This document shows, one piece after another, positions 1-64,000 of a stretch of DNA of 64,000 bases (position 1 is the first letter of the stretch; each line of letters begins with the position of its first letter). Below the pieces are notes generated by a model. That model saw only the letters and a program-made list of their open reading frames with translations. It was not told the DNA's origin and made no database searches. Origin of the DNA: Raineyella sp. W15-4 (GTDB lineage Bacteria; Actinomycetota; Actinomycetes; Propionibacteriales; Propionibacteriaceae); the NCBI RefSeq assembly GCF_033170155.1, contig NZ_CP137079.1, forward strand, positions 124,001 through 188,000, given 5' to 3'. The translations under genes and the position numbers were made by a program.

Positions 1-1632
1 GCCGACCTGCTCGATGCCGGTCGCCGGCCCGCTCCGGTCGCCCACCGGCTGCTGGAGCGGGTGCTGCGCGACTTCCGCCGCTCCGGGGTCGACCGCGACG
101 AGGCGACCCGGGCCCGGCTGCGGGAACTCGACAGCCGCCAGGTAGACCTCGGCCAGCAGCTGAGCCGAACGATCCGCGCCGACGTACGGTCGGTCCGGGT
201 GACACCGGCGCAGCTCGCCGGGCTGCCGGCGGACTGGGTCGCCGCCCATCCGGCCGCCGCGGACGGGCTGGTCACCGTGACCACCGACTACCCCGACGCG
301 GTGCCCTTCTTCACCTTCGCCCGCGACGCGGCGGCCCGCCGGGCGCTGCGGATCGAGTTCCTCAACCGCGGCTGGCCCGACAACGACGCGGTGCTGCAGG
401 AGCTGTTCGCGGTGCGGCGGGAGGTCGCCGGACTGCTCGGCTACGCCGACTGGCCGGACTACGCGTCGGAGGTGATGATGATCGGCACTGGCGAGGCCAT
501 TCCCGCCTTCATCGACCGGATCGCCGATCTGGCGCTGGAGCCGGGCCGGCGGGACCGCGCGGTGCTGCTCGATCGGCTGCGCCGCGACGTCCCCGGGGCG
601 ACCTCGATCGACGTCGCCGACGTGGCCTACTATGCCGAGCTGGTCCGCCGGGAGCGGTTCGACGTGGACGCCCAGCAGGTCCGCCACTACTTCGACGTCG
701 GCAAGGTCCGCCGCGGTCTGCTCGACGTCACCGGCCGGCTCTTCGGCCTGACGTACCTGCCGGTCGACCCGGCCGAGGCCCAGGCCTGGCACCCGGAGGT
801 GGCGACGTACGACGTCCACCGGCGGCTGCCGGGCTCGGATCGACCGGGGGAGCGGATCGGCCGGATCCACCTGGACCTGCACCCGCGGGACGGCAAGTAC
901 AAGCATGCCGCCCAGTTCACCCTCGCCGAGGGCGTCCGCGACCGCCGGCTCCCCGAGGGGGTGCTGGTCTGCAACTTCCCCCGCGGCCTGATGCAACACG
1001 ACGAAGTGGTGACGCTGTTCCACGAGTTCGGCCACCTGGTGCACCACGTGCTCGGCGGCCGCTCGGAGTGGGTCAGGTTCTCCGGCGTCGCCACCGAATG
1101 GGACTTCGTCGAGGCGCCCAGTCAACTGCTGGAGGAGTGGGCCTGGGACCCGGCGGTGCTGGCGACCTTCGCGACCGACGAGGCCGGCGAGCCGATCCCG
1201 GCCGACCTGGTCGAGCGGATGCGCCGGGCCGAGGACTTCGGCAAGGGCTACCACGCCCGCACCCAGATGTTCTACGCCGCCCTGGCGTACGACCTGCACG
1301 CGCACGAGGTCCCCGACCTGACCGCCCGGGTGGAGGAGCTGCAGGGGCGCTACTCGCTGTTCCCCTATCTGGCGGGCACTCACTTCCACTGCAACTTCGG
1401 CCACCTCGACGGCTACTCCAGCGGCTACTACACGTACGCCTGGTCCCAGGTGATCGCCAAGGACCTGTTCTCCGCGTTCGATCCCGATGACCTGTTCGAG
1501 CCGACGGTCGCCGCCCGCTACCGCGACACCATCCTGGCCCGCGGCGGGGAGAAGGACGCCGCCGACCTGGCCGAGGACTTCCTCGGCCGCCCGTCGACCT
1601 TCGACGCGTACGCCGCCTGGCTGGCGCGGTAG
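1..1632 (+). CDS. M3 family oligopeptidase, 5'-truncated by the window edge
   Basis: Zinc metallopeptidase of the thimet oligopeptidase/oligopeptidase A type, which cleaves short peptides in the cytoplasm. The reading frame is open from base 1, so the true start lies upstream and the N-terminal part is missing. The zinc motif HEFGH lies at about 1021-1035, in the context FHEFGHLVHH that is typical of M3. A downstream segment, FSGVATEWDFVEAPSQLLEE, supplies the usual third ligand glutamate region. The C-terminal GYSSGYYTYAWSQVIAKDLF block is also characteristic of M3. The gene ends 10 bases before the RecQ start, suggesting co-transcription. The family call is firm; substrate specificity cannot be read from the sequence. 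Confidence 0.93.
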   Translation, partial: ADLLDAGRRPAPVAHRLLERVLRDFRRSGVDRDEATRARLRELDSRQVDLGQQLSRTIRADVRSVRVTPAQLAGLPADWVAAHPAAADGLVTVTTDYPDAVPFFTFARDAAARRALRIEFLNRGWPDNDAVLQELFAVRREVAGLLGYADWPDYASEVMMIGTGEAIPAFIDRIADLALEPGRRDRAVLLDRLRRDVPGATSIDVADVAYYAELVRRERFDVDAQQVRHYFDVGKVRRGLLDVTGRLFGLTYLPVDPAEAQAWHPEVATYDVHRRLPGSDRPGERIGRIHLDLHPRDGKYKHAAQFTLAEGVRDRRLPEGVLVCNFPRGLMQHDEVVTLFHEFGHLVHHVLGGRSEWVRFSGVATEWDFVEAPSQLLEEWAWDPAVLATFATDEAGEPIPADLVERMRRAEDFGKGYHARTQMFYAALAYDLHAHEVPDLTARVEELQGRYSLFPYLAGTHFHCNFGHLDGYSSGYYTYAWSQVIAKDLFSAFDPDDLFEPTVAARYRDTILARGGEKDAADLAEDFLGRPSTFDAYAAWLAR

Positions 1633-1642
1633 GGCGGGGCCG

Positions 1643-3871
1643 ATGACGCTGCGTGACGAGGCTCGGACGATCCTGCGTGACCTGACCGGGGTGCCGGGGG
1701 CGGACTTCCGTGACGGCCAGTTCGAGGCGATCGAGGCGCTGGTCGCCGACCGGCGCCGCGCCCTGGTGGTGCAACGCACCGGGTGGGGCAAGTCCGCGGT
1801 CTACTTCGTCTCCTGCCTGCTGCGTCGTCGCCAGGGTGCGGGTGCCACCGTCATCGTCTCGCCACTGCTGGCGCTGATGCGCGACCAGCTCGCCGCGGCG
1901 GAGCGGGCCGGCATCCGGGCGGCGGCGATCAACTCGGCGAACGTCACCGAGTGGGACGAGACCATCGCGGCGGTGCATGCGGGCGACGTCGACCTGCTGC
2001 TGATTTCCCCGGAGCGGCTCACCAACCCGCGGTTCCGGGAGACGGTGCTGCCGTCGCTGATCGCCGACCTGGGTCTGCTGGTCATCGACGAGGCCCACTG
2101 CATCTCCGACTGGGGCCACGACTTACGCCCCGACTACCGGCGGATCCGCGACCTGATTGCCCGGCTCCCCGACGGGGTGCCGACCCTGGCTACGACGGCC
2201 ACCGCGAACAGCCGGGTGATCACCGACGTCGCCGAGCAACTGGGCGTACGCCTTCAGCCGGGCGCCGCGCCGGTGAGTTCCACCGTGTCGGCCCCTTCGG
2301 TGTCGGCCCCCTCCATGCCCGCCCCATCGGTGCCGGGCTCCTCCGTATCGTCCGACGACGTGTTCGTCGTCCGCGGTCCGCTCGCCCGGGACTCGCTGCG
2401 GCTGGGCGTGCTGCAACTGCCGACCTCCCGGCACCGCCTCGGCTGGCTGCTGGCCCACCTCGATGACCTGCCGGGCAGCGGCATCATCTACGCGCTCACC
2501 GTGTCCGCTGCCGAGGACACGGCACGACTGCTCGCCGCGCACGGCCACCGGGTCCGCGCCTACACCGGCCGTACCGATCCCGCCGAACGGGAGGCGGCCG
2601 AGCAGGCGCTGAAGACCAACGCGGTGAAGGCGCTGGTCGCCACCAGCGCGCTCGGGATGGGGTTCGACAAGCCCGACCTGGGGTTCGTCGTGCACCTCGG
2701 GGCGCCCTCGTCTCCGGTTGCGTACTACCAGCAGGTCGGTCGCGCGGGCCGTGCGGTGGAGACCGCCGACGTACTGATGCTCCCTGGGCCCGAGGACCGC
2801 GATATCTGGCAGTACTTCGCCTCCGCCTCGATGCCCAGCCAGGCAAAGGCGTCCGCGGTGCTGTCGGCGCTGGCCGAGGCCGGCCGGCCGCTGTCGGTCG
2901 CCGCGCTGGAGGCGCGGGTGGACATCCGGCGGACGCCGCTGGAGCTGCTGCTGAAGGTGCTCGCCGTGGACGGCGCGGCCGAGAAGGTCGACCGGGGCTG
3001 GACGACCACCGGTGTGCCGTGGACGTACGACGCCGAGCGGTATGGCCGGATCGCCGCGGCCCGTGCCGCCGAGCAGCAGGCGATGCTGGAGTACGAACGG
3101 GGCGGCACCTGCCGGATGGAGTTCCTCACCGACCAGCTCGACGATCCGCAGGCCCGGCCGTGTGGCCGCTGCGACGTCTGCCTGGCGGGGGCGGGGGAGC
3201 AGCCCTGGTATCCGGCGGATGTCCCCGAGGCGTTCCTCCAGGTGGCCGGTGCGCAACTCGACCATGTCGGGGTGCCGATCGAGGCGCGGCGCCAGTGGCC
3301 CTCGGGGATGGACCGGCTCGGCGTCGCGGTGAAGGGCCGGATCCCCGCCGACGAGGCGGTGGAGGAGGGCAGGGCCGTCGCCCGTCTGACCGACCTCGGC
3401 CACGGCCGGGCGCTGCGTGACCTGTTCGCACCGGACACCGACGGCCACCCGGTCGACCGGCCGCTGCCGGCCGTGCTGGCCCAGGCCTGCATCCGGGTGC
3501 TGGCCGGCTGGGACTGGGCCGTACGTCCCGCCGGGGTGATCGGGGTCGGGACGCTCGGTCGACCGCGACTCGTCGCTTCGACCGTCTCCGGGCTGGCCCA
3601 GGTGGGTCGGCTGACCGACCTGGGGCTGCTCCCGCTGCGCCCCGGCGCCGGACCCACGACGGCGGGCAACAGTGCCTTCCGGCTGGCCTCGCTGTGGGAC
3701 CGCTGGGAGGTGCCCGACGAGCTCGCGGAACGCCTGACGGGTCTGGACGGTCCCGTCCTGCTGGTTGACGACCTGGTCGACTCCCGCTGGACGATGGCGG
3801 TCGCCGGGCGACTGCTGCGCCGGGCCGGCGCGCCCGCAGTGCTGCCGCTGGCTCTGGGTATTGCGGGCTGA
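1643..3871 (+). CDS. RecQ-family ATP-dependent DNA helicase with C-terminal phosphoribosyltransferase-like domain
   Basis: A 742-residue superfamily 2 helicase of the RecQ type, expected to unwind DNA 3' to 5' in repair. Seen: a Walker A variant RTGWGKS at residues 45-51 (RecQ proteins usually have TGGGKS), the DEAH box at 149-152 followed by CISDWGHDLRPDY, helicase motif VI QVGRAGR, and a RecQ zinc-binding subdomain with Cys490, Cys507, Cys510 and Cys513. After this, instead of an HRDC domain, there are about 200 residues ending in VLLVDDLVDSRWTM (about 704-717), which matches the PRPP-binding loop of type I phosphoribosyltransferases. The ATG at 1643 is chosen because the longer open frame would overlap the peptidase by about 150 bases. 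Similar long RecQ-like proteins occur in Actinobacteria. Confidence 0.9.
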   Translation: MTLRDEARTILRDLTGVPGADFRDGQFEAIEALVADRRRALVVQRTGWGKSAVYFVSCLLRRRQGAGATVIVSPLLALMRDQLAAAERAGIRAAAINSANVTEWDETIAAVHAGDVDLLLISPERLTNPRFRETVLPSLIADLGLLVIDEAHCISDWGHDLRPDYRRIRDLIARLPDGVPTLATTATANSRVITDVAEQLGVRLQPGAAPVSSTVSAPSVSAPSMPAPSVPGSSVSSDDVFVVRGPLARDSLRLGVLQLPTSRHRLGWLLAHLDDLPGSGIIYALTVSAAEDTARLLAAHGHRVRAYTGRTDPAEREAAEQALKTNAVKALVATSALGMGFDKPDLGFVVHLGAPSSPVAYYQQVGRAGRAVETADVLMLPGPEDRDIWQYFASASMPSQAKASAVLSALAEAGRPLSVAALEARVDIRRTPLELLLKVLAVDGAAEKVDRGWTTTGVPWTYDAERYGRIAAARAAEQQAMLEYERGGTCRMEFLTDQLDDPQARPCGRCDVCLAGAGEQPWYPADVPEAFLQVAGAQLDHVGVPIEARRQWPSGMDRLGVAVKGRIPADEAVEEGRAVARLTDLGHGRALRDLFAPDTDGHPVDRPLPAVLAQACIRVLAGWDWAVRPAGVIGVGTLGRPRLVASTVSGLAQVGRLTDLGLLPLRPGAGPTTAGNSAFRLASLWDRWEVPDELAERLTGLDGPVLLVDDLVDSRWTMAVAGRLLRRAGAPAVLPLALGIAG

Positions 3872-3956
3872 CAACGCAGTCTCTGAGACGTCGCAGTGAG
3901 ACGTCGCGGTCTCTGAGGCGACTCCGACCCTGCGGCGTGGTTCGGCGGTTCAGCTG

Positions 3957-5432
3957 TCAGGCGGCGGTGGGTAGCTCAATGTCGAAGAGGCGTTGTACGC
4001 AGTCGTGGAGGCGGAAGCCCTCACCGGCCTGGGGCGGGAAGACCCGGTCCGGCTGTTCGGCTGCGGCCCGAGCCGCGGCCTGCACGATCGTCTCGACCTG
4101 GTCGGGATCGGGGGCCTCGCCGGTGCGGATGGTACGTCCGTCGGGCAGGGTGAACACCCACGCTCCCGGACGACCGGTCAGCTCCACGGCGCCCTCGTGC
4201 ACGTACGTGTGGTGGGCCTGGCACAGCAAGATCAGGTTGTCCAGATCGGTCGGCCCGCCGTCGGCCCAGTGCACGATGTGGTGCGCTTTCAGTCGTCGCC
4301 GCTGCCGACAGCCGGGGAACTGGCAGCTTCCGTCCCTGACCCGCAACGCGCGCCGCTGTGCGGGCGAGGCGAACCGTCTGGTCCGGCCCATGGCCAGCAC
4401 GTCCCCCTCGGCATCGGTGATCATCCCGACGACATCGCCGTCACAGGCGTGCCGGGCCGCGGTCGCCGCCTCGACCGGCCCACCGCGCTCGATCCACGCC
4501 TGTGACGCCCGCCGACTCGCCGACCCCGGTCCGGTTGTCGAGGCGATCGAGGTGTCCGACGTTCCCGCGGGAACGTCCTTGTCCGATTTCACCGACCAGT
4601 TCGGCCCTACCGCGCCGTTCGCGGTCGCTCCGGTGAGCGTCTCGACGCCGACATGGACCACCACTAGGTCCGGGTCGTCGACACAGGTCGTCGGGACCGC
4701 GTTCAGGTAGCCGCGGGCCACGTCGCGCAGTGCAGCCACCTGATCGATGACCGGCCGATCCGCCTGATTATCGCCGTCGTGGCCGTCGCCGTGGTTCTCG
4801 TCGGCCTGGTGGTCGTCGGGCGCGATCGGCTGGTCCGGGTGATCGTCCGGGCGGTCGAGGTGTCGGTCGGTCGCCGCCTCGAGAGCGCCGCGGACGACCG
4901 CGGCCTCTTCGGGCAGCATCCGGACACTGAGGGTGACCATGCCGTCGTCGGTCTCGCGCCACGACAGCCGGCGCCGCTCGACCTGGCCCAGATGCGTCCC
5001 GGTGTGCGCGCGGTAGGAGCGGACCGTGCGGGCCAGCTGGGAGGCGGTCTGGGCCCGGGCCAACTCGCACAGTTCGGCCTCCTCGACCCGACCGGCCAGC
5101 CGGGTCACCTCGCGGACCTTCGAATACGTCAGAACGCCCTCGGCGAACAACTCCGCCACCGTCGGCATGGAGCGCAGCGCCCGCGCGACCCGGACGTGCT
5201 CCCGCGCCGTTCCCGCACTCATCGAACACGCCCACCCCAGCCAGTGCGCGGACGAGGTGATCCCCTCGAACCAGGCCCACCCCGCGCCCGAGTCGAACTG
5301 CCCGACCAGCTCCAACAGCCGGGCATCACACCGTGCCTGCGCCGTCGCGGCGCCTTGGATCCCGATCCCCAGATCCTCCGCCTCCGGGCGCGGCAACCGA
5401 TCCGCATCGACGGCCTCCGACCAGTCCCACAT
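3957..5432 (-). CDS. DUF222 and HNH endonuclease domain protein (13E12 repeat family)
   Basis: A 491-residue protein starting MWDWSEAVDADRLPR. It has an N-terminal DUF222 helical domain and a C-terminal HNH nuclease domain with the core LKAHHIVHWADGGPTDLDN followed by CQAHHTYVHE. The family is multicopy in Actinobacteria, and its biological role is unresolved. The start at 5432 is preceded on the minus strand by a GGGGGG ribosome-binding stretch; the open frame continues upstream but only as antisense to the aldo/keto reductase. The linker between domains is low-complexity and rich in Asp and His (about residues 215-245). An exact 20-bp palindrome at 4558-4577 lies in frame and encodes DVPAGTS; its core recurs between plsC and the aldehyde dehydrogenase gene near 53.9 kb. 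Confidence 0.9.
   Translation of the reverse strand: MWDWSEAVDADRLPRPEAEDLGIGIQGAATAQARCDARLLELVGQFDSGAGWAWFEGITSSAHWLGWACSMSAGTAREHVRVARALRSMPTVAELFAEGVLTYSKVREVTRLAGRVEEAELCELARAQTASQLARTVRSYRAHTGTHLGQVERRRLSWRETDDGMVTLSVRMLPEEAAVVRGALEAATDRHLDRPDDHPDQPIAPDDHQADENHGDGHDGDNQADRPVIDQVAALRDVARGYLNAVPTTCVDDPDLVVVHVGVETLTGATANGAVGPNWSVKSDKDVPAGTSDTSIASTTGPGSASRRASQAWIERGGPVEAATAARHACDGDVVGMITDAEGDVLAMGRTRRFASPAQRRALRVRDGSCQFPGCRQRRRLKAHHIVHWADGGPTDLDNLILLCQAHHTYVHEGAVELTGRPGAWVFTLPDGRTIRTGEAPDPDQVETIVQAAARAAAEQPDRVFPPQAGEGFRLHDCVQRLFDIELPTAA
4558..4577. repeat. Perfect 20-bp palindrome inside the HNH gene
   Basis: The sequence is an exact palindrome with the core CGTTCCCGCGGGAACG. It lies in the coding frame of the DUF222/HNH gene. 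The same 16-bp core occurs twice more in this window, at 53859-53874 and 53884-53899. Confidence 0.8.
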
Positions 5433-5525
5433 GATCCCCCCAAACAAACAGATGTTCGATAGCAACAGTCTCCGCCAAGGCACTGACAGTCGCCCCACCC
5501 CCGTCGGCCGCGATGGACACCGGGC

Positions 5526-5531
5526 TAGGCT
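5526..5531 (+). promoter_or_regulatory. -10 element (TAGGCT) of a probable leaderless aldo/keto reductase transcript
   Basis: TAGGCT fits the actinobacterial TANNNT -10 consensus and lies 6 bases before the ATG at 5538. Transcription would then begin at or next to the start codon, consistent with the lack of a ribosome-binding site. Confidence 0.45.
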
Positions 5532-5537
5532 CACGAC

Positions 5538-6545
5538 ATGAAGTTCCGCTACCTCGGCAATTCCGGTCTGAAGATCTCCGAGATCACGTACGGCAACTGG
5601 CTCACCCACGGCTCGCAGGTGGAGAACGACACCGCCACCGCCTGTGTCCACGCCGCGCTGGACGCCGGCATCACCACCTTCGACACCGCCGACGTGTACG
5701 CCAACACGGCCGCGGAGAAGGTCCTCGGCGACGCCCTCCAGGGGCAGCGGCGCGAGTCGCTGGAGATCTTCACCAAGGTCTACTGGCCCACCGGCCCGAA
5801 GGGCCACAACGACGTCGGCCTGTCCCGCAAGCACATCCTGGAGTCGATCGACGGCTCGCTGCGGCGGCTGGGCACCGACTACGTCGACCTCTACCAGGCG
5901 CACCGCTACGACGTGGAGACGCCGCTGGAAGAGACCATGCAGGCCTTCGCCGACATCGTCCGGCAGGGCAAGGCCCTCTACATCGGGGTGTCCGAGTGGA
6001 CGGCCGGACAGCTCCGTGCCGGTCAGGAGCTGGCCTCCCAGCTGGGCTTCCGGATCATCAGCTCCCAGCCGCAGTACTCGATGCTGTGGCGGGTGATCGA
6101 GCCCGAGGTGATCCCCGCGTCCAAGGAGCTGGGCATCTCCCAGATCGTCTGGTCGCCGATGGCCCAGGGTGTGCTGAGCGGCAAGTACAAGCCGGGCCAG
6201 CCGGCCCCGGCGGGCAGCCGCGCCACCGACGAGAAGGGTGGCGCCGCGATGGTCCACCGCTTCCTCGACAACGAGCAGCTGGTCGAGCGGGTGCAGGGCC
6301 TGCAGCCGATCGCCGACGAGCTGGGCATCTCGATGGCGCAGCTGGCGATCGCCTGGGTGCTGCAGAACGACAATGTCGCGGCCGCCCTGGTCGGCGCCTC
6401 CCGTCCCGAGCAGATCACCCACAACGTCGCCGCGTCGGGGGTCACCATCCCGCCGGAACTGATGACCCGGATCGACGAGGTGCTCGGCGACGTCGTCGTC
6501 CGTGACCCGTCGCTGACCCGCGCCCCACAGGGCCGGCCGGCCTGA
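5538..6545 (+). CDS. Aldo/keto reductase
   Basis: A 335-residue NAD(P)H-dependent oxidoreductase with the TIM-barrel AKR fold, resembling the Kv-beta/YghZ branch (MKFRYLGNSGLKISEITYG at the N terminus). The catalytic tetrad is visible as Asp49, Tyr54, Lys80 and His122. The C-terminal cofactor segment is ALVGASRPEQITHN. These enzymes reduce aldehydes or ketones in the cytoplasm; the physiological substrate is unknown. It is divergent from the HNH gene and ends 32 bases before jetA, which has its own strong ribosome-binding site, so a functional link to the defence operon is not implied. Confidence 0.9.
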   Translation: MKFRYLGNSGLKISEITYGNWLTHGSQVENDTATACVHAALDAGITTFDTADVYANTAAEKVLGDALQGQRRESLEIFTKVYWPTGPKGHNDVGLSRKHILESIDGSLRRLGTDYVDLYQAHRYDVETPLEETMQAFADIVRQGKALYIGVSEWTAGQLRAGQELASQLGFRIISSQPQYSMLWRVIEPEVIPASKELGISQIVWSPMAQGVLSGKYKPGQPAPAGSRATDEKGGAAMVHRFLDNEQLVERVQGLQPIADELGISMAQLAIAWVLQNDNVAAALVGASRPEQITHNVAASGVTIPPELMTRIDEVLGDVVVRDPSLTRAPQGRPA

Positions 6546-6577
6546 CCTCGCGGGGTGGGCCGGCAGGAGGCACCGCG

Positions 6578-8050
6578 ATGACCACTGATCCGGTCGCGGC
6601 CACCGGGGCCGACCTTCGCCTGCTGCGCGACGCCGACCCAGGGCTGCGGCTGCTGCGCGCGGAGCTGATGCCGGTCGTCGTGGCGATCCTGGGGCGCCGC
6701 CTCACCGCCCCCACCAGGGTGCTGCCCGCGGTCGAGTTCACCGAGGCCGTCTCCGAGGATCTGGCCGAGCTGCGCAGCATCGGGTTCGACCTGCCCCGCA
6801 GTGCCGGGGAGTACGTGGCGTCGTGGGTCGGTGACGGTTTCCTGATCCGGCGCCCGACCGCCGACCGGGACGAGACAGTCGAACTGTCCGACGGCGCCCA
6901 GGCCGCCATCCGCTTCGTCCTGGGGGTGCAGCGCCCGCGCTCCTCGGTCACCTCGTCCCGGTTGTCCAACGTCTCCGATCTGCTGGCCCGGCTGGCGGTC
7001 GACACCGATCCGGAGCCGGAGAGCAGACTGGCCGCCCTGGAGGCGGAGCGGGCCGCGGTGGAGGCGCGGATCGAGCGGGTGCGGGCCGGCCATGCCGAGC
7101 AGCCGGACGACGCCACCTCCCGGGAGCGGTTGGAGGAGATCCTGCGCCTGGCCGGCGAGATCCCCGGGGATTTCGCGCGGGTGAGCGCCGACCTGGAACG
7201 GGTGAACCATGGGCTGCGCGAGCAGATCATCGCTCGGTCCGGGTCCCGGGGTGATGTCCTGGACGGGGTGTTCGCGGGGGTCGACCTGATCGAGCAGTCC
7301 GAATCGGGGCGGACCTTCGCGGCCTTCCACGCGCTGGTCCTGGATGCAGGGCGGGCGGCGGAGTTCGACGCCGCGGTGGAGGCCGTGCTGGCGCGCGCCT
7401 TCACCGGAACCATCCCCACGGACCAGCGGAGATTCCTGCGCGGGCTGCTCACCACCCTGCAGGACGAGAGCACCCAGGTCCGTCGCCAGATGACCGGCTT
7501 CTCGCGCAGCCTGCGCCGATTCGTGGAGTCGCGGGCACTCCAGGAACACCGGCGGCTGGCGGACGCCCTCCAGGAGGCCCAGGCGGCCGGCTTGACCGCC
7601 TTCGGCGTCGGACGGCCGTTCGACGAACTCGACATCCAGCTCGACCGCACCTCGTTCCCGCTGTCGACCATCGGATCCTGGACGCTGACCAATCCGGCCG
7701 ACCAGCGCACCGCCGATCCGGTCATCGAGCGGGCCAACGGGCTCCTGGACCTGGCTGCCCTCCGGCGGCAGGTCCGGGCCAGCGAGATCGACTTCGTCGA
7801 GCTCCGGGCGGCCGTCGCCGCCACGATGGAGCACCTCGCCGTCGCGTCGGTCGGCGCCGTCCTGTCCGAGCATCCCGCCACCCAGGGGTTGGCATCGGTG
7901 GTCGGCCTGCTCGTCCTCGCGTCGCAGTACGGCCTGGTCTCCTCCGGGGACGAGCGGCTGCGATGGCGGACCGGTGACGGAACCACCCGGACTGTCAGTG
8001 TCCGGCGGTACGTTTTCTCCGAGGTCCCCGAGAGCTGGAGCCGACGATGA
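6578..8050 (+). CDS. jetA: Wadjet type I component JetA (MksF/MukF-like kleisin, DUF3375)
   Basis: A 490-residue DUF3375 protein, the kleisin-like subunit of the JetABC SMC complex. Seen: an N-terminal winged-helix-like region (LLRAELMPVVVAILGRR), a central helical region rich in Glu, Arg and Ala (about 145-230), and a C-terminal FEEVP-like end, here FSEVPESWSRR. In Wadjet systems this subunit bridges the JetC heads and binds JetB. The start at 6578 has an AGGAGG box 8 bases upstream. The stop overlaps the jetB start (ATGA), and all four genes form one tightly overlapped operon. The assignment rests on the family signature and on the exact four-gene order. Confidence 0.9.
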   Translation: MTTDPVAATGADLRLLRDADPGLRLLRAELMPVVVAILGRRLTAPTRVLPAVEFTEAVSEDLAELRSIGFDLPRSAGEYVASWVGDGFLIRRPTADRDETVELSDGAQAAIRFVLGVQRPRSSVTSSRLSNVSDLLARLAVDTDPEPESRLAALEAERAAVEARIERVRAGHAEQPDDATSRERLEEILRLAGEIPGDFARVSADLERVNHGLREQIIARSGSRGDVLDGVFAGVDLIEQSESGRTFAAFHALVLDAGRAAEFDAAVEAVLARAFTGTIPTDQRRFLRGLLTTLQDESTQVRRQMTGFSRSLRRFVESRALQEHRRLADALQEAQAAGLTAFGVGRPFDELDIQLDRTSFPLSTIGSWTLTNPADQRTADPVIERANGLLDLAALRRQVRASEIDFVELRAAVAATMEHLAVASVGAVLSEHPATQGLASVVGLLVLASQYGLVSSGDERLRWRTGDGTTRTVSVRRYVFSEVPESWSRR

Positions 8051-8769
8051 CCGAGCGTACGACCCCGCGCCGGGCATACCCCGACGAGATGCCGGGTGCG
8101 CCTGCCCCCGACCGCCCCACCGAGCCCACTGCGCCGACGTCGGCGCTGTTCGAGGGGGACGCCGGGGAGCTGCCCGAGGACGTCCGACGGGTCCTCGTGC
8201 TGCTCCTGCAGGGCCCGTTCGTGAGCCGCGACAGCCACCCCCGCCCGTGGGCCACTCTGCTCGGTCACGAGGAGGTTGTCCGGTCCCGGCTGGGTGACCT
8301 GTTCCTCGAGCTGGTGCTGGATCGCGACCGCGGGTTGGGCTTCATCCGCAAGGTCACTGCTCCGGAGCTCGACGTCCCCGGCGTCGTCCGGAGCAATCGC
8401 CTCACCCTGATCGACACCGCGCTGGTGCTGCATCTGCGGGAGCTGCTGCTGCGCGCCGAATCGGACGAGCTGCGGGTGATCGTCGGGCGCGACGAGCTCA
8501 CCGAGGTCCTCGCCGTCTACCAGCCGCTGACCGGCACGAACCGGGCCGGCTACGAGAACCGGATCCAGGCGTCGGTCGAGAAGCTGAAGCGGTCCTCGGT
8601 CCTGCGCAGCACCAAGGAACCGGACCGCTACGAGGTCTCACCCATCCTCGGGCTGGTGTTCGGGGCCGACGAGGTGATCGCCGTCACCCGAGAGCTCCGG
8701 CGTTTCGCGGCCGAGGCAGCCGCAGGCCCCGCCGGAGGAGTCACCGCCGCCGATGAGGAGGCCGGATGA
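8047..8769 (+). CDS. jetB: Wadjet type I component JetB (MksE/MukE-like, DUF4194)
   Basis: A 240-residue DUF4194 protein, the KITE subunit of the Wadjet SMC complex. An acidic, proline-rich N-terminal tail of about 35 residues is followed by a winged-helix domain (ELPEDVRRVLVLLLQGPFVSR) and a region SVEKLKRSSVLRSTKEPDRYEVSPIL that resembles MukE-type second winged helices. It binds the JetA kleisin and DNA. It is translationally coupled to jetA (4-base overlap) and to jetC (ATGA at 8766-8769). The protein would be hard to assign alone; its place between DUF3375 and an SMC-like ATPase makes the call secure. Confidence 0.88.
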   Translation: MTERTTPRRAYPDEMPGAPAPDRPTEPTAPTSALFEGDAGELPEDVRRVLVLLLQGPFVSRDSHPRPWATLLGHEEVVRSRLGDLFLELVLDRDRGLGFIRKVTAPELDVPGVVRSNRLTLIDTALVLHLRELLLRAESDELRVIVGRDELTEVLAVYQPLTGTNRAGYENRIQASVEKLKRSSVLRSTKEPDRYEVSPILGLVFGADEVIAVTRELRRFAAEAAAGPAGGVTAADEEAG

Positions 8770-11700
8770 GTGTCGCAGCGCCGGGACAGCACCGGCTGGC
8801 GCGGATTCAGGTGGTCAACTGGGGCACCTTCCAGGGGGCGTTCGGCATCGATGTGCCCAGGGACGGGATGCTGATCACCGGGCCGTCGGGGTCCGGCAAG
8901 TCGTCGTTGCTGGACGCGTTGTCCGCGGTGCTGGTCCCGCCTCGCTGGCTCGCATTCAACGCCGCCGCGCAGGAGGGCGGCAGCGCCGACCGGTCCCGCA
9001 GCCTGGTGTCATACGTCCGCGGTGCCTACCGGCGGGAGGCCGACGACGTCACCGGAGAGGTGACCACGGCCTACCTGCGCGACGGAGCCACCTGGAGCGG
9101 GATCGCGTTGACGTTCGACGACAGCACCCGGCTGACGACCCTGATCCGGCTGTTCCACCTGGCCCGCGGCGCGAATGCCATGGACGATCTGGCCTCCCTG
9201 CTGGTGATCGCCGACGGTCCGGTCGAGCTGCTCTCGTTGCAGGACCTGGTCGCCAACGGACTCGAGTTGCGCCGGCTCCGGTCGCGCCACGCTGACTGGG
9301 ACGTCTTCACGCGCTACTCCGCCTTCGCCGCGCGCGTCCAGCGCCGCCTCGGACTCGCCTCGGACCAGGCCCAGCGGCTGCTACACAAGACCCAGTCGGC
9401 CAAGAACCTGAACAGTCTCGACACCCTGCTGCGCGATTTCATGCTCGACGAGCCGGACACCTTCGACCTGGCAGACCAGGCGGTCGCGCAGTTCGGCGAG
9501 CTGACTGCGGCCCACGCGAGTGTGGTGGACGCGCGCCGCCAGGTCGAGACGCTGCTACCGCTGGAGGCCATCGGCACGGAACTGGCCCGCCTCGAGACGG
9601 AGACGGAGTCGCTCACCCGGCAGCTCGACCACCTGCCGGTCTTCGAGCAGCGCACCCGGCTCGATCGGGCGCGCGACGACGCCCGGCAGAAGACCGGCCT
9701 CCTGCGGGGGCTCGAACGGGAGCTGGCGCAGGCCACTGCGGCGTCGACGTCCGCCCAGGAGGAGCGGGACGCCTGGAACCAGCGCCTGCTGGGCGCGGGC
9801 GGGGCGGAACTCGCCACCCTGGCCGCGTCCATCCGCGCCGAGCGGGACCTGTGGGAGCAGCGTCGCCGGCGGCGGGACAGCATGGCACCGGTCGCGGAGC
9901 GGGCGGGGCTGTCGCTCGCCGCCGACGCCGAGGAGCACGCGCGGCTCCAGCAGGAGGCGGAACGCCGTGGCCGGCAGGTGGACGCCGACCGCGAGTCCCG
10001 GCGGGCCGCGGGCTATGAGCTGGTCCGGGCCAAGCACGAGGCCGACGCCCGGGTCCGGGTGATCCAGGAGGACCTCAAGGTCCTGCTGGCCCAGCAGTCC
10101 AACCTCGAGCCGCACCTGCTGCGCGTACGGGCCCTGCTCACCGATCGGCTCGGTCTCACCCGGGAGACGCTGCCGTTCGCCGGCGAGCTGATCGACGTCC
10201 GCGAGGAGGCGTCGGACTGGGCCGGCGCGATCGAGCGGGTGCTGCGGCCGCTGGCCCGTACGCTGCTGGTGCCGGACGGGCAGTACGCCGCGGTGGCTGA
10301 GCTGGTCGACACCACCCAGCTGGGCACCCGGTTGGTCTACGAGCGGATCCCCGCTGATGTCGCGGCGCCCGACGGGGCCCCCTCCGATCCTCGGTCGCTG
10401 GTCAGGAAGGTGATGCTGCAGCCGGGGCCGTGGGCGCACTGGCTGGCCGGCGAACTGCTCCGCCGCTACGACTACGCGTGTGTGGAGACGATCCCCGAAC
10501 TGGTCCGCGCGCCCCGCGCCGTGACCCGCGCCGGTCAGATCAAACACTCCGCGACCAGGCACGAGAAGGACGACCGGCGCCCGATCGACGATCGGCGCTC
10601 CTGGGTGCTCGGCTTCTCCACGGCGGCGAAGGAGACCCGGCTGCGGGAGACGCTCCGGGAGGCGGCCACCACCGCTGCCGATGCCGACCAGGCCCTGCGG
10701 GCCGATGAGGACTCCCGCGACGCGATCGGGGCGATGGCGGCGGCACTGGCCGAGCTGCGTCGCCTCGCCTGGGAGGAGATCGACACCGGTCAGCCGCGCC
10801 GCCGGCTCGATGACCTGGTCCGGCGCCAGGACGTCGTCCGCGCGGCGGCCTCCGGTCTCGGGGACATCGAGGCTCGGCTCGCGGCCGCGACGCAGGCGTA
10901 CGCGGAGGCCGAGGAGACCCGTCGACGGCTGCAGTCCCGCAGGGACCGTACGGCCGGGGACCTCGACGACCTCCGGTCCACCATCGCCCGTCTGGAGGAG
11001 CGACTGGCCGCCCAGCCGGACGTGCCGGACGAGGCCGGCCACACCCTGTCTGCGTTGTTCGCCGAGGAGTGGGAGCGGGTCGGCACCGGGCCGGCGGTGC
11101 CGGAGGCCCCGCTCCGGGAGGCGTTCCAGGCCGTCGAGCGACGCCTCCGGGACGCCCTGGCCCAGCGGGAGAAGCGTCGCCAGGATGCGGGACGGCGCAG
11201 TGAGCGGACCATGCAGACCTACAAGACGAATTGGCCCGCCCAGGCCGCGGAACTCGCCATCCGGATCGACTTCCTGCCGGACTATCTCGCCATCCTGGCC
11301 GGCCTGCGCGCCGACCGGCTGCCCGAGTTCGAGGAGCGCTTCTTCGACCTGCTGCAGAGCCAGTCGCGCAACAACATCGGCAATCTGTCCCTGCGGATCA
11401 CCATGGCGCGACGGAAGGTCCGCGAACGGATCGATCCGATCAACACGTCGCTGGCGGGCACCGAATACGCGCCGGGCCGTCACCTGCAGGTGAAGGTGGA
11501 CGACCGGCGCGTCCCGGAGCTCACCGAGTTCCTGGGTGCGCTCGGTCGGATCACCGCGGGCTCGATCGAGGACACCCTCGGCGCCGACGACTCGACGGCC
11601 GGGCGGCAGCAGGCGGAGGAGCGGTTCCTGGAGATGCAGCGGATCCTCAGCCGGCTGTCCTCGACCGAGGCGCCGGACCGGCGCTGGCGCGCGCAGTGCC

Positions 11701-12212
11701 TGGACACTCGGCTGCATGTCGAGTTCACCGCCGTGGTCCAGGACACCGACGGCAGGCCCGTCGACTACTACACCGGCGCCGGTGGACTGTCGGGTGGAGA
11801 ACGGCAGAAGCTGGTGGTCTTCTGCCTGGCCGCCGCCCTCCGCTACCAGCTGGCCCGGGAGGGCGCCGACCAACCGCAGTACGGTCTGGTGGTCCTCGAC
11901 GAGGCGTTCGACAAGACCGACCCGGAGTTCACCAGGGCGGGGCTGGAGGTGTTCCGCACCTTCGGCTTCCAGCTGCTCCTCGCCACGCCGATGAAGATGC
12001 TCCAGACGCTCGAGGACTACGTCGGGGGGACCACGCTGGTGCTGATGGACCCGTCACATCACTCCCACCTCGAGGTGATGCGGTTCGACCTCGAGGAGTC
12101 GGCCGAGGCGCCGACCGACCCGGCCGAGGTGCCCGGCACCGGGGCTGCCCCGGGCGTGCCCGCGGATCGGGAGCCACCCGTGCGCCAGCCGGCGGAACCG
12201 GGGCTGTGGTGA
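8766..12212 (+). CDS. jetC: Wadjet type I SMC-like ATPase JetC (MksB/MukB-like)
   Basis: A 1148-residue SMC-like ATPase, the motor of the Wadjet complex. By family knowledge it extrudes DNA loops and presents small circular DNA to the JetD nuclease. Seen: Walker A GPSGSGKSS at 39-47; ABC signature LSGGERQK near 1006; Walker B LVVLDEAFDKTDPEF near 1041-1055, followed by the H-loop region LLLATPMKML. Between them lie about 700 residues of heptad-rich Glu/Arg/Ala sequence, interrupted around residues 465-600 by a non-coiled segment that probably forms the hinge. Length and motif order match MukB-family proteins rather than SbcC. Its stop overlaps the jetD start. Confidence 0.93.
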   Translation: MSVAAPGQHRLARIQVVNWGTFQGAFGIDVPRDGMLITGPSGSGKSSLLDALSAVLVPPRWLAFNAAAQEGGSADRSRSLVSYVRGAYRREADDVTGEVTTAYLRDGATWSGIALTFDDSTRLTTLIRLFHLARGANAMDDLASLLVIADGPVELLSLQDLVANGLELRRLRSRHADWDVFTRYSAFAARVQRRLGLASDQAQRLLHKTQSAKNLNSLDTLLRDFMLDEPDTFDLADQAVAQFGELTAAHASVVDARRQVETLLPLEAIGTELARLETETESLTRQLDHLPVFEQRTRLDRARDDARQKTGLLRGLERELAQATAASTSAQEERDAWNQRLLGAGGAELATLAASIRAERDLWEQRRRRRDSMAPVAERAGLSLAADAEEHARLQQEAERRGRQVDADRESRRAAGYELVRAKHEADARVRVIQEDLKVLLAQQSNLEPHLLRVRALLTDRLGLTRETLPFAGELIDVREEASDWAGAIERVLRPLARTLLVPDGQYAAVAELVDTTQLGTRLVYERIPADVAAPDGAPSDPRSLVRKVMLQPGPWAHWLAGELLRRYDYACVETIPELVRAPRAVTRAGQIKHSATRHEKDDRRPIDDRRSWVLGFSTAAKETRLRETLREAATTAADADQALRADEDSRDAIGAMAAALAELRRLAWEEIDTGQPRRRLDDLVRRQDVVRAAASGLGDIEARLAAATQAYAEAEETRRRLQSRRDRTAGDLDDLRSTIARLEERLAAQPDVPDEAGHTLSALFAEEWERVGTGPAVPEAPLREAFQAVERRLRDALAQREKRRQDAGRRSERTMQTYKTNWPAQAAELAIRIDFLPDYLAILAGLRADRLPEFEERFFDLLQSQSRNNIGNLSLRITMARRKVRERIDPINTSLAGTEYAPGRHLQVKVDDRRVPELTEFLGALGRITAGSIEDTLGADDSTAGRQQAEERFLEMQRILSRLSSTEAPDRRWRAQCLDTRLHVEFTAVVQDTDGRPVDYYTGAGGLSGGERQKLVVFCLAAALRYQLAREGADQPQYGLVVLDEAFDKTDPEFTRAGLEVFRTFGFQLLLATPMKMLQTLEDYVGGTTLVLMDPSHHSHLEVMRFDLEESAEAPTDPAEVPGTGAAPGVPADREPPVRQPAEPGLW

Positions 12213-13396
12213 GGTCGCCCGAGGAGTTCCGCGCCTGGGCGACATCGGCATGGGGCCGCCGGTTCCGCAACGAACTCGCGGTCGCTGATTCCGCCGGTGA
12301 GCATCCGTGGTCATGGTCGCTGAGACCTCCCACGGAGAGCGAGGCGGCCCGGGACACCACCGCCGTCGCTTCCTGGGTCGCCCGGTGGCGCCGGGACGAG
12401 GGGCGGCTTCCTGGCGGCGTCCGGGTCGACTGGGTGGTGCGACGCTGGCGCAGCCTCGGCGCTCAGCGTCTCCCGATCCGGGTGCAGGGCGAGGATTTCG
12501 CCGGGCTGGCCGCTGTCGCCGGTCACCGCCAGGACTGGGATCGGGGCACCCACGCCGTGGCTGTCTTGCGCCGGCGCTGTGCGGGGGAGGCCTCACCCGG
12601 GGTCGTGACGCCGCTCGATGCGGCGATCCGACGGCATGGGCGGGCCCTCGTCGGACTCGACCGGGCGGACCTGTCGCGGTTGGTCGACGTCGTGGACTGG
12701 TTCGTCGCCCATCCCGACTCCGGACTCTTCGACCGGGAGCTGCCCGTCAACGGCCTCGACACGAAATGGCTGGAACACCACCGCACGCTGGTCTCGGACC
12801 TGGTGGCGGCGGTCGGTGGCCCGGCGGACCTGGGGCTCAGAGCCCGCGCCCGGCCGTTCGCCGTCCGGTTCCTCGATGCCACGCTGGCGCCCGGGGCACT
12901 GCGCGACTTCGCCGCGCCGGTGGACGAGCTGGACCGTCTCGCCGTACGGCCGTCGGTGGTCTGGATGGTCGAGAATCTGACCACCCTGCACGCGTTCCCG
13001 ATGCTCGAGGACGCCGTGGCGGTCCACGGCGGCGGATACCGGGTGGCGGAGCTGGCCGGCGTCGGCTGGATCCGTGCCGCCCGGGTCGTCTACTGGGGCG
13101 ATCTCGACACCCACGGCTTCGCCATCCTGTCGCGGTTGCGGCAGCATCTTCCCCAGGTGGAGTCGGTCCTGATGGACAGCGCCACGCTGGCGGCACATGC
13201 ACACCTGGCCGGCACCGAACCGCGGCCGGTCCGTGGAGAGATCACCCACCTGACCTTCACTGAACGCCAGGCGCTGGCGGCCCTGCGGGACGGTGATCGC
13301 CGCCTGGAGCAGGAACGCATCCCCTGGCCGTACGCCACCGACCGGCTCGCCGGCTCAGCACGTGCCCCGAGCGACCGGCTCGGACCGGCTCGATAG
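12209..13396 (+). CDS. jetD: Wadjet type I nuclease JetD (MksG; DUF3322 plus DUF2220)
   Basis: A 395-residue protein made of a DUF3322 N-terminal domain and a DUF2220 Toprim-like nuclease domain. It is the subunit that cuts the plasmid DNA in Wadjet systems. The Toprim acidic residues are visible as Glu255 (in WMVEN) and Asp298/Asp300 (in VYWGDLDTHGF), so the active site looks intact. The GTG at 12209 overlaps the jetC stop as GTGA; GTG 12206 is an equally possible start one codon upstream. The open frame extends far into jetC but only as an out-of-frame shadow. The gene ends 19 bases from the convergent protease gene, closing the operon. Confidence 0.9.
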   Translation: MRSPEEFRAWATSAWGRRFRNELAVADSAGEHPWSWSLRPPTESEAARDTTAVASWVARWRRDEGRLPGGVRVDWVVRRWRSLGAQRLPIRVQGEDFAGLAAVAGHRQDWDRGTHAVAVLRRRCAGEASPGVVTPLDAAIRRHGRALVGLDRADLSRLVDVVDWFVAHPDSGLFDRELPVNGLDTKWLEHHRTLVSDLVAAVGGPADLGLRARARPFAVRFLDATLAPGALRDFAAPVDELDRLAVRPSVVWMVENLTTLHAFPMLEDAVAVHGGGYRVAELAGVGWIRAARVVYWGDLDTHGFAILSRLRQHLPQVESVLMDSATLAAHAHLAGTEPRPVRGEITHLTFTERQALAALRDGDRRLEQERIPWPYATDRLAGSARAPSDRLGPAR

Positions 13397-13415
13397 ACCC
13401 CGTCGGCCGATCCCG

Positions 13416-14210
13416 TCAGCCGACGACGGATGCCACCCAGGCCACGGTCTCGTCGGTGAAGAGGGTCGATTCGGTGTCCCAGTCGCTGGTGCCGCCGTCA
13501 TCGGGCCCGCCGATCACCCCGTGCACCACACCGTCGGCGGTGTACCACGGGGAGCCGCTGGTCCCGTCGGGCAGATCGCAGGACTCCACCGCCGCCCCGT
13601 CGGACCGTACGGTCACCGCGAGGTCGTCGCAACCGGTGAGCCGGTCGGTGGTCTGCGGATAGCCCCAGATCGACACCGTGCTGCCGTCGGCCGGCGCGGT
13701 GCCGACGGTGAAGCCGCCGCCGACGGCCTGCTCGATGTCGCCGTCGACCTGCAGCAGTGCCAGGTCGAGGGTGGCCGGGTCGGGGTCGAGCTTCCATTGC
13801 GGGGTGACCCGGTCGACCACTGTCCAGGTCCGTCCCGCAGCATCGAGGGCGTCCGGGGTGTCACAGTGGGCGGCGGTCAACAGCCAGGAGCCGCTGGGAG
13901 TGTCGAGCACCTCGGCGGTGCAGGTGGACGGCACGATCCAGGCGTGCATGTCCTGCAGCGTCGGGCCGGGCGTGGCGGCGGTCAATCCGGGCACCGAACT
14001 TGCGACGCCGTCGATTGTGCTGCCGTCGGTCGGAGTGTCGCCGGCCGGGGAGACGGGTGTCGCAATGGTCGTGCTGCCGACGGTCGGGCCCAGCAGCCGG
14101 ACGAGGAAGTGTGCGTGGGCAACGGCCGGCACCAGGTACGCAGCGCAGGCCAGAGCGATCCCCGTCGCCGCGGTGGCGAGCACGCGCCTGCGGGTCCTGC
14201 CCCTCGTCAC
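13416..14210 (-). CDS. Secreted trypsin-like (S1 family) serine protease
   Basis: A 264-residue protein with an Arg-rich N terminus and a hydrophobic segment at residues 11-33 (signal peptide or anchor), then a linker rich in Thr, Ser and Pro up to about residue 85. The chymotrypsin-fold catalytic triad is visible: His115 in LLTAAHC, Asp149 in PATLDLALL, and Ser218 in DGTSGSPWY. The Asp-Ser of the usual GDSGSP motif is replaced by Thr-Ser. Two cysteine pairs (97/116 and 194/211) could form disulfides. It is likely exported and degrades or processes extracytoplasmic protein. Upstream lies a three-unit 16-bp tandem repeat (14296-14343). No adjacent partner gene reveals the substrate. Confidence 0.85.
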   Translation of the reverse strand: MTRGRTRRRVLATAATGIALACAAYLVPAVAHAHFLVRLLGPTVGSTTIATPVSPAGDTPTDGSTIDGVASSVPGLTAATPGPTLQDMHAWIVPSTCTAEVLDTPSGSWLLTAAHCDTPDALDAAGRTWTVVDRVTPQWKLDPDPATLDLALLQVDGDIEQAVGGGFTVGTAPADGSTVSIWGYPQTTDRLTGCDDLAVTVRSDGAAVESCDLPDGTSGSPWYTADGVVHGVIGGPDDGGTSDWDTESTLFTDETVAWVASVVG

Positions 14211-14295
14211 GATCCGCCGCCCTCCTACTGATCGACCCTACTGATCGACGCCGATGCCTCCTGCCACTGCACTCTGCCACGGTACCTGTGACGTT

Positions 14296-14343
14296 CGTAT
14301 AACGGCGGTGTCGTATAACGGCGGTGTTGTATAACGGCGGTGT
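14296..14343. repeat. Three tandem copies of a 16-bp unit upstream of the protease gene
   Basis: The unit CGTATAACGGCGGTGT occurs three times head to tail (14296-14311, 14312-14327, 14328-14343), with one C to T change in the third. It is AT-richer than its surroundings and lies 86 bases upstream of the protease start and 20 bases past the VOC stop. It could be an iterated operator or a polymorphic minisatellite. Confidence 0.85.
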
Positions 14344-14362
14344 CGGGTCGCTCCCTCCTCCG

Positions 14363-14770
14363 TCAGCCCTTGTTGATCCGGACCAGCGTGCCGGCGGGGT
14401 CGCGGACGGCGAAGTCGCGGACGCCCCACGGCTGGTCGGTGGGTTCCTGGACGATCTCGGCGCCGCTCGCCTCCACCGTGGCGAACGTGCCGTCGAGGTC
14501 GTCGGTGGTGAGCAGGACCATGGCGTAGCTGCCCTTGGCGATCAGGTCGTTGATCGTCCGCTTCTCGTCGTCGGTGAGGGTCGGGTCGACATTCGGCGGG
14601 GCCAGCACGATGTTGGTGTCAGGCTGGCCGGCCGGGCCGATGGTGAGCCAGCGCATCGCACCGGAGCCGACATCGAGCCGGACCTCGAAGCCGAGCGTGT
14701 CGCGCCAGAACGCCAGGGACGCCTCCGGATCGGTCTGCGGGAGGAAGGTGGAATGAATGGTGATGTCCAT
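14363..14770 (-). CDS. VOC superfamily (glyoxalase/bleomycin resistance-like) protein
   Basis: A 135-residue protein with two beta-alpha-beta-beta-beta modules, starting MDITIHSTFLPQTDPEASLAFWRDTLGFEVRLDVG and ending VRDPAGTLVRINKG, which is the typical VOC pattern. Members bind a divalent metal and act on glutathione or mycothiol adducts, small electrophiles or antibiotics, or simply bind a ligand; the substrate here is unknown. It starts 4 bases after the stop of the AraC-type gene, so the two form an operon. AraC plus VOC pairs of this kind are common in Actinobacteria. Confidence 0.85.
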   Translation of the reverse strand: MDITIHSTFLPQTDPEASLAFWRDTLGFEVRLDVGSGAMRWLTIGPAGQPDTNIVLAPPNVDPTLTDDEKRTINDLIAKGSYAMVLLTTDDLDGTFATVEASGAEIVQEPTDQPWGVRDFAVRDPAGTLVRINKG

Positions 14771-14774
14771 GTCT

Positions 14775-15221
14775 TCACGCTAGGTCGGGCGCCGGTGGCG
14801 GCGCTTCTTCATTCCTGATCGGTCGGGCGACCTGCTTGACCACACACGCAGGCAGCCCGGCCCACTGCGAGGCGGTCTGCCGGTAGGCGCTGGGGGACAT
14901 CCCGACCAGTTCGGAGAACCGGGTACTGAAGGTGCCCAGTGATGAGTAGCCGACCGCGAAACACACCTCGGTGACGCTCAGGTCGCCGCGCTGCAGCAGC
15001 GCCATCGCGCGCTCGATCCGCCGGGTCATCAGGTAGCCGTACGGGGACTCGCCGTACGCGGCCCGGAACTGCCGGCTCAGGTGGCCGGCGGACATGTACA
15101 CCCCGCGGGCCAGCGCCTCGACGTCCAGCGGTCGGTCGTACTCCCGGTCGATCCGGTCGCGCACCTGGCGCAACAGGGCGAGATCACGGAGTCGGGTCGA
15201 CTCGTCAGGGTTGCTGGTCAC
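14775..15221 (-). CDS. AraC family transcriptional regulator (DNA-binding domain only)
   Basis: A 148-residue protein made almost entirely of an AraC/XylS double helix-turn-helix domain (VEALARGVYMSAGHLSRQF; VTEVCFAVGYSSLGTFSTRF; MSPSAYRQ). It lacks the large ligand-binding domain, like SoxS/MarA-type regulators. The GTG at 15221 is the most plausible start; the longer open frame runs antisense through the PAP2 gene. It is directly upstream of the VOC gene and probably controls it. A short tail after the HTH domain (PACVVKQVARPIRNEE) is of unknown role. Confidence 0.8.
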   Translation of the reverse strand: MTSNPDESTRLRDLALLRQVRDRIDREYDRPLDVEALARGVYMSAGHLSRQFRAAYGESPYGYLMTRRIERAMALLQRGDLSVTEVCFAVGYSSLGTFSTRFSELVGMSPSAYRQTASQWAGLPACVVKQVARPIRNEEAPPPAPDLA

Positions 15222-15365
15222 ATCGCCGATGGTGCCATGCTGCGGGGCTCCCGCGCCGGGCGTCGGCTGTCGGCGATCAGCCCTCACATCGGCGGCACAG
15301 ACGGCGCAGGGCAGGATCGTGTGGTTGCTCCCTACCGTGGATCGGACCAGCGGAGAGGAGTGGCC

Positions 15366-16010
15366 ATGAAACGTACGATCTGGGTGGTCCTGGGTTGCGT
15401 CGCGGGGATCGCGACGCTTTGGCGGACGTTCGTCGCGACACCGCCGGGCCGCGAGCTGGACCAGTTGGTCATGGTGCGGCTCGGCGAGGTCCCCGCCTCC
15501 TGGGCGGTTGCGGCGGCATGGACCGGTGCGGTGATCGCGCCCGTGGTGGCGCTCGCCGCGGTCGTGCTGGTGCTGCTGGCGGTGTCCGGGCGCCGGCGCC
15601 GCCGGTACCGTGTCGCGCTGCTCGCCATCGGCGGATCGGTCGTGACCAGTGAGGTGCTCAAGCTGGTCCTGCCTCGTCCGGGGCTCGATGACGGGCCGAT
15701 GGGCAACTCCTTCCCCAGCGGGCACGTCGCGGCGATCGCTGCGGTGGTGGTGGTCGCCGTCCTGCTGGCGCCGGTGGGTGTCCGGGCGATCGTCGCGGGG
15801 ATCGGTAGCGTCGTGGTCTCGGCTGCCGGCCTGGCCGTCGTGGTCCTGCAATGGCACCGTCCCAGTGACGTGGCCGCCGCCGTCCTGGTCGCCGTCGGGT
15901 GGGGAGCGCTTGCCTCGGTGCTGACGGACGTCTCCGGGGCCGTACGCCGTGTGGTCCAGGCCAGGCCGCCACGGCGCCGGATGGCCGTCGCGACGGACGC
16001 CCGTTCCTGA
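15366..16010 (+). CDS. PAP2 superfamily membrane phosphatase
   Basis: A 214-residue integral membrane phosphatase with five or so hydrophobic segments. The three PAP2 motifs are present: Lys99 to Pro105 (KLVLPRP), SFPSGH at 115-120, and WHRPSD at 163-168 with His164 and Asp168. Such enzymes dephosphorylate undecaprenyl pyrophosphate or phosphatidate at the outer face of the membrane. The ATG at 15366 is chosen for its GGAGAGGAG box; earlier starts in the open frame have none and run across the divergent AraC promoter. The C-terminal tail is basic (RRVVQARPPRRRM). Confidence 0.85.
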   Translation: MKRTIWVVLGCVAGIATLWRTFVATPPGRELDQLVMVRLGEVPASWAVAAAWTGAVIAPVVALAAVVLVLLAVSGRRRRRYRVALLAIGGSVVTSEVLKLVLPRPGLDDGPMGNSFPSGHVAAIAAVVVVAVLLAPVGVRAIVAGIGSVVVSAAGLAVVVLQWHRPSDVAAAVLVAVGWGALASVLTDVSGAVRRVVQARPPRRRMAVATDARS

Positions 16011-16097
16011 CCGAGTCGTCAGCCGGAGATCACCAGGCGTCGATCGCGGTGACGAAGGGGGACTACGCTCCGATCGACACATCAGGAGCCGTGGCGT

Positions 16098-17642
16098 TCA
16101 TGGTGGCGCCGTTGCCGGCGCGGTGAGGAGGGACAGATGGGCGGTTTCGAGATCCTCGGGATGTCGCCGGGTGTGCTGGCGCTGATCGCGCTCGCCGGGA
16201 TCGGCACCGGCATCGTCGGCTACCTGACCGGGCTGGCCTCGCTGGTCAGCTACCCGGTGTTGTTGGCCGCCGGCCTGTCTCCCGTCGCGGCGAACGTCTC
16301 CAACACGCTGGGGCTGGTCGGGGTGGGGGTCGGGTCCACCGCCCGGGCGCTGCGTACGGTGACCGGTGGCAGCCGCCGGACGCTGGCCGCACAGCTGGCG
16401 GTGGCCGCGGTCGGCGGCGGTCTGGGGGCGGCGCTGCTGCTGGTCGCCGGGGAATCGAGCTTCACAGCTGTCGTGCCGTGGCTGATCGTGCTCGCGTCGG
16501 TGCTGTTGCTGCTCAGCCCTCGGATCAGCCGGCTGAGGACCGGTGAGCCGAATCCGGTCGTCTACTGGATCGGGCTGTTCCTGGTCTGCTGCTACGGCGG
16601 CTACTTCGGGGCGGGCGCCGGCGTGATGTACCTCGCCCTGACCCTGATCGCGAGCTCGGAGCTGTTCACCCGGGCGATGGTGATCAAGAGCCTGCTGCTG
16701 GGGGTGAGCAACCTGGTCGCCTCGCTGATCTTCATCGGCTTCGGACCGGTGAACTGGGCTGCGGCGATCGCGCTGGGTCTGGGCTGCGTGGTCGGCGGCA
16801 ACTTCGGCCCGGTGATCCAGCGCCTGATCCCCGAGCAGGTGCTGCGGGCGGTCGTCGCGGCCGGCGGGTTCTTCCTGGCGGTGTGGCTGTGGTGGCGCTG
16901 ATCGAGGGGTGATCCACGTGGCGGCAGGGGGTTGTTGGGTGGGCTCGGGCTGCGCGGAGTGAGCGTGGGGGAAGGCCGCCTCGAGCCGGGTGAGGGTGTT
17001 CTGGGAGTCGCGGAGGAGGCGGACGCGGCGTCGGGTCCAGGCCCGATCGAAGCCTGTGGCGGCGGTGGCAAGCTGGTGGTCGATGTGGTTGCGTAGCCGG
17101 GTGAGCGAGCCCCGGAATTCCTGGATCTCGGGACGGACACGCAGCACGGAGGCTGTGGAATGGGCCCAGTCGACGATGAAGATCGTGGCCAGCGCCGAGG
17201 CAAGCGCGACCGCCCACAGCTCAGGGAGCGAGTCGAGCAGGTTCTGCAGGACGGGGTCGATCAGGTAGACCACGGCGAGTGCAGCGGCGCCGAAGCCGAG
17301 GGAGTTGACCAGGCACACGCGTCCCTGGATGTTGCCGAGTTTGCCGGTGTAGTCCCACAGCACCAGGCCGAACAGCCGTTGCAGCAGCAGGTGGCTGACG
17401 AACTCGACAACGGTGGCCACGAGCACTCCGATCACGAAGACCAGGGGCGGAGCGTCGGCGGCGCCGGTGATGCAGAGCTGGATGCCGAGTGCTCCGACCG
17501 CGTAGATCGGGACGACCGGGCCGGTGAGGAAGCCCGGGTTGATGATGCGTCGCTCGCACCACAGCCGCACGACACCTTCGAGTATCCAGCCGAGGAACGA
17601 GTAGACGAGGAAGGTGAGCGCGAGGTGGCTGATCGTGACCAT
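16098..17642 (-). CDS. CmpB-like putative ABC-transporter permease domain protein, with no stop before it enters an antisense overlap
   Basis: The first 200 residues (MVTISHLALTFLVYSFLGWILEG) form five or so transmembrane segments with the signature WILEGVVRLWCERRIINPGFL, VEFVSHLLLQRLFGLVLWDYTGKLGNIQGRVCL, which matches the putative ABC transporter permease family PF06541. A cytoplasmic helical tail follows to about residue 245. In this frame no stop occurs before 16098, so the formal protein (514 residues) would run antisense through the whole TauE/SafE gene; that part looks like a shadow (rich in Gln, Asp, Arg and His). Either the overlap is real or the original stop was lost. It starts 1 base after the patatin stop, in the same operon. 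Confidence 0.65.
   Translation of the reverse strand: MVTISHLALTFLVYSFLGWILEGVVRLWCERRIINPGFLTGPVVPIYAVGALGIQLCITGAADAPPLVFVIGVLVATVVEFVSHLLLQRLFGLVLWDYTGKLGNIQGRVCLVNSLGFGAAALAVVYLIDPVLQNLLDSLPELWAVALASALATIFIVDWAHSTASVLRVRPEIQEFRGSLTRLRNHIDHQLATAATGFDRAWTRRRVRLLRDSQNTLTRLEAAFPHAHSAQPEPTQQPPAATWITPRSAPPQPHRQEEPAGRDDRPQHLLGDQALDHRAEVAADHAAQTQRDRRSPVHRSEADEDQRGDQVAHPQQQALDHHRPGEQLRARDQGQGEVHHAGARPEVAAVAADQEQPDPVDDRIRLTGPQPADPRAEQQQHRREHDQPRHDSCEARFPGDQQQRRPQTAADRGHRQLCGQRPAAATGHRTQRPGGGPDPHPDQPQRVGDVRRDGRQAGGQQHRVADQRGQPGQVADDAGADPGERDQRQHTRRHPEDLETAHLSLLTAPATAPP
16137..16901 (+). CDS. TauE/SafE family sulfite or organic-anion exporter
   Basis: A 254-residue membrane protein with seven or eight hydrophobic segments in two homologous halves, each with the family's conserved pattern (GIVGYLTGLASLVSYPVLL and GGYFGAGAGVMYLAL). 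The family exports sulfite, sulfoacetate or related anions, but the substrate here is unknown. The ATG at 16137 has a GGAGGGAC box 5 bases upstream. The gene is convergent with, and on the opposite strand entirely overlapped by, the open frame of the CmpB-like gene. Confidence 0.88.
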   Translation: MGGFEILGMSPGVLALIALAGIGTGIVGYLTGLASLVSYPVLLAAGLSPVAANVSNTLGLVGVGVGSTARALRTVTGGSRRTLAAQLAVAAVGGGLGAALLLVAGESSFTAVVPWLIVLASVLLLLSPRISRLRTGEPNPVVYWIGLFLVCCYGGYFGAGAGVMYLALTLIASSELFTRAMVIKSLLLGVSNLVASLIFIGFGPVNWAAAIALGLGCVVGGNFGPVIQRLIPEQVLRAVVAAGGFFLAVWLWWR

Positions 17643-17643
17643 G

Positions 17644-18429
17644 TCAGTCACCGCGCACCGTCGGGGAGGCGACGACGACCGCGTCTCTGCCCAGCGACTC
17701 GAAGTCATGCAACTCACCGAGGGTGGCTCGAGCCGCGTCCCGTCCGGCTTCGATCAGCTGAGGTACGTCGGTCATCCGCCACATCGACAGGTCGTCCACC
17801 CGCGGGCGGATCACGATCGTGTTGGGTTCGGTCTCGAGGTGGGCGATCTTGTCGGCGGTGGGGGCGATCGGCAGACACTCCCATTCGGGACGGACGCGGA
17901 CCGCGATCACCCAACGTGCTCCGAGCCCACGCACGGCGGAAATCGGCAGGTTGGCGACCAAGCCGCCATCGATCAGGATCCGGCCGTTGTCGGTCACCGG
18001 TGGGAACAGCCCGGGGATCGCGATGCTGGCCCGGAGCGCCCGGGTGAGGGAGCCGCTGGTCATGACCACCTCTTCGCGGGTGAGGAGATCGGTTGTGACT
18101 GCCCCGAACGTCAGCGGGAGGTCTTCGATACTGAGGTCCATGCCGATCCGGGCGGCCGTCCGTTCCAGTGCGGTGGAGTCGAGGATCCCCAGCCGCGGGG
18201 CGAGGGTGAGTTGGCCGAAGTCGGCCCAGCGGGCGTCCAGTGTCAGTGTCTCGATGAGGTCCAGACCGAGGCCGGCCGCGTAACCGGCCCCGACCAGCGC
18301 CCCGACGCTGGTGCCGGCGACGAACTCGGGCTGCAGGCCACGAGCCTGGAGTTCCTGGAGGACACCGAGGTGGGCAGCACCCAGCACCGCCCCACCACCG
18401 AGCGCGATCCCCAATCCGGGCGTGGTCAT
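17644..18429 (-). CDS. Patatin-like phospholipase (RssA type)
   Basis: A 261-residue lipid acyl hydrolase. Seen: glycine-rich oxyanion loop GGGAVLGAAH at 11-20, nucleophile elbow GTSVG at 39-43 (Ser41), and the catalytic Asp154 in IDGGL. Together these are the complete Ser-Asp dyad of bacterial patatins, which cleave acyl groups from phospholipids or lysophospholipids. There is no signal peptide, so it probably acts at the inner face of the membrane. Its start overlaps the TetR stop by 4 bases and its stop is 1 base from the CmpB-like start, so expression is coupled to both. Confidence 0.88.
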   Translation of the reverse strand: MTTPGLGIALGGGAVLGAAHLGVLQELQARGLQPEFVAGTSVGALVGAGYAAGLGLDLIETLTLDARWADFGQLTLAPRLGILDSTALERTAARIGMDLSIEDLPLTFGAVTTDLLTREEVVMTSGSLTRALRASIAIPGLFPPVTDNGRILIDGGLVANLPISAVRGLGARWVIAVRVRPEWECLPIAPTADKIAHLETEPNTIVIRPRVDDLSMWRMTDVPQLIEAGRDAARATLGELHDFESLGRDAVVVASPTVRGD

Positions 18430-19037
18430 GGCTGGCTCGGGTGTCGTTCCGTGACGGGCAGCGGGACGGCACCCGACGGGTTCAACCCGTCCAGAAGAAG
18501 GCTCAGATAGCGCCGTCGCGTGGCAGGATCGGCGTCCACCACGCCCTGTCCGGTCGTCAGGACGGCGAGCAGCACCGGCAGGTCGTCGGTCTCCAGATCG
18601 GGCCGCAGGTTTCCGGCGGCCTTGGCGCGCTCCACAGTGGCGGCAAGACGCCCGTTCCGGGCGAGGAAATGCGCTGTCACCTCACCGGCGTCCCCGATCT
18701 CCCGGACCACGCCTCGCTCACGTCGCAGGATGTCGACGAGTCGGTCCGCAACGGCCAGCAGGTCATCTCGCGAGGCGTCAGTCGAGCAGAACTCCTGCAG
18801 CAACGGCTCGGCCTCCTCGTCGAAGACCCGGTCGAGGACGGCCTGCGCCAGGACCTTGCGGTTGGGGAAGTGCCGGTAGAGCGTGGCGATCCCGACCCCG
18901 GCCTCTGCTGCGACCTTGTTGAGTGTCGCCGCCGGGTCGCCCAACAGCCGCCGTGCGGCGTCCAGAATCCGGCCGATGCTCGAGCGGGCGTCTGTCCGCA
19001 GCGCCGCCCAGGTCTCAGAAGAACTTTCCGACATCAC
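18426..19037 (-). CDS. TetR family transcriptional regulator
   Basis: A 203-residue repressor with an N-terminal HTH (ILDAARRLLGDPAATLNKVAAEAGVGIATLYRHFPNRKVLAQAV) and a helical ligand-binding domain resembling the TetR_C_33-like group. It sits between the radical SAM gene and the patatin gene and overlaps the latter, so it probably controls this operon. Candidate operators are the palindrome at 19051-19060, just before its own start, and the repeated ACTCTC/GAGAGT block at 20634-20658. The ligand is unknown. ATG 19034 is an alternative start one codon later. Confidence 0.87.
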   Translation of the reverse strand: MMSESSSETWAALRTDARSSIGRILDAARRLLGDPAATLNKVAAEAGVGIATLYRHFPNRKVLAQAVLDRVFDEEAEPLLQEFCSTDASRDDLLAVADRLVDILRRERGVVREIGDAGEVTAHFLARNGRLAATVERAKAAGNLRPDLETDDLPVLLAVLTTGQGVVDADPATRRRYLSLLLDGLNPSGAVPLPVTERHPSQP

Positions 19038-19050
19038 ACTCTCACTTTGA

Positions 19051-19060
19051 TAGTTAACTA
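19051..19060. promoter_or_regulatory. Palindrome TAGTTAACTA before the TetR gene
   Basis: An exact 10-bp AT-rich palindrome lies between the radical SAM stop (19065) and the TetR start (19037). Next to it is the sequence TTGGTTAGTC. Position and symmetry fit a TetR-type operator or an internal promoter; there is no direct evidence of binding. Confidence 0.4.
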
Positions 19061-19064
19061 TTGG

Positions 19065-20504
19065 TTAGTCAAGTCCGACGCCGCCGCGAGGCCAAACCTC
19101 GGCGTCCTCGAGTTCGAGCTCTTGCGGCAACTGCGCGCCCTGGCGGCAGGCGGCGCATTGCTGCCCCGCGGGGGAATCCCGCCAGAGGCCGATCGAGGTG
19201 GCTGCCCACCTGTCGGCCGCGGGCCGGCACTTGTCGGTGAGGGCATCGACGTCCTCGGGGCTGGACATGTCGGTGGAGTGCGCCTCCGAACGGTGCACCA
19301 TGGTGGCCAGTGCGCCGGGATTGTCCAGCAGGGGGCAGGGACGCAGCATGTTCTCGTTGAATGGCTGGCCCCTTCGGTACTCGGCGAACAGTGGGCCCTT
19401 CAGCGATTCCAGCAACGAAACGTCGTGGATGTTGGCCGTTGAGTAGTGGATGAATGCGCAGGGCTCCACGTCTCCATTGGCGTTGATGTGCAGGTAGTAG
19501 CGGGCTCCTGCGATGCACCCGTCGACGTACTCTCCGTCGTTCCAGAAGTCCAGCAGGAAGATCGGCTTCTCCTTGCGGAAACGGCGCACTTGGCGGTACA
19601 TGAACGCGCGTTGCTGGTCAGTGACCATCAGGTCGGTGGGGGATCCGTTGCCGACCGGCATGTAGGTGAAGAACCACCCGAACTTGCAGCCCAGGCGGAG
19701 CATCTCGTCGAGGTACTCGTCACTGCCCACCGACTCGACATTCTGTGAGGTGTAGCAGGTGGAGAAGCCGAACCCGAGACCGCGCTCGCGCAGGAGGTCC
19801 ATCGCGCGGACGACGGCCCGGTAGGTGCCCGGACCGCGCCGGGAGTCGGTCGCCTCCTCCGACCCCTCGATGCTGATGGCCGGGAGGAAGTTGCCGACCC
19901 GCTTCACCTCGTCGGCGAACTTCTCGTCGATGAGGGTGCCGTTCGTGAACGCCAAGAACACGCAGTCGGGGTGCTTCTCACACAGCCGGATGATGTCCTT
20001 CTTGCGGATGAGCGGCTCACCCCCAGAGTAGATGTAGAAGTAGGTGCCCATCGCCTTGCCCTGCTCGATGATGCTGTCCAGGGTCTCGTAGCTCATCCGG
20101 AGCTTGTGTCCGTAGTCGGCCGCCCAGCAGCCGACGCACTTCAGGTTGCAGGCCGAGGTGGGGTCCATCAGGATGGCCCACGGCACGTTGCAGTCCTCCG
20201 CCGCCATCACCTGCTTGCGACGCTTGTTGCCCAGGATGCAGGAGTTGATGACGAAGTTGCGCAGCAGCGTCCGGCGCATCCTCGGGTCGATGTCGTCATA
20301 GACGCTGGCGACGAGCCGGTTCCCGGCACACGAGGGATCATCGAGCACCTTGCGCACGGCCCGATAGGCGCGGGGCTGCTCCGTACGGTCGAATCGCTCG
20401 AGCCAGTCGAGCAGCCTGGGCGCGTTCGACCGGAAGTCTCCGTCGATGTAGTCCAGAGCCCTCTCCACGCCGAACGATGTTGCCTGGTCCATCCACCTGG
20501 GCAT
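19065..20504 (-). CDS. Radical SAM protein with SPASM-like C-terminal region
   Basis: A 479-residue radical SAM enzyme. The [4Fe-4S]/SAM motif is CxxxCxxC at Cys119, Cys123 and Cys126 (SACNLKCVGCWA), followed by YSGGEPL and AISIEGSEEATD. A later region, CIAGARYYLHINANGDVEPCAFIHYS, plus further cysteines near the C terminus (CPLL, CRP, CAAC) suggest auxiliary cluster binding. About 110 residues precede the core, including a helical part (WLERFDRTEQPRAYRAVRKVL). The AAGGAGAG box before ATG 20504 fixes the start. The product is not recognised; co-location with a patatin and a membrane protein suggests a lipid or membrane-associated substrate, but this is inference. Confidence 0.85.
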   Translation of the reverse strand: MPRWMDQATSFGVERALDYIDGDFRSNAPRLLDWLERFDRTEQPRAYRAVRKVLDDPSCAGNRLVASVYDDIDPRMRRTLLRNFVINSCILGNKRRKQVMAAEDCNVPWAILMDPTSACNLKCVGCWAADYGHKLRMSYETLDSIIEQGKAMGTYFYIYSGGEPLIRKKDIIRLCEKHPDCVFLAFTNGTLIDEKFADEVKRVGNFLPAISIEGSEEATDSRRGPGTYRAVVRAMDLLRERGLGFGFSTCYTSQNVESVGSDEYLDEMLRLGCKFGWFFTYMPVGNGSPTDLMVTDQQRAFMYRQVRRFRKEKPIFLLDFWNDGEYVDGCIAGARYYLHINANGDVEPCAFIHYSTANIHDVSLLESLKGPLFAEYRRGQPFNENMLRPCPLLDNPGALATMVHRSEAHSTDMSSPEDVDALTDKCRPAADRWAATSIGLWRDSPAGQQCAACRQGAQLPQELELEDAEVWPRGGVGLD

Positions 20505-20633
20505 GTTTCTCTCCTTCTGGTTCACCTCGAGGCGAGCCGGTGGTCCTGCACGGCGGCCGGGTCGGGACTCCATCGGATGTCCGTCCGGACTTCCTTCCAT
20601 CCGGGACCTCGCCTACCGGCTAACCGATATCGT

Positions 20634-20658
20634 ACTCTCGATATGAGAGTCTACTCTC
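20634..20658. promoter_or_regulatory. Inverted plus direct repeat upstream of the radical SAM operon
   Basis: ACTCTC, GATAT, GAGAGT form a perfect 6-bp-arm inverted repeat (20634-20650), and a third ACTCTC follows at 20653-20658. It lies 130 bases upstream of the radical SAM start, within its likely promoter region. It is a candidate operator for the TetR regulator of this operon. Confidence 0.45.
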
Positions 20659-20707
20659 GGTTCGAAACCTCTGGGGGTGTGGATGCAGAGCGGCAGGAAG
20701 ACGACGA

Positions 20708-20890
20708 TTGCGGTCGACGAGCCGCTTCGCGGCGTCTGGCCGGCGACCGCTGCAGGGTCGGATGCTGTGGTCGGGCCTCAACGTCACTGTGGTGGAGCGA
20801 GAGGACCGGATCCCTCGCCCGGCTTGTCAGCTGATCGTGACCCCCGATTGTGACGGTGTGGAGGTCACCGCACTCGACTCGCGCCCCTGA
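20708..20890 (+). pseudogene. Possible relic of an FAD-dependent oxidoreductase
   Basis: The 495 bases between the radical SAM gene and the GntR gene hold no convincing gene. One short frame contains GLNVTVVEREDRIP, which looks like the second strand of a Rossmann-type FAD or NAD site in ferredoxin reductases or flavin monooxygenases, but it lacks the GxGxxG part and any downstream domain. It may be a decayed fragment or chance. Confidence 0.2.
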
Positions 20891-21000
20891 CGCCCGGTCA
20901 GCGGGTTGAGCCCCGGGTCTCGCCCCAGTGGGTTGGGGCCGCTCGTCGCCGATATTTCCTCGGCGGCGATGGTCGGGTGCAGTCAGGTGGCTGGGTGCAG

Positions 21001-21795
21001 TCAGGTGTCGCGGCTGCTTCCGGCAGGCAGGTTGGACCAGACCGGCACGGCCACTGCCTCGTCCGAGCCGATGTCCATCCCGGTGCGCATCATCGTCTGG
21101 AAGTGTGCGGCGATGAAGCGCTCGAAGCGCACCTCGTCACCGGTCCGCAGTGCGTCGATCAGCTCTCGGTGGATCATCACGCTCCGCGGACGGTGCACCT
21201 CCACGTCCGGTGAGAACGTCGCACGTGCACGGCTGACCCGCAGAACCGTCAACAGCATCCGGTGCATCTCGCTGAGCAGGTCGTCGCCGGCGACCCGGAC
21301 CAGGACATCGTGGAACCCGAAGGCCGCTTCCAGGTACGCCTCTGGATCGTCAGTCCCGGCGATGATCCGGAGCAGGTCCTCGAGTCTTTCGATGTCGGCG
21401 TCCGTGATACGAGCGAGCACCCGGGGGACGGCGCGGTTCTCGACCCGTACGCGCAGTTCGAACATCCACGCCGGGCTCACGTTCGTGTGGTTGAACCATA
21501 GATGGACGACGCCGAGCCGTACGTGGGGTGGCCTGCTGGCGACGAACACGCCGCCGCCCGGCCCGCGACGCACCTCGATGAGCTGCCGATCCCGGAGGAT
21601 GCCCAGAGCCTCATTTATCGCCGTCGGGCTGGCCTCGAAACGCTTCATCATCTCCGTGCGCAGGCCCACCCGCCAGCCGACCGGCCAGTCCTGATCCCGG
21701 ATCTCCGCCTCGAGCGTGGCGGCGATCTCCTGCGCCCGGGAAAGCCGGGGTGGCAGGTCGCTCTCGCCGGCTGTCGTCGCGTGGTTGCTGCTCAC
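21001..21795 (-). CDS. GntR family (FadR/FCD type) transcriptional regulator
   Basis: A 264-residue regulator with an N-terminal winged HTH (RAQEIAATLEAEIRDQDWPVGWRVG, ASPTAINEALGILRDRQLIEVRRGPGGGVFVA) and a C-terminal all-helical FCD domain (FELRVRVENRAVPRVLARITD, ending HRELIDALRTGDEVRFERFIAAHF). FCD-type regulators bind carboxylic acids or aromatic acids through a metal. It is divergent from the aromatic catabolic operon, with nested inverted repeats between them, so it is the probable repressor of that operon. The GTG at 21795 is chosen with GGGAGG upstream; the longer open frame is antisense to the amidohydrolase. Confidence 0.88.
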   Translation of the reverse strand: MSSNHATTAGESDLPPRLSRAQEIAATLEAEIRDQDWPVGWRVGLRTEMMKRFEASPTAINEALGILRDRQLIEVRRGPGGGVFVASRPPHVRLGVVHLWFNHTNVSPAWMFELRVRVENRAVPRVLARITDADIERLEDLLRIIAGTDDPEAYLEAAFGFHDVLVRVAGDDLLSEMHRMLLTVLRVSRARATFSPDVEVHRPRSVMIHRELIDALRTGDEVRFERFIAAHFQTMMRTGMDIGSDEAVAVPVWSNLPAGSSRDT

Positions 21796-21811
21796 ACGCC
21801 CATCCTCCCGC

Positions 21812-21847
21812 AGATTCTGCCGGTCGAAAATTCTGTAGCCAGAATCT
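21812..21847. promoter_or_regulatory. Nested inverted repeats in the GntR/aromatic operon intergenic region
   Basis: AGATTCTG (21812-21819) and its complement CAGAATCT (21840-21847) frame the region. Inside, ATTCTG-TAGC-CAGAAT (21830-21845) is a second inverted repeat sharing the right arm. It lies between the two divergent genes and is the best candidate operator for the FCD-type regulator. Confidence 0.55.
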
Positions 21848-21921
21848 CTTGAATTATGCATACACAATATGTCATGCTCATCACACCGGCAGTCAACGAC
21901 GAGTGCGAAGGGCAGGGCGAG

Positions 21922-23004
21922 ATGGGCGACCGAAGCCGCGGCATGGTGGACGTGCATACGCACGTCTTCGATCCCGACCTGCCGGACCTGAACGTCGCCG
22001 ACGGTGGGTCGCTGCCGAGCGTCGAGCGGCTGTCCGGCGTAGCGATCCGGGTCTACCACCGCGGCCGTCCGTACCGGCTCCTCGACGAGCGAGCCTGGTC
22101 GCCGGCCGCCCGACTGCGTGACATGGATGCCAGCGATGTGGCCGTGCAGGTGCTGTCGCCCACGCCGGTCACGCTGTGCCAGGACGCGGGGGTCGAGGAG
22201 GCCACCGAGCTGGCCACACACCAGAACGCGTTCCTCACCTCGCTCGTGGCGGCGGCTCCCGACCGGTTCGTGGCGTTCGGCCACGTCCCGTTCCAGGTCC
22301 CGGCCACAGCAGCCGCGATGCTCGAGGAGCTGATGGGCCGCCCCGAGTTCGTCGGCGTCGAGATCGGCCCGCAGGTCGGTGACCTCCCGCTCAGCCACGA
22401 GTCGTACGCTCCCTTCTGGGATGCCGCCGAGCGGACCGGTGCGGTGGTGTTCCTGCACCCCGTCGACCACTGCATCGACCCGCGGATCGTTCGGACCGGG
22501 GCGTCGTTCGGGCTCGGGATGCCGACCGAGACGGCCATCGCTGCTGCCGACCTGCTGTTGAACGGGGTCCTTGCCGTACGCCCGGGGCTGCGAGTGCTGC
22601 TCGCCCACGGCGGGGGAAGCCTGCCGTCCGTCCTTCCCCGGCTCGCCCACGGTCAGCGGATCCTCCCGATCGCCGCGACCGCTCCGTCCGTCATGGACCT
22701 CGCCGCTCGGCTGTGGGCCGATTCGTTGACGTACGACCCCACGTCCCTGGCCCTGGCGGTCGAGCGCTTCGGGGCCGGCCATCTCGTCGTCGGCTCGGAC
22801 TACCCCTTCTCGGCGATGGAGGTGCCGCTCGGTGCCGTGCTCGGCCCTCCGGGTGGCGGCGCGGCCGACCCCGGGGTCCGGCTCGACCCGGCCGCCGCAG
22901 ACCGGATCCGCTCCGCCAATGCGTACGACCTGCTGGGTCGCCGCCTGCGCGGACCCCAGCCATCCGTTCCCACCACTCCCGACCTCACCCCACTGGAGGC
23001 ATGA
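21922..23004 (+). CDS. Amidohydrolase family protein, ACMSD-like (probable decarboxylase)
   Basis: A 360-residue metal-dependent TIM-barrel protein of the amidohydrolase_2/ACMSD group, whose members decarboxylate aromatic or muconic acids. Seen: metal motif VDVHTHVFDP (His12, His14), VVFLHPVDH, LLAHGGGSLPSVLPR and VVGSDYPF, in the usual order. First gene of an eight-gene operon whose next members cleave an aromatic ring. A decarboxylation step fits a carboxylated substrate. The ATG at 21922 follows AGGGCAGGG; ATG 21856 would also be in frame but lies 8 bases after the operator repeats. The stop overlaps the next start as ATGA. Confidence 0.82.
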   Translation: MGDRSRGMVDVHTHVFDPDLPDLNVADGGSLPSVERLSGVAIRVYHRGRPYRLLDERAWSPAARLRDMDASDVAVQVLSPTPVTLCQDAGVEEATELATHQNAFLTSLVAAAPDRFVAFGHVPFQVPATAAAMLEELMGRPEFVGVEIGPQVGDLPLSHESYAPFWDAAERTGAVVFLHPVDHCIDPRIVRTGASFGLGMPTETAIAAADLLLNGVLAVRPGLRVLLAHGGGSLPSVLPRLAHGQRILPIAATAPSVMDLAARLWADSLTYDPTSLALAVERFGAGHLVVGSDYPFSAMEVPLGAVLGPPGGGAADPGVRLDPAAADRIRSANAYDLLGRRLRGPQPSVPTTPDLTPLEA

Positions 23005-24086
23005 CCGTGACCGACACCAGATTCCTGGGACTCGGACTGACCCACTACCCGTTGCTGGCCGGCAAGGACGAGGACATGGCCGGGTTGCTCCGCTACACGC
23101 TGCGCGACCCCGATATCCCCGCCGAACTCAAGGACCCCGCATCCTGGCCCGAGCCGATGCGTGCCGAGTGGTCCGACGACGGTGGCACCGCCGCGGCCGC
23201 CGGGCACCGGAGGGCCCTGGTCCGCGACCTGGACCGCTGTCGTGAGGCCCTTGACGATTTCGCTCCCGACTACGTCGTCGTCTGGGGCGACGACCAGTAC
23301 GAGAACTTCCGTGAAGAGGTCATCCCACCCTTCTGCGTTCTCGCCTATCCCGATGTCGAGGTGGAGGCCTTTGCAGTGCTCAACTCGCTGGGCCAGACCA
23401 ACGTCTGGGGCCTGCCGGATGACCAGCAGGTGACGATCAAAGGCGATCGGGATTTCTCTCGGGCCTTGGCGGATTCGCTGATCCGATCCGGTGTCGACAT
23501 GTCCTACTCGTACGTGAAGCGGAAGGACGCCCACTTCCCGCACGCGATTCTCAACACCCAGCTGTTCCTCGACTACGAGCACGCCGGGCAGCGGTTCCCG
23601 TACACCATGGTGCCGATCACGGTGAACTGCTACGGCGCTCACGTCATCGCCCGGCGTGGCGGGCTCGCCCACTTCGCCCAGATCCGCCAGGAACAGGTCG
23701 ACCCGTCCGGCCCGACCCCGCAGCGCTGTTTCGAGCACGGTGCCGAGGTCGCCCGGGTGCTGCGTGACACCGGCAAGCGCATCGCGCTGGTCGCCTCGTC
23801 CAGCTGGAGCCACGCGTTCCTGCACGACAAGGGCTGGCACCTGCGGCCCGACACCACCTCCGACCGGAATCTGTACGACGCTCTCGCCGCGGGGGACCTC
23901 GACACCTGGCTGGCGGTCACCTCGGACGAAGTCGTCGCCTCCGGCCAGCAGGAGATCCTCAACTGGTACTGCCTTCTCGGTGCGGTCCATGAGTTGGGCC
24001 TGCGGCTGGAGTGGTCGGACTTCGTCTCCACCGACGTCTTCAACTCCAACAAGAGCTTCGCCATCTACCGAGAGGGAACTCGATGA
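23001..24086 (+). CDS. Class III (LigB-type) extradiol ring-cleavage dioxygenase
   Basis: A 361-residue non-haem iron dioxygenase of the protocatechuate 4,5-dioxygenase LigB superfamily, which opens catechol-type rings next to the hydroxyls. Supporting blocks are GLGLTHYPLL with a candidate iron ligand His, YVVVWGDDQYENF, KDAHFPHAILN, TMVPITVNCYG and IALVASSSWSHAFLHDKG. It is somewhat longer than LigB (about 300 residues). It is coupled to the amidohydrolase before it and to the hydrolase after it by ATGA overlaps. In the operon it would cleave the diol made by the Rieske oxygenase and SDR enzyme. Confidence 0.83.
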   Translation: MTVTDTRFLGLGLTHYPLLAGKDEDMAGLLRYTLRDPDIPAELKDPASWPEPMRAEWSDDGGTAAAAGHRRALVRDLDRCREALDDFAPDYVVVWGDDQYENFREEVIPPFCVLAYPDVEVEAFAVLNSLGQTNVWGLPDDQQVTIKGDRDFSRALADSLIRSGVDMSYSYVKRKDAHFPHAILNTQLFLDYEHAGQRFPYTMVPITVNCYGAHVIARRGGLAHFAQIRQEQVDPSGPTPQRCFEHGAEVARVLRDTGKRIALVASSSWSHAFLHDKGWHLRPDTTSDRNLYDALAAGDLDTWLAVTSDEVVASGQQEILNWYCLLGAVHELGLRLEWSDFVSTDVFNSNKSFAIYREGTR

Positions 24087-24916
24087 CCGCCGCCATCACC
24101 GGCCTTCAGACCAGACGGATCCGCACCGGCGGCTTCGGGACCAGCTACGTGGAGGCGGGGTCCGGCGCGCGGGCCCTACTGCTCCTCCACGGCTCGGGCC
24201 CGGGAGTCTCCGCACTGGCCAACTGGAACCACAACATCCCCGCGTTGGCAGACAACTTCCACGTCGTCGCCCCGGACATCGTCGGCTACGGCGACACCGA
24301 GCGGCCCAGGGACATCATCTACTCGCTGCGCGTGTGGACCGACCACGTCTGGGCATTCCTCGATGCGCTGGGGCTCCAGCAAGTGGCGATCGTGGGCAAT
24401 TCACTCGGCGGCCGCATCGCGCTCGAAATGGCGCACGACGCCCCCGAACGGGTCGAGCGGATGGTGCTGATGGGCTCGCCCGGCCTGGGGATGTTCCAGA
24501 CCGAGGGGCTGACGGCACTGCGGGCGTACGACCCGTCGCCGGAGAACATGGAGGCGCTGCTCAAGGAGTACTTCGCCGTCGACAAGAGCATCATCACCCG
24601 CGAACTGGTCGAGCGGCGGTACGCCGCGTCCCAGGAGCCCGGCGCGCACGAGGCGTATCGGCTGATGTTCTTCGATCCTCGGCACAGGGGCAACGAACTC
24701 GGTGTCACCGAGGAGCAGGTGCGCGCGACCAGGACCCGCACCCTCGTCATCCACGGCCGGGAAGACCGCGTCGTTCCCAAGGAGGTCGGCTGGACCATGG
24801 CGAACACGCTGCCGAACGCCGACCTGCACATGTTCGCCCACTGTGGCCACTGGACCCAGATCGAGCGGTCCGGCCATTTCAACGCTGTTGTCACCACGTT
24901 CCTCCAGGAGGCATGA
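24083..24916 (+). CDS. Alpha/beta hydrolase, meta-cleavage product hydrolase type
   Basis: A 277-residue alpha/beta hydrolase resembling BphD, MhpC, HsaD and CmtE, enzymes that cut the C-C bond of ring-fission products. Seen: oxyanion region LLLLHGSGPGVSALANW (the HGSGPG block is characteristic of C-C hydrolases), nucleophile Ser107 in GNSLGG, an Asp in IHGREDRVVP, and a His in FAHCGHWTQIE. It overlaps the dioxygenase by 4 bases. Presence of this enzyme implies a ring-fission ketone product, so the substrate ring probably carries an alkyl or acyl-type side group. Confidence 0.88.
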   Translation: MTAAITGLQTRRIRTGGFGTSYVEAGSGARALLLLHGSGPGVSALANWNHNIPALADNFHVVAPDIVGYGDTERPRDIIYSLRVWTDHVWAFLDALGLQQVAIVGNSLGGRIALEMAHDAPERVERMVLMGSPGLGMFQTEGLTALRAYDPSPENMEALLKEYFAVDKSIITRELVERRYAASQEPGAHEAYRLMFFDPRHRGNELGVTEEQVRATRTRTLVIHGREDRVVPKEVGWTMANTLPNADLHMFAHCGHWTQIERSGHFNAVVTTFLQEA

Positions 24917-24917
24917 C

Positions 24918-26186
24918 ATGACCATCACCACCACAGACACCGGGCTGGGTTCACACCACGTCATCGAGGAGCCGGAGAGTCGCACGTTCCGGGTGCGTCG
25001 TACGGCGATGACGTCCCAGGACGTCTTCGAGGCGGAGCGCGAGAGGATCTTCGCCCACACCTGGCTCTACCTCGGCCACGAATCCGAGATCCCGGACAAG
25101 GGCGACTACGTTCGACGTCCGGTCGGCGGCCGGCCACTGTTCATGGTCCGTGGCGCGAAGACCGGCGAGGTCAACGTCTTCCACAACACCTGCACCCACC
25201 GCGGGGCCGCGATCTGCCGCGCCGACAAGGGTAGCCAAAAGGTGTTCCAGTGCTTCTACCACGCCTGGACCTTCGACTCCGAGGGCGAGCTCAAGGGTGT
25301 TCCGGGCGAGGACGCCTACGTGGATGAGATCGACCGCGCCGGCCTCGCCTTGCAGAAGGTCCGCACCGAGAGCTACCGCGGGTTCGTCTTCGTCACGTTC
25401 GACCCGGAGATCGAGGACCTGACGACGTACCTCGCGGGGGCGCGTCAGTACCTTGACTACGTTGTCGACGCGATGAACGGCGAGGTCGAGGTCGTCCCCG
25501 GCACGAACGAGTACGGCTTCGACGCGAACTGGAAGCTGCTCGTGGAGAACAGCATCGACGGCTACCACGCCTCCTCGACCCACGACACGTACTTCAAATA
25601 CCTCCAGACCCTCGGTACCGACCTCAGCATCGGCGTCAGCGGAGTGACGAAGGACCTCGGCAACGGACACGCCGTGCTCGAGTACCGTGCGCCCTGGGGA
25701 CGGCCGGTCGCCTCGTGGGAACCGCTGTTCGGTGAGGACTCCAAGGAGGAGATCGCCCAGCTCAAGGCCGACCTCGTCGAGAAGCACGGCCCGGAGAAGG
25801 CCGAGATGATGACCGAGATCAACCGCAACCTGCTGATCTATCCCAATCTGGTCATCAACGACATCATGGCCGTCACGGTCCGGACCCTGGTCCCCACCGC
25901 TCCCGATCGGGTCGAGGTCACGGCCTGGGAGATCGCCCCGAAGGGCGAGCTGCCGCAACTGCGCCAGCGCCGCCTCGACAGCTTCCTCACCTTCCTCGGC
26001 CCTGGCGGCTTCGCCACCCCGGACGATCTCGAGGCACTCGAGTCCTGCCAGCAGGGATTCAGCTCGGGCGGCGTCGAGTGGAACGACATCTCCCGCGGGA
26101 TGGGCCGCGCGGCGCAGGCGACTGACGAAGAGCAGATGCGCGCCTTCTGGCGTCGCTGGCGTGACCAGCTCGATACGACCAACTGA
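24918..26186 (+). CDS. Rieske aromatic-ring-hydroxylating dioxygenase, alpha subunit
   Basis: A 422-residue catalytic subunit. The Rieske [2Fe-2S] motif is complete: Cys92, His94, Cys112, His115 (CTHRGA with FQCFYHAW). The mononuclear iron site is visible as ENSIDGYHASSTH, with Asp214 bridging and His217/His222 as ligands. These enzymes insert both atoms of O2 into an aromatic ring to give a cis-dihydrodiol. The ATG at 24918 starts 1 base after the hydrolase stop with AGGAGG close by; earlier in-frame starts lie inside the hydrolase gene. Electrons should come from the ferredoxin and reductase at the end of the operon. Confidence 0.93.
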   Translation: MTITTTDTGLGSHHVIEEPESRTFRVRRTAMTSQDVFEAERERIFAHTWLYLGHESEIPDKGDYVRRPVGGRPLFMVRGAKTGEVNVFHNTCTHRGAAICRADKGSQKVFQCFYHAWTFDSEGELKGVPGEDAYVDEIDRAGLALQKVRTESYRGFVFVTFDPEIEDLTTYLAGARQYLDYVVDAMNGEVEVVPGTNEYGFDANWKLLVENSIDGYHASSTHDTYFKYLQTLGTDLSIGVSGVTKDLGNGHAVLEYRAPWGRPVASWEPLFGEDSKEEIAQLKADLVEKHGPEKAEMMTEINRNLLIYPNLVINDIMAVTVRTLVPTAPDRVEVTAWEIAPKGELPQLRQRRLDSFLTFLGPGGFATPDDLEALESCQQGFSSGGVEWNDISRGMGRAAQATDEEQMRAFWRRWRDQLDTTN

Positions 26187-26200
26187 GAAAGGAACCGGAC

Positions 26201-26707
26201 ATGACCACCATCACCCGCGAGAACGCGGCCACCGTCACCCGCGCGGAGGTCGAGGACTTCCTCTACCAGGAGGCCGCCCTGCTGGACGAATGGGACCTGC
26301 CGACCTGGCTCGACCTCTTCACCGAGGACGCCATCTACCAGGTGCCCTGCAACGATGACCCGACCGGTGCGGGCGACCGATCGCTCATGCTGATCGACGA
26401 CAACCGGCTGCGCCTGGCCTCCCGGGTCGAACGGCTCGGCAGTCGCAAGGCCCACCGCGAGTACCCGCACTCCAACCTGCGCCACTTCATCTCGAACGTC
26501 AGGATCCTCGAGCAGGACAGTGAGGTCCTCAAGATCACCTGCTCGATGCTCGTCGGACGCTTCCGGGCGAACCGGGAGACCTGGTACTGCGCTCGCGCCG
26601 ACTACGACCTGCTGCTCAGCGGCGGTGCGTTCCGGATCCGCCGCAAGCGGGTCGCTCTCGACATGACGACGCTGCGCCATTCCAGTGACGTCGCGATCAT
26701 CCTCTGA
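26201..26707 (+). CDS. Aromatic-ring-hydroxylating dioxygenase, beta subunit
   Basis: A 168-residue SnoaL-like (cystatin-fold) structural subunit that forms alpha3beta3 oxygenases. The typical opening is VEDFLYQEAALLDEWDLPTWLDLFTEDAIYQVP, and the core segment is HSNLRHFISNVRILE. It starts 14 bases after the alpha stop with AAAGGA upstream. Its presence places the oxygenase among the alpha-beta types (biphenyl, benzoate, phenylpropionate, cumate) rather than the alpha-only phthalate oxygenases. Confidence 0.92.
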   Translation: MTTITRENAATVTRAEVEDFLYQEAALLDEWDLPTWLDLFTEDAIYQVPCNDDPTGAGDRSLMLIDDNRLRLASRVERLGSRKAHREYPHSNLRHFISNVRILEQDSEVLKITCSMLVGRFRANRETWYCARADYDLLLSGGAFRIRRKRVALDMTTLRHSSDVAIIL

Positions 26708-26711
26708 CCCG

Positions 26712-27515
26712 GTGGCTACGAATCGGAACCCGGTGAGCCGCCCTCCCGTTGAGCAACGCCGGGTCGCCATCGTCACCGGTGGCGTCTCCGGGATCGGGGG
26801 CGGCATCACCACTCGGCTTCTGCGGGACGGCTATCGCGTGGTGGCCACCACCAGGACTCCGGTTGATCCCGGGGCCACCGCCGAGCGACTCGGCGCCGAG
26901 GACGGTGCGCTCGCCTTCGCCAACGGCGACCTCGCCGTGCCGGGGGCGGCCGACCGGATCGTGGATGCGGCCCTGGAGGCTTTCGGTCAGGTCGACGTCC
27001 TGGTGAACAACGCCGGTGGGGGAGTCATCCGCCCCACCCTCGACCACACCGAGGAGACCCTGGAATCGACCATCCGCAACAACCTCTGGACGACGATCCG
27101 GAGCACGCTGGCCGTGCTGCCGCACTTCGTGGCTCAGGGCAGCGGACGGATCGTCAACATCGGCGCCGAGTCCGTCCGCAACGGGCTCACCGATCACGCC
27201 ATCTACAACGCGGCCAAGGGCGGCGTGCACGCGCTCGCCACCGGGCTGGCCCGGGAGTTCGCGGGGCAGGGCATCACCGTCAACGTCGTTGCGCCGTCCT
27301 ACACCCGGACCGACGAACTCGACGCGCTGATGGCCGCCGGAAAGGCGCCCGCCCGGTTCGGGCAGGTGCTCAGCGACGCCCTCGAGCTCATCCCCATGCA
27401 CCGCGCAGCCGAGGTCGAGGACATCGCCGCAGCGGTCTCCTACCTGGCCTCCGAGGACGCCGCGTTCGTCACCGGCCAGGTCCTCAGCGTCAACGGCGGC
27501 AGCAGCATGTGCTGA
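26712..27515 (+). CDS. SDR-family dehydrogenase (probable cis-dihydrodiol dehydrogenase)
   Basis: A 267-residue short-chain dehydrogenase with the NAD(P) motif TGGVSGIG at 22-29, NNAGGG, the catalytic Ser in NIGAES, and YNAAK. The position directly after the Rieske oxygenase subunits suggests that it rearomatises the cis-dihydrodiol to the catechol that the extradiol enzyme cleaves. The start is uncertain: GTG 26712 lies 4 bases after the beta stop, GTG 26733 is another choice, and GTG 26685 would overlap the beta gene. No strong ribosome-binding site is visible, so coupling to the upstream gene is likely. Confidence 0.85.
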   Translation: MATNRNPVSRPPVEQRRVAIVTGGVSGIGGGITTRLLRDGYRVVATTRTPVDPGATAERLGAEDGALAFANGDLAVPGAADRIVDAALEAFGQVDVLVNNAGGGVIRPTLDHTEETLESTIRNNLWTTIRSTLAVLPHFVAQGSGRIVNIGAESVRNGLTDHAIYNAAKGGVHALATGLAREFAGQGITVNVVAPSYTRTDELDALMAAGKAPARFGQVLSDALELIPMHRAAEVEDIAAAVSYLASEDAAFVTGQVLSVNGGSSMC

Positions 27516-27570
27516 CTCCGCCCTCGGACGAGCACACCGCCAAGCATCACCACACGAAGGAATCACCAGC

Positions 27571-28638
27571 ATGACAACGGACAGCATCCTGCTCGACGAC
27601 ACGCCCGAGAGCATTCCCGTCACACCGACGGGCGGCCCGATCGAGGTCGACCTGCTCATCGTCGGAGCCGGTCCGGTGGGGCTCTTCGCCACCTACTATG
27701 CGGGCGTCCGTGGACTCCGGACCGCGGTCGTCGACTCGCTCCCCGAGCCCGGTGGCCAGGTCTCCGCGATGTATCCGGAGAAGCCCATCTACGACATCGC
27801 GGGATTCACGTCCGTCACCGGGAGGCAGCTTGTCACCAACCTGGTCGAGCAGGCCGCGCAGTACGACCCGACCTACCTCCTCGGTGACCAAGTGGTGACC
27901 TGCGAACCCCTCGAGGGTGGTAGCGGCTTCGAGGTGGTCACGGACTCCGGGGCCGTGATCCGTACGGGTGCCGTCGTCATCGCCGGAGGCATCGGCACGT
28001 TCACCCCACGTGCGCTGCCGGCAGGGGAGGCCCACCTGGGACGTGGGCTGGACTACTTCGTCCCCCGGCTGACGGACTACGAGGGCCAGGACGTGGTGGT
28101 GGTCGGTGGCGGGGACAGCGCTTGTGACTGGGCGCTGGCGCTGGCACCGATCGCTGCCTCGGTCACCCTGGTCCATCGTCGCACGGCGTTCCGAGCCCAC
28201 AAGGCCACGGTGGAGAAAGTCCTCGCCGGGAACGTCGAGGTGATCACCGACGCGCAGGTCACCGCGGTGATCGGGGAGGAGCGGGTCGAGTCGGTCATCC
28301 TCTCGACCCCCGACGGCCCGGTGACGCGCCGGGCGGACCGGGTGATCGCGGCCCTGGGCTTCCAGGCCAACCTCGGACCGCTGCGGGACTGGGGACTCGA
28401 CCTCGTCGACAACCGTCACATCGTGGTCGACTCGACGATGGCGACGAGCCTGCCCGGGGTGTACGCCGCCGGCGACATCACCGACTACCCGGGTAAGGTG
28501 CGGCTGATCGCGGTCGGCTTCGGTGAGGCCGCGACCGCGGTCAACAATGCCGCCGTCTTTGTCCGGCCCGGATCCGAGGTCTTCCCCGGGCACAGCACCG
28601 ACCAGGATCCAGCCTCCGCGAAAGTGAGCGTGGCCTGA
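27571..28638 (+). CDS. Thioredoxin-reductase-like ferredoxin NAD(P)+ reductase
   Basis: A 355-residue flavoprotein with an FAD site LLIVGAGPVGLFATYYAG, an NAD(P) site DVVVVGGGDSACDWAL and the C-terminal FAD motif GVYAAGDITDYPGKVRLIAVGFGEAA. It lacks the CxxC redox pair of thioredoxin reductase, which marks the TrxR-like ferredoxin-NADP reductase group. The next gene is a ferredoxin whose ATG overlaps its stop. Together they should transfer electrons from NAD(P)H to the Rieske oxygenase. Most alpha-beta ring oxygenases use GR-type reductases instead, so this pairing is less usual. Confidence 0.87.
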   Translation: MTTDSILLDDTPESIPVTPTGGPIEVDLLIVGAGPVGLFATYYAGVRGLRTAVVDSLPEPGGQVSAMYPEKPIYDIAGFTSVTGRQLVTNLVEQAAQYDPTYLLGDQVVTCEPLEGGSGFEVVTDSGAVIRTGAVVIAGGIGTFTPRALPAGEAHLGRGLDYFVPRLTDYEGQDVVVVGGGDSACDWALALAPIAASVTLVHRRTAFRAHKATVEKVLAGNVEVITDAQVTAVIGEERVESVILSTPDGPVTRRADRVIAALGFQANLGPLRDWGLDLVDNRHIVVDSTMATSLPGVYAAGDITDYPGKVRLIAVGFGEAATAVNNAAVFVRPGSEVFPGHSTDQDPASAKVSVA

Positions 28639-28973
28639 TGGCATATGTCGTTCTGTCCGCCTGTATCGACCAACTCGACCAGTCCTGTGTGGAGGAGTGT
28701 CCCGTCGACTCCATCTACCAGGGCCAGCGGAAGATGTACATCAATCCGGTCGAGTGCATCGACTGTGGTGCCTGCGAGCTCGCCTGTCCGGTCGGGGCGA
28801 TCACTCTGAAGAAGAAGGCCCCCGCCGAGGAACGGGCATTCGCCGAGGACAACGCGTTCTTCTTCGAGACGATTCTCGAAGGCCGCGACGCGCCGGTCGG
28901 CAACCCTGGTGGTTCGGCCGCCGTCCCGGCCATCGGAGTCGACACGCCACTGGTCCGCGACTACGTGGGGTGA
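28638..28973 (+). CDS. 7Fe (FdxA-type) ferredoxin
   Basis: A 111-residue small iron-sulfur protein. Cys9, Cys17 and Cys21, then Cys40, Cys43, Cys46 and Cys50 (ACIDQLDQSCVEECPVD and CIDCGACELACPVGA) match the 7Fe pattern with one [3Fe-4S] and one [4Fe-4S] cluster. ATG overlaps the reductase stop (TGATG). As last gene of the aromatic operon it is the likely electron carrier to the oxygenase, in place of a Rieske or plant-type [2Fe-2S] ferredoxin. Ferredoxins of the [3Fe-4S]/[4Fe-4S] class are known partners of some actinobacterial ring dioxygenases. Confidence 0.93.
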   Translation: MAYVVLSACIDQLDQSCVEECPVDSIYQGQRKMYINPVECIDCGACELACPVGAITLKKKAPAEERAFAEDNAFFFETILEGRDAPVGNPGGSAAVPAIGVDTPLVRDYVG

Positions 28974-28996
28974 GGGCACCAAGCCCTCGCTCCGCC

Positions 28997-29020
28997 GCGG
29001 CCGGTGACTCAGCCGGCCGC
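28997..29020. terminator. GC-rich hairpin between convergent ferredoxin and adenine deaminase genes
   Basis: GCGGCCGG (28997-29004) pairs with CCGGCCGC (29013-29020). A second small hairpin, GAGGGC-GCCCTC (28972-28988), overlaps the ferredoxin stop. There is no T-run, so termination by these stems is inferred from position only. Confidence 0.4.
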
Positions 29021-30667
29021 CGTGACGTCGGTGAACGCGAACCGGTCGCCGTCGAACAGGCCGCGGTCGCTCACCTTGAGCGAGGGGACGACCAGCAGTG
29101 CCATGAACGACAGCGTCCCGAACGGCGCCTGCAGCGGCGAGCCGAGACGCGTCCGGACCCGGTCCAGGAGCGCTTGGTAGGACTCGGCCACCTCCTCGGC
29201 GGGCCGATCGCTCATCAGCCCGGCCACCGGCAGCGGGAGCACCTCGACCGTGTCGTCGGCGACGGCGAAGCCGCCACGGTGCTCGATCACGGCATTGACC
29301 GCCCGGGCGAGGGAGTCGGCGTCGGTCCCCACCCCGATCACATTGTGGGAGTCGTGGGCCACGCTGGACGCGATCGCGCCGCGGACGAGCCCGAAGCCGC
29401 GGATGAACGCGACGGCGGGCGGCGCCGGCCGGTAGCGGTTGACGACGGTGATCAGCAGCACATCGCCGGCCGGGTCGGGCCGCACGACCCCCTCGCGGAC
29501 GGCCAGGTCGACGCGGACGGAGCCGGTCAGCAGGTCGCCGTCGGTGACGGTGATCACGCGACAGCTGGCGCTGCCGGACTCCGCCGAGGCGGGGACGCCC
29601 AGATCGCCGGGCCGGACCGGGGCCGCGGCAAACCGGTTCACCGGCCGGGCGGTCACCCGGGGCAGCAGGCTCGTCCCGTCCTCAGCGACCAGCCGGCCGT
29701 CGATCCAGGTACGGCGGGGCCGGAAGTCACGGAGGTCGTCGAGCAGCACCGCGGTGAACGGGTCGCCGGGGCGCAGCCGGCCGAGGTCCAGGCCGTAGTG
29801 GTCCTGTGGGGTGAGGCACGCGGCGGTGAGGACGGTGAAGACGTCATGGCCGTACGCCACCGCCCGCGCCACCAGCCGGTCGATCTGGCCGTGCACCAGT
29901 TCGCTGGGGTGGAGGTCGTCGGTGCACAGCATCGTCCGGCCCGGGTGGCGATCCAGCAACGGGTGCAGGGCCTCGAGGTTGCGGGCCGCCGACCCCTCGC
30001 GGATCAGGATCAGCATGCCAGCGGCGATCTTGTCCTCGGCCTCCTCGAGGGTCGCGCACTCGTGGTCGGTGCTGATCCCGGCCGCGGCGTACGCGCGGGC
30101 CTGTTCGCCGCGCAGCCCGGGCGCATGCCCGTCTACCGGGTATCCCCGGCGCCGCGCCGCCTCGATCTTTGCCGCCACCGCCGCGTCCCCGGACAGGACG
30201 CCCGGGTAGTCCATCATCTCCGACAGGTAGCCGACCTGGGGCAGCGCGAGCAGGCCGTCGACCTCCTCGGGGCCGAGCCGCGCGCCGGAGGTCTCGAAGG
30301 TTGTGGCCGGGACACAGCTCGGCGCCCCGAACAGCACCCTGAACGGGGTGGCCGCGGTGTTCTCGATCATCCACCGGACCCCGTCGCCGCCCAGGACGTT
30401 CGCGATCTCGTGGGGGTCGGAGACGCTCGCCACGGTCCCGTGCCGTACGGCCATCCGGGCGAACTCGGTCGGGGTCAGCAGGCTGCTCTCGATGTGGACG
30501 TGCGCATCGACGAAGCCGGGAGTCAGATAGCCGAGCCCGGCCGTCTCCGGGCCGAGTTCGGTGACAGCGGTGATCACACCGTCCGACCACCCGACCTCGG
30601 CCAGCCGGATCCGCCGGCCCTCGATGTCGACCACGTTGGCCCGTACGGATCCCGATCGTTCACTCAT
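29009..30667 (-). CDS. ade: Adenine deaminase
   Basis: A 552-residue metallo-dependent hydrolase that converts adenine to hypoxanthine in purine salvage. Family-diagnostic blocks are PGFVDAHVHIESSLLTP (metal ligands), VSDPHEIANVLG, VDGHAPGL, STDHECATLEEA, TDDLHPSEL, and the C-terminal domain VAHDSHNVIGVGTD. Length fits adenine deaminase type 2 (Ade). The start chosen is ATG 30667 (MSERSGSVRANVVD); ATG 30685 is six codons upstream. It is convergent with the aromatic operon and shows no link to its neighbours. Confidence 0.92.
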   Translation of the reverse strand: MSERSGSVRANVVDIEGRRIRLAEVGWSDGVITAVTELGPETAGLGYLTPGFVDAHVHIESSLLTPTEFARMAVRHGTVASVSDPHEIANVLGGDGVRWMIENTAATPFRVLFGAPSCVPATTFETSGARLGPEEVDGLLALPQVGYLSEMMDYPGVLSGDAAVAAKIEAARRRGYPVDGHAPGLRGEQARAYAAAGISTDHECATLEEAEDKIAAGMLILIREGSAARNLEALHPLLDRHPGRTMLCTDDLHPSELVHGQIDRLVARAVAYGHDVFTVLTAACLTPQDHYGLDLGRLRPGDPFTAVLLDDLRDFRPRRTWIDGRLVAEDGTSLLPRVTARPVNRFAAAPVRPGDLGVPASAESGSASCRVITVTDGDLLTGSVRVDLAVREGVVRPDPAGDVLLITVVNRYRPAPPAVAFIRGFGLVRGAIASSVAHDSHNVIGVGTDADSLARAVNAVIEHRGGFAVADDTVEVLPLPVAGLMSDRPAEEVAESYQALLDRVRTRLGSPLQAPFGTLSFMALLVVPSLKVSDRGLFDGDRFAFTDVTAAG

Positions 30668-30719
30668 GGGACCCCATGATGTCATCGACCCGTGCCGGGA
30701 CGACGACGGTGGCCGGGCG

Positions 30720-31118
30720 TCAGCCCTCGAAGAGAGCACCCTCGCTGCGGGCCGCGGCCCGCAGCGCCTCATCGAAGGTGGCGACCTGGCCACCGATCTC
30801 GAGGGCCGCCGCCAGCACTACCGCGCCGGGCATCTTCAGCCGGGTCCGCGCCCGGACCCGCGCCAGGTGCAGCGGCCAGCTGTCGCCGCCGTCACCGAGG
30901 ACCCTGCAACCCAGGTTGCCCCGGGTGGCGTCGTCAACTTTCTGTTCCTGACCCTTGCGGACGGCCCCGACAAGCACTTCCGCGAAGGTCAACGCGTGGA
31001 TCCGCCGAGGCATCCCGAGGGTCGCCAGGATCAGCGCGATGGCCTCCTCGTGGAGGTCGTTTGACGGCTCCAGGTACGAGATCAGGACGCTGGCGTCGAG
31101 GACCACCGGAGCGGTCAT
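30720..31118 (-). CDS. PIN-domain toxin (VapC-like)
   Basis: A 132-residue PIN-domain ribonuclease. The acidic residues of the active site are visible: Asp8 in VVLDASVLISYL, Glu in HALTFAEVLVGA, and Asp in VATFDEAL. VapC toxins cut specific tRNAs or rRNA and are neutralised by the antitoxin encoded just upstream. Its start overlaps the antitoxin stop by 4 bases, the usual arrangement. Confidence 0.87.
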   Translation of the reverse strand: MTAPVVLDASVLISYLEPSNDLHEEAIALILATLGMPRRIHALTFAEVLVGAVRKGQEQKVDDATRGNLGCRVLGDGGDSWPLHLARVRARTRLKMPGAVVLAAALEIGGQVATFDEALRAAARSEGALFEG

Positions 31119-31378
31119 TCGGGCCGCTCCGCTCGTAGGTCCTCCAGGTAGCCCGGCCCGTAGATGCCGGGCACGGTTCCGGCTCCCGCCAGGATGCGAT
31201 GGCGTTCTTCGGCGAGGGCTTCCGCGTCGTCGGTCTCGATGTCGCTGGCGCCTCGCAGTGCCAGCCGGGTCAACAGTGCGCTGTCCGGTTCGCCGGGCCA
31301 GTGGCGCGCCGCAACCTCGAGGGCGTGCTCAACCGATGGGCTGTGGGTCACCAGGGTCCGCTTGCGGGTGGTCGGCAT
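31115..31378 (-). CDS. Antitoxin partner of the PIN-domain toxin
   Basis: An 87-residue protein of unrecognised family, directly upstream of and overlapping the PIN toxin gene. The basic N terminus (MPTTRKRTLVTHS) may bind DNA, and the acidic C terminus (ETDDAEALAEERHRILAGAG; PGYLEDLRAERPE) fits a toxin-wrapping tail. Assignment as antitoxin rests mainly on context. An inverted repeat upstream (31391-31409) may be its autoregulatory operator. Confidence 0.7.
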   Translation of the reverse strand: MPTTRKRTLVTHSPSVEHALEVAARHWPGEPDSALLTRLALRGASDIETDDAEALAEERHRILAGAGTVPGIYGPGYLEDLRAERPE

Positions 31379-31390
31379 GCCCTGAGTGTA

Positions 31391-31409
31391 ACACCATCCT
31401 CAGTGGTGT
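31391..31409. promoter_or_regulatory. Inverted repeat upstream of the toxin-antitoxin operon
   Basis: ACACCA (31391-31396) and TGGTGT (31404-31409) form an inverted repeat with a 7-base spacer, 13 bases upstream of the antitoxin start. The arms extend imperfectly to TGTAACACCA/TGGTGTATCA. This position fits autorepression by the toxin-antitoxin complex. Confidence 0.5.
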
Positions 31410-31461
31410 ATCACCGCATCCCTGCTCGAGTGCAATGGCGGGGTGCGGGGTGCTGGCGTGG

Positions 31462-32121
31462 TCAGTCGTCCTCGTCGGCGCCCTCGAGGTGTTCCAGGGC
31501 TTCGAGGGGGGTTTCGAGTTCGCCCTGCCAGGCTTCGATGCCCTCGCGGACGGCGAGCCCGGCGACGACGAGGGCGGCGACGGAGTCGGCCCATTGCCAG
31601 CCGAACAGGGTGTTGGCGAGGAGGCCGATCAGGACGGTGCCGGACAGGTAGACGCACAGCAGGAGCTGCTTGGCGTCGGCCTGGACGCTGCGGGAGCGGA
31701 GCTCCCTGCCGGTGCGGGTCTCGATCCAGGCCAGGCCGGGCATGACGATGAGGCTGGCGATGGTGATGGCGATGCCGAGCGGGCTGTGTTCGATCTCACC
31801 GCCGATCCCGGCGAGGTTGAGGATCGCGTCGACGGTGACGTAGGCGGCGAGGGCGAAGAACGCGATCGCGATGGCCTTGACGGTGACCCTCTCCCACCGT
31901 TCGGGGTCCTTGCGGGTGAACTGCCAGGCGACTGCGGCCGCAGACGCGACCTCGATCACGGAGTCCAGCCCGAATCCGATCAGGGCTGTGGAGGATGCGA
32001 CGGCTCCGGCGAGGAGCGCGACGATGGCTTCGATCACGTTATAGGTGATGGTGAAGCCGACGATCCAGCGCACCCGGCGGTGCAGCTGGGCTCGGCGGTC
32101 GTCGGTGAGGGTTGTGGTCAC
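31462..32121 (-). CDS. Cation diffusion facilitator-like metal efflux protein
   Basis: A 219-residue membrane protein with about six hydrophobic segments (IVGFTITYNVIEAIVALLAG, ALIGFGLDSVIEVASAAAVAW, LLLCVYLSGTVLIGLLAN, WADSVAALVVAGLAVREGIEAW). The paired DSVIEV and DSVAAL motifs in two helices correspond to the metal-site helices of CDF proteins. The usual cytoplasmic C-terminal domain is missing; instead a short acidic tail ends EGADEDD. It lies 18 bases downstream of a CmtR-type sensor, which points to export of Cd, Pb or a similar soft metal. Confidence 0.8.
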   Translation of the reverse strand: MTTTLTDDRRAQLHRRVRWIVGFTITYNVIEAIVALLAGAVASSTALIGFGLDSVIEVASAAAVAWQFTRKDPERWERVTVKAIAIAFFALAAYVTVDAILNLAGIGGEIEHSPLGIAITIASLIVMPGLAWIETRTGRELRSRSVQADAKQLLLCVYLSGTVLIGLLANTLFGWQWADSVAALVVAGLAVREGIEAWQGELETPLEALEHLEGADEDD

Positions 32122-32139
32122 GGCGTTCCTGTCGGTCGG

Positions 32140-32544
32140 TCAGGCGTGGGTGGGTGTTTCGTGGTCGGCGTGGGCTGACGCCGACCCGGTGCCGTAGGTC
32201 GGGCACAACACCACCGCGTCGCCGGTCAGCGCCAACACCTCCTCCGCTGCCGCGAGGAGCCGGAGCGTCGCCTCGGGGTGTGCCAGCGACCACAGCGACG
32301 CCCGGCCCTGTGGCCGGGTCTCGACCAGCCCGCAGTCCTTCAGGCAGGCCAGGTGCTTCGACACCGTCGCCTGCGCCAACCCGAGGTGCCGCGTCAGGTC
32401 CACCACCTTGTGCTCGCCCAGGGCGAGGTGCCGCACGATCGACAACCGGGCCGGCTCGGAGAACCCACGAAACAGACACGCTGCCGCGGCCAGGGCCGCG
32501 GTCTCATCGAGGGTGTGTTCGTCCACTAACGCTATCATCGCCAC
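32140..32544 (-). CDS. ArsR/SmtB family metal sensor, CmtR type
   Basis: A 134-residue winged-helix repressor (FSEPARLSIVRHLALGEHKVVDLTRHLGLAQATVSKHLACLKDCGLVETRPQ is spread over residues 28-79). Three cysteines, Cys67 and Cys71 in the recognition-helix segment and Cys114 in VVLCPTYG, occupy the places of Cys57, Cys61 and Cys102 of Mycobacterium tuberculosis CmtR, a Cd(II)/Pb(II) sensor. It should repress its own operon, including the efflux gene. The GTG start at 32544 and ATG 32538 both lie inside a near-perfect 16-bp inverted repeat (32527-32562), and the transcript is probably leaderless. Confidence 0.9.
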   Translation of the reverse strand: MAMIALVDEHTLDETAALAAAACLFRGFSEPARLSIVRHLALGEHKVVDLTRHLGLAQATVSKHLACLKDCGLVETRPQGRASLWSLAHPEATLRLLAAAEEVLALTGDAVVLCPTYGTGSASAHADHETPTHA

Positions 32545-32562
32545 TCGGCGATCATAGCGTTA
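32527..32562. promoter_or_regulatory. Operator of the CmtR-type sensor: 16-bp near-perfect inverted repeat
   Basis: Left arm TAACGCTATCATCGCC (32527-32542) and right arm GGCGATCATAGCGTTA (32547-32562) match at 15 of 16 positions around a 4-base spacer. A minus-strand -10-like TATGAT lies in the right arm, 8 bases or so before the start codon. Binding there would block both promoter and translation start. Confidence 0.75.
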
Positions 32563-32647
32563 TGCGGCAGTGCTGTCGACGCCGGCCCGACCGACCCCTG
32601 CACCGGGCGAACACTCGGGTCAAGAACTCCCGGGTCACCAGGCCCGC

Positions 32648-34081
32648 TCAGGGGTGCGACTCGACCGCGACGTCCGACCATCCCGGCGACCCGTCGAGGA
32701 CGGGCCCTGGCGTTGCGCCGCGCAAGGTGGTGTCGAAGAAGGCGAGCGTGACCGACCGCATGACCTCGTGAACGTGATCGCCGGACGCGCTGGTCATGCC
32801 CGACCAGGCGAACAGCGGCGACCCGAACGGCGCGTCGGTGAGATCAGCGTGGAGGACGCCCGCGACGGTGACATACCAGGCCGGGGCGCTGGTGTTGGCG
32901 TACACCGCGCGCTGGGTGCCGTCGTAGTGGCGGACCTCGACCGGGGGCCAGCCCTCGCGGATCATGTCCGACGCCGGACGCGTCAGCCAGAGCGCTGGGG
33001 CATCGAGTCCGGAGACCACTGCGTCACGGGGCATCGGGGCATCCAGGAACTCACAGGCGCGCAGTCTGCTGTCGGTCGCGCACCACTGCGCGAGCTCGTA
33101 GCCGCCCAGCGACACCCCGGTGGCGCCGACACGGGTGAGGTCGAGGCGTCCGCCGAGTGCTCCGTCGCCCGCGTTCAGCGTCGTCAGGTGATCGAGGACG
33201 GCACGAGGGTCTGCCGCCAGGTAGGACGCCAGTCCCTCCGGATAGGCGATGCCGTTGACCGTCGGCACGGTCGGCGCCGGCTCGATGGACTGGTCGATCG
33301 CGGGCTTCAGCATCGCAGCGCCGGCGTACGGGACGCGCGTACCGTCGAGCAGGAGCGCCGAACTGGCGGTTCCCGGCTGGTCGAGACCGACGACGAGGTA
33401 GCCGTGGGAGGCCAGTTCCTCGACCTGCACCATCTGGCTCTGCCGCAGCCCCAGGTTGCCGGTCAGGACGAACACCACCGGTAGCCGCTCACCGGAGACG
33501 ATCGGTGCGTCGGTGATCGCGTGCGTCCGGGCCGCATGCAGGTAGGCCAGCAGGAAGTGCGGCAGTCCCGCGTAGTCCGCGAGCCCGTCCGTGGCGTGGG
33601 GATCGCGGAGGTAGGGCTCCGCCCGGCCGCCGGCGGCGTCGGTCGGGTACCAGAGCTGGACGGTGAGCGTACGAGGGCGTCCCGACCCGGGCAGGAAGAT
33701 CTCCGGGCGCGACCCGTCGGTGACCGACAGGACGGTGGTCCCGATCCGGTGTGCGCCGGTCGGTGCCGGAAGGAAGCGCAGCGGCATCAGCGCCAGCAGG
33801 GCGGCACCGATGACCATGGCCAGTGTGGTGGCCCCGATGACCGTGGCGCGGACGCCCGCCCTGCGGTGGTCGAGGCCCGCCCCGACCGCGAGGAGGAGCA
33901 GGAGCGCGCCGACCAGAACGGGGACGAGTTGCCACCGCACCGGGGCGACCGCCAGTGCTGCGCCGGACGCCGCGACCGCCGCCAGCGCGGTGGTCACCCG
34001 GAGCCACCCCGGCAGCGGCGTGAATGCCGTGGCCAGACCCAGCAGGCCCGCCAGGCATGCCAGGATCTCGAGCGGAACCAT
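32648..34081 (-). CDS. Alpha/beta hydrolase of the PAF-acetylhydrolase type with N-terminal membrane segments
   Basis: A 477-residue protein. Residues 1-105 hold three or four hydrophobic segments (ILACLAGLLGLATAF, VPVLVGALLLLLAVGAG, VIGATTLAMVIGAALLAL). The catalytic domain follows, with the nucleophile elbow GVSLGGYEL, the segment VVFVLTGNLGLRQSQMVQVEELASHGY and VVGLDQPGTASS, which are typical of platelet-activating factor acetylhydrolase-like serine esterases. It probably works at the outer face of the membrane on short-chain esters or oxidised phospholipids. It lies 19 bases downstream of a flavodoxin gene in the same orientation and may share its promoter. Confidence 0.82.
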   Translation of the reverse strand: MVPLEILACLAGLLGLATAFTPLPGWLRVTTALAAVAASGAALAVAPVRWQLVPVLVGALLLLLAVGAGLDHRRAGVRATVIGATTLAMVIGAALLALMPLRFLPAPTGAHRIGTTVLSVTDGSRPEIFLPGSGRPRTLTVQLWYPTDAAGGRAEPYLRDPHATDGLADYAGLPHFLLAYLHAARTHAITDAPIVSGERLPVVFVLTGNLGLRQSQMVQVEELASHGYLVVGLDQPGTASSALLLDGTRVPYAGAAMLKPAIDQSIEPAPTVPTVNGIAYPEGLASYLAADPRAVLDHLTTLNAGDGALGGRLDLTRVGATGVSLGGYELAQWCATDSRLRACEFLDAPMPRDAVVSGLDAPALWLTRPASDMIREGWPPVEVRHYDGTQRAVYANTSAPAWYVTVAGVLHADLTDAPFGSPLFAWSGMTSASGDHVHEVMRSVTLAFFDTTLRGATPGPVLDGSPGWSDVAVESHP

Positions 34082-34100
34082 CGTCGTACGTCCCCTCACC

Positions 34101-34577
34101 TCAGGAGGCGAGCGTCGCGCCCCACGCGCGAGCGCGATCGAGCTCACCCGCCGCGAGATCAACGGGCGATCCAGCGACGGTGAAGCTCTCGCGTCCCTCG
34201 ACCGAGGCGTGCGCGGCGCGAAGTCGGCGGGCGATCCGCTTGGCCGCCGACCCCGAGAAGGCGCTGGGCAGCGCCGTGTCGAACGCGGCGGTCCGTACGC
34301 CGGCGAGGCGCGGGTCGCCGGCCAGCCATTCCGCTACGCCGGTCGTCGGGACCTTCGCCCCACGACGGGCGGCTTCGTCGCGCGACCGGGCGGATGGCAG
34401 GCCCAGGTTGTGCGTCGGTGCCCCGACACACACCAGGTCATGTCCGTCGGCCGTGGGGCCGGAGGCGGCATCCGTGACGGTCACCTCCGCGCCGGCGGAG
34501 CGCAGTCCGTCGGCGATGGCCGCGGCGATCCGGGAAGTGTTGCCGAAGCAGGACTCGACGACGATCAGAGCGTGCAT
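34101..34577 (-). CDS. Flavodoxin-domain protein
   Basis: A 158-residue flavodoxin-like protein. The FMN phosphate loop ESCFGNTSRIAAAIADGL at residues 8-25 and the following VCVGAPTHNLGLPSA loop are typical. The C-terminal half, DTALPSAFSGSAAKRIARRL, matches flavodoxin-domain proteins related to menaquinone-dependent protoporphyrinogen oxidase-like modules. Electron partner unknown. It is divergent from a TetR gene, with a partly symmetric sequence between them, so that regulator probably controls it. Confidence 0.85.
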   Translation of the reverse strand: MHALIVVESCFGNTSRIAAAIADGLRSAGAEVTVTDAASGPTADGHDLVCVGAPTHNLGLPSARSRDEAARRGAKVPTTGVAEWLAGDPRLAGVRTAAFDTALPSAFSGSAAKRIARRLRAAHASVEGRESFTVAGSPVDLAAGELDRARAWGATLAS

Positions 34578-34614
34578 GGGATGGCCTTCCAGAAGATCCG
34601 TGAGCAACAGGTAT

Positions 34615-34633
34615 TTGGCATTTGAAGTACCAA
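34615..34633. promoter_or_regulatory. Imperfect palindrome between flavodoxin and TetR genes
   Basis: TTGGCATTTGAAGTACCAA is a 19-bp sequence with TTGG/CCAA ends and partial symmetry inside. It lies in the 79-base divergent intergenic region, 23 bases before the TetR start, and is the best operator candidate there. Confidence 0.4.
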
Positions 34634-34656
34634 GTCCTATATGAAAGGCTAGGCGC

Positions 34657-35550
34657 ATGACGGACGGTCTGCAACTGAGGGGAAACCCCGGTCGTCGCCG
34701 GAGGCTGAGCGATGTCGAGACCGAGCGGCTGATGCTTGAGGCCGGGCGCGCGGTCGTGGCGCAGGAAGGGTTGTCGCTCAGCCTCGAACACGTCAGCATG
34801 GAGGACCTGATCCAGACTGCCGGCGTTTCGCGTACGTCGTCCTATCGGCGCTGGCCGACCAAGGACGCCTTCGCGGCTGACCTGCTGCTCTACATTGCCG
34901 AGCACACCGAGCTGTCGAGCGACTTCGCCCCGTACGCGGAGGCCGTCCGGACGATCCCTGCCGGAGTGCTGACCTCGCTCGACACCGAGCAGGGCCGCCG
35001 CGACGCCATCGTCGAGGTCTTTCGGGTGCTCACCGACGCCGACTATGCCGCCGCGCTCGGCTCGCAGACGTGGCGCAGCTACCAGGTGCTGCGGGCGGCG
35101 CACGGGGCCTTGCCCGACGGTGAGCTGCGCCGCCGCATCGCGTCGGCGCTCCGTGGGACCGAGCGCCGGTTCGTCCACTATCGCGCGGCGATGTTCGCCG
35201 CCGCGGCGGAACTGATGGGGTATCGGCTGCGGAACCCGGAGGCGTTCGACTGGCGGACCCTTGCCGAGATCACCTCCGCGACCTTCACCGGGATGGCGGT
35301 ACGCGGCTACTCGGACCCCGAGGCCGTACGGACGCCCCGGTCGTGTGCGCCGTTCGGCAGTTCACGTACGGCGCCCTGGACGTTGCCCGCCCTGGCTGCA
35401 GCGGAGGTGTTCTTCGCCGCGACCGAGCCCGATCCGGAGGCCGTCTGGGACGCAGCTCGGGTCGCCCGCGCCGCTGCGCAACTCGGTGACATCGATGCCA
35501 CTCTGGCAGATCTCTGGGCGGGCGGTCAGTCGGCGAGCACCCTCGGATAG
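34657..35550 (+). CDS. TetR family transcriptional regulator, long form
   Basis: A 297-residue protein with an HTH near residues 20-65 (LSDVETERLMLEAGRAVVAQEGLSLSLEHVSMEDLIQTAGVSRTSSYRRWPTKDAFAADLL spans it). The C-terminal region is longer than in standard TetR proteins (about 200 residues) and includes FVHYRAAMFAAAAELMGYRL and EVFFAATEPDPEAVWDAARVARAAAQLGD. It is divergent from the flavodoxin and PAF-acetylhydrolase-like genes and probably represses them. Ligand unknown. Confidence 0.82.
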   Translation: MTDGLQLRGNPGRRRRLSDVETERLMLEAGRAVVAQEGLSLSLEHVSMEDLIQTAGVSRTSSYRRWPTKDAFAADLLLYIAEHTELSSDFAPYAEAVRTIPAGVLTSLDTEQGRRDAIVEVFRVLTDADYAAALGSQTWRSYQVLRAAHGALPDGELRRRIASALRGTERRFVHYRAAMFAAAAELMGYRLRNPEAFDWRTLAEITSATFTGMAVRGYSDPEAVRTPRSCAPFGSSRTAPWTLPALAAAEVFFAATEPDPEAVWDAARVARAAAQLGDIDATLADLWAGGQSASTLG

Positions 35551-35624
35551 TCGACGGGAGCGAACGGGGCTCCGGCTGCGAACGCCAGGTCCGCGAACCG
35601 GTCACCGGTCACTGGGTTCGTCAT
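35526..35624 (-). CDS. Possible 32-residue peptide
   Basis: The short frame MTNPVTGDRFADLAFAAGA (first 19 residues), ending PRVLAD, has a purine-rich stretch GGAAGATGGGGAG directly before its ATG. It overlaps the end of the TetR gene on the other strand by 25 bases. I do not recognise it, and it may be chance. The rest of the 320-base gap to 35871 holds a DnaA-box-like cluster and a terminator hairpin. Confidence 0.25.
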   Translation of the reverse strand: MTNPVTGDRFADLAFAAGAPFAPVDYPRVLAD

Positions 35625-35724
35625 CTCCCCATCTTCCTTCCCCGGGGTGGCCTCATTTTCGGCGGCGCCGAACAACGGCAGCAGCTCAGGTCGGCTCCGA
35701 GCGGGATGTCTTACACGCGTGTGA

Positions 35725-35756
35725 TTCTCCACAATGGGGATAAGTCCTGTGGATAA
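35725..35756. promoter_or_regulatory. Cluster of three DnaA-box-like nonamers
   Basis: TTCTCCACA (35725-35733), TGGGGATAA (35735-35743, minus orientation) and TGTGGATAA (35748-35756, minus orientation) lie within 32 bases. The last is an exact complement of the consensus TTATCCACA and the other two differ by one base. The surrounding sequence is AT-richer than average. Confidence 0.5.
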
Positions 35757-35791
35757 CTACAGTGGTGTAACTCTGCTCTTGGGCTGTGACG

Positions 35792-35835
35792 GTACGCCCT
35801 GCCGCCCCACCCGGAGGCGGGTCGGCGGGGCGTAC
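35792..35835. terminator. Strong hairpin after the VOC gene
   Basis: GTACGCCCTGCCG (35792-35804) pairs with CGGCGGGGCGTAC (35823-35835), 13 pairs including one U-G wobble, with an 18-base loop. It lies 37 bases past the stop of the minus-strand VOC gene. No T-run is present, as is common in Actinobacteria. Confidence 0.5.
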
Positions 35836-35871
35836 GGGCGAAGATTCCGAGCCCCCCGGAGAGGGAGCGGG

Positions 35872-36279
35872 TCAGTCCTCCTGGCCGATGTCGACCATCC
35901 AGCGCAGGCCGTAGCGGTCGGTGACGTCGCCGTAGAGATCGCCCCAGACCTGCTTCTCCAGCGGCATGTTGACGGTGCCACCGGCGGCGAGCTGCTCGAA
36001 CCAGCCGCGCAGCTTCTCCTCGTCGGCCCTGGGGCCGGCCAGGCTCAGCGAGATCTGGCTACCCTCCTGGTGCGGCATGCCGGGCGGGGTGTCGGAGGCC
36101 ATCAACTCGAAGTTGTCGCCCTTGAGGGTGCTGTGCATGATGCCGTCGGCCGGGCCGCCTTCGAACCCGAACTCTCCGTACGTCGACAGCGTGAGGTCGC
36201 CGCCGAAGACGGTCTGGTAGAACTCCATGGCCTCGCGGGCCTGGCCGCGGAAGGCGATGTAGGGGGCGGGCAATGACAT
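35872..36279 (-). CDS. VOC family protein, PhnB-like
   Basis: A 135-residue PhnB-type VOC protein: MSLPAPYIAFRGQAREAME is the start, followed by FYQTVFGGDLTL, then HQEGSQISLSLAG and VWGDLYGDVTDRYGLRWMVDIG at the end, all typical of the group first called 3-demethylubiquinone-9 methyltransferase-like. Function is unknown for most members. A perfect AGGAGGAGC box lies 7 bases before ATG 36279. It ends in a strong hairpin and appears monocistronic. Confidence 0.87.
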   Translation of the reverse strand: MSLPAPYIAFRGQAREAMEFYQTVFGGDLTLSTYGEFGFEGGPADGIMHSTLKGDNFELMASDTPPGMPHQEGSQISLSLAGPRADEEKLRGWFEQLAAGGTVNMPLEKQVWGDLYGDVTDRYGLRWMVDIGQED

Positions 36280-36378
36280 GGGCTTGCTCCTCCTGGTGGG
36301 ATGCGTCGGATGTGACGCACACAACACAGCGTAGGAAGCCGGCCGGCCCCGGGGAACCCCTCGGGGCCGCGATTCCGC

Positions 36379-37695
36379 TCAGTCGGCGGTCAGCGAGCCC
36401 TCAGGACGCGGGTGGTAGTCGTCGACGTCGACCAGTTCGTCGCTGGTGTTGGGGGTGGCGACCGTGCCGGCGTCGATCTCGTCGCCGGCACCGGAGCGCC
36501 GGCTCACCAGCAGGGCACCGATCCCGGTGGTCAGTGGCATCGCCAGGGTCAGGCCGATGGCGCCGACCAGGGTCCGCAGGATCTCCACGGCGAACTGTTC
36601 GGTCATGATCGTGGAGTAGAGCGGCCGGTCGTACATCGCCAGCAGGAGCAGCACCGACATGCTGGTGCCCACGGTGGCGAAGACGATGGTGTAGACCGTC
36701 GAGGCGACGTGGTCGCGCCCGATCCGCATCGCCTGGCGGAAGATCTGCCCGGCCGACTTGTCCGGATCGTCGGCCAGCTCCCAGACGGCGGAGGCCTGAG
36801 TGATGGTCACGTCGTTCAGGCCACCGAGGGCGGCGATGATCATCCCGGAGAGCACCACCGCGGTGAGCTTCATGTCCGGGGCGGCCGAGCCGAGGGTGTA
36901 GTCCTCCTCCGTCGCTACCCCGGTGAGATGGGCCCAGTTCAGCGCCACGTACGACAGCAACGCGGCGAGCCCCAGGCCGAAGAGGGTGCCCAACAGAGCT
37001 GTGGTGGTCCGGGTGTTGAACCCGTGGGTGAGGTACAGCGCGACGAACATGATCGCCGAGGCGCCGACCAGGGTGACCAGGATGGCGTTCGATCCGGCGA
37101 TCAGGGCGGGGAAGACGAAGGCGACCATGATGAACCCGGCCCAGGCCAGCCCGAGCACCGACAGCAGGCCGCGCCGCCGGGCCACCGCGACCGTCACCAG
37201 CAGGAACAGCACCGCGAAGAAGACCACCGGCGCGGTCCGGGCGAAATCGGCGAATTGGTAGTTCGCCTGGCCGTCGACGGTCGGCACCCGGTAGATCACC
37301 ACCCGCTGCCCCGGCTGGATGCCGGACCGGTAGATCGCCGCGGTGGCGTTCACCTGGACCTCCTTGCCGGCGTCCTCACCGTCGAGCAGCTTGACGGTCA
37401 GCGCGGCACACACCTGGCTGGTCGTCGACGTCGCGCCCTCCAGCCCGGCGCAGCTGATCTCGTTGACCGCCTGCACCTCGCCCTTGGGCATGGTCATGCC
37501 GGCGACGGAGAACTGCGCGACATCCTTCTGGATGTGGGCGGCGAGATTGGTCGGCCACAGCAGCACCAGCCCGACCAGGGTCCAGATCGCCAGCGGGACC
37601 AGGATGACAATCAGGATCTGGGAGGCGCGGCGGTGCCGGAGGGCACCCTCGACGGTGCTCGGTGCGGTGACGGTGTGGGCATGTGAGTGGGACAC
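36379..37695 (-). CDS. YibE/F family membrane protein
   Basis: A 438-residue membrane protein. After a His-rich N terminus (SHSHAHTV) and one transmembrane segment (ILIVILVPLAIWTLVGLVLLW) there is an extracytoplasmic domain of about 100 residues with two cysteines (ISCAGLE, SQVCAAL), then at least six more membrane segments with the YibE/F hallmarks GLNDVTITQASAVWEL and HVASTVYTIVFATVG. The start is GTG 37695. An inverted repeat TGGTGCCG/CGGCACCA (37698-37705 and 37730-37737) frames the leader. The family's function is not established. Confidence 0.87.
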   Translation of the reverse strand: MSHSHAHTVTAPSTVEGALRHRRASQILIVILVPLAIWTLVGLVLLWPTNLAAHIQKDVAQFSVAGMTMPKGEVQAVNEISCAGLEGATSTTSQVCAALTVKLLDGEDAGKEVQVNATAAIYRSGIQPGQRVVIYRVPTVDGQANYQFADFARTAPVVFFAVLFLLVTVAVARRRGLLSVLGLAWAGFIMVAFVFPALIAGSNAILVTLVGASAIMFVALYLTHGFNTRTTTALLGTLFGLGLAALLSYVALNWAHLTGVATEEDYTLGSAAPDMKLTAVVLSGMIIAALGGLNDVTITQASAVWELADDPDKSAGQIFRQAMRIGRDHVASTVYTIVFATVGTSMSVLLLLAMYDRPLYSTIMTEQFAVEILRTLVGAIGLTLAMPLTTGIGALLVSRRSGAGDEIDAGTVATPNTSDELVDVDDYHPRPEGSLTAD

Positions 37696-37790
37696 GATGG
37701 TGCCGGTCTCCCTCGTGGTGTGGGCAGGACGGCACCACGCTACCCCGCCACCGATAGATCCCCTCCTCGTTCGCGTCGATGGGCGCCCTC

Positions 37791-37796
37791 TAGACT
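37791..37796 (+). promoter_or_regulatory. -10 element (TAGACT) of probable leaderless cobU transcript
   Basis: TAGACT lies 6 bases before the GTG start of cobU, with no ribosome-binding site. The 107-base upstream gap is too short for a full cobalamin riboswitch, and I see no B12-box-like sequence in it. Confidence 0.45.
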
Positions 37797-37802
37797 GACC
37801 CC

Positions 37803-38339
37803 GTGCCGCGCACTGTCGTCACCGGGGGTGTCCGGTCAGGGAAGTCCACTTACGCCGAGAGATTACTGGCCGGCGAGCCGGCGGTGACGTACGTCGCCCC
37901 CGGCCCGGTGCCCGACCCGGCCGTCGACCCCGAGTGGGCCGCCCGGGTCGCCGCCCATCAGGCCCGCCGGTCCGGGGGCTGGATCACCGTCGAGACCGCC
38001 GATGTCGCCACGGCCGTCCGGGCCGCCCGGACACCGGTGCTGATTGACTGCCTGGGCACCTGGGTGACCCGGACGATCGACGAGCTGGGCACCTGGGACG
38101 TCCCGCGCGCCGAGTGGGTCGGCGACTTCCTGACGCGGCTGGACGACCTGGTCGACGCCTGGGCCGGCAGTGACCAGTCGCTTGTCGCGGTGACCAACGA
38201 GGTCGGTTGGGGCGTCGTACCGTCCTATCCGTCGGGGCGGGTGTTCGCCGACCTGCTCGGCCGGACGAACCAGGCGATCGCCGCGGTCAGTGACCGGCTG
38301 GTGCTGATGGTCGCCGGCCGGCCCCTGGAGGTCCGGTGA
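37803..38339 (+). CDS. cobU: Adenosylcobinamide kinase / adenosylcobinamide-phosphate guanylyltransferase
   Basis: A 178-residue bifunctional enzyme of cobalamin assembly, which phosphorylates adenosylcobinamide and then attaches GMP. Seen: P-loop GGVRSGKST at 8-16, the loop with the guanylylated His in AHQARRSGGW, VLIDCLGTWVT, VTNEVGWGVVPSYPSGRVFADLLGRTNQ, all strongly conserved in CobU/CobP. It starts with GTG and its stop overlaps the next start (GTGA). No other late cobalamin genes are in the window, apart from cobK. Confidence 0.93.
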   Translation: MPRTVVTGGVRSGKSTYAERLLAGEPAVTYVAPGPVPDPAVDPEWAARVAAHQARRSGGWITVETADVATAVRAARTPVLIDCLGTWVTRTIDELGTWDVPRAEWVGDFLTRLDDLVDAWAGSDQSLVAVTNEVGWGVVPSYPSGRVFADLLGRTNQAIAAVSDRLVLMVAGRPLEVR

Positions 38340-39097
38340 CCTTCCTGGTCCTCGGCGACGCACGACCCGCCCAGGACCTGGCGATGCTGTTGCAGGAGGC
38401 GGGGATCCCGGTGATCTGCGCCCTGTTCGGGGACGAGCATCCGCGGCTGCCGGTCCCGCCGATCGAGCTGATCGCCGGCGGTTTCGGCGGTCCCGAGGGG
38501 CTGGTGGCGTTCCTGCAGGAGCGCCACGTCCGCGGCATCGTTGACGCGAGCCATCCGTTCGCCGCCGAGATCACCCGGGACGCGGTCGCCGCCGCCCGTA
38601 CGGTCGGGGTGCCCCTGGTCCGGCTGCTGCCACCGGCCTGGGAGGCCCAACGCTGGCCGTCCGCCTGGCGCTGGGTGGCCGACGAGGCGGCGGCGAAGCG
38701 CGTGGTCGGGCGGCTCGGCGGCACCCGCCCGTTCCTCAGCCTGGGGCGCGAGTCGCTGCGCGGTTTCGCCGACTGGGACGACCGCTACGTGCTGGCCCGG
38801 GTCTACGCCCCGCCGGCCTGGCCGGTCCCGGCCCGCTGGGAGGTGATCCGCTCCAGCGGCCGACCGCACACCTACCCGGAGGAACTGGTGCTGCTCTCCA
38901 GCCGGCGGATCGACGTGATGGTGACCCAGGACACCGGCGGCCCGCTGGACGAGGCCAAGCTGCGGGTCGCCGAGCGGCTGGGCATCTTCGTCGTGATGAT
39001 CCGCCGCCCCGCCCTGCCCGACGGGCTGCGGGTGGTGCAGACCGTCGACGCCGCCCGCGCCTGGGTGGCCCGGCGGTGGCGGCCGCAGGACTTCTGA
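38336..39097 (+). CDS. cobK: Precorrin-6A reductase (CobK/CbiJ)
   Basis: A 253-residue NAD(P)H-dependent reductase of the corrin ring. Seen: LVLGDARPAQDLAMLL at the start, VDASHPFAAEIT in the middle (the DATHPFA-type motif of the family), LSLGRESLRGF, and VTQDTGGPLDEAKLRVAERLGIFVVMIRRP near the end. It acts in the ring-contraction stage, so it is not a direct pathway neighbour of CobU although the genes overlap by 4 bases. Confidence 0.9.
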   Translation: MTFLVLGDARPAQDLAMLLQEAGIPVICALFGDEHPRLPVPPIELIAGGFGGPEGLVAFLQERHVRGIVDASHPFAAEITRDAVAAARTVGVPLVRLLPPAWEAQRWPSAWRWVADEAAAKRVVGRLGGTRPFLSLGRESLRGFADWDDRYVLARVYAPPAWPVPARWEVIRSSGRPHTYPEELVLLSSRRIDVMVTQDTGGPLDEAKLRVAERLGIFVVMIRRPALPDGLRVVQTVDAARAWVARRWRPQDF

Positions 39098-39191
39098 GCG
39101 CCGTCGGCCGCGGCCACGTCCGCCCGTTCCGGGCACCCGCGGGCCGGGGGCCGGCTCCGCTGCTGGCCCGACCACCCCGTACCGTGGGGTC

Positions 39192-41102
39192 ATGACACGG
39201 TCGTCGCGGTCCTCGCACCGCCTCCTGTCGTCGCTGCGGCTGCTGCTGCTCGCCGTCGCGGCCCTGGTCCTCGTCGCCACCGCGTCGGCCCCCGCCCGGG
39301 CCGCCGACACCCCCTCGATCCGCCGGATGGACATCACCGCCGTCGCCCAGCGTGAGCGCGGGACGATGCAGGTCACCCAGGACTTCGACATGGAGTTCTT
39401 CGGCTCCGGCAACCACGGCCCGTACGTCTACCTCGTCACCCGCCAGGCGATCACCGGTGACGCCGACCACTGGCGGGTGCTGAAGGTCAGCAACGTACGC
39501 GCCACCAGCCCCACCGGCGCCCCCGCCCAGCTGCAGGTGGAGGACTCCTCCGGCACCCTCAAGATCCGGGTGGGTGACCCGAACCGGACGGTCTCCGGCA
39601 CCCAGCGCTACGTGATCAGCTACGACGTCACCGGGGTGGTGAACCCCGATGCCCGTGGCGGCGACGGTGACGAGATCTACTGGAACGCCATCGGCACCGG
39701 CTGGGAGAGCCCGATGGACCGGGTCACTGTCACCGTGCAGGGACCGGCCGACGTCACCGGCAGCACCTGTTACGCCGGGGCCCGGGGCGGCTCCGGTGCC
39801 TGCGACGGCGCCACCGCCAGCGGTGACCGGGCGGTCTTCACCCAGGACCACCTCGCCGCCGGCAACGGCCTGACCGTGGTGGCGCAGTGGCCGACCGGCA
39901 CCTTCGTCGACGCCGCACCGGTCTACACGAAGCGCTTCACCGCCGCCAACACCGTGGCCGCCGCCCCGGGGCCGATCGGGCTCGGCGCCGGCACCCTGCT
40001 GGTCGGCGGGCTGCTGGCCGCGGTGGCCTTCCTGCGGCGCGGCCGGGACCGGGCGTACGTCGGCCTCACCCCGGGGCTGCGCCCGGCCCCCGGGCAGGAG
40101 AGCGCCACCGGCCCGCGGCGTCGCGAGCCGGTGACCGTACGCTTCACCCCGCCCGACGATGCCACGGCCGGCCAGGTCGGCACCCTGATCGACGGCCGGG
40201 CCGGCCGCAACGACGTGGTCGCCGGGATCGTCGACCTCGCCGTCCGCGGCCAGCTGCGGATCGAGGAGGTGCCGCCGACGGTGGGGGAGGACGCCGGTCC
40301 GCTGGCAAAGGCGTTCGCCCAGAGCAAGGACAAGTTCACCGACTGGCGGCTGGTCCGGCTCCGCGAGGACCGTACGGATCTGCCGCCCCACCTGCAGACC
40401 CTCGAGGACGCACTGTTCGCCAAGCACGAGGCGCCGCTGCTGCGGCACGACCTCAACACCGACATCGCCAGGATCGTGCAGAAGGAGCAGAACGCCCTGC
40501 AGCGGGAGATGGTCAGCCACGGCTGGTACCGGATCCGTCCCGACGTCCAGCGGGCGCTGTGGCTGGTGACCGGCCTGCTCCTCGTCCTGGTCGGCATCGG
40601 CCTCGGGTTCGCCCTCGGCATGGGGTTCGGCTGGGGGCTGGTCGGCCTCGGACCGGTGGCGCTGGGGATCGGGATCTTCGTGCTCGGCTTCTTCGTCTCC
40701 GCGCGCACCCCGGAGGGCAGCGCGGTGCTGGCCCAGGCGGAGGGCTTCAAGGAGTACCTGATGACCGCCGAGGCGGACCAGATCCGGGTCGAGGAGGACC
40801 ACGACATCTTCTCCCGGTACCTGCCGTGGGCGATCGCCTTCGGCGCCGAGTCGCACTGGGTCGGGGTGTTCCGCGAGCTGGTCGCGGCCGGTCGCCCGGT
40901 GGCGGAGCCGGTCTGGTACCACACCTGGACCGGGGCCTCGGTCTTCGCCGCCGACAACGCGTTCTTCGGGGCGACCGGGTCGTTCATGGACGCGGCGTCG
41001 AGCAGCGGCGTCTGGGCGTCGTCCGGTGCCGGGGGGATGTCCGGGATGAGTGGCGGCTCGGTGGGCGGCGGCGTCGGCGGGGGCGGCGGCGGAGGCTGGT
41101 GA
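39192..41102 (+). CDS. DUF2207 domain membrane protein
   Basis: A 636-residue protein with a signal peptide (residues 14-37, LLLLAVAALVLVATASAPARA), a long extracytoplasmic DUF2207 beta-rich domain (about 45-250), a transmembrane segment (LGAGTLLVGGLLAAVAFL), a cytoplasmic region, then two more segments (LVTGLLLVLVGIGLGFALGM is one) and a C-terminal region ending in glycine-rich repeats (GGGVGG...W). Function unknown for the family. It has its own -10 element TACCGT at 39180-39185, 6 bases before the ATG, so it appears leaderless. Confidence 0.87.
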   Translation: MTRSSRSSHRLLSSLRLLLLAVAALVLVATASAPARAADTPSIRRMDITAVAQRERGTMQVTQDFDMEFFGSGNHGPYVYLVTRQAITGDADHWRVLKVSNVRATSPTGAPAQLQVEDSSGTLKIRVGDPNRTVSGTQRYVISYDVTGVVNPDARGGDGDEIYWNAIGTGWESPMDRVTVTVQGPADVTGSTCYAGARGGSGACDGATASGDRAVFTQDHLAAGNGLTVVAQWPTGTFVDAAPVYTKRFTAANTVAAAPGPIGLGAGTLLVGGLLAAVAFLRRGRDRAYVGLTPGLRPAPGQESATGPRRREPVTVRFTPPDDATAGQVGTLIDGRAGRNDVVAGIVDLAVRGQLRIEEVPPTVGEDAGPLAKAFAQSKDKFTDWRLVRLREDRTDLPPHLQTLEDALFAKHEAPLLRHDLNTDIARIVQKEQNALQREMVSHGWYRIRPDVQRALWLVTGLLLVLVGIGLGFALGMGFGWGLVGLGPVALGIGIFVLGFFVSARTPEGSAVLAQAEGFKEYLMTAEADQIRVEEDHDIFSRYLPWAIAFGAESHWVGVFRELVAAGRPVAEPVWYHTWTGASVFAADNAFFGATGSFMDAASSSGVWASSGAGGMSGMSGGSVGGGVGGGGGGGW

Positions 41103-41171
41103 GCTGGTGAGCCGACCCGGGAGATGCCCGGGGAACACCCGGTCCGGCGCCGCGGGACCTACGATGTGGGC

Positions 41172-41414
41172 ATGTCCATCTACCGCGAGGCCGCGCAGCT
41201 GCTCGAGCGGGATCTGCACGACGCCGTCCGGGAGGGCGACGTCGCCGCGGCCCAGGCGAGCCGGGATCCGCTGATCCTGATCCAGACCTACCTGATGCTC
41301 GCCCGGAACCGTGGCCTGCCGATCCGGTCCGACACGGCCGCGGCGCTGCGCGACCTCACCCCGCCCAACGGCCGACTCGATCCCGAGGCGCTCGCCGGCC
41401 TGGAACTCAACTGA
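41172..41414 (+). CDS. Small hypothetical protein
   Basis: An 80-residue, mostly helical, acidic protein (MSIYREAAQLLERDLHDAV at the start) that I do not assign to a family. A TACGAT -10 element at 41160-41165 lies 6 bases before its ATG, which supports transcription as a leaderless message and this start rather than an earlier ATG at 41124. It is convergent with the RpiR gene. Confidence 0.6.
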   Translation: MSIYREAAQLLERDLHDAVREGDVAAAQASRDPLILIQTYLMLARNRGLPIRSDTAAALRDLTPPNGRLDPEALAGLELN

Positions 41415-41432
41415 CCGACCGGCGCCGACGTC

Positions 41433-42293
41433 CTACTCGCCGAGGCTGTCCCCCAGCACGGCGAGCACCGCGGCCCGCGCCTGGCCGGACCGGCCCCCGC
41501 GCCGCTCGACCAGCAGTTCCACGAGGTGCTCCAGCACCAGCACCAGGGCCGCCCGGGAGGTGTGCAGCAGCTCGTCGCGGAAGCTCCCGGTGACCGGCGG
41601 CACCACGAGCGTGGTGTGAGCCAGCGCCACGAGCGGAGCGTCCGCGAACGAGGTCACCGCCAGCACCCGTGCCCCGGCGTCGCGGGCGGCCCCGGCCGTG
41701 GCCAGCGTGGGCCGGCTCGCCCCGGAACCCGACAGCGCCAGACACACCGACCCGGGCGCGAGTTGTTGCGCCGCGATGTGCTGCGCGAGCGTGTCGGGCA
41801 GGAACTCGCACGGCCGGCCGGCGGCGCCCAACCGCATGGCCGCGTCGAGACCCAGCGGTGTCGACAGGCCGCTCGCGGCGATGACCACCCGGTCGGCCCG
41901 GTCGAGCCCGGCCAGGAACTCCTCGACGGCGCCTTCGGTCAGTGCCGCTGTCATCCGCGGCAGGCTGCGGCCGAACGCCTCGATCCCCGCCCGCAGCGCG
42001 CCGACGGCGGTGCCGTCCCCGGTCGGTGCCTCCGGCGTCGGGTCGAAGGTCAGCTCACGGGCGACGGCCACCCGGAGCTGCGGATAGCCGTCGTACCCGA
42101 GGGTCCGCGCGGTGCGCACCACCGATGCCCGGCCCACACCGGCGAGATCCGCGAGTTGCTGCGCCGTGCACTCGACGGATCCGGCGAGATCCGCCGCGAT
42201 GACCTCGGCGACACGTCGCTCGCTGGGTTGCAGCGACGAGGCGAGCGCGGCGATGCGCACCGAGGGTGGTGCGTCAGTCGGTCCCTGCCACAC
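41433..42293 (-). CDS. MurR/RpiR family transcriptional regulator
   Basis: A 286-residue regulator with an N-terminal HTH_6 domain (LQPSERRVAEVIAADLAGSVECTAQQLADLAGVGRASVVRTARTLGYDGYPQLR covers residues 21-74) and a C-terminal SIS domain (DRVVIAASGLSTPLGLDAAMRL, VCLALSGSGASRPTLATAGAARDAGARVLAVTSF). SIS domains bind phosphosugars or similar phospho-ligands. It is last in the Phn-type transporter operon and overlaps the second permease gene by 20 bases, so it probably senses a compound linked to the imported substrate. Confidence 0.87.
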   Translation of the reverse strand: MWQGPTDAPPSVRIAALASSLQPSERRVAEVIAADLAGSVECTAQQLADLAGVGRASVVRTARTLGYDGYPQLRVAVARELTFDPTPEAPTGDGTAVGALRAGIEAFGRSLPRMTAALTEGAVEEFLAGLDRADRVVIAASGLSTPLGLDAAMRLGAAGRPCEFLPDTLAQHIAAQQLAPGSVCLALSGSGASRPTLATAGAARDAGARVLAVTSFADAPLVALAHTTLVVPPVTGSFRDELLHTSRAALVLVLEHLVELLVERRGGRSGQARAAVLAVLGDSLGE

Positions 42294-43116
42294 GGATACG
42301 TGCTCCCTTCGTGATCCGCTGCCGGATCGCCCCCGAGGCGGCGTCGATCGCCATCGTCACGACCACCACGACGAGGATCAGCACACCGACAGCGTCCCAC
42401 GTACGGTACTGGGTGTAACCAGTCAGCAGGTCACCCACGCCGCCGACACCGATCAGCCCGAGGATCGCCGAGGTGCGGACGTTGATCTCGAACCGGTACA
42501 GCGCGAGCGACATCAGCTCGGGCGCCGCGGCCGGCCACAGCCCCCACCGTGCCGTCTCGAGCAGGTTGCCGCCGGCGGCGCGCACCGCCTCGGCCGCGCC
42601 GTCCGGCACGGCCTCGATCGTCTCGTACGTCCACTTGGCGTGTGTGCCGATCCCGCCGATCGCCAGCGCGAGCGCACCCGTGAACGGTGTCAGGCCGGTC
42701 ACCGTGAGGATGACGATGGCGATCACCACCTCGGGGACGGCGCGCAGCACGGCGAAGATCCCGCGCAGCACCAGGCGCAGCCACAGCGGGCCCACGCCGT
42801 GCGCGGCCGGGATGCCGAGCACGGTGGCGACCGGGACGCCGAGCAGCGCACCGACCCACGCCATCTGCACCGACACCCAGGTCTGCTGCAGCGCATACGG
42901 CAGCTTCGACCAGTCGGGCGCGGCGAACATCAGCCGCAGATAGTGCGTGATGCTGGCCGGCAGCCCGGCCACGGTCGTCCAGTCGAGCCGCAGCTGCCAG
43001 AGCGCGGCGAGGACGACCGCGCCGGTGACGAGCTGGGCGAGGCGGACCAGCGGCCGGCCCGGCCGCGCCGGGGCGACGACGGCGTCGGGCTTCGTCGGGA
43101 GCACCGAGGCGCTCAT
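42274..43116 (-). CDS. phnE: PhnE-type phosphonate/phosphite ABC transporter permease, second copy
   Basis: A 280-residue inner-membrane permease with six or so transmembrane segments and the ABC permease EAA-like loop AVRAAGGNLLETARWGLWPAAAPE. The C-terminal block ALYRFEINVRTSAILGLIGVGGVGDLLTGYTQY is the PhnE hallmark. The ATG at 43116 overlaps the stop of the first permease (4 bases); longer frames are antisense or shadow sequence. The pair of PhnE genes would form a heterodimeric channel. Confidence 0.88.
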   Translation of the reverse strand: MSASVLPTKPDAVVAPARPGRPLVRLAQLVTGAVVLAALWQLRLDWTTVAGLPASITHYLRLMFAAPDWSKLPYALQQTWVSVQMAWVGALLGVPVATVLGIPAAHGVGPLWLRLVLRGIFAVLRAVPEVVIAIVILTVTGLTPFTGALALAIGGIGTHAKWTYETIEAVPDGAAEAVRAAGGNLLETARWGLWPAAAPELMSLALYRFEINVRTSAILGLIGVGGVGDLLTGYTQYRTWDAVGVLILVVVVVTMAIDAASGAIRQRITKGARIRVAGTD

Positions 43117-43907
43117 CGCAGCCTCCTGCGCAGCACGTTGGACGCCACCTCGATGAGCAGGACGACCACGAGGATCTCCACGATGATCACGGCGAGGGCA
43201 CCGTACCGGTAGAACCCGCGCATCTCGTCGATCAGCCGGCCGATCCCGCCCGCCCCGACCAGGCCGAGGACAGCGGAGATACGGACGTTGAGCTCGAGGG
43301 AGTAGAGCACCTGGCTCGCGTACACCGGCCAGGTCTGGGGGATGGCGAGCACCCGGTTCACCTGGGCCTGCGTGCCGCCGGCGGCGTGCCCGGCCTCCAG
43401 ATACGTGGGGTCGGCCGAGTCGACGGCCTCCGAGACGAGCTTGACGACGACACCGAGGTCGAACAGCACCAGGGTGAGCACGCCGGGCAGGGCTCCCACG
43501 CCGATCATCGCCACCAGGATCGTGGCGTACACCAGGTCGGGGACCGCCCGCACCACGTTGAGCACGGCGCGCACCACCCGGCGCCCCACGCCGGGGTTGG
43601 TCGGCCGGGCGGCCCACAGGGACAGCGGCAGGGCGAGTGCCGCGGACGCGGCGGCGCCCACCACCGCCATTGCGAGGGTCTCCTGCAGCGGCCGCCAGGT
43701 GCGCGGCAGGATCGAGAGGTCGGGGTGGAGCATCTTCTCGATCCGGGCGGCACCGAAGTGCCCGTTGCGGGCGATGGTGGCGAGGTCGATCTCGATCCCG
43801 CCGAGGGCGGGGGTGATCGTCACGACGGTGATGGCCACCACCAGGGCGAGGACGGCGACCGTCCGCGGCCAGGTCCGCGGCCGCGGCGGGACGGCGAGCG
43901 GGGTCAC
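43113..43907 (-). CDS. phnE: PhnE-type phosphonate/phosphite ABC transporter permease, first copy
   Basis: A 264-residue permease with five or six hydrophobic segments ([22 protein letters not shown] at the start), [21 protein letters not shown] as the coupling loop and [29 protein letters not shown] as the family signature. The start is one of two adjacent GTG codons; 43907 overlaps the phnC stop as GTGA, and 43910 is equally possible. It works with the second PhnE, the ATPase and the binding protein. Confidence 0.87.
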
Positions 43908-44731
43908 CACTCCTGTCCCAGCCGGTCGCGGGCCTGGATGGGCCGGCCGTAGATCTCCCCGAACACCGCGTCGTCGGCGGTGGCGGCCGGGCCGTCGTAG
44001 ACGAGCTCGCCGCCGCGCAGCCCGATCATCCGGGTCGTGTACCGGCGCGCCAGGTCCATCAGGTGCAGGTTCACCAGCACGGTCAGACCACGCTCGGTGT
44101 TGATCCGCTCGAGGTCCGCCATCACGGAATGCGCCGTCGGCGGGTCGAGACTGGCCACGGGCTCGTCGGCCAGCATGACCCGCGGCTGTTGGGCCAGGGC
44201 CCGGGCGATCGCGACACGCTGCTTCTGTCCACCGGACAGGGCGCCGGCGCGGCCCCACACCTTCTCGAGCATGCCGACCGAGTCGAGGGCCGACAGGACG
44301 AGCTCACGGTCCGCGCTGCCGGCGAGGCCGAGCAGCGTCCGCCAGGTCGGGGTGTGGGCGAACCGCCCGACCAGCACGTTGTGGTAGACGCTCGCCCGGT
44401 CGGCCAGGTTGAAGGCCTGGAAGATCATCCCGATGCCGCCGCGCACCGCGCGCAGGCGGTGCCCCCGCAGGCCGCCGACGTCGTACGGGCCGACGCGGAC
44501 CGTGCCCGACGTCGGCGCCACGAGGCCGTTGATGGTGCGGATCAGCGTCGACTTTCCGGACCCGGACAGGCCGACGACGGAGACCATCTCGCCGGGCGCA
44601 ATGTCCAGGGAGATTCCGCGCAACGCCTGGGTGCCGTTCGGGTAGCGGACGGCGACGTCCTCGAGGTGGACAGGCCAAGGCCCGGAGGGGGCGACGGCCG
44701 CCTCCGGGCTCGGGGTGAGCTGTTCGGTCAC
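43904..44731 (-). CDS. phnC: PhnC-type ABC transporter ATP-binding protein
   Basis: A 275-residue ABC ATPase with Walker [10 protein letters not shown], signature [17 protein letters not shown], Walker [14 protein letters not shown] and H-loop [10 protein letters not shown]. Together these match PhnC, the energiser of phosphonate/phosphite uptake; the characteristic [24 protein letters not shown] block is present. It overlaps the binding-protein gene by 4 bases and the first permease by 4 bases. Confidence 0.92.
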
Positions 44732-45765
44732 TTGGCCGCGAACCGCGCGGTGACCTTCCGAGCCAGGTCGATCTGGCTGGCATCGGCCGGCACCCAGCCG
44801 GTCTGGCCGAAGATGTTCTTCAGCGTCGCGGGGTCGACCTTGTCATAGCCGCCCATGAGTTCGGTGATCTTGGCACTCATGTCCTTGGGCACGTCCGGGC
44901 CGACGACGACACCGCCGTTGGGGTACATCTCCGACAGACCGAACACGACGACCTTGTCACCGAGGTCGGGGACCTCCGTGGCCTTGATCGCCGAGCGCGC
45001 GTCCCAGTAGGCGAAGCCGACCTCGGCGTTGCCGTTGTAGACGGCCATGATGAGGTTGTCGTTGCCGGTCACCGGCACCTGCTGGAGGCTGTCGACCTTG
45101 ATGCCGGCGGCCTCCAGGTCCAGGACGGGCAGCTGGTAGCCGGCGGGCGAGGTCGTGTTGCCGAAGGCGACCTTGGTCCCGGGGGTGATCTTCTTCAGCG
45201 CGTCCAGCCCCTTCGGGCCGACACCGGTGTTCGTGCTGCCGTCGGCGATGCCGTTGCAGTAGAGGTACTGGGCGCCGTTGGCGGCGTAGGTCGCCTTGAC
45301 CGGAGTGTCGGTGCAGTACTTGCTCGCGTTGCCGATGCTGGTGAACATCTCTGCGGCGTACGAGGATGCCCCGTTGCGGACGTCCTGGAGCACCGGGACG
45401 GCGCCGCACTGGTCCTGGGCGGCGGCGAGCGAGCCGGCATCGGCGATGGCGATCTGGGCCTGGCCGGAGCAGACGGCCTCGACGGCGGCCTGGTAGTCCT
45501 TGGTGACGACGCCCTTGACGGTGACGCCGAGCTGCTGCGATAGGTAGTCGGTCAGCGGCTTGGTCGAGGTGACCAGGTCACCGACCTTCTCATTGGGGAT
45601 GAGGGCGAGGGTGATCTCCGAGGGCCAGGGTGCGGTCGAGGTGGCCGCGGAGGAGGCCGCACCGCCGGCCGCGGTGGAGCTCGAGCCGCAGGCCGCGAGA
45701 GTCAGGGTGAGGGCTGCGAGAGCGAGCGCGCCCGGCGCGAACAGGGACTTGCGCATGTCCGTCAT
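44728..45765 (-). CDS. phnD: PhnD-type substrate-binding lipoprotein
   Basis: A 345-residue lipoprotein. The signal peptide ends in LTLAACGSS, a lipobox, and a Ser/Ala/Thr linker follows. The binding fold of the phosphate/phosphite/phosphonate family is indicated by [28 protein letters not shown] near the start, [23 protein letters not shown], and [13 protein letters not shown]. It captures the substrate outside the cell for the PhnCEE transporter. Specificity for phosphonate, phosphite or another oxyanion cannot be read directly. Confidence 0.9.
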
Positions 45766-46457
45766 GCCTTTCGATCAGTGGGATGGAGCGTTTCCCGGGC
45801 CGCGGACGCGACCCAAGCCTGGATGTCGCCGTAGAGGTCGGCGAGGGTGGTGCCGCGCATCGTCGGGTGGTGAGTGGTGCGGCTCGCCGTCGGGCCGACG
45901 AGCGCGGTCGCAGCACCGAGCCGGGCCGCCGGCGCCAGGTCGTAGTCCCAGATGTCGCCCACGCTGAGCACCGGACCGTCGGAGAGGAGCTTCTCGACGA
46001 CAGCGCCCAGGCCGGCAGGTTTGCCGACCGCGCAGTGCCGCTCGGTCAGGTGCTCGGCGGCACCGAGACCGACCAGCGCCCGCTCGACACCGGCGGCCGG
46101 AGCGTTGGTGGCCAGCACGAGGTGTGCATCGTCGGCGAGATCCGCCAGGAACTCCGCCAGGCCCTCGGGTGCGGTGACCGGGGCGGCGGGAGTGCCGAGG
46201 TCCTGCCGGCTGGCCTGGTAGGCCGCCTCGAGTGCCACCTCGCTCACCGCGTGGGCAAGCGCGACCTGCCGTACGGCGTCGTAGCCGTCGAGGAACTCCG
46301 GGTCACCCGCGTCCAGACGGTCGAGGGCATCGACGGCCTCGGCGAACAACCGCCGGTCTCCGGCCGCGTCGGCGAGGTGGCTCGCATAGGCGAGCACCGG
46401 CCGGTGGCCGAGCGCGAGGGTTCCGTCGAAGTCGAAGACGACAGTGGGGTGGGGCAT
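45762..46457 (-). CDS. HAD superfamily hydrolase in the Phn-type operon
   Basis: A 231-residue HAD phosphatase with motif I VVFDFDGTLALG (Asp9, Asp11), motif II LVLATNAPA, a Lys in CAVGKPAGL as motif III, and motif IV VLSVGDIWDYDL. First gene of the minus-strand transporter operon; its stop overlaps phnD by 4 bases. It could dephosphorylate or cleave the imported compound, for example as a phosphonatase-like or phosphate ester hydrolase. This role is inferred from context. Upstream is an AT-rich stretch (46491-46504) including TCTAGA, a possible promoter or operator. Confidence 0.82.
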   Translation of the reverse strand: MPHPTVVFDFDGTLALGHRPVLAYASHLADAAGDRRLFAEAVDALDRLDAGDPEFLDGYDAVRQVALAHAVSEVALEAAYQASRQDLGTPAAPVTAPEGLAEFLADLADDAHLVLATNAPAAGVERALVGLGAAEHLTERHCAVGKPAGLGAVVEKLLSDGPVLSVGDIWDYDLAPAARLGAATALVGPTASRTTHHPTMRGTTLADLYGDIQAWVASAARETLHPTDRKA

Positions 46458-46598
46458 CTTCCGCCAATCGTGTGGACGATGCGGCCACGATATCTAGAAG
46501 ATCTGGACGGATGGGCCACACAGAGGTGAACCCCAGATGTCACCTCGGGCAATACCTGGCGACGTGAGGGCGCGGACGCTCGCCCCGAAGGTCCGGCG

Positions 46599-47243
46599 TC
46601 ACCCTCCGGCCAGGCCGCTGATCGTCACCATCAACGCGCTCTGCACGTCCTCGACGCTGCGCTGCGGGTGGAACGTGGCCCGGTCCAGGGCGGAGAAGGC
46701 CAGCGCCCCGAGGATCGCCACCGCGATCATCTCGAAGTGTTCCGGGCCCGGCCGCACCTGCGTACGTCCCGCGGTGTAACGCTGCTCGTGCACCCCGCGG
46801 ATCACCGCGACCACCGGCGCGATCAGCGCGGCGCGGGTCGCCGGCAGGTCGGCGTGCCAGGGCCGCTCGTTGCGGAACAGCTCGGTGAGCAGCACCTGAC
46901 AGGTGGCCGGATCGGTGTCGAAGGCGCGCAGCAGGGCCAGCACGATCGCGCTCAGCGCCTCCCAGCCCTCGTACGGTGCCCGGGCGGCCTCGGCGACGGC
47001 GGCGATCCGGTCGGCCGATTCCCGGACCACCACCGCCCCCAGGCCCTGCTTGGAGCCGAAGTTGTAGAACACCGTGCCCTTGCTGACCCCGGCCCGCTCG
47101 GCGATGTCGTCCACCGAGGTGGCGCTGTAGCCGCGCTCGGCGAAGAGCTCGAGCCCGGCCGCGATCACCCGTTCCCGGGTCGCGACGCGCCGGGCCGTCC
47201 GCCCGTCGGTCCTGGTACCGTCGCGGGGCGCTGCCGTGGACAT
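46599..47243 (-). CDS. TetR family transcriptional regulator of the YhgE operon
   Basis: A 214-residue TetR protein with HTH at about residues 22-66 (RERVIAAGLELFAERGYSATSVDDIAERAGVSKGTVFYNFGSKQGL). Last gene of a three-gene operon after the ABC-like ATPase and the YhgE/Pip protein; its ATG overlaps the YhgE stop (TGATG). The palindromic ACTGAC-CA-GTCAGT at the operon promoter is its likely operator, giving autorepression. Longer open frames upstream are antisense-like shadows of the YhgE gene. Confidence 0.87.
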   Translation of the reverse strand: MSTAAPRDGTRTDGRTARRVATRERVIAAGLELFAERGYSATSVDDIAERAGVSKGTVFYNFGSKQGLGAVVVRESADRIAAVAEAARAPYEGWEALSAIVLALLRAFDTDPATCQVLLTELFRNERPWHADLPATRAALIAPVVAVIRGVHEQRYTAGRTQVRPGPEHFEMIAVAILGALAFSALDRATFHPQRSVEDVQSALMVTISGLAGG

Positions 47244-49432
47244 CAGATCGTCACCTCCGGGTGCAGGCGCTGGATCGTCCACACGCGGCGCCGTGCGGCC
47301 GACCATGTGCTGGCCGCGAGGCTCAGGGCGATCACGACGACAAGGTAGGCCACCGCGGCGTGGAATTGCATCCCCAGATCGCCGGTGATCGCCTCCCGCA
47401 GCCCGTTCACCACGTGCGTCATCGGCAGCCAGGGATGGATGGCCTGGAAGAACGGCGGGCTGGTGAGGGCCGGGTAGGTGCCGCCGGCCGAGGTGAGCTG
47501 CAGCATCAGCAGCACCAGCACGACCACCCGGCCGACGGCCGGTCCGAGCAGCACGTTGATCGCCTGTTGCAGGGTGAGGAAGGTCAGTCCCACCAGCAGG
47601 GTGAAACCGATCGCCGCCAGCGGGTGGCTGAGGTGCAGCCCGAGGGCGAAGACCAGCACGCCGAGCAGCAGGGCGACCTGGAGGACCGCCACCACGGCGC
47701 CGGGCAGCCAGCTGGCCAGCACCACCCGCAGTGCCGGCACCGGCGCGGCGAGGGAACGATCGGAGACCGGGCGCAGCAGCATCCAGGTGATCAGCACGCC
47801 GACGTAGAGGGCCAGACCCATGAAGTACGGGGCGAATCCCTCCCCGTTCGCGGCGGCCTGGTGCACCCAGGCGGAGTCGAGGGAGACCGGGGCGCTGATC
47901 AGGTCGGCGTTGGCCTGCTGGGTGTCGCGGTCCATCGAGGGGATCTGGTCGACCGCGCTCTTCAGCCCGTCGGAGAGCTGGTGGGCGCCGTCGGTGAGGG
48001 TGGTCAGCCCGGCGGTGAGGGTGCCGGCGCCGTCGTGGGCGCTGCGCAGGCCGTCGGCCAGGGTGCGTGCCCCGGTGGCGAGGGTGTCCAGCCCGTCGGC
48101 CAGCGCGCTGGCTCCGTCGTGCGCCTGGACCGCCCCGTCGTGCACCTGGCCGGCGCCCTGGGCGACCGAGGTGGCGCCGGTGCTGAGCGTACGTGCGCCG
48201 CTGGCGAGCTGCCCGGTGCCGGTGGCCAGCGAGTTCGCGCCCTTGTCGGCAGTGGCGATGCCGTCGGCCAGCTTCGGCGCGGACGCGGCCAGCTGGGCGT
48301 TGCCGTCGGCGACCTGTTGGGCCCCGGCGGACAGCTGCTGCACCTGGCCGTTCAGCGTCGTCGTCTTCGCGTCGACCCGGTCCAGCGCGGCGTACGCCTG
48401 CTGGACGTACGGGTCGTCGGCCGGCAGTTTGGCGAGGGCGGCGCGCAGGTCGGTGGAGGCGGCGGCGACCTGGCCCGCGGCGACCGAAGCCTTGTCGGCG
48501 AGCTGTTTGTTGCCGGCGGCGACCTGGGCGGAGCCGTCGGCCAGCTTCTTCGTCGCGGCGGGTAGGTCCCTGGTCTGGGTGGTGAGGGTGTCCAGGCCAC
48601 CGGCGAGCTGTTGCGCGCCCTGGTGGGCCGAGTCGGCGCCGGTGGCCAGCGAGGAGGCGCCGGTGGCGAGCTGTTGCGCCCCGGCGGCGACCTGGGCGGA
48701 GCCGTCGGCCAGCTGGCCGGTGCCGGTGACCAGTTGATGGGCGCCGGAGTCGGCCGTGTCGGCCCCGGAGACCAGCTTCCCGGCGCCGGTGTCGAGCTGG
48801 GCCAGGCCGTCGTCCAGACTGACCGCGCCGGCGTGCGCCTGGTCGGCGCCGTCGGTGAGCCGGGTGGCTCCGTCGGAGGCGGTGACCAGGCCGGCGCGGA
48901 TGTCGGAGGTGCCGATCAGCAGCTTGTCGACCATCTGGGCACCGATGGAGTCGGACGCCCCGGTGCGGACCTCCCGCATCACCGAGGACAGGATGGTCCG
49001 GGCGGTGTAGCCGTTGGCGTCGTTGTACTGCACCTGCAGCGGTGCCTGCACCGGGTGCTCGGAGCCGGCGGTGGTGACCGCCTGGGAGAAGTCGGCGGGG
49101 ATGGTCAGCACGGCATAGTAGTCTCCGGCGACCAGGCCCTCGTGCGCGGTGCGGGCATCGGTGCTCTGCCATTTCAGTGAGCCCTTGTCGAGCAGCTCGT
49201 CGTTCAGGTCGGTGCCGGCGTGCACGGCCGTGCCGTCCTTGGTGGCCCCGGAGTCCTGGTTGACGATCGCCACCGGGAGCCGGTTGAGGTGGCCGGTCGG
49301 GTCCCAGAAGGCCCACAGGTAGAGCGCGCCGTAGAGCAGCGGGATGAGGCAGGCGGCGACGATGGCGAGCCGCTGCATCCGGCTGCGGGAGAAGCGGCGC
49401 AGCTCGGTGCCGATGCGGAGGAAGCGGAGCAT
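47243..49432 (-). CDS. YhgE/Pip domain membrane protein
   Basis: A 729-residue membrane protein. A first transmembrane segment (LAIVAACLIPLLYGALYLWAFW) is followed by an extracytoplasmic YhgE/Pip N domain (LPVAIVNQDSGATKDGTAV), then about 330 residues of Ala/Gly/Asp/Leu-rich repeats of the type DGAxxLxxGAxxL predicted to form long helices, and finally five membrane segments of the ABC-2 permease type. The family includes phage infection protein Pip and ESX-associated YukE-system proteins. With the ATPase gene 1 base upstream it may be an ABC-2-like exporter. Confidence 0.9.
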   Translation of the reverse strand: MLRFLRIGTELRRFSRSRMQRLAIVAACLIPLLYGALYLWAFWDPTGHLNRLPVAIVNQDSGATKDGTAVHAGTDLNDELLDKGSLKWQSTDARTAHEGLVAGDYYAVLTIPADFSQAVTTAGSEHPVQAPLQVQYNDANGYTARTILSSVMREVRTGASDSIGAQMVDKLLIGTSDIRAGLVTASDGATRLTDGADQAHAGAVSLDDGLAQLDTGAGKLVSGADTADSGAHQLVTGTGQLADGSAQVAAGAQQLATGASSLATGADSAHQGAQQLAGGLDTLTTQTRDLPAATKKLADGSAQVAAGNKQLADKASVAAGQVAAASTDLRAALAKLPADDPYVQQAYAALDRVDAKTTTLNGQVQQLSAGAQQVADGNAQLAASAPKLADGIATADKGANSLATGTGQLASGARTLSTGATSVAQGAGQVHDGAVQAHDGASALADGLDTLATGARTLADGLRSAHDGAGTLTAGLTTLTDGAHQLSDGLKSAVDQIPSMDRDTQQANADLISAPVSLDSAWVHQAAANGEGFAPYFMGLALYVGVLITWMLLRPVSDRSLAAPVPALRVVLASWLPGAVVAVLQVALLLGVLVFALGLHLSHPLAAIGFTLLVGLTFLTLQQAINVLLGPAVGRVVVLVLLMLQLTSAGGTYPALTSPPFFQAIHPWLPMTHVVNGLREAITGDLGMQFHAAVAYLVVVIALSLAASTWSAARRRVWTIQRLHPEVTI

Positions 49433-49433
49433 G

Positions 49434-50264
49434 TCAGTCCTCCTGGGTGGGGACGGAGGCCGGGACGGGTGTGCCGGCGGAAACGGGGGCAGGCAGGGGG
49501 GTGGTGTCGGAACTGGGCGCGGTGGGGGCGGTCGGCGTGTCTGTGGTCCGCGAGCCGTGCGGATCGACCCAGTCCACCTCGGGCGGCAGCAGCTCAGGCG
49601 TCGCGGCCGAGGCGATGACGGTGAGCGGTGGCCGGTCCGGCGGAGGGGCCGGCGTGGGGGCCGTCGGGCCCGGTCGGTCGGTGAGCCGGACGAGGGTCCG
49701 CCAGACGGTGAGCTGGTCGGTCGGGTCGTGCAGGGCGTCGATGTCGTCCACGACGAGCAGCTGCGGGTCGCCCATCAGTGCGATCGCGATCTGCAGCAGC
49801 GTCGTGTCGAGGGCGCTCAACTCCCAGACGTAGCCGTCGGGGTCGGGGACCGGGCGCTCGCCGAAGGCCAGCTCGAGCAGCTGCTGGATCGCCGGGTCCT
49901 GCCAGCGTGGCACGCGCCGCCACAGCGGGGTGAGTAGTCCGGCCCGTTCGGTGACGATCTCCCGTGGCGTGAGGCCGTCGTCCGGCGCGTCGATGTCGGC
50001 GAAGTTGGCCAGGGCGCTGTGGCGCTGGACCAGACCGGTCGCCCGGGGCAGCGGATGTCCCGACACCTGCAGACTGCCGGAGGTGAAGCGCATCCGGCCG
50101 GCGAGGGTGAGCAGCAGGCTGGTCCGCCCGCCGCCCTCAGGGGAGACCAGGCCGAGCAGCCGGCCGGCCGGCACCTCGAGATCGACGGGGCCGTACACGG
50201 TGCCTCGGGTCGAGGTGAGCAGCAGGTCGCGGGCCCGGATGGCGGGCGGTTCGATGGTCACCAT
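49434..50264 (-). CDS. ABC transporter ATP-binding-like protein with degenerate motifs
   Basis: A 276-residue protein with the ABC ATPase fold but altered motifs. Walker A reads SPEGGGRTS, where the essential Lys is Arg. The signature is LSALDTTLLQIA instead of LSGGQ. Walker B is LLVVDDIDAL, with Asp in place of the catalytic Glu. The C-terminal 60 residues are a Pro/Thr/Ala-rich tail. It may bind but not hydrolyse ATP efficiently. It starts at ATG 50264 just downstream of the TetR-type operator and ends 1 base before the YhgE start. Confidence 0.82.
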   Translation of the reverse strand: MVTIEPPAIRARDLLLTSTRGTVYGPVDLEVPAGRLLGLVSPEGGGRTSLLLTLAGRMRFTSGSLQVSGHPLPRATGLVQRHSALANFADIDAPDDGLTPREIVTERAGLLTPLWRRVPRWQDPAIQQLLELAFGERPVPDPDGYVWELSALDTTLLQIAIALMGDPQLLVVDDIDALHDPTDQLTVWRTLVRLTDRPGPTAPTPAPPPDRPPLTVIASAATPELLPPEVDWVDPHGSRTTDTPTAPTAPSSDTTPLPAPVSAGTPVPASVPTQED

Positions 50265-50272
50265 CTCTTTAT

Positions 50273-50286
50273 ACTGACCAGTCAGT
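50273..50286. promoter_or_regulatory. TetR-type operator at the YhgE operon promoter
   Basis: ACTGAC-CA-GTCAGT is an inverted repeat with 6-bp arms, 9 bases upstream of the ATPase start. A minus-strand TATAAA lies between it and the start codon, so the repeat overlaps the promoter. Confidence 0.65.
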
Positions 50287-50352
50287 CTAAATACAAATGG
50301 ATGGTGTCGACCGCGCCCGGCTCCCGGCATGGCGCCACGTACGCTTGGGCCC

Positions 50353-51024
50353 ATGACCAGCACCGGCGGCCTCCTGTTGTGGCTCCTGCCGCTGACCGTG
50401 CTGGCGATGATCAGCCCGGTGATGTTCCTGAATGCCTCCACGGTGGCCGCCAACCGTGGCCCGTCCGACCGGTGGCGGTTCGTCGCCGGCAACGCCATCG
50501 TCCTGGTGGTCCTCGGAACACTCGGGATGGGCCTGCTGGGCGCCGCCGTCGAGGAGGCCGCGACCCGGGAGCTCGACTCCCGGCGGGTCGAGGCGATCCT
50601 CGGTGTCCTGCTGCTCGCCGTCGCGATCGTCCTGTTCCGGGGGCTGCTCGCGGACCGGGCGCGCCAGCGTGCCGGCGAACCGGCCACGGTGGTGAGTGAG
50701 CCCCATCTGCCGCGCAGCCTGGTCGGCTGGGGCGCGCTGAGCATGATCACCAACCTGACCACGATCCCGCTGTACGTGGCGATGGCACAGCGGATCGGCG
50801 CGACCCCGATCCCGATGGTCTTCCGGATCGTGCTGCTCGCCGTGGTGACCGTCCTCGTGCTGGCGCCTGCCTGGGGCCCGGTGATCGCCGCCGAGCGGGC
50901 CCCGGCGAAGCGGCGGATGAGTGACCGTACGCTGCGCCGGGTGTCCTGGTGGATGCGGGTCGGGTCGTTCGTCGCCAGCCTGGCCGGGGCGGGGCTGTTG
51001 CTCTGGCGCGGGTTCGTCGGCTGA
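50353..51024 (+). CDS. GAP-family (LysE-like) membrane protein
   Basis: A 223-residue protein with six hydrophobic segments (LLLWLLPLTVLAMISPVMFL; FVAGNAIVLVVLGTLGMGLLGA; AILGVLLLAVAIVLFRGLL; later LLAVVTVLVLAPAW). It resembles the Sap/GAP family related to LysE-type exporters, members of which take part in lipid or small-molecule export in mycobacteria. Specific cargo unknown. A TACGCT -10 element at 50340-50345 lies 7 bases before the ATG, which suggests a leaderless transcript. Confidence 0.72.
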   Translation: MTSTGGLLLWLLPLTVLAMISPVMFLNASTVAANRGPSDRWRFVAGNAIVLVVLGTLGMGLLGAAVEEAATRELDSRRVEAILGVLLLAVAIVLFRGLLADRARQRAGEPATVVSEPHLPRSLVGWGALSMITNLTTIPLYVAMAQRIGATPIPMVFRIVLLAVVTVLVLAPAWGPVIAAERAPAKRRMSDRTLRRVSWWMRVGSFVASLAGAGLLLWRGFVG

Positions 51025-51113
51025 GCGTCCGTCGGGGACCCGGCGGCCGACCGACGGCCGACCGGCGGCCGGAACCCCTACCGCGGCCCGGGGCGACGGC
51101 CTAGCGTGGCTGC

Positions 51114-51749
51114 ATGGAGATCATCCGACTGGGCCATTCCACCCTGCTGGTCGAGACGGTGGGCACCCGGGTGCTGCTCGATCCCGGCGGCTTCACCGAC
51201 GGCTGGGAGGAGGCGGAGGGCCTTGACGCCGTGGTCGTCACCCACCGGCATGCCGACCACTTCGACGTCTCCCGGATCCCGGCGCTGCTGCAGCGCAATC
51301 CGGGCGTCCGCGTCTTGCTCGAGCCGGAGACGCACCGGGAGGTCGGCCTGGCGCAGGCCGAGCCGTTCGCGGCCGGTCAGGTGGAGACGATCGGCGGGCT
51401 GATCCTGGAAGCGGTGGGTGGGGAGCACGCGGTGATCCACCGCGACATCCCCCGGGTCGGCAACATCGGGGTGGTGCTCGCCGCCGAGGGTGAGCCGCGG
51501 CTGTTCCACCCCGGTGACTCGTTGTCCGAGGTGCCGCCGGGGATCGACCTGATGGCGGTGCCGGCGTACGGGCCGTGGGCGGCGCTGCGGGAGACCGTCG
51601 ACTGGGCCCGGGCGGTCGGAGCCCCGACCTCGTTCTTCATCCACGACGGCCTGCTTAACGACCGGGGGCGTCGGGTGATCCGCGACCGGATCACCGACAT
51701 GGTCGACACCGACCTGCGGCCGTGGACCCAGCACGTGCTGCGCTACTGA
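51114..51749 (+). CDS. MBL-fold metallo-hydrolase
   Basis: A 211-residue beta-lactamase-fold hydrolase of the UlaG/YtkL-like group. Seen: EIIRLGHSTLLVETVGTRVLLDPG at the start, the metal motif THRHADHFD (His, His, Asp), a His in LFHPGDSL with Asp, and a final His in FFIHDG. It probably hydrolyses an ester or phosphodiester in the cytoplasm; substrate unknown. A TAGCGT -10 element at 51102-51107 lies 6 bases before the ATG. Confidence 0.87.
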   Translation: MEIIRLGHSTLLVETVGTRVLLDPGGFTDGWEEAEGLDAVVVTHRHADHFDVSRIPALLQRNPGVRVLLEPETHREVGLAQAEPFAAGQVETIGGLILEAVGGEHAVIHRDIPRVGNIGVVLAAEGEPRLFHPGDSLSEVPPGIDLMAVPAYGPWAALRETVDWARAVGAPTSFFIHDGLLNDRGRRVIRDRITDMVDTDLRPWTQHVLRY

Positions 51750-51837
51750 GCTCGGCTCTGCTGAGAACCTGCCCTGCTGAACGGAGCCGCCCTGCTGAAC
51801 CGTGTGCCGGCCGTTGCCCATCGCGTCGCCATCGTGC

Positions 51838-51843
51838 TACCGT
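51838..51843 (+). promoter_or_regulatory. -10 element (TACCGT) for the leader peptide and patatin
   Basis: TACCGT fits the TANNNT consensus and would start transcription near 51850, about 30 bases before the leader peptide. Upstream (51750-51800) the sequence CTGCTGA occurs three times. Confidence 0.35.
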
Positions 51844-51880
51844 CCCACCGATCGTGATCCGACCGCAGGAGGTGAGACCC

Positions 51881-51940
51881 ATGAACGCAGTCACCGCAGT
51901 GGGTGCTCCCCCGCAGTCCACGATCACGCGACTGAGCTAG
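51881..51940 (+). CDS. Short leader peptide before the patatin gene
   Basis: A 19-residue peptide (MNAVTAVGAPPQSTITRLS) with an excellent AGGAGGTGAG ribosome-binding site 4 bases before its ATG, stronger than that of the patatin gene 47 bases downstream of its stop. The peptide does not match a known family. RNA pairing segments overlap it (see the following stem entry), which suggests that translation of the peptide controls folding of the leader and expression of the patatin. Confidence 0.5.
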   Translation: MNAVTAVGAPPQSTITRLS

Positions 51941-51984
51941 TCGCCCACCGGGAGCGCCCGACAGGCCCTTCGCGAAAGGCGACT
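51901..51984 (+). promoter_or_regulatory. Interleaved RNA stems in the patatin leader (attenuator-like)
   Basis: GGGTGCTCCC (51901-51910, inside the leader peptide) can pair with GGGAGCGCCC (51950-51959), 10 pairs with one wobble. AGTCGCC (51939-51945, at the peptide stop) can pair with GGCGACT (51978-51984), 3 bases before the patatin ATG. The two stems interleave, so they exclude each other or form a pseudoknot. Confidence 0.45.
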
Positions 51985-51987
51985 CCC

Positions 51988-53025
51988 ATGAACACCACAC
52001 CTTCTCCAGAGCTGCCCCCTGCAGCTGTGCCCTCTTCTGTGCTGCCCGCGGGCGCCGACCGGCCGACGACCACGCCGGACCATCCCCAGATCGACGCCAC
52101 CGGGCGGGTGCCCACCGCGGGCGAGCGCGCCGTGGTCCTCGGCGGTGGCGGATCGCTCGGCAACGCGTGGGAGATCGGCGTCATCGCCGGTCTCTACGAG
52201 GCCGGGGTGGACATCACCGAGGCCGACCTGACCATCGGCACGTCGGCCGGTGCAACCGCTGCGGCCCAGCTCGCCGGCGGGCTCCCACCGACCGAACTCC
52301 TCGCGGCGATCCTCGACCCGGCACCACAGCACCCGGTCGACCCGGGCAGTGCCGGCCCGGGCAGTGCCGACCGTCGGCCTGCTCCGAGCCGGCCGGTGCC
52401 AGAGCAGATGGCCAGGACAGCCGCCGTCATCGCCGCCGCGGCGGATCCGGCCGACATGCGTAGCCGGATGGGCGCGGAGGCCCTCGCGGCGGACGCGGCG
52501 TCCCATGGTGCTGCGTCGGCGCGGTGGCGGGACGTGGTCGCCGGTCGGCTGCCCGGTCTGCAGTGGCCGCAACGGTTGTTGTTGATCACGGCGATCAACG
52601 CCCGCACCGGCGAGCCGGTCGTGTTCGACCGCGACAGCGGGGTCGACCTGGTGGACGCCGTCGCCGCCAGCACGTCGAGCGGCTTCGGGGTCCCGCCGTA
52701 CGCCATCGGCGACGGGCGCTACCTCGACGGCGGCTACCGGCGCAACGAGAACGCCGATCTGGCGGCCGGGTACGCCCGGGTGCTGGTGCTGTCCCCGTTC
52801 GGCGGCCGATCGCGGCATCCACAGGTCTGGGGCATGGACCTCGCCACCCAGGTCGACGAGCTGCGGGCGGGCGGCAGCAGGGTCGAGACGGTCTTCCCGA
52901 CCGGCGACACCGAGCATGCGCTCCGCGTCAATGCGATGGATGTGACGCAGCGTCCGGCCGCCGCCCGAGCCGGGCACGACCAAGGCCGGGCTCTCGCCGG
53001 GAGGCTCACCGAGTTCTGGTGCTGA
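51988..53025 (+). CDS. Patatin-like phospholipase
   Basis: A 345-residue acyl hydrolase with a Pro/Thr-rich N terminus of about 45 residues, then the oxyanion loop LGGGGSLGNAWEIGV, nucleophile elbow GTSAG, and the catalytic Asp in LDGGYRRNENADLA. A Pro/Gly-rich insertion (PGSAGPGSADRRPAPSRP) lies in the middle. It is a second patatin in the window and not closely alike to the first. Its expression may depend on the leader peptide and stems just upstream; the ATG at 51988 has only a weak Shine-Dalgarno sequence. Confidence 0.85.
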   Translation: MNTTPSPELPPAAVPSSVLPAGADRPTTTPDHPQIDATGRVPTAGERAVVLGGGGSLGNAWEIGVIAGLYEAGVDITEADLTIGTSAGATAAAQLAGGLPPTELLAAILDPAPQHPVDPGSAGPGSADRRPAPSRPVPEQMARTAAVIAAAADPADMRSRMGAEALAADAASHGAASARWRDVVAGRLPGLQWPQRLLLITAINARTGEPVVFDRDSGVDLVDAVAASTSSGFGVPPYAIGDGRYLDGGYRRNENADLAAGYARVLVLSPFGGRSRHPQVWGMDLATQVDELRAGGSRVETVFPTGDTEHALRVNAMDVTQRPAAARAGHDQGRALAGRLTEFWC

Positions 53026-53065
53026 CTCGCCTGGGCGGTGGGGCGGGCGCCTCCGGGGCGGTGGG

Positions 53066-53821
53066 TCAGCGGGTCCACTCGTCGTGGGTCCGGGTCATGT
53101 CGGCCAGGTCCCGGTCGTACGCCTCGGCCGGGGTCGGCGCGGTGCCGCCCCAGCGCCGGGGCAGGAAGGCCAGGTCGGTGCCGGTCATCGCCGGGTAGCC
53201 GGCGATCACTTCATCGAGCAGCCGTGCCATCGCCAGCCGCAGCTGCCGGGTGGCCGCCGCGATGTCGTCCTCGGGGCCGACGTGGATCGGGCTGCCGAAG
53301 GCGATGTGCACCGGGATCCCCGAGCGGGAGAAGTCGCGCGGGTGGTCCTTGGTCCAGATCCGCTGGGAGCCCCAGACGATGGTGGGGATGATCGGGCGTC
53401 CGGTCTCCCGGGCCATCCGTACCGCGCCGGTCTTGAGCTCCTTGACCTCGAACGACCGCGACATCGTCGCCTCGGGATAGATGCCGACGAGCTGGTCGTC
53501 CAGCAGCGCCTCCACCGCCAGCCGGTAGCCCTCGGCGCCGGCCCGCCGGTCGACCGGGATGTGGCGGCACATCCGCATCACCGCCCCGGCGACGGGGTGC
53601 TGCCAGATCGACTTCTTGGCCATGAACCGGACCAGCCGGCCGTCGGCCTTGAGCACTCCGAGCCCGGCGAAGACGAAGTCCACATGGGCGGTGTGGTTGA
53701 TCGCGATCAGCGCGCCACCGCGCCGGGGCACGTTGTGCAGGCCGGTGATCCGGAAGCGGAGCCCCATCCACCGGAAGGCGATCCGGCACAGGGCGACGAT
53801 CAGGCGGTAGCCGAGGTCCAT
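53066..53821 (-). CDS. 1-acylglycerol-3-phosphate O-acyltransferase family protein (PlsC-like)
   Basis: A 251-residue membrane-associated acyltransferase. The catalytic NHx4D motif is INHTAHVDF, and the second block YPEATMSRS corresponds to the PEGTRS glycerol-phosphate binding motif. HIPVDRRA is the block II region. It transfers acyl chains to lysophosphatidate or a related acceptor in phospholipid synthesis. It follows the aldehyde dehydrogenase gene in the same orientation, but the two are separated by a pair of strong palindromes. Confidence 0.9.
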   Translation of the reverse strand: MDLGYRLIVALCRIAFRWMGLRFRITGLHNVPRRGGALIAINHTAHVDFVFAGLGVLKADGRLVRFMAKKSIWQHPVAGAVMRMCRHIPVDRRAGAEGYRLAVEALLDDQLVGIYPEATMSRSFEVKELKTGAVRMARETGRPIIPTIVWGSQRIWTKDHPRDFSRSGIPVHIAFGSPIHVGPEDDIAAATRQLRLAMARLLDEVIAGYPAMTGTDLAFLPRRWGGTAPTPAEAYDRDLADMTRTHDEWTR

Positions 53822-53855
53822 CGGACCATCATTCCATCGGATCGGCGCCCGGCCG

Positions 53856-53899
53856 GCACGTTCCCGCGGGAACGTGCGGCCCGCGTTCCCGCGGGAACG
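53856..53899. repeat. Two tandem GC-rich palindromes between plsC and the aldehyde dehydrogenase gene
   Basis: A perfect 22-bp palindrome at 53856-53877 and a 16-bp one at 53884-53899 share the core CGTTCCCGCGGGAACG. Each can form a stable hairpin. The same core is found in the DUF222/HNH gene (4560-4575). They may act as terminators for the dehydrogenase gene, or be members of a repeated palindrome family. Confidence 0.8.
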
Positions 53900-53909
53900 T
53901 CTCCCGGTA

Positions 53910-55358
53910 TCAGAACCGGATGCCGACGTACTTCGTCTCCAGGTACTCCTCGAGGCCCTCGTGGCTGCCCTCCCGGCCCAGGCCGGACTCCTTCACTCCT
54001 CCGAACGGGGCGGCCGGGTCGGAGATGACCCCGGAGTTGAGGCCGACCATGCCGGATTCGAGCCGCTCCACGACGTACGCCGCCTCGCCGAGGTTCTCCG
54101 CGAAGACGTAGGCCATCAGGCCGAACTCGGTGGCATTGGCCAGCGTGATCGCCTCGTCCAGCGTCGCGAAGGTCGCGATCGGTGCGACCGGGCCGAAGAT
54201 CTCCTCGCGGAACACCCGGGCATCGGGCGGCACGTCGGTGAGCACCGTCGGCTGGAGGAAGTAGCCGGCCCCGTCCGGACGTCCACCGCCGGTGGCGACC
54301 CGGGCGCCGCGCGCGACCGCGTCCCGGAGCAGGTCGGTGACGGTGGTCAGCTGCCTGGCGCTGACCAGCGGCCCGACCCGGACGCCGTCGGCCAGACCGT
54401 TGCCGACCGGGAGGGCGGCCATCTTCTCGGCCAGCCGCGTGCTGAACTCGGCGGCCACCGATTCGTGCACGTACATCCGGTTCGCCGCGGTGCAGGCCTC
54501 GCCCGTGTTGCGCATCTTGGCGTCCAGTGCCCCCTGGACGGCCTTGTCGAGGTCGGCCGAGGGCAGCACCAGGAACGGGGCGTTGCCGCCGAGCTCCATC
54601 GAGGTCTTCAGCACGTGGTCGGCGGCCTGGCGCAGCAGGATCCGGCCCACCCCGGTGGAGCCGGTGAAGGTGAGCTTGCGCAGCCGGGGGTCGGCGATGA
54701 TCGGCTCGGAGACCGCGGCGGAGTGCGACGAGGTGAGGCAGTTGACCACCCCGGCGGGCAGCCCGGCGTCCTGCAGCGCCTGGATGAACAGCAGGGTGGT
54801 CAGCGGGGTCTCGTGGGCCGGCTTGATCACCGCGGTGCAGCCGGCGGCGATCGCCGGGGCGAGCTTGCGGGTGCCCATCGCCAGCGGGAAGTTCCACGGG
54901 GTGATGGCGTAGACCGGGCCGACGGGCTGCTTCATGGTGAGGATCCGCTGCCCGGAGGACGGGGCGACGGAGAACCGGCCCTCGATTCGGACCGCCTCCT
55001 CGGAGAACCAGCGCAGGAACTCCGCTCCGTACGCCACCTCGCCGTACGCCTCCGGGAGCGGCTTGCCCATCTCCAGGGTCATACAGGTGGCGAAGAGGTC
55101 ACGGCGCTCCAGCACCAGGTCGAAGGCCCGCCGCAGCACCTCGGCCCGCTCCCGCGGGGCGGTCCCGGCCCAGCCCCGGGCCGCGTCGCAGGCGGCGTCG
55201 AGAGCCGCCCGGGCGTCCTCCGGGGTGCCGTCGGCGACCCGGTCGATGACCTCCTCGGTGGCGGGGTTCACCACGTCGAAGGCGGCTTCGGACGGTCGCC
55301 AGGTCCCTGCGATGAATTGACCGTGGGGAAGGGCTGAGAGCACTGCGTCGACGGACAT
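53910..55358 (-). CDS. NAD(P)-dependent succinate-semialdehyde dehydrogenase family protein
   Basis: A 482-residue aldehyde dehydrogenase. Seen: ITPWNFPLAMGTRKLAPAIAAGC, FTGSTGVG cofactor motif, catalytic Glu in SMELGGNAPF, catalytic Cys in NTGEACTAANR, and GGVKESGLGREGSHEGLEEYLETKYV at the C terminus, the last typical of GabD-type succinate-semialdehyde dehydrogenases. It would oxidise succinate semialdehyde to succinate. The ATG at 55358 has a GAGGAGG box 5 bases upstream; the longer frame has none. No GABA transaminase is near. Confidence 0.9.
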   Translation of the reverse strand: MSVDAVLSALPHGQFIAGTWRPSEAAFDVVNPATEEVIDRVADGTPEDARAALDAACDAARGWAGTAPRERAEVLRRAFDLVLERRDLFATCMTLEMGKPLPEAYGEVAYGAEFLRWFSEEAVRIEGRFSVAPSSGQRILTMKQPVGPVYAITPWNFPLAMGTRKLAPAIAAGCTAVIKPAHETPLTTLLFIQALQDAGLPAGVVNCLTSSHSAAVSEPIIADPRLRKLTFTGSTGVGRILLRQAADHVLKTSMELGGNAPFLVLPSADLDKAVQGALDAKMRNTGEACTAANRMYVHESVAAEFSTRLAEKMAALPVGNGLADGVRVGPLVSARQLTTVTDLLRDAVARGARVATGGGRPDGAGYFLQPTVLTDVPPDARVFREEIFGPVAPIATFATLDEAITLANATEFGLMAYVFAENLGEAAYVVERLESGMVGLNSGVISDPAAPFGGVKESGLGREGSHEGLEEYLETKYVGIRF

Positions 55359-55463
55359 GGAGCCTCCTCGTCGTGGACCGGGCAGATCCACCGTAGTCCT
55401 TCGCCGGGGACGTTCGATCCGGAATATTCTGCGCACGGACCACCGCCCCTCTACCGTGGTGGC

Positions 55464-56084
55464 ATGAGGACCGCACTCAGCGCTGTCGTGGTGGGCACCA
55501 CCCTCGCTCTGCTGGTCGCCGGCTGTGCCGGCGGCCGGAACCCGTCACCGTCCGGCTCGACCACGGCGTCCGGCGCGGCGACCGAGACGGTCCCCGCGGT
55601 GACCCCGTCGCCGGCACCGTCCGAGGACCAGGTGCCGGTGCCGAAGAACGCCTCCACCGACCGCAGCGTCCAGTCGCCGGCCGCCGGATCGCAGCTGGTG
55701 CTCACCGCGGTCCGGACCGCGAGCCACACCGGCGTGGACCGGGTCGTGTTCGAGTTCGCCGGCTCCGGGGCGCCGGGCTGGACCGTCGAGTACGTCGACC
55801 GGGCGATCGCCCAGGGCAGCGGGCAGTCGATCACGGTGGCCGGCAGCTCGGTGCTCCGGGTCAGCATGACCGGGACCGCCTACCCGACGGAGGCCTCTCC
55901 GTCCCCCTCACCGGTGGCCCGGCGCATCCCCGGTGACGGGGCCGGCATCGTCACCGAGGTGGTGCAGGACGGGACGTTCGAGGGGGACACGGTGTCGTTC
56001 ATCGGTCTCTCCGGGGAACGGCGCCCGTTCGCGGTGCAGACGATCCAGTCACCGACCCGGGTGATCGTCGACATCGTCCGCTGA
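55464..56084 (+). CDS. AMIN-like domain lipoprotein
   Basis: A 206-residue secreted protein with signal peptide and lipobox LLVAGCAGG (Cys21), a Ser/Thr/Pro linker to about residue 75, and a beta-rich AMIN-like domain (VLTAVRTASHTGVDRVVFEFAGSGAPGWTVEYV spans 78-110, and FAVQTIQSPTRVIVDI ends it). Such domains are thought to bind cell-envelope components. Its -10 TACCGT at 55452-55457 lies 6 bases before the ATG. It is divergent from the dehydrogenase gene. Confidence 0.85.
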   Translation: MRTALSAVVVGTTLALLVAGCAGGRNPSPSGSTTASGAATETVPAVTPSPAPSEDQVPVPKNASTDRSVQSPAAGSQLVLTAVRTASHTGVDRVVFEFAGSGAPGWTVEYVDRAIAQGSGQSITVAGSSVLRVSMTGTAYPTEASPSPSPVARRIPGDGAGIVTEVVQDGTFEGDTVSFIGLSGERRPFAVQTIQSPTRVIVDIVR

Positions 56085-56159
56085 GCCGCCGCGGTCCGCG
56101 GTGCCCGACCGGTGGCCCCGGCCGGGCCCGATGCGCGGTGGCGGTCGGTCCGCCGGCGC

Positions 56160-57446
56160 TCAGCGGACGGTGGCCAGCGCCTGGTCCAGATCGGCGATCA
56201 GGTCCCCGATGTGCTCGGTGCCGATCGACAGCCGGATCATCTCCGGGGCGACGCCGGCGGCGGCCAGCTCGTCGTCGGAGAGCTGGGAGTGGGTCGTCGA
56301 GGCGTTGTGGATCGCCAGCGACTTCACGTCCCCGATGTTGGCCAGATGGCTGAAGAGATCCAGGCCCTCGACGACCCGCCTGCCGGCATCACGCCCGGCC
56401 TTGAGGCCGAACGACACCAGGCCGCCATAGCCGGCGCCGGTGAACAGTCGGTCCGCGGTTGCCTTGTACGGCGAGCTGTCCAGACCCGGGTAGTTCACCC
56501 AGGCGACATCGGGGTGCTGCTCCAGGTGCCGGGCGACCGCCAGCGCGTTCTGGCTGTGCCGTTCCATCCGCAGATAGAGCGACTCGAGCCCCTGGAGGAA
56601 CAGCCAGGCGTGCAGCGGTGCGATGGTCGCGCCCATGTTGCGCAGCAGGATCGTCCGGGCCCGGACGATGTACGCGGCCTTGCCGGCGGCCTCGGTCCAC
56701 ACCACGCCGTGGTAGGCGGGGTCGCCGCTGGTCAGGCTCGGGAAGCGCTCGGCGTGGGCGGCCCAGTCGAAGTTGCCGGAGTCGACGATCACCCCACCCA
56801 TGGCGGTGCCATGGCCGCCGATGTACTTGGTGGCGGAGTGCACGACGACGTCGACGCCGTGCTCGAAGGCCCGGCACAGCGCGGGGGTGGGCGCGGTGTT
56901 GTCGACGATGAACGGCAGACCCAGGGCGTGCGCCGCGCCCGCCCAGGCGTCCAGATCGAGGATGTTGAGCTTGGGGTTGGCGATGGTCTCGCCGAAGACC
57001 AGCCGGGTGTGGTCATCGACGTACTCGGCGAGCTGCTCGGGGTGGTCGGGATCGACGAACCGTGCCTCGATGCCGTACTGCGCCAGGGTGTGCTCGAACA
57101 GCGCGAAGGTGCCGCCGTAGAGCGTGGCGGCCGCGACGATGTTGTCACCGGCATTGACCAGGTTGAGCACTGCGTAGGTGATGGCAGCGGCGCCCGCGGA
57201 GGTGGCCAGCGCGCCCACCCCGCCCTCCAGCGCCGTGATCCGCTGCTCGAAAACGTCCTCGGTCGGGTTCATGATCCGGCCGTAGATGTTGCCCGGCTTA
57301 CGCAGGGCGAAGAGATCCGCGGCCTCCTCGGCGGAGTCGAACACGTACGACGTCGTCTGGTAGATCGGGACCGCCCTGGCGTGGGTGGTCGGATCGGGTT
57401 GCTCCTGACCGGCATGGATCGCGAGCGTTTCGGGATGGTAAGTCAT
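56160..57446 (-). CDS. metY: O-acetylhomoserine sulfhydrylase (MetY)
   Basis: A 428-residue PLP enzyme of the Cys/Met metabolism family that makes homocysteine from O-acetylhomoserine and sulfide. Seen: the opening ETLAIHAGQEQPDPTTHARAVPIYQTTSY, the PLP-binding Lys in HSATKYIGGHGTAMGG, YGRIMNPTEDVFE, and the C-terminal RLSIGTEHIGDLIADLDQAL. The length and HAGQEPD-like start point to MetY rather than MetB or MetZ. No metX lies next to it in the window. The start at 57446 has no ribosome-binding site. Confidence 0.93.
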   Translation of the reverse strand: MTYHPETLAIHAGQEQPDPTTHARAVPIYQTTSYVFDSAEEAADLFALRKPGNIYGRIMNPTEDVFEQRITALEGGVGALATSAGAAAITYAVLNLVNAGDNIVAAATLYGGTFALFEHTLAQYGIEARFVDPDHPEQLAEYVDDHTRLVFGETIANPKLNILDLDAWAGAAHALGLPFIVDNTAPTPALCRAFEHGVDVVVHSATKYIGGHGTAMGGVIVDSGNFDWAAHAERFPSLTSGDPAYHGVVWTEAAGKAAYIVRARTILLRNMGATIAPLHAWLFLQGLESLYLRMERHSQNALAVARHLEQHPDVAWVNYPGLDSSPYKATADRLFTGAGYGGLVSFGLKAGRDAGRRVVEGLDLFSHLANIGDVKSLAIHNASTTHSQLSDDELAAAGVAPEMIRLSIGTEHIGDLIADLDQALATVR

Positions 57447-57511
57447 AACGGACTTCTAGCACATCCCTAAGCGCAGTGAATGGCGACTGTGCTGATCCGG
57501 ACAGTCGGACC

Positions 57512-58006
57512 TCAGTCCGGGGCAGGGCCGATCGGGATCGCGTCGAGTTCCTCGATCGCCTGGGTGAACCGGCACAGCAACTCCCCGAGGGCGGCCCGCT
57601 CCTCGGCCGTCCAGTCCGCCGTGGCGAGGGCGACGGCGTGGTCGGCGAGCAGCCGGGAGTGGTCCACCACCGCCCGGCCCTTGTCGGTGAGGCCGATCAG
57701 CGCCGCGCGACGATCGTCGGGGGCGGGCCGGCGGACGGCGTACCCGGCCCGGACGAGCCGGCGTACCTGGGGGGTGACGGTGGAGCGGTCGACGTGCTGG
57801 CGGACGGCCAGCTCGCCGGGCCGCATCGCGCCGTGCTCGTCGAGGGCCAGCAGCAGCCACAGGTCGGTGATCACCAGATCCGGCACCAGCGACCGGAGCC
57901 GCTCCAGGGTTGTCTTGCGGGTGGCCCAGCGCGCGATCTCGATCACCCCGTGTTGGACCGCACGGGAGGCGCGGCGAAGCGCGTCGGGGTCCTCGACGTC
58001 GGTCAT
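57512..58006 (-). CDS. MarR family transcriptional regulator
   Basis: A 164-residue winged-helix regulator (LWLLLALDEHGAMRPGELAVRQHVDRSTVTPQVRRLVRAGYAVRRPAPDDRRAALIGLTDKGRAVV spans residues 49-114). Divergent from the large dehydratase-activase gene by 178 bases, so it may control that gene and itself. The minus-strand -10 TACCGT (58013-58018) lies 6 bases before its ATG, so it is probably leaderless. Longer frames upstream are antisense shadows of the activase gene. Confidence 0.87.
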   Translation of the reverse strand: MTDVEDPDALRRASRAVQHGVIEIARWATRKTTLERLRSLVPDLVITDLWLLLALDEHGAMRPGELAVRQHVDRSTVTPQVRRLVRAGYAVRRPAPDDRRAALIGLTDKGRAVVDHSRLLADHAVALATADWTAEERAALGELLCRFTQAIEELDAIPIGPAPD

Positions 58007-58012
58007 GGATCC

Positions 58013-58018
58013 ACGGTA
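58013..58018 (-). promoter_or_regulatory. -10 element (TACCGT, minus strand) of the MarR gene
   Basis: On the minus strand TACCGT is followed after 6 bases by the ATG. This matches the leaderless arrangement of at least six other genes in the window. Confidence 0.45.
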
Positions 58019-58184
58019 GCGGCGTCGGACCGCCGACCCTGACCGCTCGGCCTTCCCGTCGCCGCCTTCCCGCCACTCGATGTCGCCGTCTGTTTGGTGG
58101 ATCCAACAATAGTCACTACGGTGAGTAGTACGAGACGTGTCGCGGTGCTGGTGAGGACAGAGCGTCGAACGGGAGGGCGACATC

Positions 58185-61100
58185 GTGGGCGATACCACCA
58201 CTGAGTCGGGCAGGATCGGATCGAGCGGGGCGGGGCCGGTCCTGCAGCTGGGCCTCGACGTGGGCTCGACGACGGTGAAGGTCGTGGTGCTGGATGGCGA
58301 CCGTACGGTCTTCGAGGAGTACCGCCGCCACAACGCCGACGTTCGCGGCGAACTCTCCCGGTTGCTGCGGGAGGTGAGTGCGGCCCTGCCCGGGCGGGAG
58401 GTGCGGGCCGCGGTCACCGGCTCCGGTGGTCTGTCGGTCGCCGACCTGATGGGCGTCCCGTTCGTCCAGGAGGTGATCGCCGAGACCGCGACGATCCGCC
58501 GCCACGACCCGGACACCGACGTGGTGATCGAGCTCGGCGGCGAGGACGCCAAGATCACCTACCTGCATCCGACCCCCGAGCAGCGGATGAACGGCAGCTG
58601 CGCCGGCGGCACCGGGGCGTTCATCGACCAGATGGCCAGCCTGCTGCACACCGATGCCGCGGGCCTGGACTCGCTCGCCGCCGGCGCCTCCCACGTCTAC
58701 CCGATCGCCTCCCGGTGCGGGGTCTTCGCCAAGTCCGACATCCAGCCGCTGATCAACCAGGGCGCTGCGCCGGAGGACCTGGCCGCGTCCGTCTTCCGGG
58801 CCGTCGCCACCCAGACGGTCTCCGGGCTCGCCTGCGGGCGGCCGATCCGCGGCACCGTGGTGTTCCTCGGTGGGCCGTTGCACTTCCTGCCGCAGCTCCG
58901 GGAGGCGTACGCCGCCGTGCTGCCGGCCGACAGCTGCACCTTCCGGACCCCGGAGCGGGCCCAGCTCTACGTCGCGATCGGCGCCGCACTGCTGGCCGAC
59001 GGGCAGCCGCAGGCCCTCGACGTCCTCGTCTCCCGGCTCCGGCAGCGTACGGTCCTCCCGCTGGAGACGGCCCGGATGCGCGCGCTGTTCGCCGATGCCG
59101 ACGAGCTGCGGGCCTTCGAGGAGCGGCACGCCCGTGCCACTGTCCCGCAGCGGGACATCGAGGAGGCAGCCGGCGACTGCTTCCTCGGCATCGACGCCGG
59201 CTCCACCACCATCAAGGCGGTGATCACCAATGGGGACGACGAGATCGTCTTCTCCCACTACGCGTCCAACCAGGGCGATCCGGTCAGCTCCGCGGTCGCC
59301 ATCCTGCGCCGGATCCACGACGAACTCCCCGCCGCGGCGCGGATCGTTCGCTCCTGTGTCACCGGCTACGGGGAGGATCTGGTCCGCGCCGCGCTGCACC
59401 TCGACGAGGGCGAGATCGAGACGATGGCCCACTACCGGGCCGCCGAACACCTCAGTCCCGGCGTCACCGCGGTGATCGACATCGGCGGCCAGGACATGAA
59501 GTACCTGCGGATCCGTGACCACGTCGTCGACTCCATCGCCGTCAACGAGGCCTGCTCGTCGGGCTGCGGGTCGTTCCTGCAGACCTTCGCCCAGACCATG
59601 GGCACCGACGTCCGCCACTTCGCCCAGGCGGCGCTGGAGTCGGCGCACCCGGCCGACCTCGGCAGCCGCTGCACCGTCTTCATGAACTCCTCGGTCAAGC
59701 AGGCGCAGAAGGAGGGCGCCGGGATGGGCGACATCTCCGCCGGCCTGTCCTACTCGGTGGTCCGTAACGCGCTCTACAAGGTGATCAAGCTCAAGGATCC
59801 GTCCGAGCTCGGCGACACCGTGGTGGTGCAGGGTGGCACCTTCCTCAACGACGCGGTGCTGCGCGCCTTCGAGCTGCTCACCGGCCGCGAGGTCGTCCGT
59901 CCTGACATCGCCGGCCTGATGGGGGCGTACGGTGCCGCCCTGACCGCCCGCAAGCACCGGGACCGGCCGGGGGCCGGCGGCCTGCCGACGGTCGCCGAGC
60001 TCGACGACTTCGCGATCCGCACCGAGCTGCGCACCTGCCGGCTGTGCCAGAACCACTGCGACCTGACCGTCTCCCACCTCAACGACGGCACCCGGCACGT
60101 CTCCGGCAACCGCTGCGAGCGCGGCGCCTCCGAGGAGGCCCGGCCCCGGCGCTCGCCGATCCCGAACCTCTACGACTACCGCTACCGGCGGATCTTCGGC
60201 TACCGGCGGCTCACCGAAAAGGCCGCCACCCGCGGCGACATCGGCATCCCCCGGGTGCTGAACATGTACGAGAACTACCCGTTCTGGTTCACCCTGCTCA
60301 CCCGGCTCGGCTTCCGGGTCACCCTGTCCGGACGCTCCAGCCACGCCGTCTACGAGCGCGGGATGGAGTCGATCGCCTCGGAGAACATCTGCTACCCCGC
60401 CAAGCTGGTCCACGGCCACATCCAGGACCTGCTCGCCAAGGGCCAGCGGACCATCTTCTACCCCTGCGTGACGTACGAGCAGCAGCTGGTCGAGGGCACC
60501 GACAACACCTACAACTGCCCGATCGTCGGCAGCTATCCCGAGGTGATCTTCAACACCATGGAGGAGCTCCGGGAGCCGGGCGTACGGTTCCTCAAGCCGT
60601 TCGTCAACCTCGGCGACCGGGACACCCTGGTGCGCCGCATCGTCGAGGAGTTCGCCGACTGGCAGGTCACCCCCGAGGAGGCCGCGGTCGCGGTCGACGA
60701 GGCGTACGCCGAGGACGCCCGGGCTCGCGAGGACATCCGGGCCGAGGGCCGCCGTGCCCTGGCCTACCTGGAGGAGCACGACCTGCGCGGCATCGTGCTG
60801 GCCGGCCGGCCCTACCACGCCGATCCCGAGATCCACCACGGCATCCCCGAGCTGATCGTCGGCCTGGGCATGGTGGTGCTCTCGGAGGACGCGATCTGCG
60901 ACCAGGGGCGGCTGGAGCGCCCGCTGCGGGTCCGCGACCAGTGGGCCTACCATTCCCGGCTCTACGAGGCGGCCGACGTGGTCGCCCGCAACCCGCGGCT
61001 GGAGATCGTCCAGCTCAACTCGTTCGGCTGCGGACTGGATGCCGTCACCACCGATCAGGTGGCCGAGATCATCGAGGCGAAGGCCGGCATCTACACGTCG

Positions 61101-62621
61101 CTCAAGATCGACGAGGTGTCCAACCTGGGTGCCGCCCGGATCCGGCTGCGTTCGCTGAAGGCGGCCACCGAGGAACGTACGCTCGCCGCGACCCTCGCGG
61201 CCGACGACCCGGAGGTGAGCACGATGCCGGATACCGCCGCGGACGCCGGCCGGGAGCTCGTCCCCGCCGCGGCGGCAGGCAGTCACGTGGTGGAGCGGCA
61301 TCCGTTCACCAAGGAGATGAGGGAGCGCCGCACCATCCTGGTGCCGCAGATGTCGCCGATCCACTTCCGGCTGGTCATCCCGGTGCTGGAGCGCAGCGGC
61401 TACCGCGCGGTGCTGCTCGACCACGCCTCCAAGGAGGACATCGAGGTCGGCCTGGCGCACGTCAACAACGACGCCTGCTACCCGGCGATCATGGTGGTCG
61501 GCCAGCTGGTCAACGCCTTCGTCTCCGGCCGGTTCGACCCGGACGACTGCGTCGTCGGGATCACCCAGACCGGCGGGATGTGCCGGGCGACGAACTACGC
61601 CGGTCTGCTCCGCAAGGCGCTCCGCGACGCCGGCTACGGTAGCGTCCCGGTGCTCGCGGTAAGCGCCCAGTCGATCGAGGAGAACCCGGGCTTCCGGCTG
61701 TCGCTACCGATGATGCACCGGGCGGTGAAGGCCCTCGTCATCGGCGACGTGCTGCAGCAGGTGCTGCTCCGGGTCCGCCCGTACGAACGGGACGCCGGCA
61801 GCGCCGATGCCCTCTACCAGCGGTGGAACACCATTGCGGAGGAGCACCTCCGGCAGAGTGGGAACTCGCCGACCCTGGGCCGGCGGCTGGGCTTCGGCCG
61901 GCTGATCAACCGGCTCGTCGGCGAGTTCGACGCCCTCCCGCTCCGCACTGCCGTCCGCCGACCGCGGGTCGGCATCGTCGGCGAGATCCTGGTGAAATTC
62001 CACCCCGACGCTAACAACCACGCCGTCCGGGTGGTCGAGTCCGAGGGCTGCGAGGCGGTCCTCCCGGGGCTGATGGAGTTCTTCCTGATGGGCCTGGCAG
62101 GGGCCGACTGGACCGCCGCCACCCTGGGCATCGGCGAGAAGAACCTACGGACGAAGCACTGGGCGTTGTGGGCGCTGGAGCAGTACCAACAGACGGCGCA
62201 CCGGGCGCTGGCGGCCTCGGAGCGGTTCGAGGTGCCGGCCCGGATCGGCGATCTGGCGCAGAAGGCCCAGACGGTGTTGTCGCTCGGCAACCGGGCGGGA
62301 GAGGCCTGGCTGCTGACCGCCGAGATGATCGAACTGATCGAGACCGGGACGCCGAACATCATCTGTGCCCAGCCGTTCGCCTGCCTGCCCAACCACATCG
62401 TCGGGCGGGGCATGTTCCACGAGCTGCGCCGCCGCTACCCGCAGGCCAACATCGTCTCCATCGACTACGACCCCGGTGCCAGCGAGGTCAACCAACTCAA
62501 CCGGATCAAGCTGATGATCTCCACGGCGAAACTCAACGACCCGGTGGGCTCCGATGCGGAGACCACCGGGTGCGAGGGTGGCGAGGCGTACGCCGCCGCG
62601 GCGTCGGGCCGGCTGATTTGA
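58185..62621 (+). CDS. 2-hydroxyacyl-CoA dehydratase activase-related fusion protein
   Basis: A 1478-residue protein. Two ASKHA ATPase domains of the BadF/BadG/BcrA/BcrD type occur in tandem: the first with LGLDVGSTTVK (near 23-32) and the cluster-binding Cys139 in NGSCAGGTGAF, the second with LGIDAGSTTIK (near 334) and Cys pair NEACSSGCGSF (near 456). A cysteine motif CRLCQNHC is near 618, then a DUF2229 region (IPRVLNMYENYPFWFTLL) and a C-terminal HgdB/activase-related part (QMSPIHFRL, NNDACYPAI, GGMCRATNYAG). Family members use ATP to energise electron transfer in oxygen-sensitive 2-hydroxyacyl-CoA dehydration. GTG start with GGGAGG upstream. No separate dehydratase subunits are next to it. 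Confidence 0.9.
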   Translation: MGDTTTESGRIGSSGAGPVLQLGLDVGSTTVKVVVLDGDRTVFEEYRRHNADVRGELSRLLREVSAALPGREVRAAVTGSGGLSVADLMGVPFVQEVIAETATIRRHDPDTDVVIELGGEDAKITYLHPTPEQRMNGSCAGGTGAFIDQMASLLHTDAAGLDSLAAGASHVYPIASRCGVFAKSDIQPLINQGAAPEDLAASVFRAVATQTVSGLACGRPIRGTVVFLGGPLHFLPQLREAYAAVLPADSCTFRTPERAQLYVAIGAALLADGQPQALDVLVSRLRQRTVLPLETARMRALFADADELRAFEERHARATVPQRDIEEAAGDCFLGIDAGSTTIKAVITNGDDEIVFSHYASNQGDPVSSAVAILRRIHDELPAAARIVRSCVTGYGEDLVRAALHLDEGEIETMAHYRAAEHLSPGVTAVIDIGGQDMKYLRIRDHVVDSIAVNEACSSGCGSFLQTFAQTMGTDVRHFAQAALESAHPADLGSRCTVFMNSSVKQAQKEGAGMGDISAGLSYSVVRNALYKVIKLKDPSELGDTVVVQGGTFLNDAVLRAFELLTGREVVRPDIAGLMGAYGAALTARKHRDRPGAGGLPTVAELDDFAIRTELRTCRLCQNHCDLTVSHLNDGTRHVSGNRCERGASEEARPRRSPIPNLYDYRYRRIFGYRRLTEKAATRGDIGIPRVLNMYENYPFWFTLLTRLGFRVTLSGRSSHAVYERGMESIASENICYPAKLVHGHIQDLLAKGQRTIFYPCVTYEQQLVEGTDNTYNCPIVGSYPEVIFNTMEELREPGVRFLKPFVNLGDRDTLVRRIVEEFADWQVTPEEAAVAVDEAYAEDARAREDIRAEGRRALAYLEEHDLRGIVLAGRPYHADPEIHHGIPELIVGLGMVVLSEDAICDQGRLERPLRVRDQWAYHSRLYEAADVVARNPRLEIVQLNSFGCGLDAVTTDQVAEIIEAKAGIYTSLKIDEVSNLGAARIRLRSLKAATEERTLAATLAADDPEVSTMPDTAADAGRELVPAAAAGSHVVERHPFTKEMRERRTILVPQMSPIHFRLVIPVLERSGYRAVLLDHASKEDIEVGLAHVNNDACYPAIMVVGQLVNAFVSGRFDPDDCVVGITQTGGMCRATNYAGLLRKALRDAGYGSVPVLAVSAQSIEENPGFRLSLPMMHRAVKALVIGDVLQQVLLRVRPYERDAGSADALYQRWNTIAEEHLRQSGNSPTLGRRLGFGRLINRLVGEFDALPLRTAVRRPRVGIVGEILVKFHPDANNHAVRVVESEGCEAVLPGLMEFFLMGLAGADWTAATLGIGEKNLRTKHWALWALEQYQQTAHRALAASERFEVPARIGDLAQKAQTVLSLGNRAGEAWLLTAEMIELIETGTPNIICAQPFACLPNHIVGRGMFHELRRRYPQANIVSIDYDPGASEVNQLNRIKLMISTAKLNDPVGSDAETTGCEGGEAYAAAASGRLI

Positions 62622-62750
62622 CGCGGTAAGACGACCTGGGTAATGTTTGCCGAGCTGCCGGCGCGGGAGACCGAGCGGGTGGCTCCTCGGGTCAGGGATG
62701 GTTCGGGGGCTTGGTTGGTCAGGTTGGGTTGGGTCTGCGTGTGAGTAGAT

Positions 62751-62779
62751 TTGACAGGGTTTGATCGGCTGGGTAAGGT
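62751..62779 (+). promoter_or_regulatory. rRNA operon promoter
   Basis: A -35 TTGACA (62751-62756) and -10 TAAGGT (62774-62779) are separated by 17 bases, a near-consensus housekeeping promoter about 290 bases upstream of the 16S gene. The region 62622-62750 before it holds no gene. A second TTGACA at 62902-62907 has no good -10 at the right distance. Confidence 0.7.
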
Positions 62780-62837
62780 TGATCTGGTCGCCCCGGGCGG
62801 GTTCCACTTTGGTGGGGTTGGTTTGGTGTGTGTCCGA

Positions 62838-63064
62838 TGTTTGAGAACTCAACAGTGTGCTTTGTTTAGTCAATGCCAAATGACATCACTTTTTGTGGTG
62901 TTTGACATCACGAATGTTTGTTTGTGTTGTCCCCGGCTGGCTCTCTTCGGGGGGTTGGTCGGAATTTCTTTGAGATGTTGATGGACCAGTTTATGTCTGG
63001 TATGTCGGGTCTCTCTCTGTGTGACGCTTTTCGCCCTGCTTTGGTGGGGTGTGGCGATATTTTT
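62838..63064 (+). promoter_or_regulatory. rRNA leader with conserved antitermination-type box and hairpins
   Basis: TTTGAGAACTCAACAGTGTG within 62838-62860 matches the conserved leader box of actinobacterial rRNA operons. Further on are a direct repeat TGACATCAC (62881-62889 and 62903-62911), a CCCCG/CGGGG hairpin (62931-62952) and ACCAG/CTGGT (62985-63001), which are likely parts of the antitermination and RNase III processing signals. Confidence 0.6.

Positions 63065-64000
<936 letters not shown>

Follow-up and report, generated by a model that had tools for sequence, protein, structure and literature searches.

A complete type I Wadjet operon and a separate JetD-less jetABC locus in a Raineyella genome

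The described type I Wadjet systems (JetABCD/MksFEBG) with which the locus considered here is best compared are MksBEFG of Corynebacterium glutamicum, the Jet complexes of solved structure and a variant from Stenotrophomonas maltophilia. For MksG of C. glutamicum, drastically impaired nuclease activity is described for the alanine mutants of E236 and D279 (PMC10123090). In S. maltophilia, a JetD-less type I Wadjet has already been reported and called probably inactive, and a complete type I variant is present in another island of four strains (PMC11680222). A review presents the origin of Wadjet as unresolved and considers it an attractive idea that MukBEF, and likely MksBEF as well, descend from Wadjet (PMC10586767). 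Judging from the literature, JetA (a kleisin), JetB (a KITE protein) and JetC (an SMC-like ATPase) would form a dimeric loop-extruding motor which, on a small closed circle, would reel in the entire molecule and pass the DNA to JetD, a Toprim nuclease that would make a double-strand cut, with large circles and the chromosome expected to be spared.

The window analyzed here, 64,000 nucleotides of Raineyella sp. W15-4 (contig NZ_CP137079.1, positions 124,001 to 188,000), contains, on the plus strand at 6578-13396, what we consider, with a probability of about 0.93, to be a complete type I Wadjet operon that is predicted to cut small circles. It is a further member of a known system, with small circular plasmids as the targets predicted from its sequence, and probably represents an additional barrier to plasmids in a lineage of propionibacteria. 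The ORF calls yield the gene order jetA-jetB-jetC-jetD with three 4-base overlaps (ATGA at 8047-8050 between jetA and jetB, ATGA at 8766-8769 between jetB and jetC, and GTGA at 12209-12212 between jetC and jetD; Table 1), in agreement with an earlier reading of the DNA letters, hereinafter the sequence-only reading, which described four genes overlapping by 4 bases in the canonical order. There is no promoter-sized gap ahead of jetA. The GC content is 0.716-0.726 in the bins of the operon and 0.694-0.732 in the left flank.

Table 1. The jet genes and their immediate neighbours, in window coordinates
Feature	Position	Strand	Remarks
aldo/keto reductase, left neighbour	5538..6545	+	Pfam 5.4e-72
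jetA (DUF3375; MukF/MksF-like kleisin)	6578..8050	+	490 aa, ATG start
jetB (DUF4194; MukE/MksE-like KITE subunit)	8047..8769	+	240 aa
jetC (SMC-like ATPase)	8766..12212	+	1148 aa
jetD (DUF3322 + JetD_C Toprim nuclease)	12209..13396	+	395 aa, GTG start at 12209
trypsin-like protease, right neighbour, convergent	13416..14210	-	Pfam Trypsin_2 2.1e-06

All four proteins match the profiles that the sequence-only reading had named, among others: JetA matches Pfam PF11855 (DUF3375; 3.2e-129) and PADLOC JetA1 (1e-168), JetB PF13835 (DUF4194; 1.9e-39) and JetB1 (2.3e-67), JetC the Pfam families SbcC_Walker_B (3e-24) and AAA_29 (9.5e-24) and JetC1 (E=0, 1226 bits), and JetD PF11795 (DUF3322; 3.1e-38), PF09983 (JetD_C; 2.6e-43) and JetD1 (3e-114). 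In the NCBIfam search, JetA, JetB and JetD had no match, and JetC gave weak sub-cut-off matches only. Among the solved structures, JetC aligns with JetC 8as8 over positions 9-1092 (3.7e-72), JetD with MksG 8b7f (6.7e-45) and JetD 8q72 (1.5e-12), and JetA with JetA chains (3.4e-21); the resemblance of JetB to JetB 8dk1 is weak (8.1e-07). The three ATPase motifs, claimed to be intact, are all found in JetC, namely, Walker A (GPSGSGKSS, 39-47), the signature (LSGGERQK, 1008-1015) and Walker B (LVVLDEAFD, 1041-1049), and the residues said to be retained by JetD, Glu255, Asp298 and Asp300, are likewise present, with the E and the DxD aligned with MksG 8b7f. In this alignment, E255 and D298 correspond to E236 and D279 of MksG, where the MksG numbering was obtained by subtracting 106 throughout from the chain numbering of 8b7f, an offset determined by manual counting. 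JetD additionally carries E367 and E369. Of 74 other JetDs, 73 have letters at the positions of E255, D298 and D300, and none of the 73 deviates at any of these residues; E367 and E369 are conserved in 71 of 71. Because all profiles were matched and every listed motif is there, a complete, probably active type I Wadjet, as initially proposed, is the best reading of this operon, its activity being predicted from these features.

The reductase to the left of the operon is conserved across the genus (orthologues with 89-92% identity in the congeners G001-G003) and forms the left edge of a species-specific block: the DNA alignments with the congeners end at 6545-6547, and the one with G001 resumes from 13416, at the protease that forms the right edge. 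Genome G001 is collinear with the window up to and including the reductase gene (82.6%), and then again at the protease, and contains, between the two, a hemerythrin/ScdA-type gene and a short-chain dehydrogenase gene. Since just 33 bp separate the stop of the reductase gene from the start of jetA, jetA-D are likely to be expressed via read-through from the reductase gene. No mobile element was found in the adjoining reductase and protease genes or among seven scanned proteins encoded downstream, of which one was hitless. The claim that no mobile element borders the operon thus stands for the immediate neighbours but has to be qualified for a minus-strand frame one gene further left, possibly from a repeat family, that contains DUF222 (8.3e-16) and HNH (3.3e-8) domains, a pair known from the 13E12 repeat family, whose members are frequently regarded as mobile. 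According to the DNA alignment, this stretch is shared with G001, which has no Wadjet there, and therefore it seems not to be tied to the operon.

In the FastTree phylogeny of JetC (105 rows; L097, which has jetD, was omitted as a near-copy of L072, 99.1% over 14.7 kb), the window JetC sits in a mostly propionibacterial clade of 16 rows (support 100), all 16 with jetD. A jetABCD like that of the window is absent from all three congeners searched, so that a gain at the species level is probable. Plasmid records contain 16 relatives, one of which matches 80% or more of the query at a single site; among 102 candidate stretches in viral contigs, no relative was confirmed.

The same genome encodes a second jetABC, outside the window (C1, about 504.8-510.4 kb), from which jetD is absent. 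This locus is placed between the genes for NAD-glutamate dehydrogenase and enoyl-CoA hydratase, the latter being next after jetC, encodes homologues of JetA, JetB and JetC with intact ATPase motifs, is present in three of the four species of the genus, and is subject to purifying selection (dN/dS 0.13-0.20 in near-full-length comparisons). The two JetCs are long diverged (28% identity), and the second JetB matches DUF4194 only, with E up to 0.001, and has no match to the Pfam MksE model. No JetD was detected in the 19-kb second locus with phmmer or with an HMM of 15 JetDs; the one JetD_C match in the genome is the window JetD.

More generally, JetD is lacking in 30 of the 105 JetC rows, and its presence or absence switches a minimum of 12 times across the tree. 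All 30 of these JetCs retain every ATPase residue checked, so that, as far as sequence can tell, JetD-less JetABCs look like working motors rather than wrecks. A shared replacement effector in these loci was considered and rejected: the first genes after jetC differ among the profiled loci, so that no shared nuclease is seen, with enoyl-CoA hydratase in Raineyella (identified from its start, which is aligned in G001 and G003), SbcD and then SbcC in L066, arginyl-tRNA synthetase in L059 and a TauE-type exporter in L141, these being the few of the 30 JetD-less loci at which downstream genes were profiled. The N-terminal LF/LW-x-x-D pattern of JetB was rejected as a JetD contact motif: the second locus of Raineyella does not have it, yet it occurs in many JetD-less loci and is missed in many JetD-bearing ones, and so does not discriminate. 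The tblastn matches that stop-to-stop frames containing JetD gave in JetD-less loci are, by position, frames overlapping jetC, not JetD.

These observations bear on three alternative explanations. The single JetD_C match in a genome with two jetABC loci might suggest that JetD of the window acts in trans for the second JetABC as well, with two sensors sharing one nuclease; this is improbable given that two congeners without any JetD_C match in their genomes retain the second jetABC, that the JetCs are as divergent as indicated above, and that the second JetB lacks an LFxGD-like N-terminal motif, although this motif does not discriminate for the presence of JetD. Still less probable is a decaying or silent window operon, an idea that the many jetABC loci of the JetC family without jetD might evoke and that nothing favours directly, whereas the four frames are full-length and overlapping, with no internal stop and with all catalytic residues. 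An equally slim chance is left for the window operon being a chromosome-organizing condensin of the MksBEF type, with a minor or regulatory role for JetD: JetABC resembles MukBEF/MksBEF, and some SMC-like complex might be wanted in a genome without a match to ScpA or ScpB or a canonical SMC hinge, but JetD is present with all its catalytic residues, invariant among the relatives, three congeners do without the operon, which therefore does not belong to the core functions of the genus, and MksBEFG of C. glutamicum is reported to make no contribution to chromosome folding (PMC7083940).

The window operon thus being best read as a complete Wadjet, the question of a condensin applies to the second locus. 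ScpA, ScpB and the canonical SMC hinge were not found in any of the four genomes of the genus and are likewise absent from six genomes of two other genera, with the C. glutamicum genome, the control, matching all three; the one sub-cut-off SMC hinge match in the window genome lies inside the second JetC. JetABC is present in five of the 10 relatives without any of the three markers (in two of the five, only with JetD) and in 20 of the 86 remaining relatives; G002, G016, G029, G037 and G054 lack SMC-ScpAB and also have no JetC or JetA match. The notion that SMC loss drives JetABC retention was dropped, the counts being suggestive at best. Tentatively, and with more doubt than confidence, it can be proposed that type I Wadjet motors repeatedly shed the nuclease and persist as active housekeeping SMC complexes, and that, in this genus, the JetD-less JetABC might be the chromosome condensin, with a complete, plasmid-policing Wadjet of recent acquisition working alongside it in the same cell. 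If true, this would be a case of defence turning into chromosome maintenance, caught mid-change. A congener without SMC-ScpAB also lacks the second jetABC, and therefore, JetABC as a condensin would not be generally essential. A genome with a complete JetABCD and a JetD-less JetABC under selection, in which no SMC-ScpAB was found, is a natural testbed for the origin of MukBEF/MksBEF.

Compared with the known systems, the window operon shares with the likewise actinobacterial MksBEFG (Wadjet I) of C. glutamicum the gene order, mksFEBG being equivalent to jetABCD, and its JetD aligns with MksG 8b7f at the E, the DxD and the EQE pair; however, the sequences have diverged, and the C. glutamicum genome has matches to ScpA, ScpB and the SMC hinge, none of which is matched in the window genome apart from the sub-cut-off hinge match inside the second JetC. 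The solved Jet complexes (8dk1-8dk3; 7til) are matched by sequence by JetA, JetB, JetC and JetD of the window, but these matches are remote (JetB, 8e-07) and come from another phylum. The JetD-less type I Wadjet of S. maltophilia resembles the second jetABC in that jetA, jetB and jetC are kept and jetD is missing; it adjoins RecBCD and is deemed probably inactive by its authors, whereas the second jetABC of this genome is flanked by the NAD-glutamate dehydrogenase and enoyl-CoA hydratase genes and evolves under purifying selection.

Judged from its profile matches, the operon at 6578-13396 is a member of Wadjet type I, ordinary when taken alone. The sequence-only reading had described four overlapping genes in the order DUF3375, DUF4194, SMC-like ATPase and DUF3322/DUF2220, and this is borne out both by the coordinates, with a four-base overlap at every junction, and by the Pfam and PADLOC matches. 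All four proteins match Wadjet type I models (Pfam, PADLOC JetA1 to JetD1), the PADLOC E-values ranging from that of JetB to that of JetC, and the best Pfam E-values from that of JetC to that of JetA. The ATPase motifs and Glu255, Asp298 and Asp300 of JetD are likewise found at the residues that had been named. JetA, JetB and JetD have no match among the NCBIfam profiles; all four proteins match solved chains (JetA 3.4e-21, JetB 8.1e-07, JetC 3.7e-72, and JetD against MksG 6.7e-45).

Features of the window operon, its neighbourhood and the second jetABC locus of the same genome (window positions unless a locus or contig is named)
Feature	Position	Strand	Matches and remarks
M3 peptidase	upstream of operon		Pfam
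RecQ-type helicase	1487-3871	+	upstream of operon; Pfam
DUF222 + HNH frame	3957-6422	-	domains at ~4200-5350; between helicase and reductase
Aldo/keto reductase	upstream of operon		Pfam
jetA	6578-8050	+	best PADLOC model JetA1; best Pfam match 3.2e-129
jetB	8047-8769	+	best PADLOC model JetB1, 2.3e-67
jetC	8766-12212	+	best PADLOC model JetC1, E=0; best Pfam match 3e-24 (Walker B region)
jetD	12209-13396	+	best PADLOC model JetD1
Downstream genes			trypsin-like protease, glyoxalase-like, AraC, CmpB-like, TetR, radical-SAM, one ORF without match
Second jetABC	L004 4781-10384 = C1 ~504.8-510.4 kb		DUF3375, DUF4194, SMC-like ATPase; best models JetA1, JetB1, JetC1

The claim that no mobile element borders the operon holds for the borders themselves: no integrase, transposase or phage gene occurs among the scanned flanking proteins. 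The minus-strand frame beyond the reductase carries a DUF222/HNH pair, a combination known from the 13E12 repeat family. DNA alignment finds this stretch also in the congener G001. The RecQ-type helicase matches the PADLOC PsyrT model (4e-194); it is probably a chromosomal relative of RecQ and not a toxin.

The GC content of the operon is not distinct from that of its surroundings. Among the four species compared in the genus, the operon is restricted to that of the window (G000, a single contig of 3,962,933 bases), and neither a window-type JetC or JetA nor a JetD_C match was found in the congeners G001, G002 and G003. In G001, 6.5 kb ending with the reductase gene aligns at 82.6% and the alignment restarts at the protease, the interval holding a hemerythrin/ScdA-type gene and a short-chain dehydrogenase gene; the gene adjoining the reductase is a family-1 glycosidase in G003 and of the BrkB type in G002. 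An ancestral operon, subsequently lost from the other three congeners, is the alternative, and yet, given the restriction to one species and the differing genes beside the reductase, horizontal gain at a variable junction is the probable course.

When G000 was searched with the window JetC, two further matches sharing a frame (C1:506985-510380) revealed a second JetC. It belongs to a jetABC locus (L004) that lies between genes for NAD-glutamate dehydrogenase and enoyl-CoA hydratase. No jetD was detected across 19 kb of L004 by phmmer or with an HMM built from 15 JetDs, and the single PF09983 match of the genome lies at the window operon. The L004 JetC is 28% identical to that of the window and retains Walker A, signature and Walker B. 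The second jetABC is present in three of the four species (G000, G001 and G003), with the same hydratase gene start after the locus in G001 and G003; these two congeners have thus kept the motor in genomes free of any JetD_C match. In G002, neither JetC nor JetA is matched. The second jetABC is under purifying selection: in near-full-length comparisons with G003 and G001, dN/dS is 0.13-0.20 (Nei-Gojobori), similar to the sole control gene, the reductase (0.17-0.19), and one 70-residue block of JetA compared with G001 gives 0.06. The second-locus JetA of G001 (L063 10767-12221 and upstream) consists of two overlapping blocks, which may reflect a frameshift or an assembly error.

The setting deserves a second look, with a complete Wadjet and a long-diverged, nuclease-free JetABC in one genome of a genus in whose four searched genomes no SMC-ScpAB was detected. 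Of the 96 genomes, 12, G000 among them, gave no match to ScpA (PF02616) and 10 none to ScpB (PF04079); the SMC hinge (PF06470) is matched in 85 and above the cut-off in 82. Within the genus of the window (g1), the hinge model scores only weakly (6e-4 to 9e-4), and only where the second JetC lies in G000, G001 and G003; the match in G003 passes the cut-off only when summed with neighbours in frame. In ten genomes, all of one family, ScpA, ScpB and a canonical hinge are missing together (G000-G003, G006, G029, G048, G016, G037 and G054): all four compared from g1 and three each from the genera g4 and g14. Patterns are mixed in G005 and G046 (no ScpA, hinge present, ScpB below cut-off), in G010, G013, G018 and G047 (no hinge, ScpA and ScpB present) and in G044 (fragments). 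Among the papers listed, titles and abstract openings held no report of SMC-ScpAB loss in Propionibacteriaceae, which is weak evidence that the loss is new to the literature.

One hypothesis is that the JetD-less JetABC serves as the chromosome condensin of the genus. JetABC occurs in 5 of the 10 genomes without SMC-ScpAB, compared with 20 of the 86 others; the five comprise JetD-less loci (G001, G003), both kinds (G000) and loci with JetD (G006, G048). A family search matched JetA in 57 of 198 genomes, including three of four from g1 and, among those listed, four of five from g4 (one in two pieces), with none from g14. A general essential role is disfavoured because G002 has neither JetABC nor an SMC-ScpAB match.

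JetC is matched in 28 of the 96 genomes; with short fragments excluded (G028, G042, G088), 25 genomes and 28 loci remain, 16 with jetD beside jetABC and 12 without. Nine of the 12 genomes holding JetD-less loci have no JetD_C match, and in the other three (G000, G038, G092) the match was assigned to another jetABC. In G041, a second, weak JetD_C match (C1:1973444-1973896, 2.7e-8), distant from jetABC, may mark a different type of Wadjet or a related Toprim protein. In G070 (L066 12101-16248), SbcD and SbcC genes, encoding another SMC-like motor with nuclease, directly follow a JetD-less jetABC, as chance neighbours or as partners. Among the named loci closest to the window JetC (the best 80 of 525 confirmed), jetD is missing at 18 of the 79 judged, many of them near-copies (Stenotrophomonas and kin, Xanthomonas, Brevibacterium, Actinomyces). 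Twelve of these 18 genomes, of unstated completeness, were searched whole, and none has a JetD_C match.

Adding the window, the second locus and 26 loci of relatives to these 80 gave a JetC set of 108, from which L094 (identical to L069), L097 (99.1% identical to L072) and L166 (contig ends at jetC) were dropped. On the resulting 105-row FastTree tree, for which the program warned of long branches, the JetD-less label changes at least 12 times, a count that cannot separate gain from loss. The window JetC belongs to a clade of 16 rows, starred at 100, with jetD present throughout; 15 rows, the window counted, are Propionibacteriaceae and one is a MAG labelled Intrasporangiaceae.

As described in passages on published type I systems, JetABC acts on a closed DNA circle and JetD then cuts (PMC10586767; PMC10123090), and alanine mutants of MksG at E236 and D279 are drastically impaired in nuclease activity (PMC10123090). 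The window JetD aligns E255 and D298 with these residues, and by analogy its JetABC motor would likely process a closed circle, with cutting by JetD to follow. Searched by phrase for systems that are incomplete or lack JetD or MksG, mainly non-subscription literature gave PMC11680222 alone. There, the JetD-less Wadjet I of S. maltophilia is the commoner variant and is judged probably inactive, with jetABC proteins more than 95% conserved on average (PMC11680222). Dead complexes would be expected to show some decay, but there is none at the nine ATPase sites checked here: G39, G44, K45, S46, S1009, G1010, G1011, D1045 and E1046 are kept in all 30 JetD-less JetCs. The window aside, the 74 JetD-bearing JetCs keep them too, except that two have T in place of S46.
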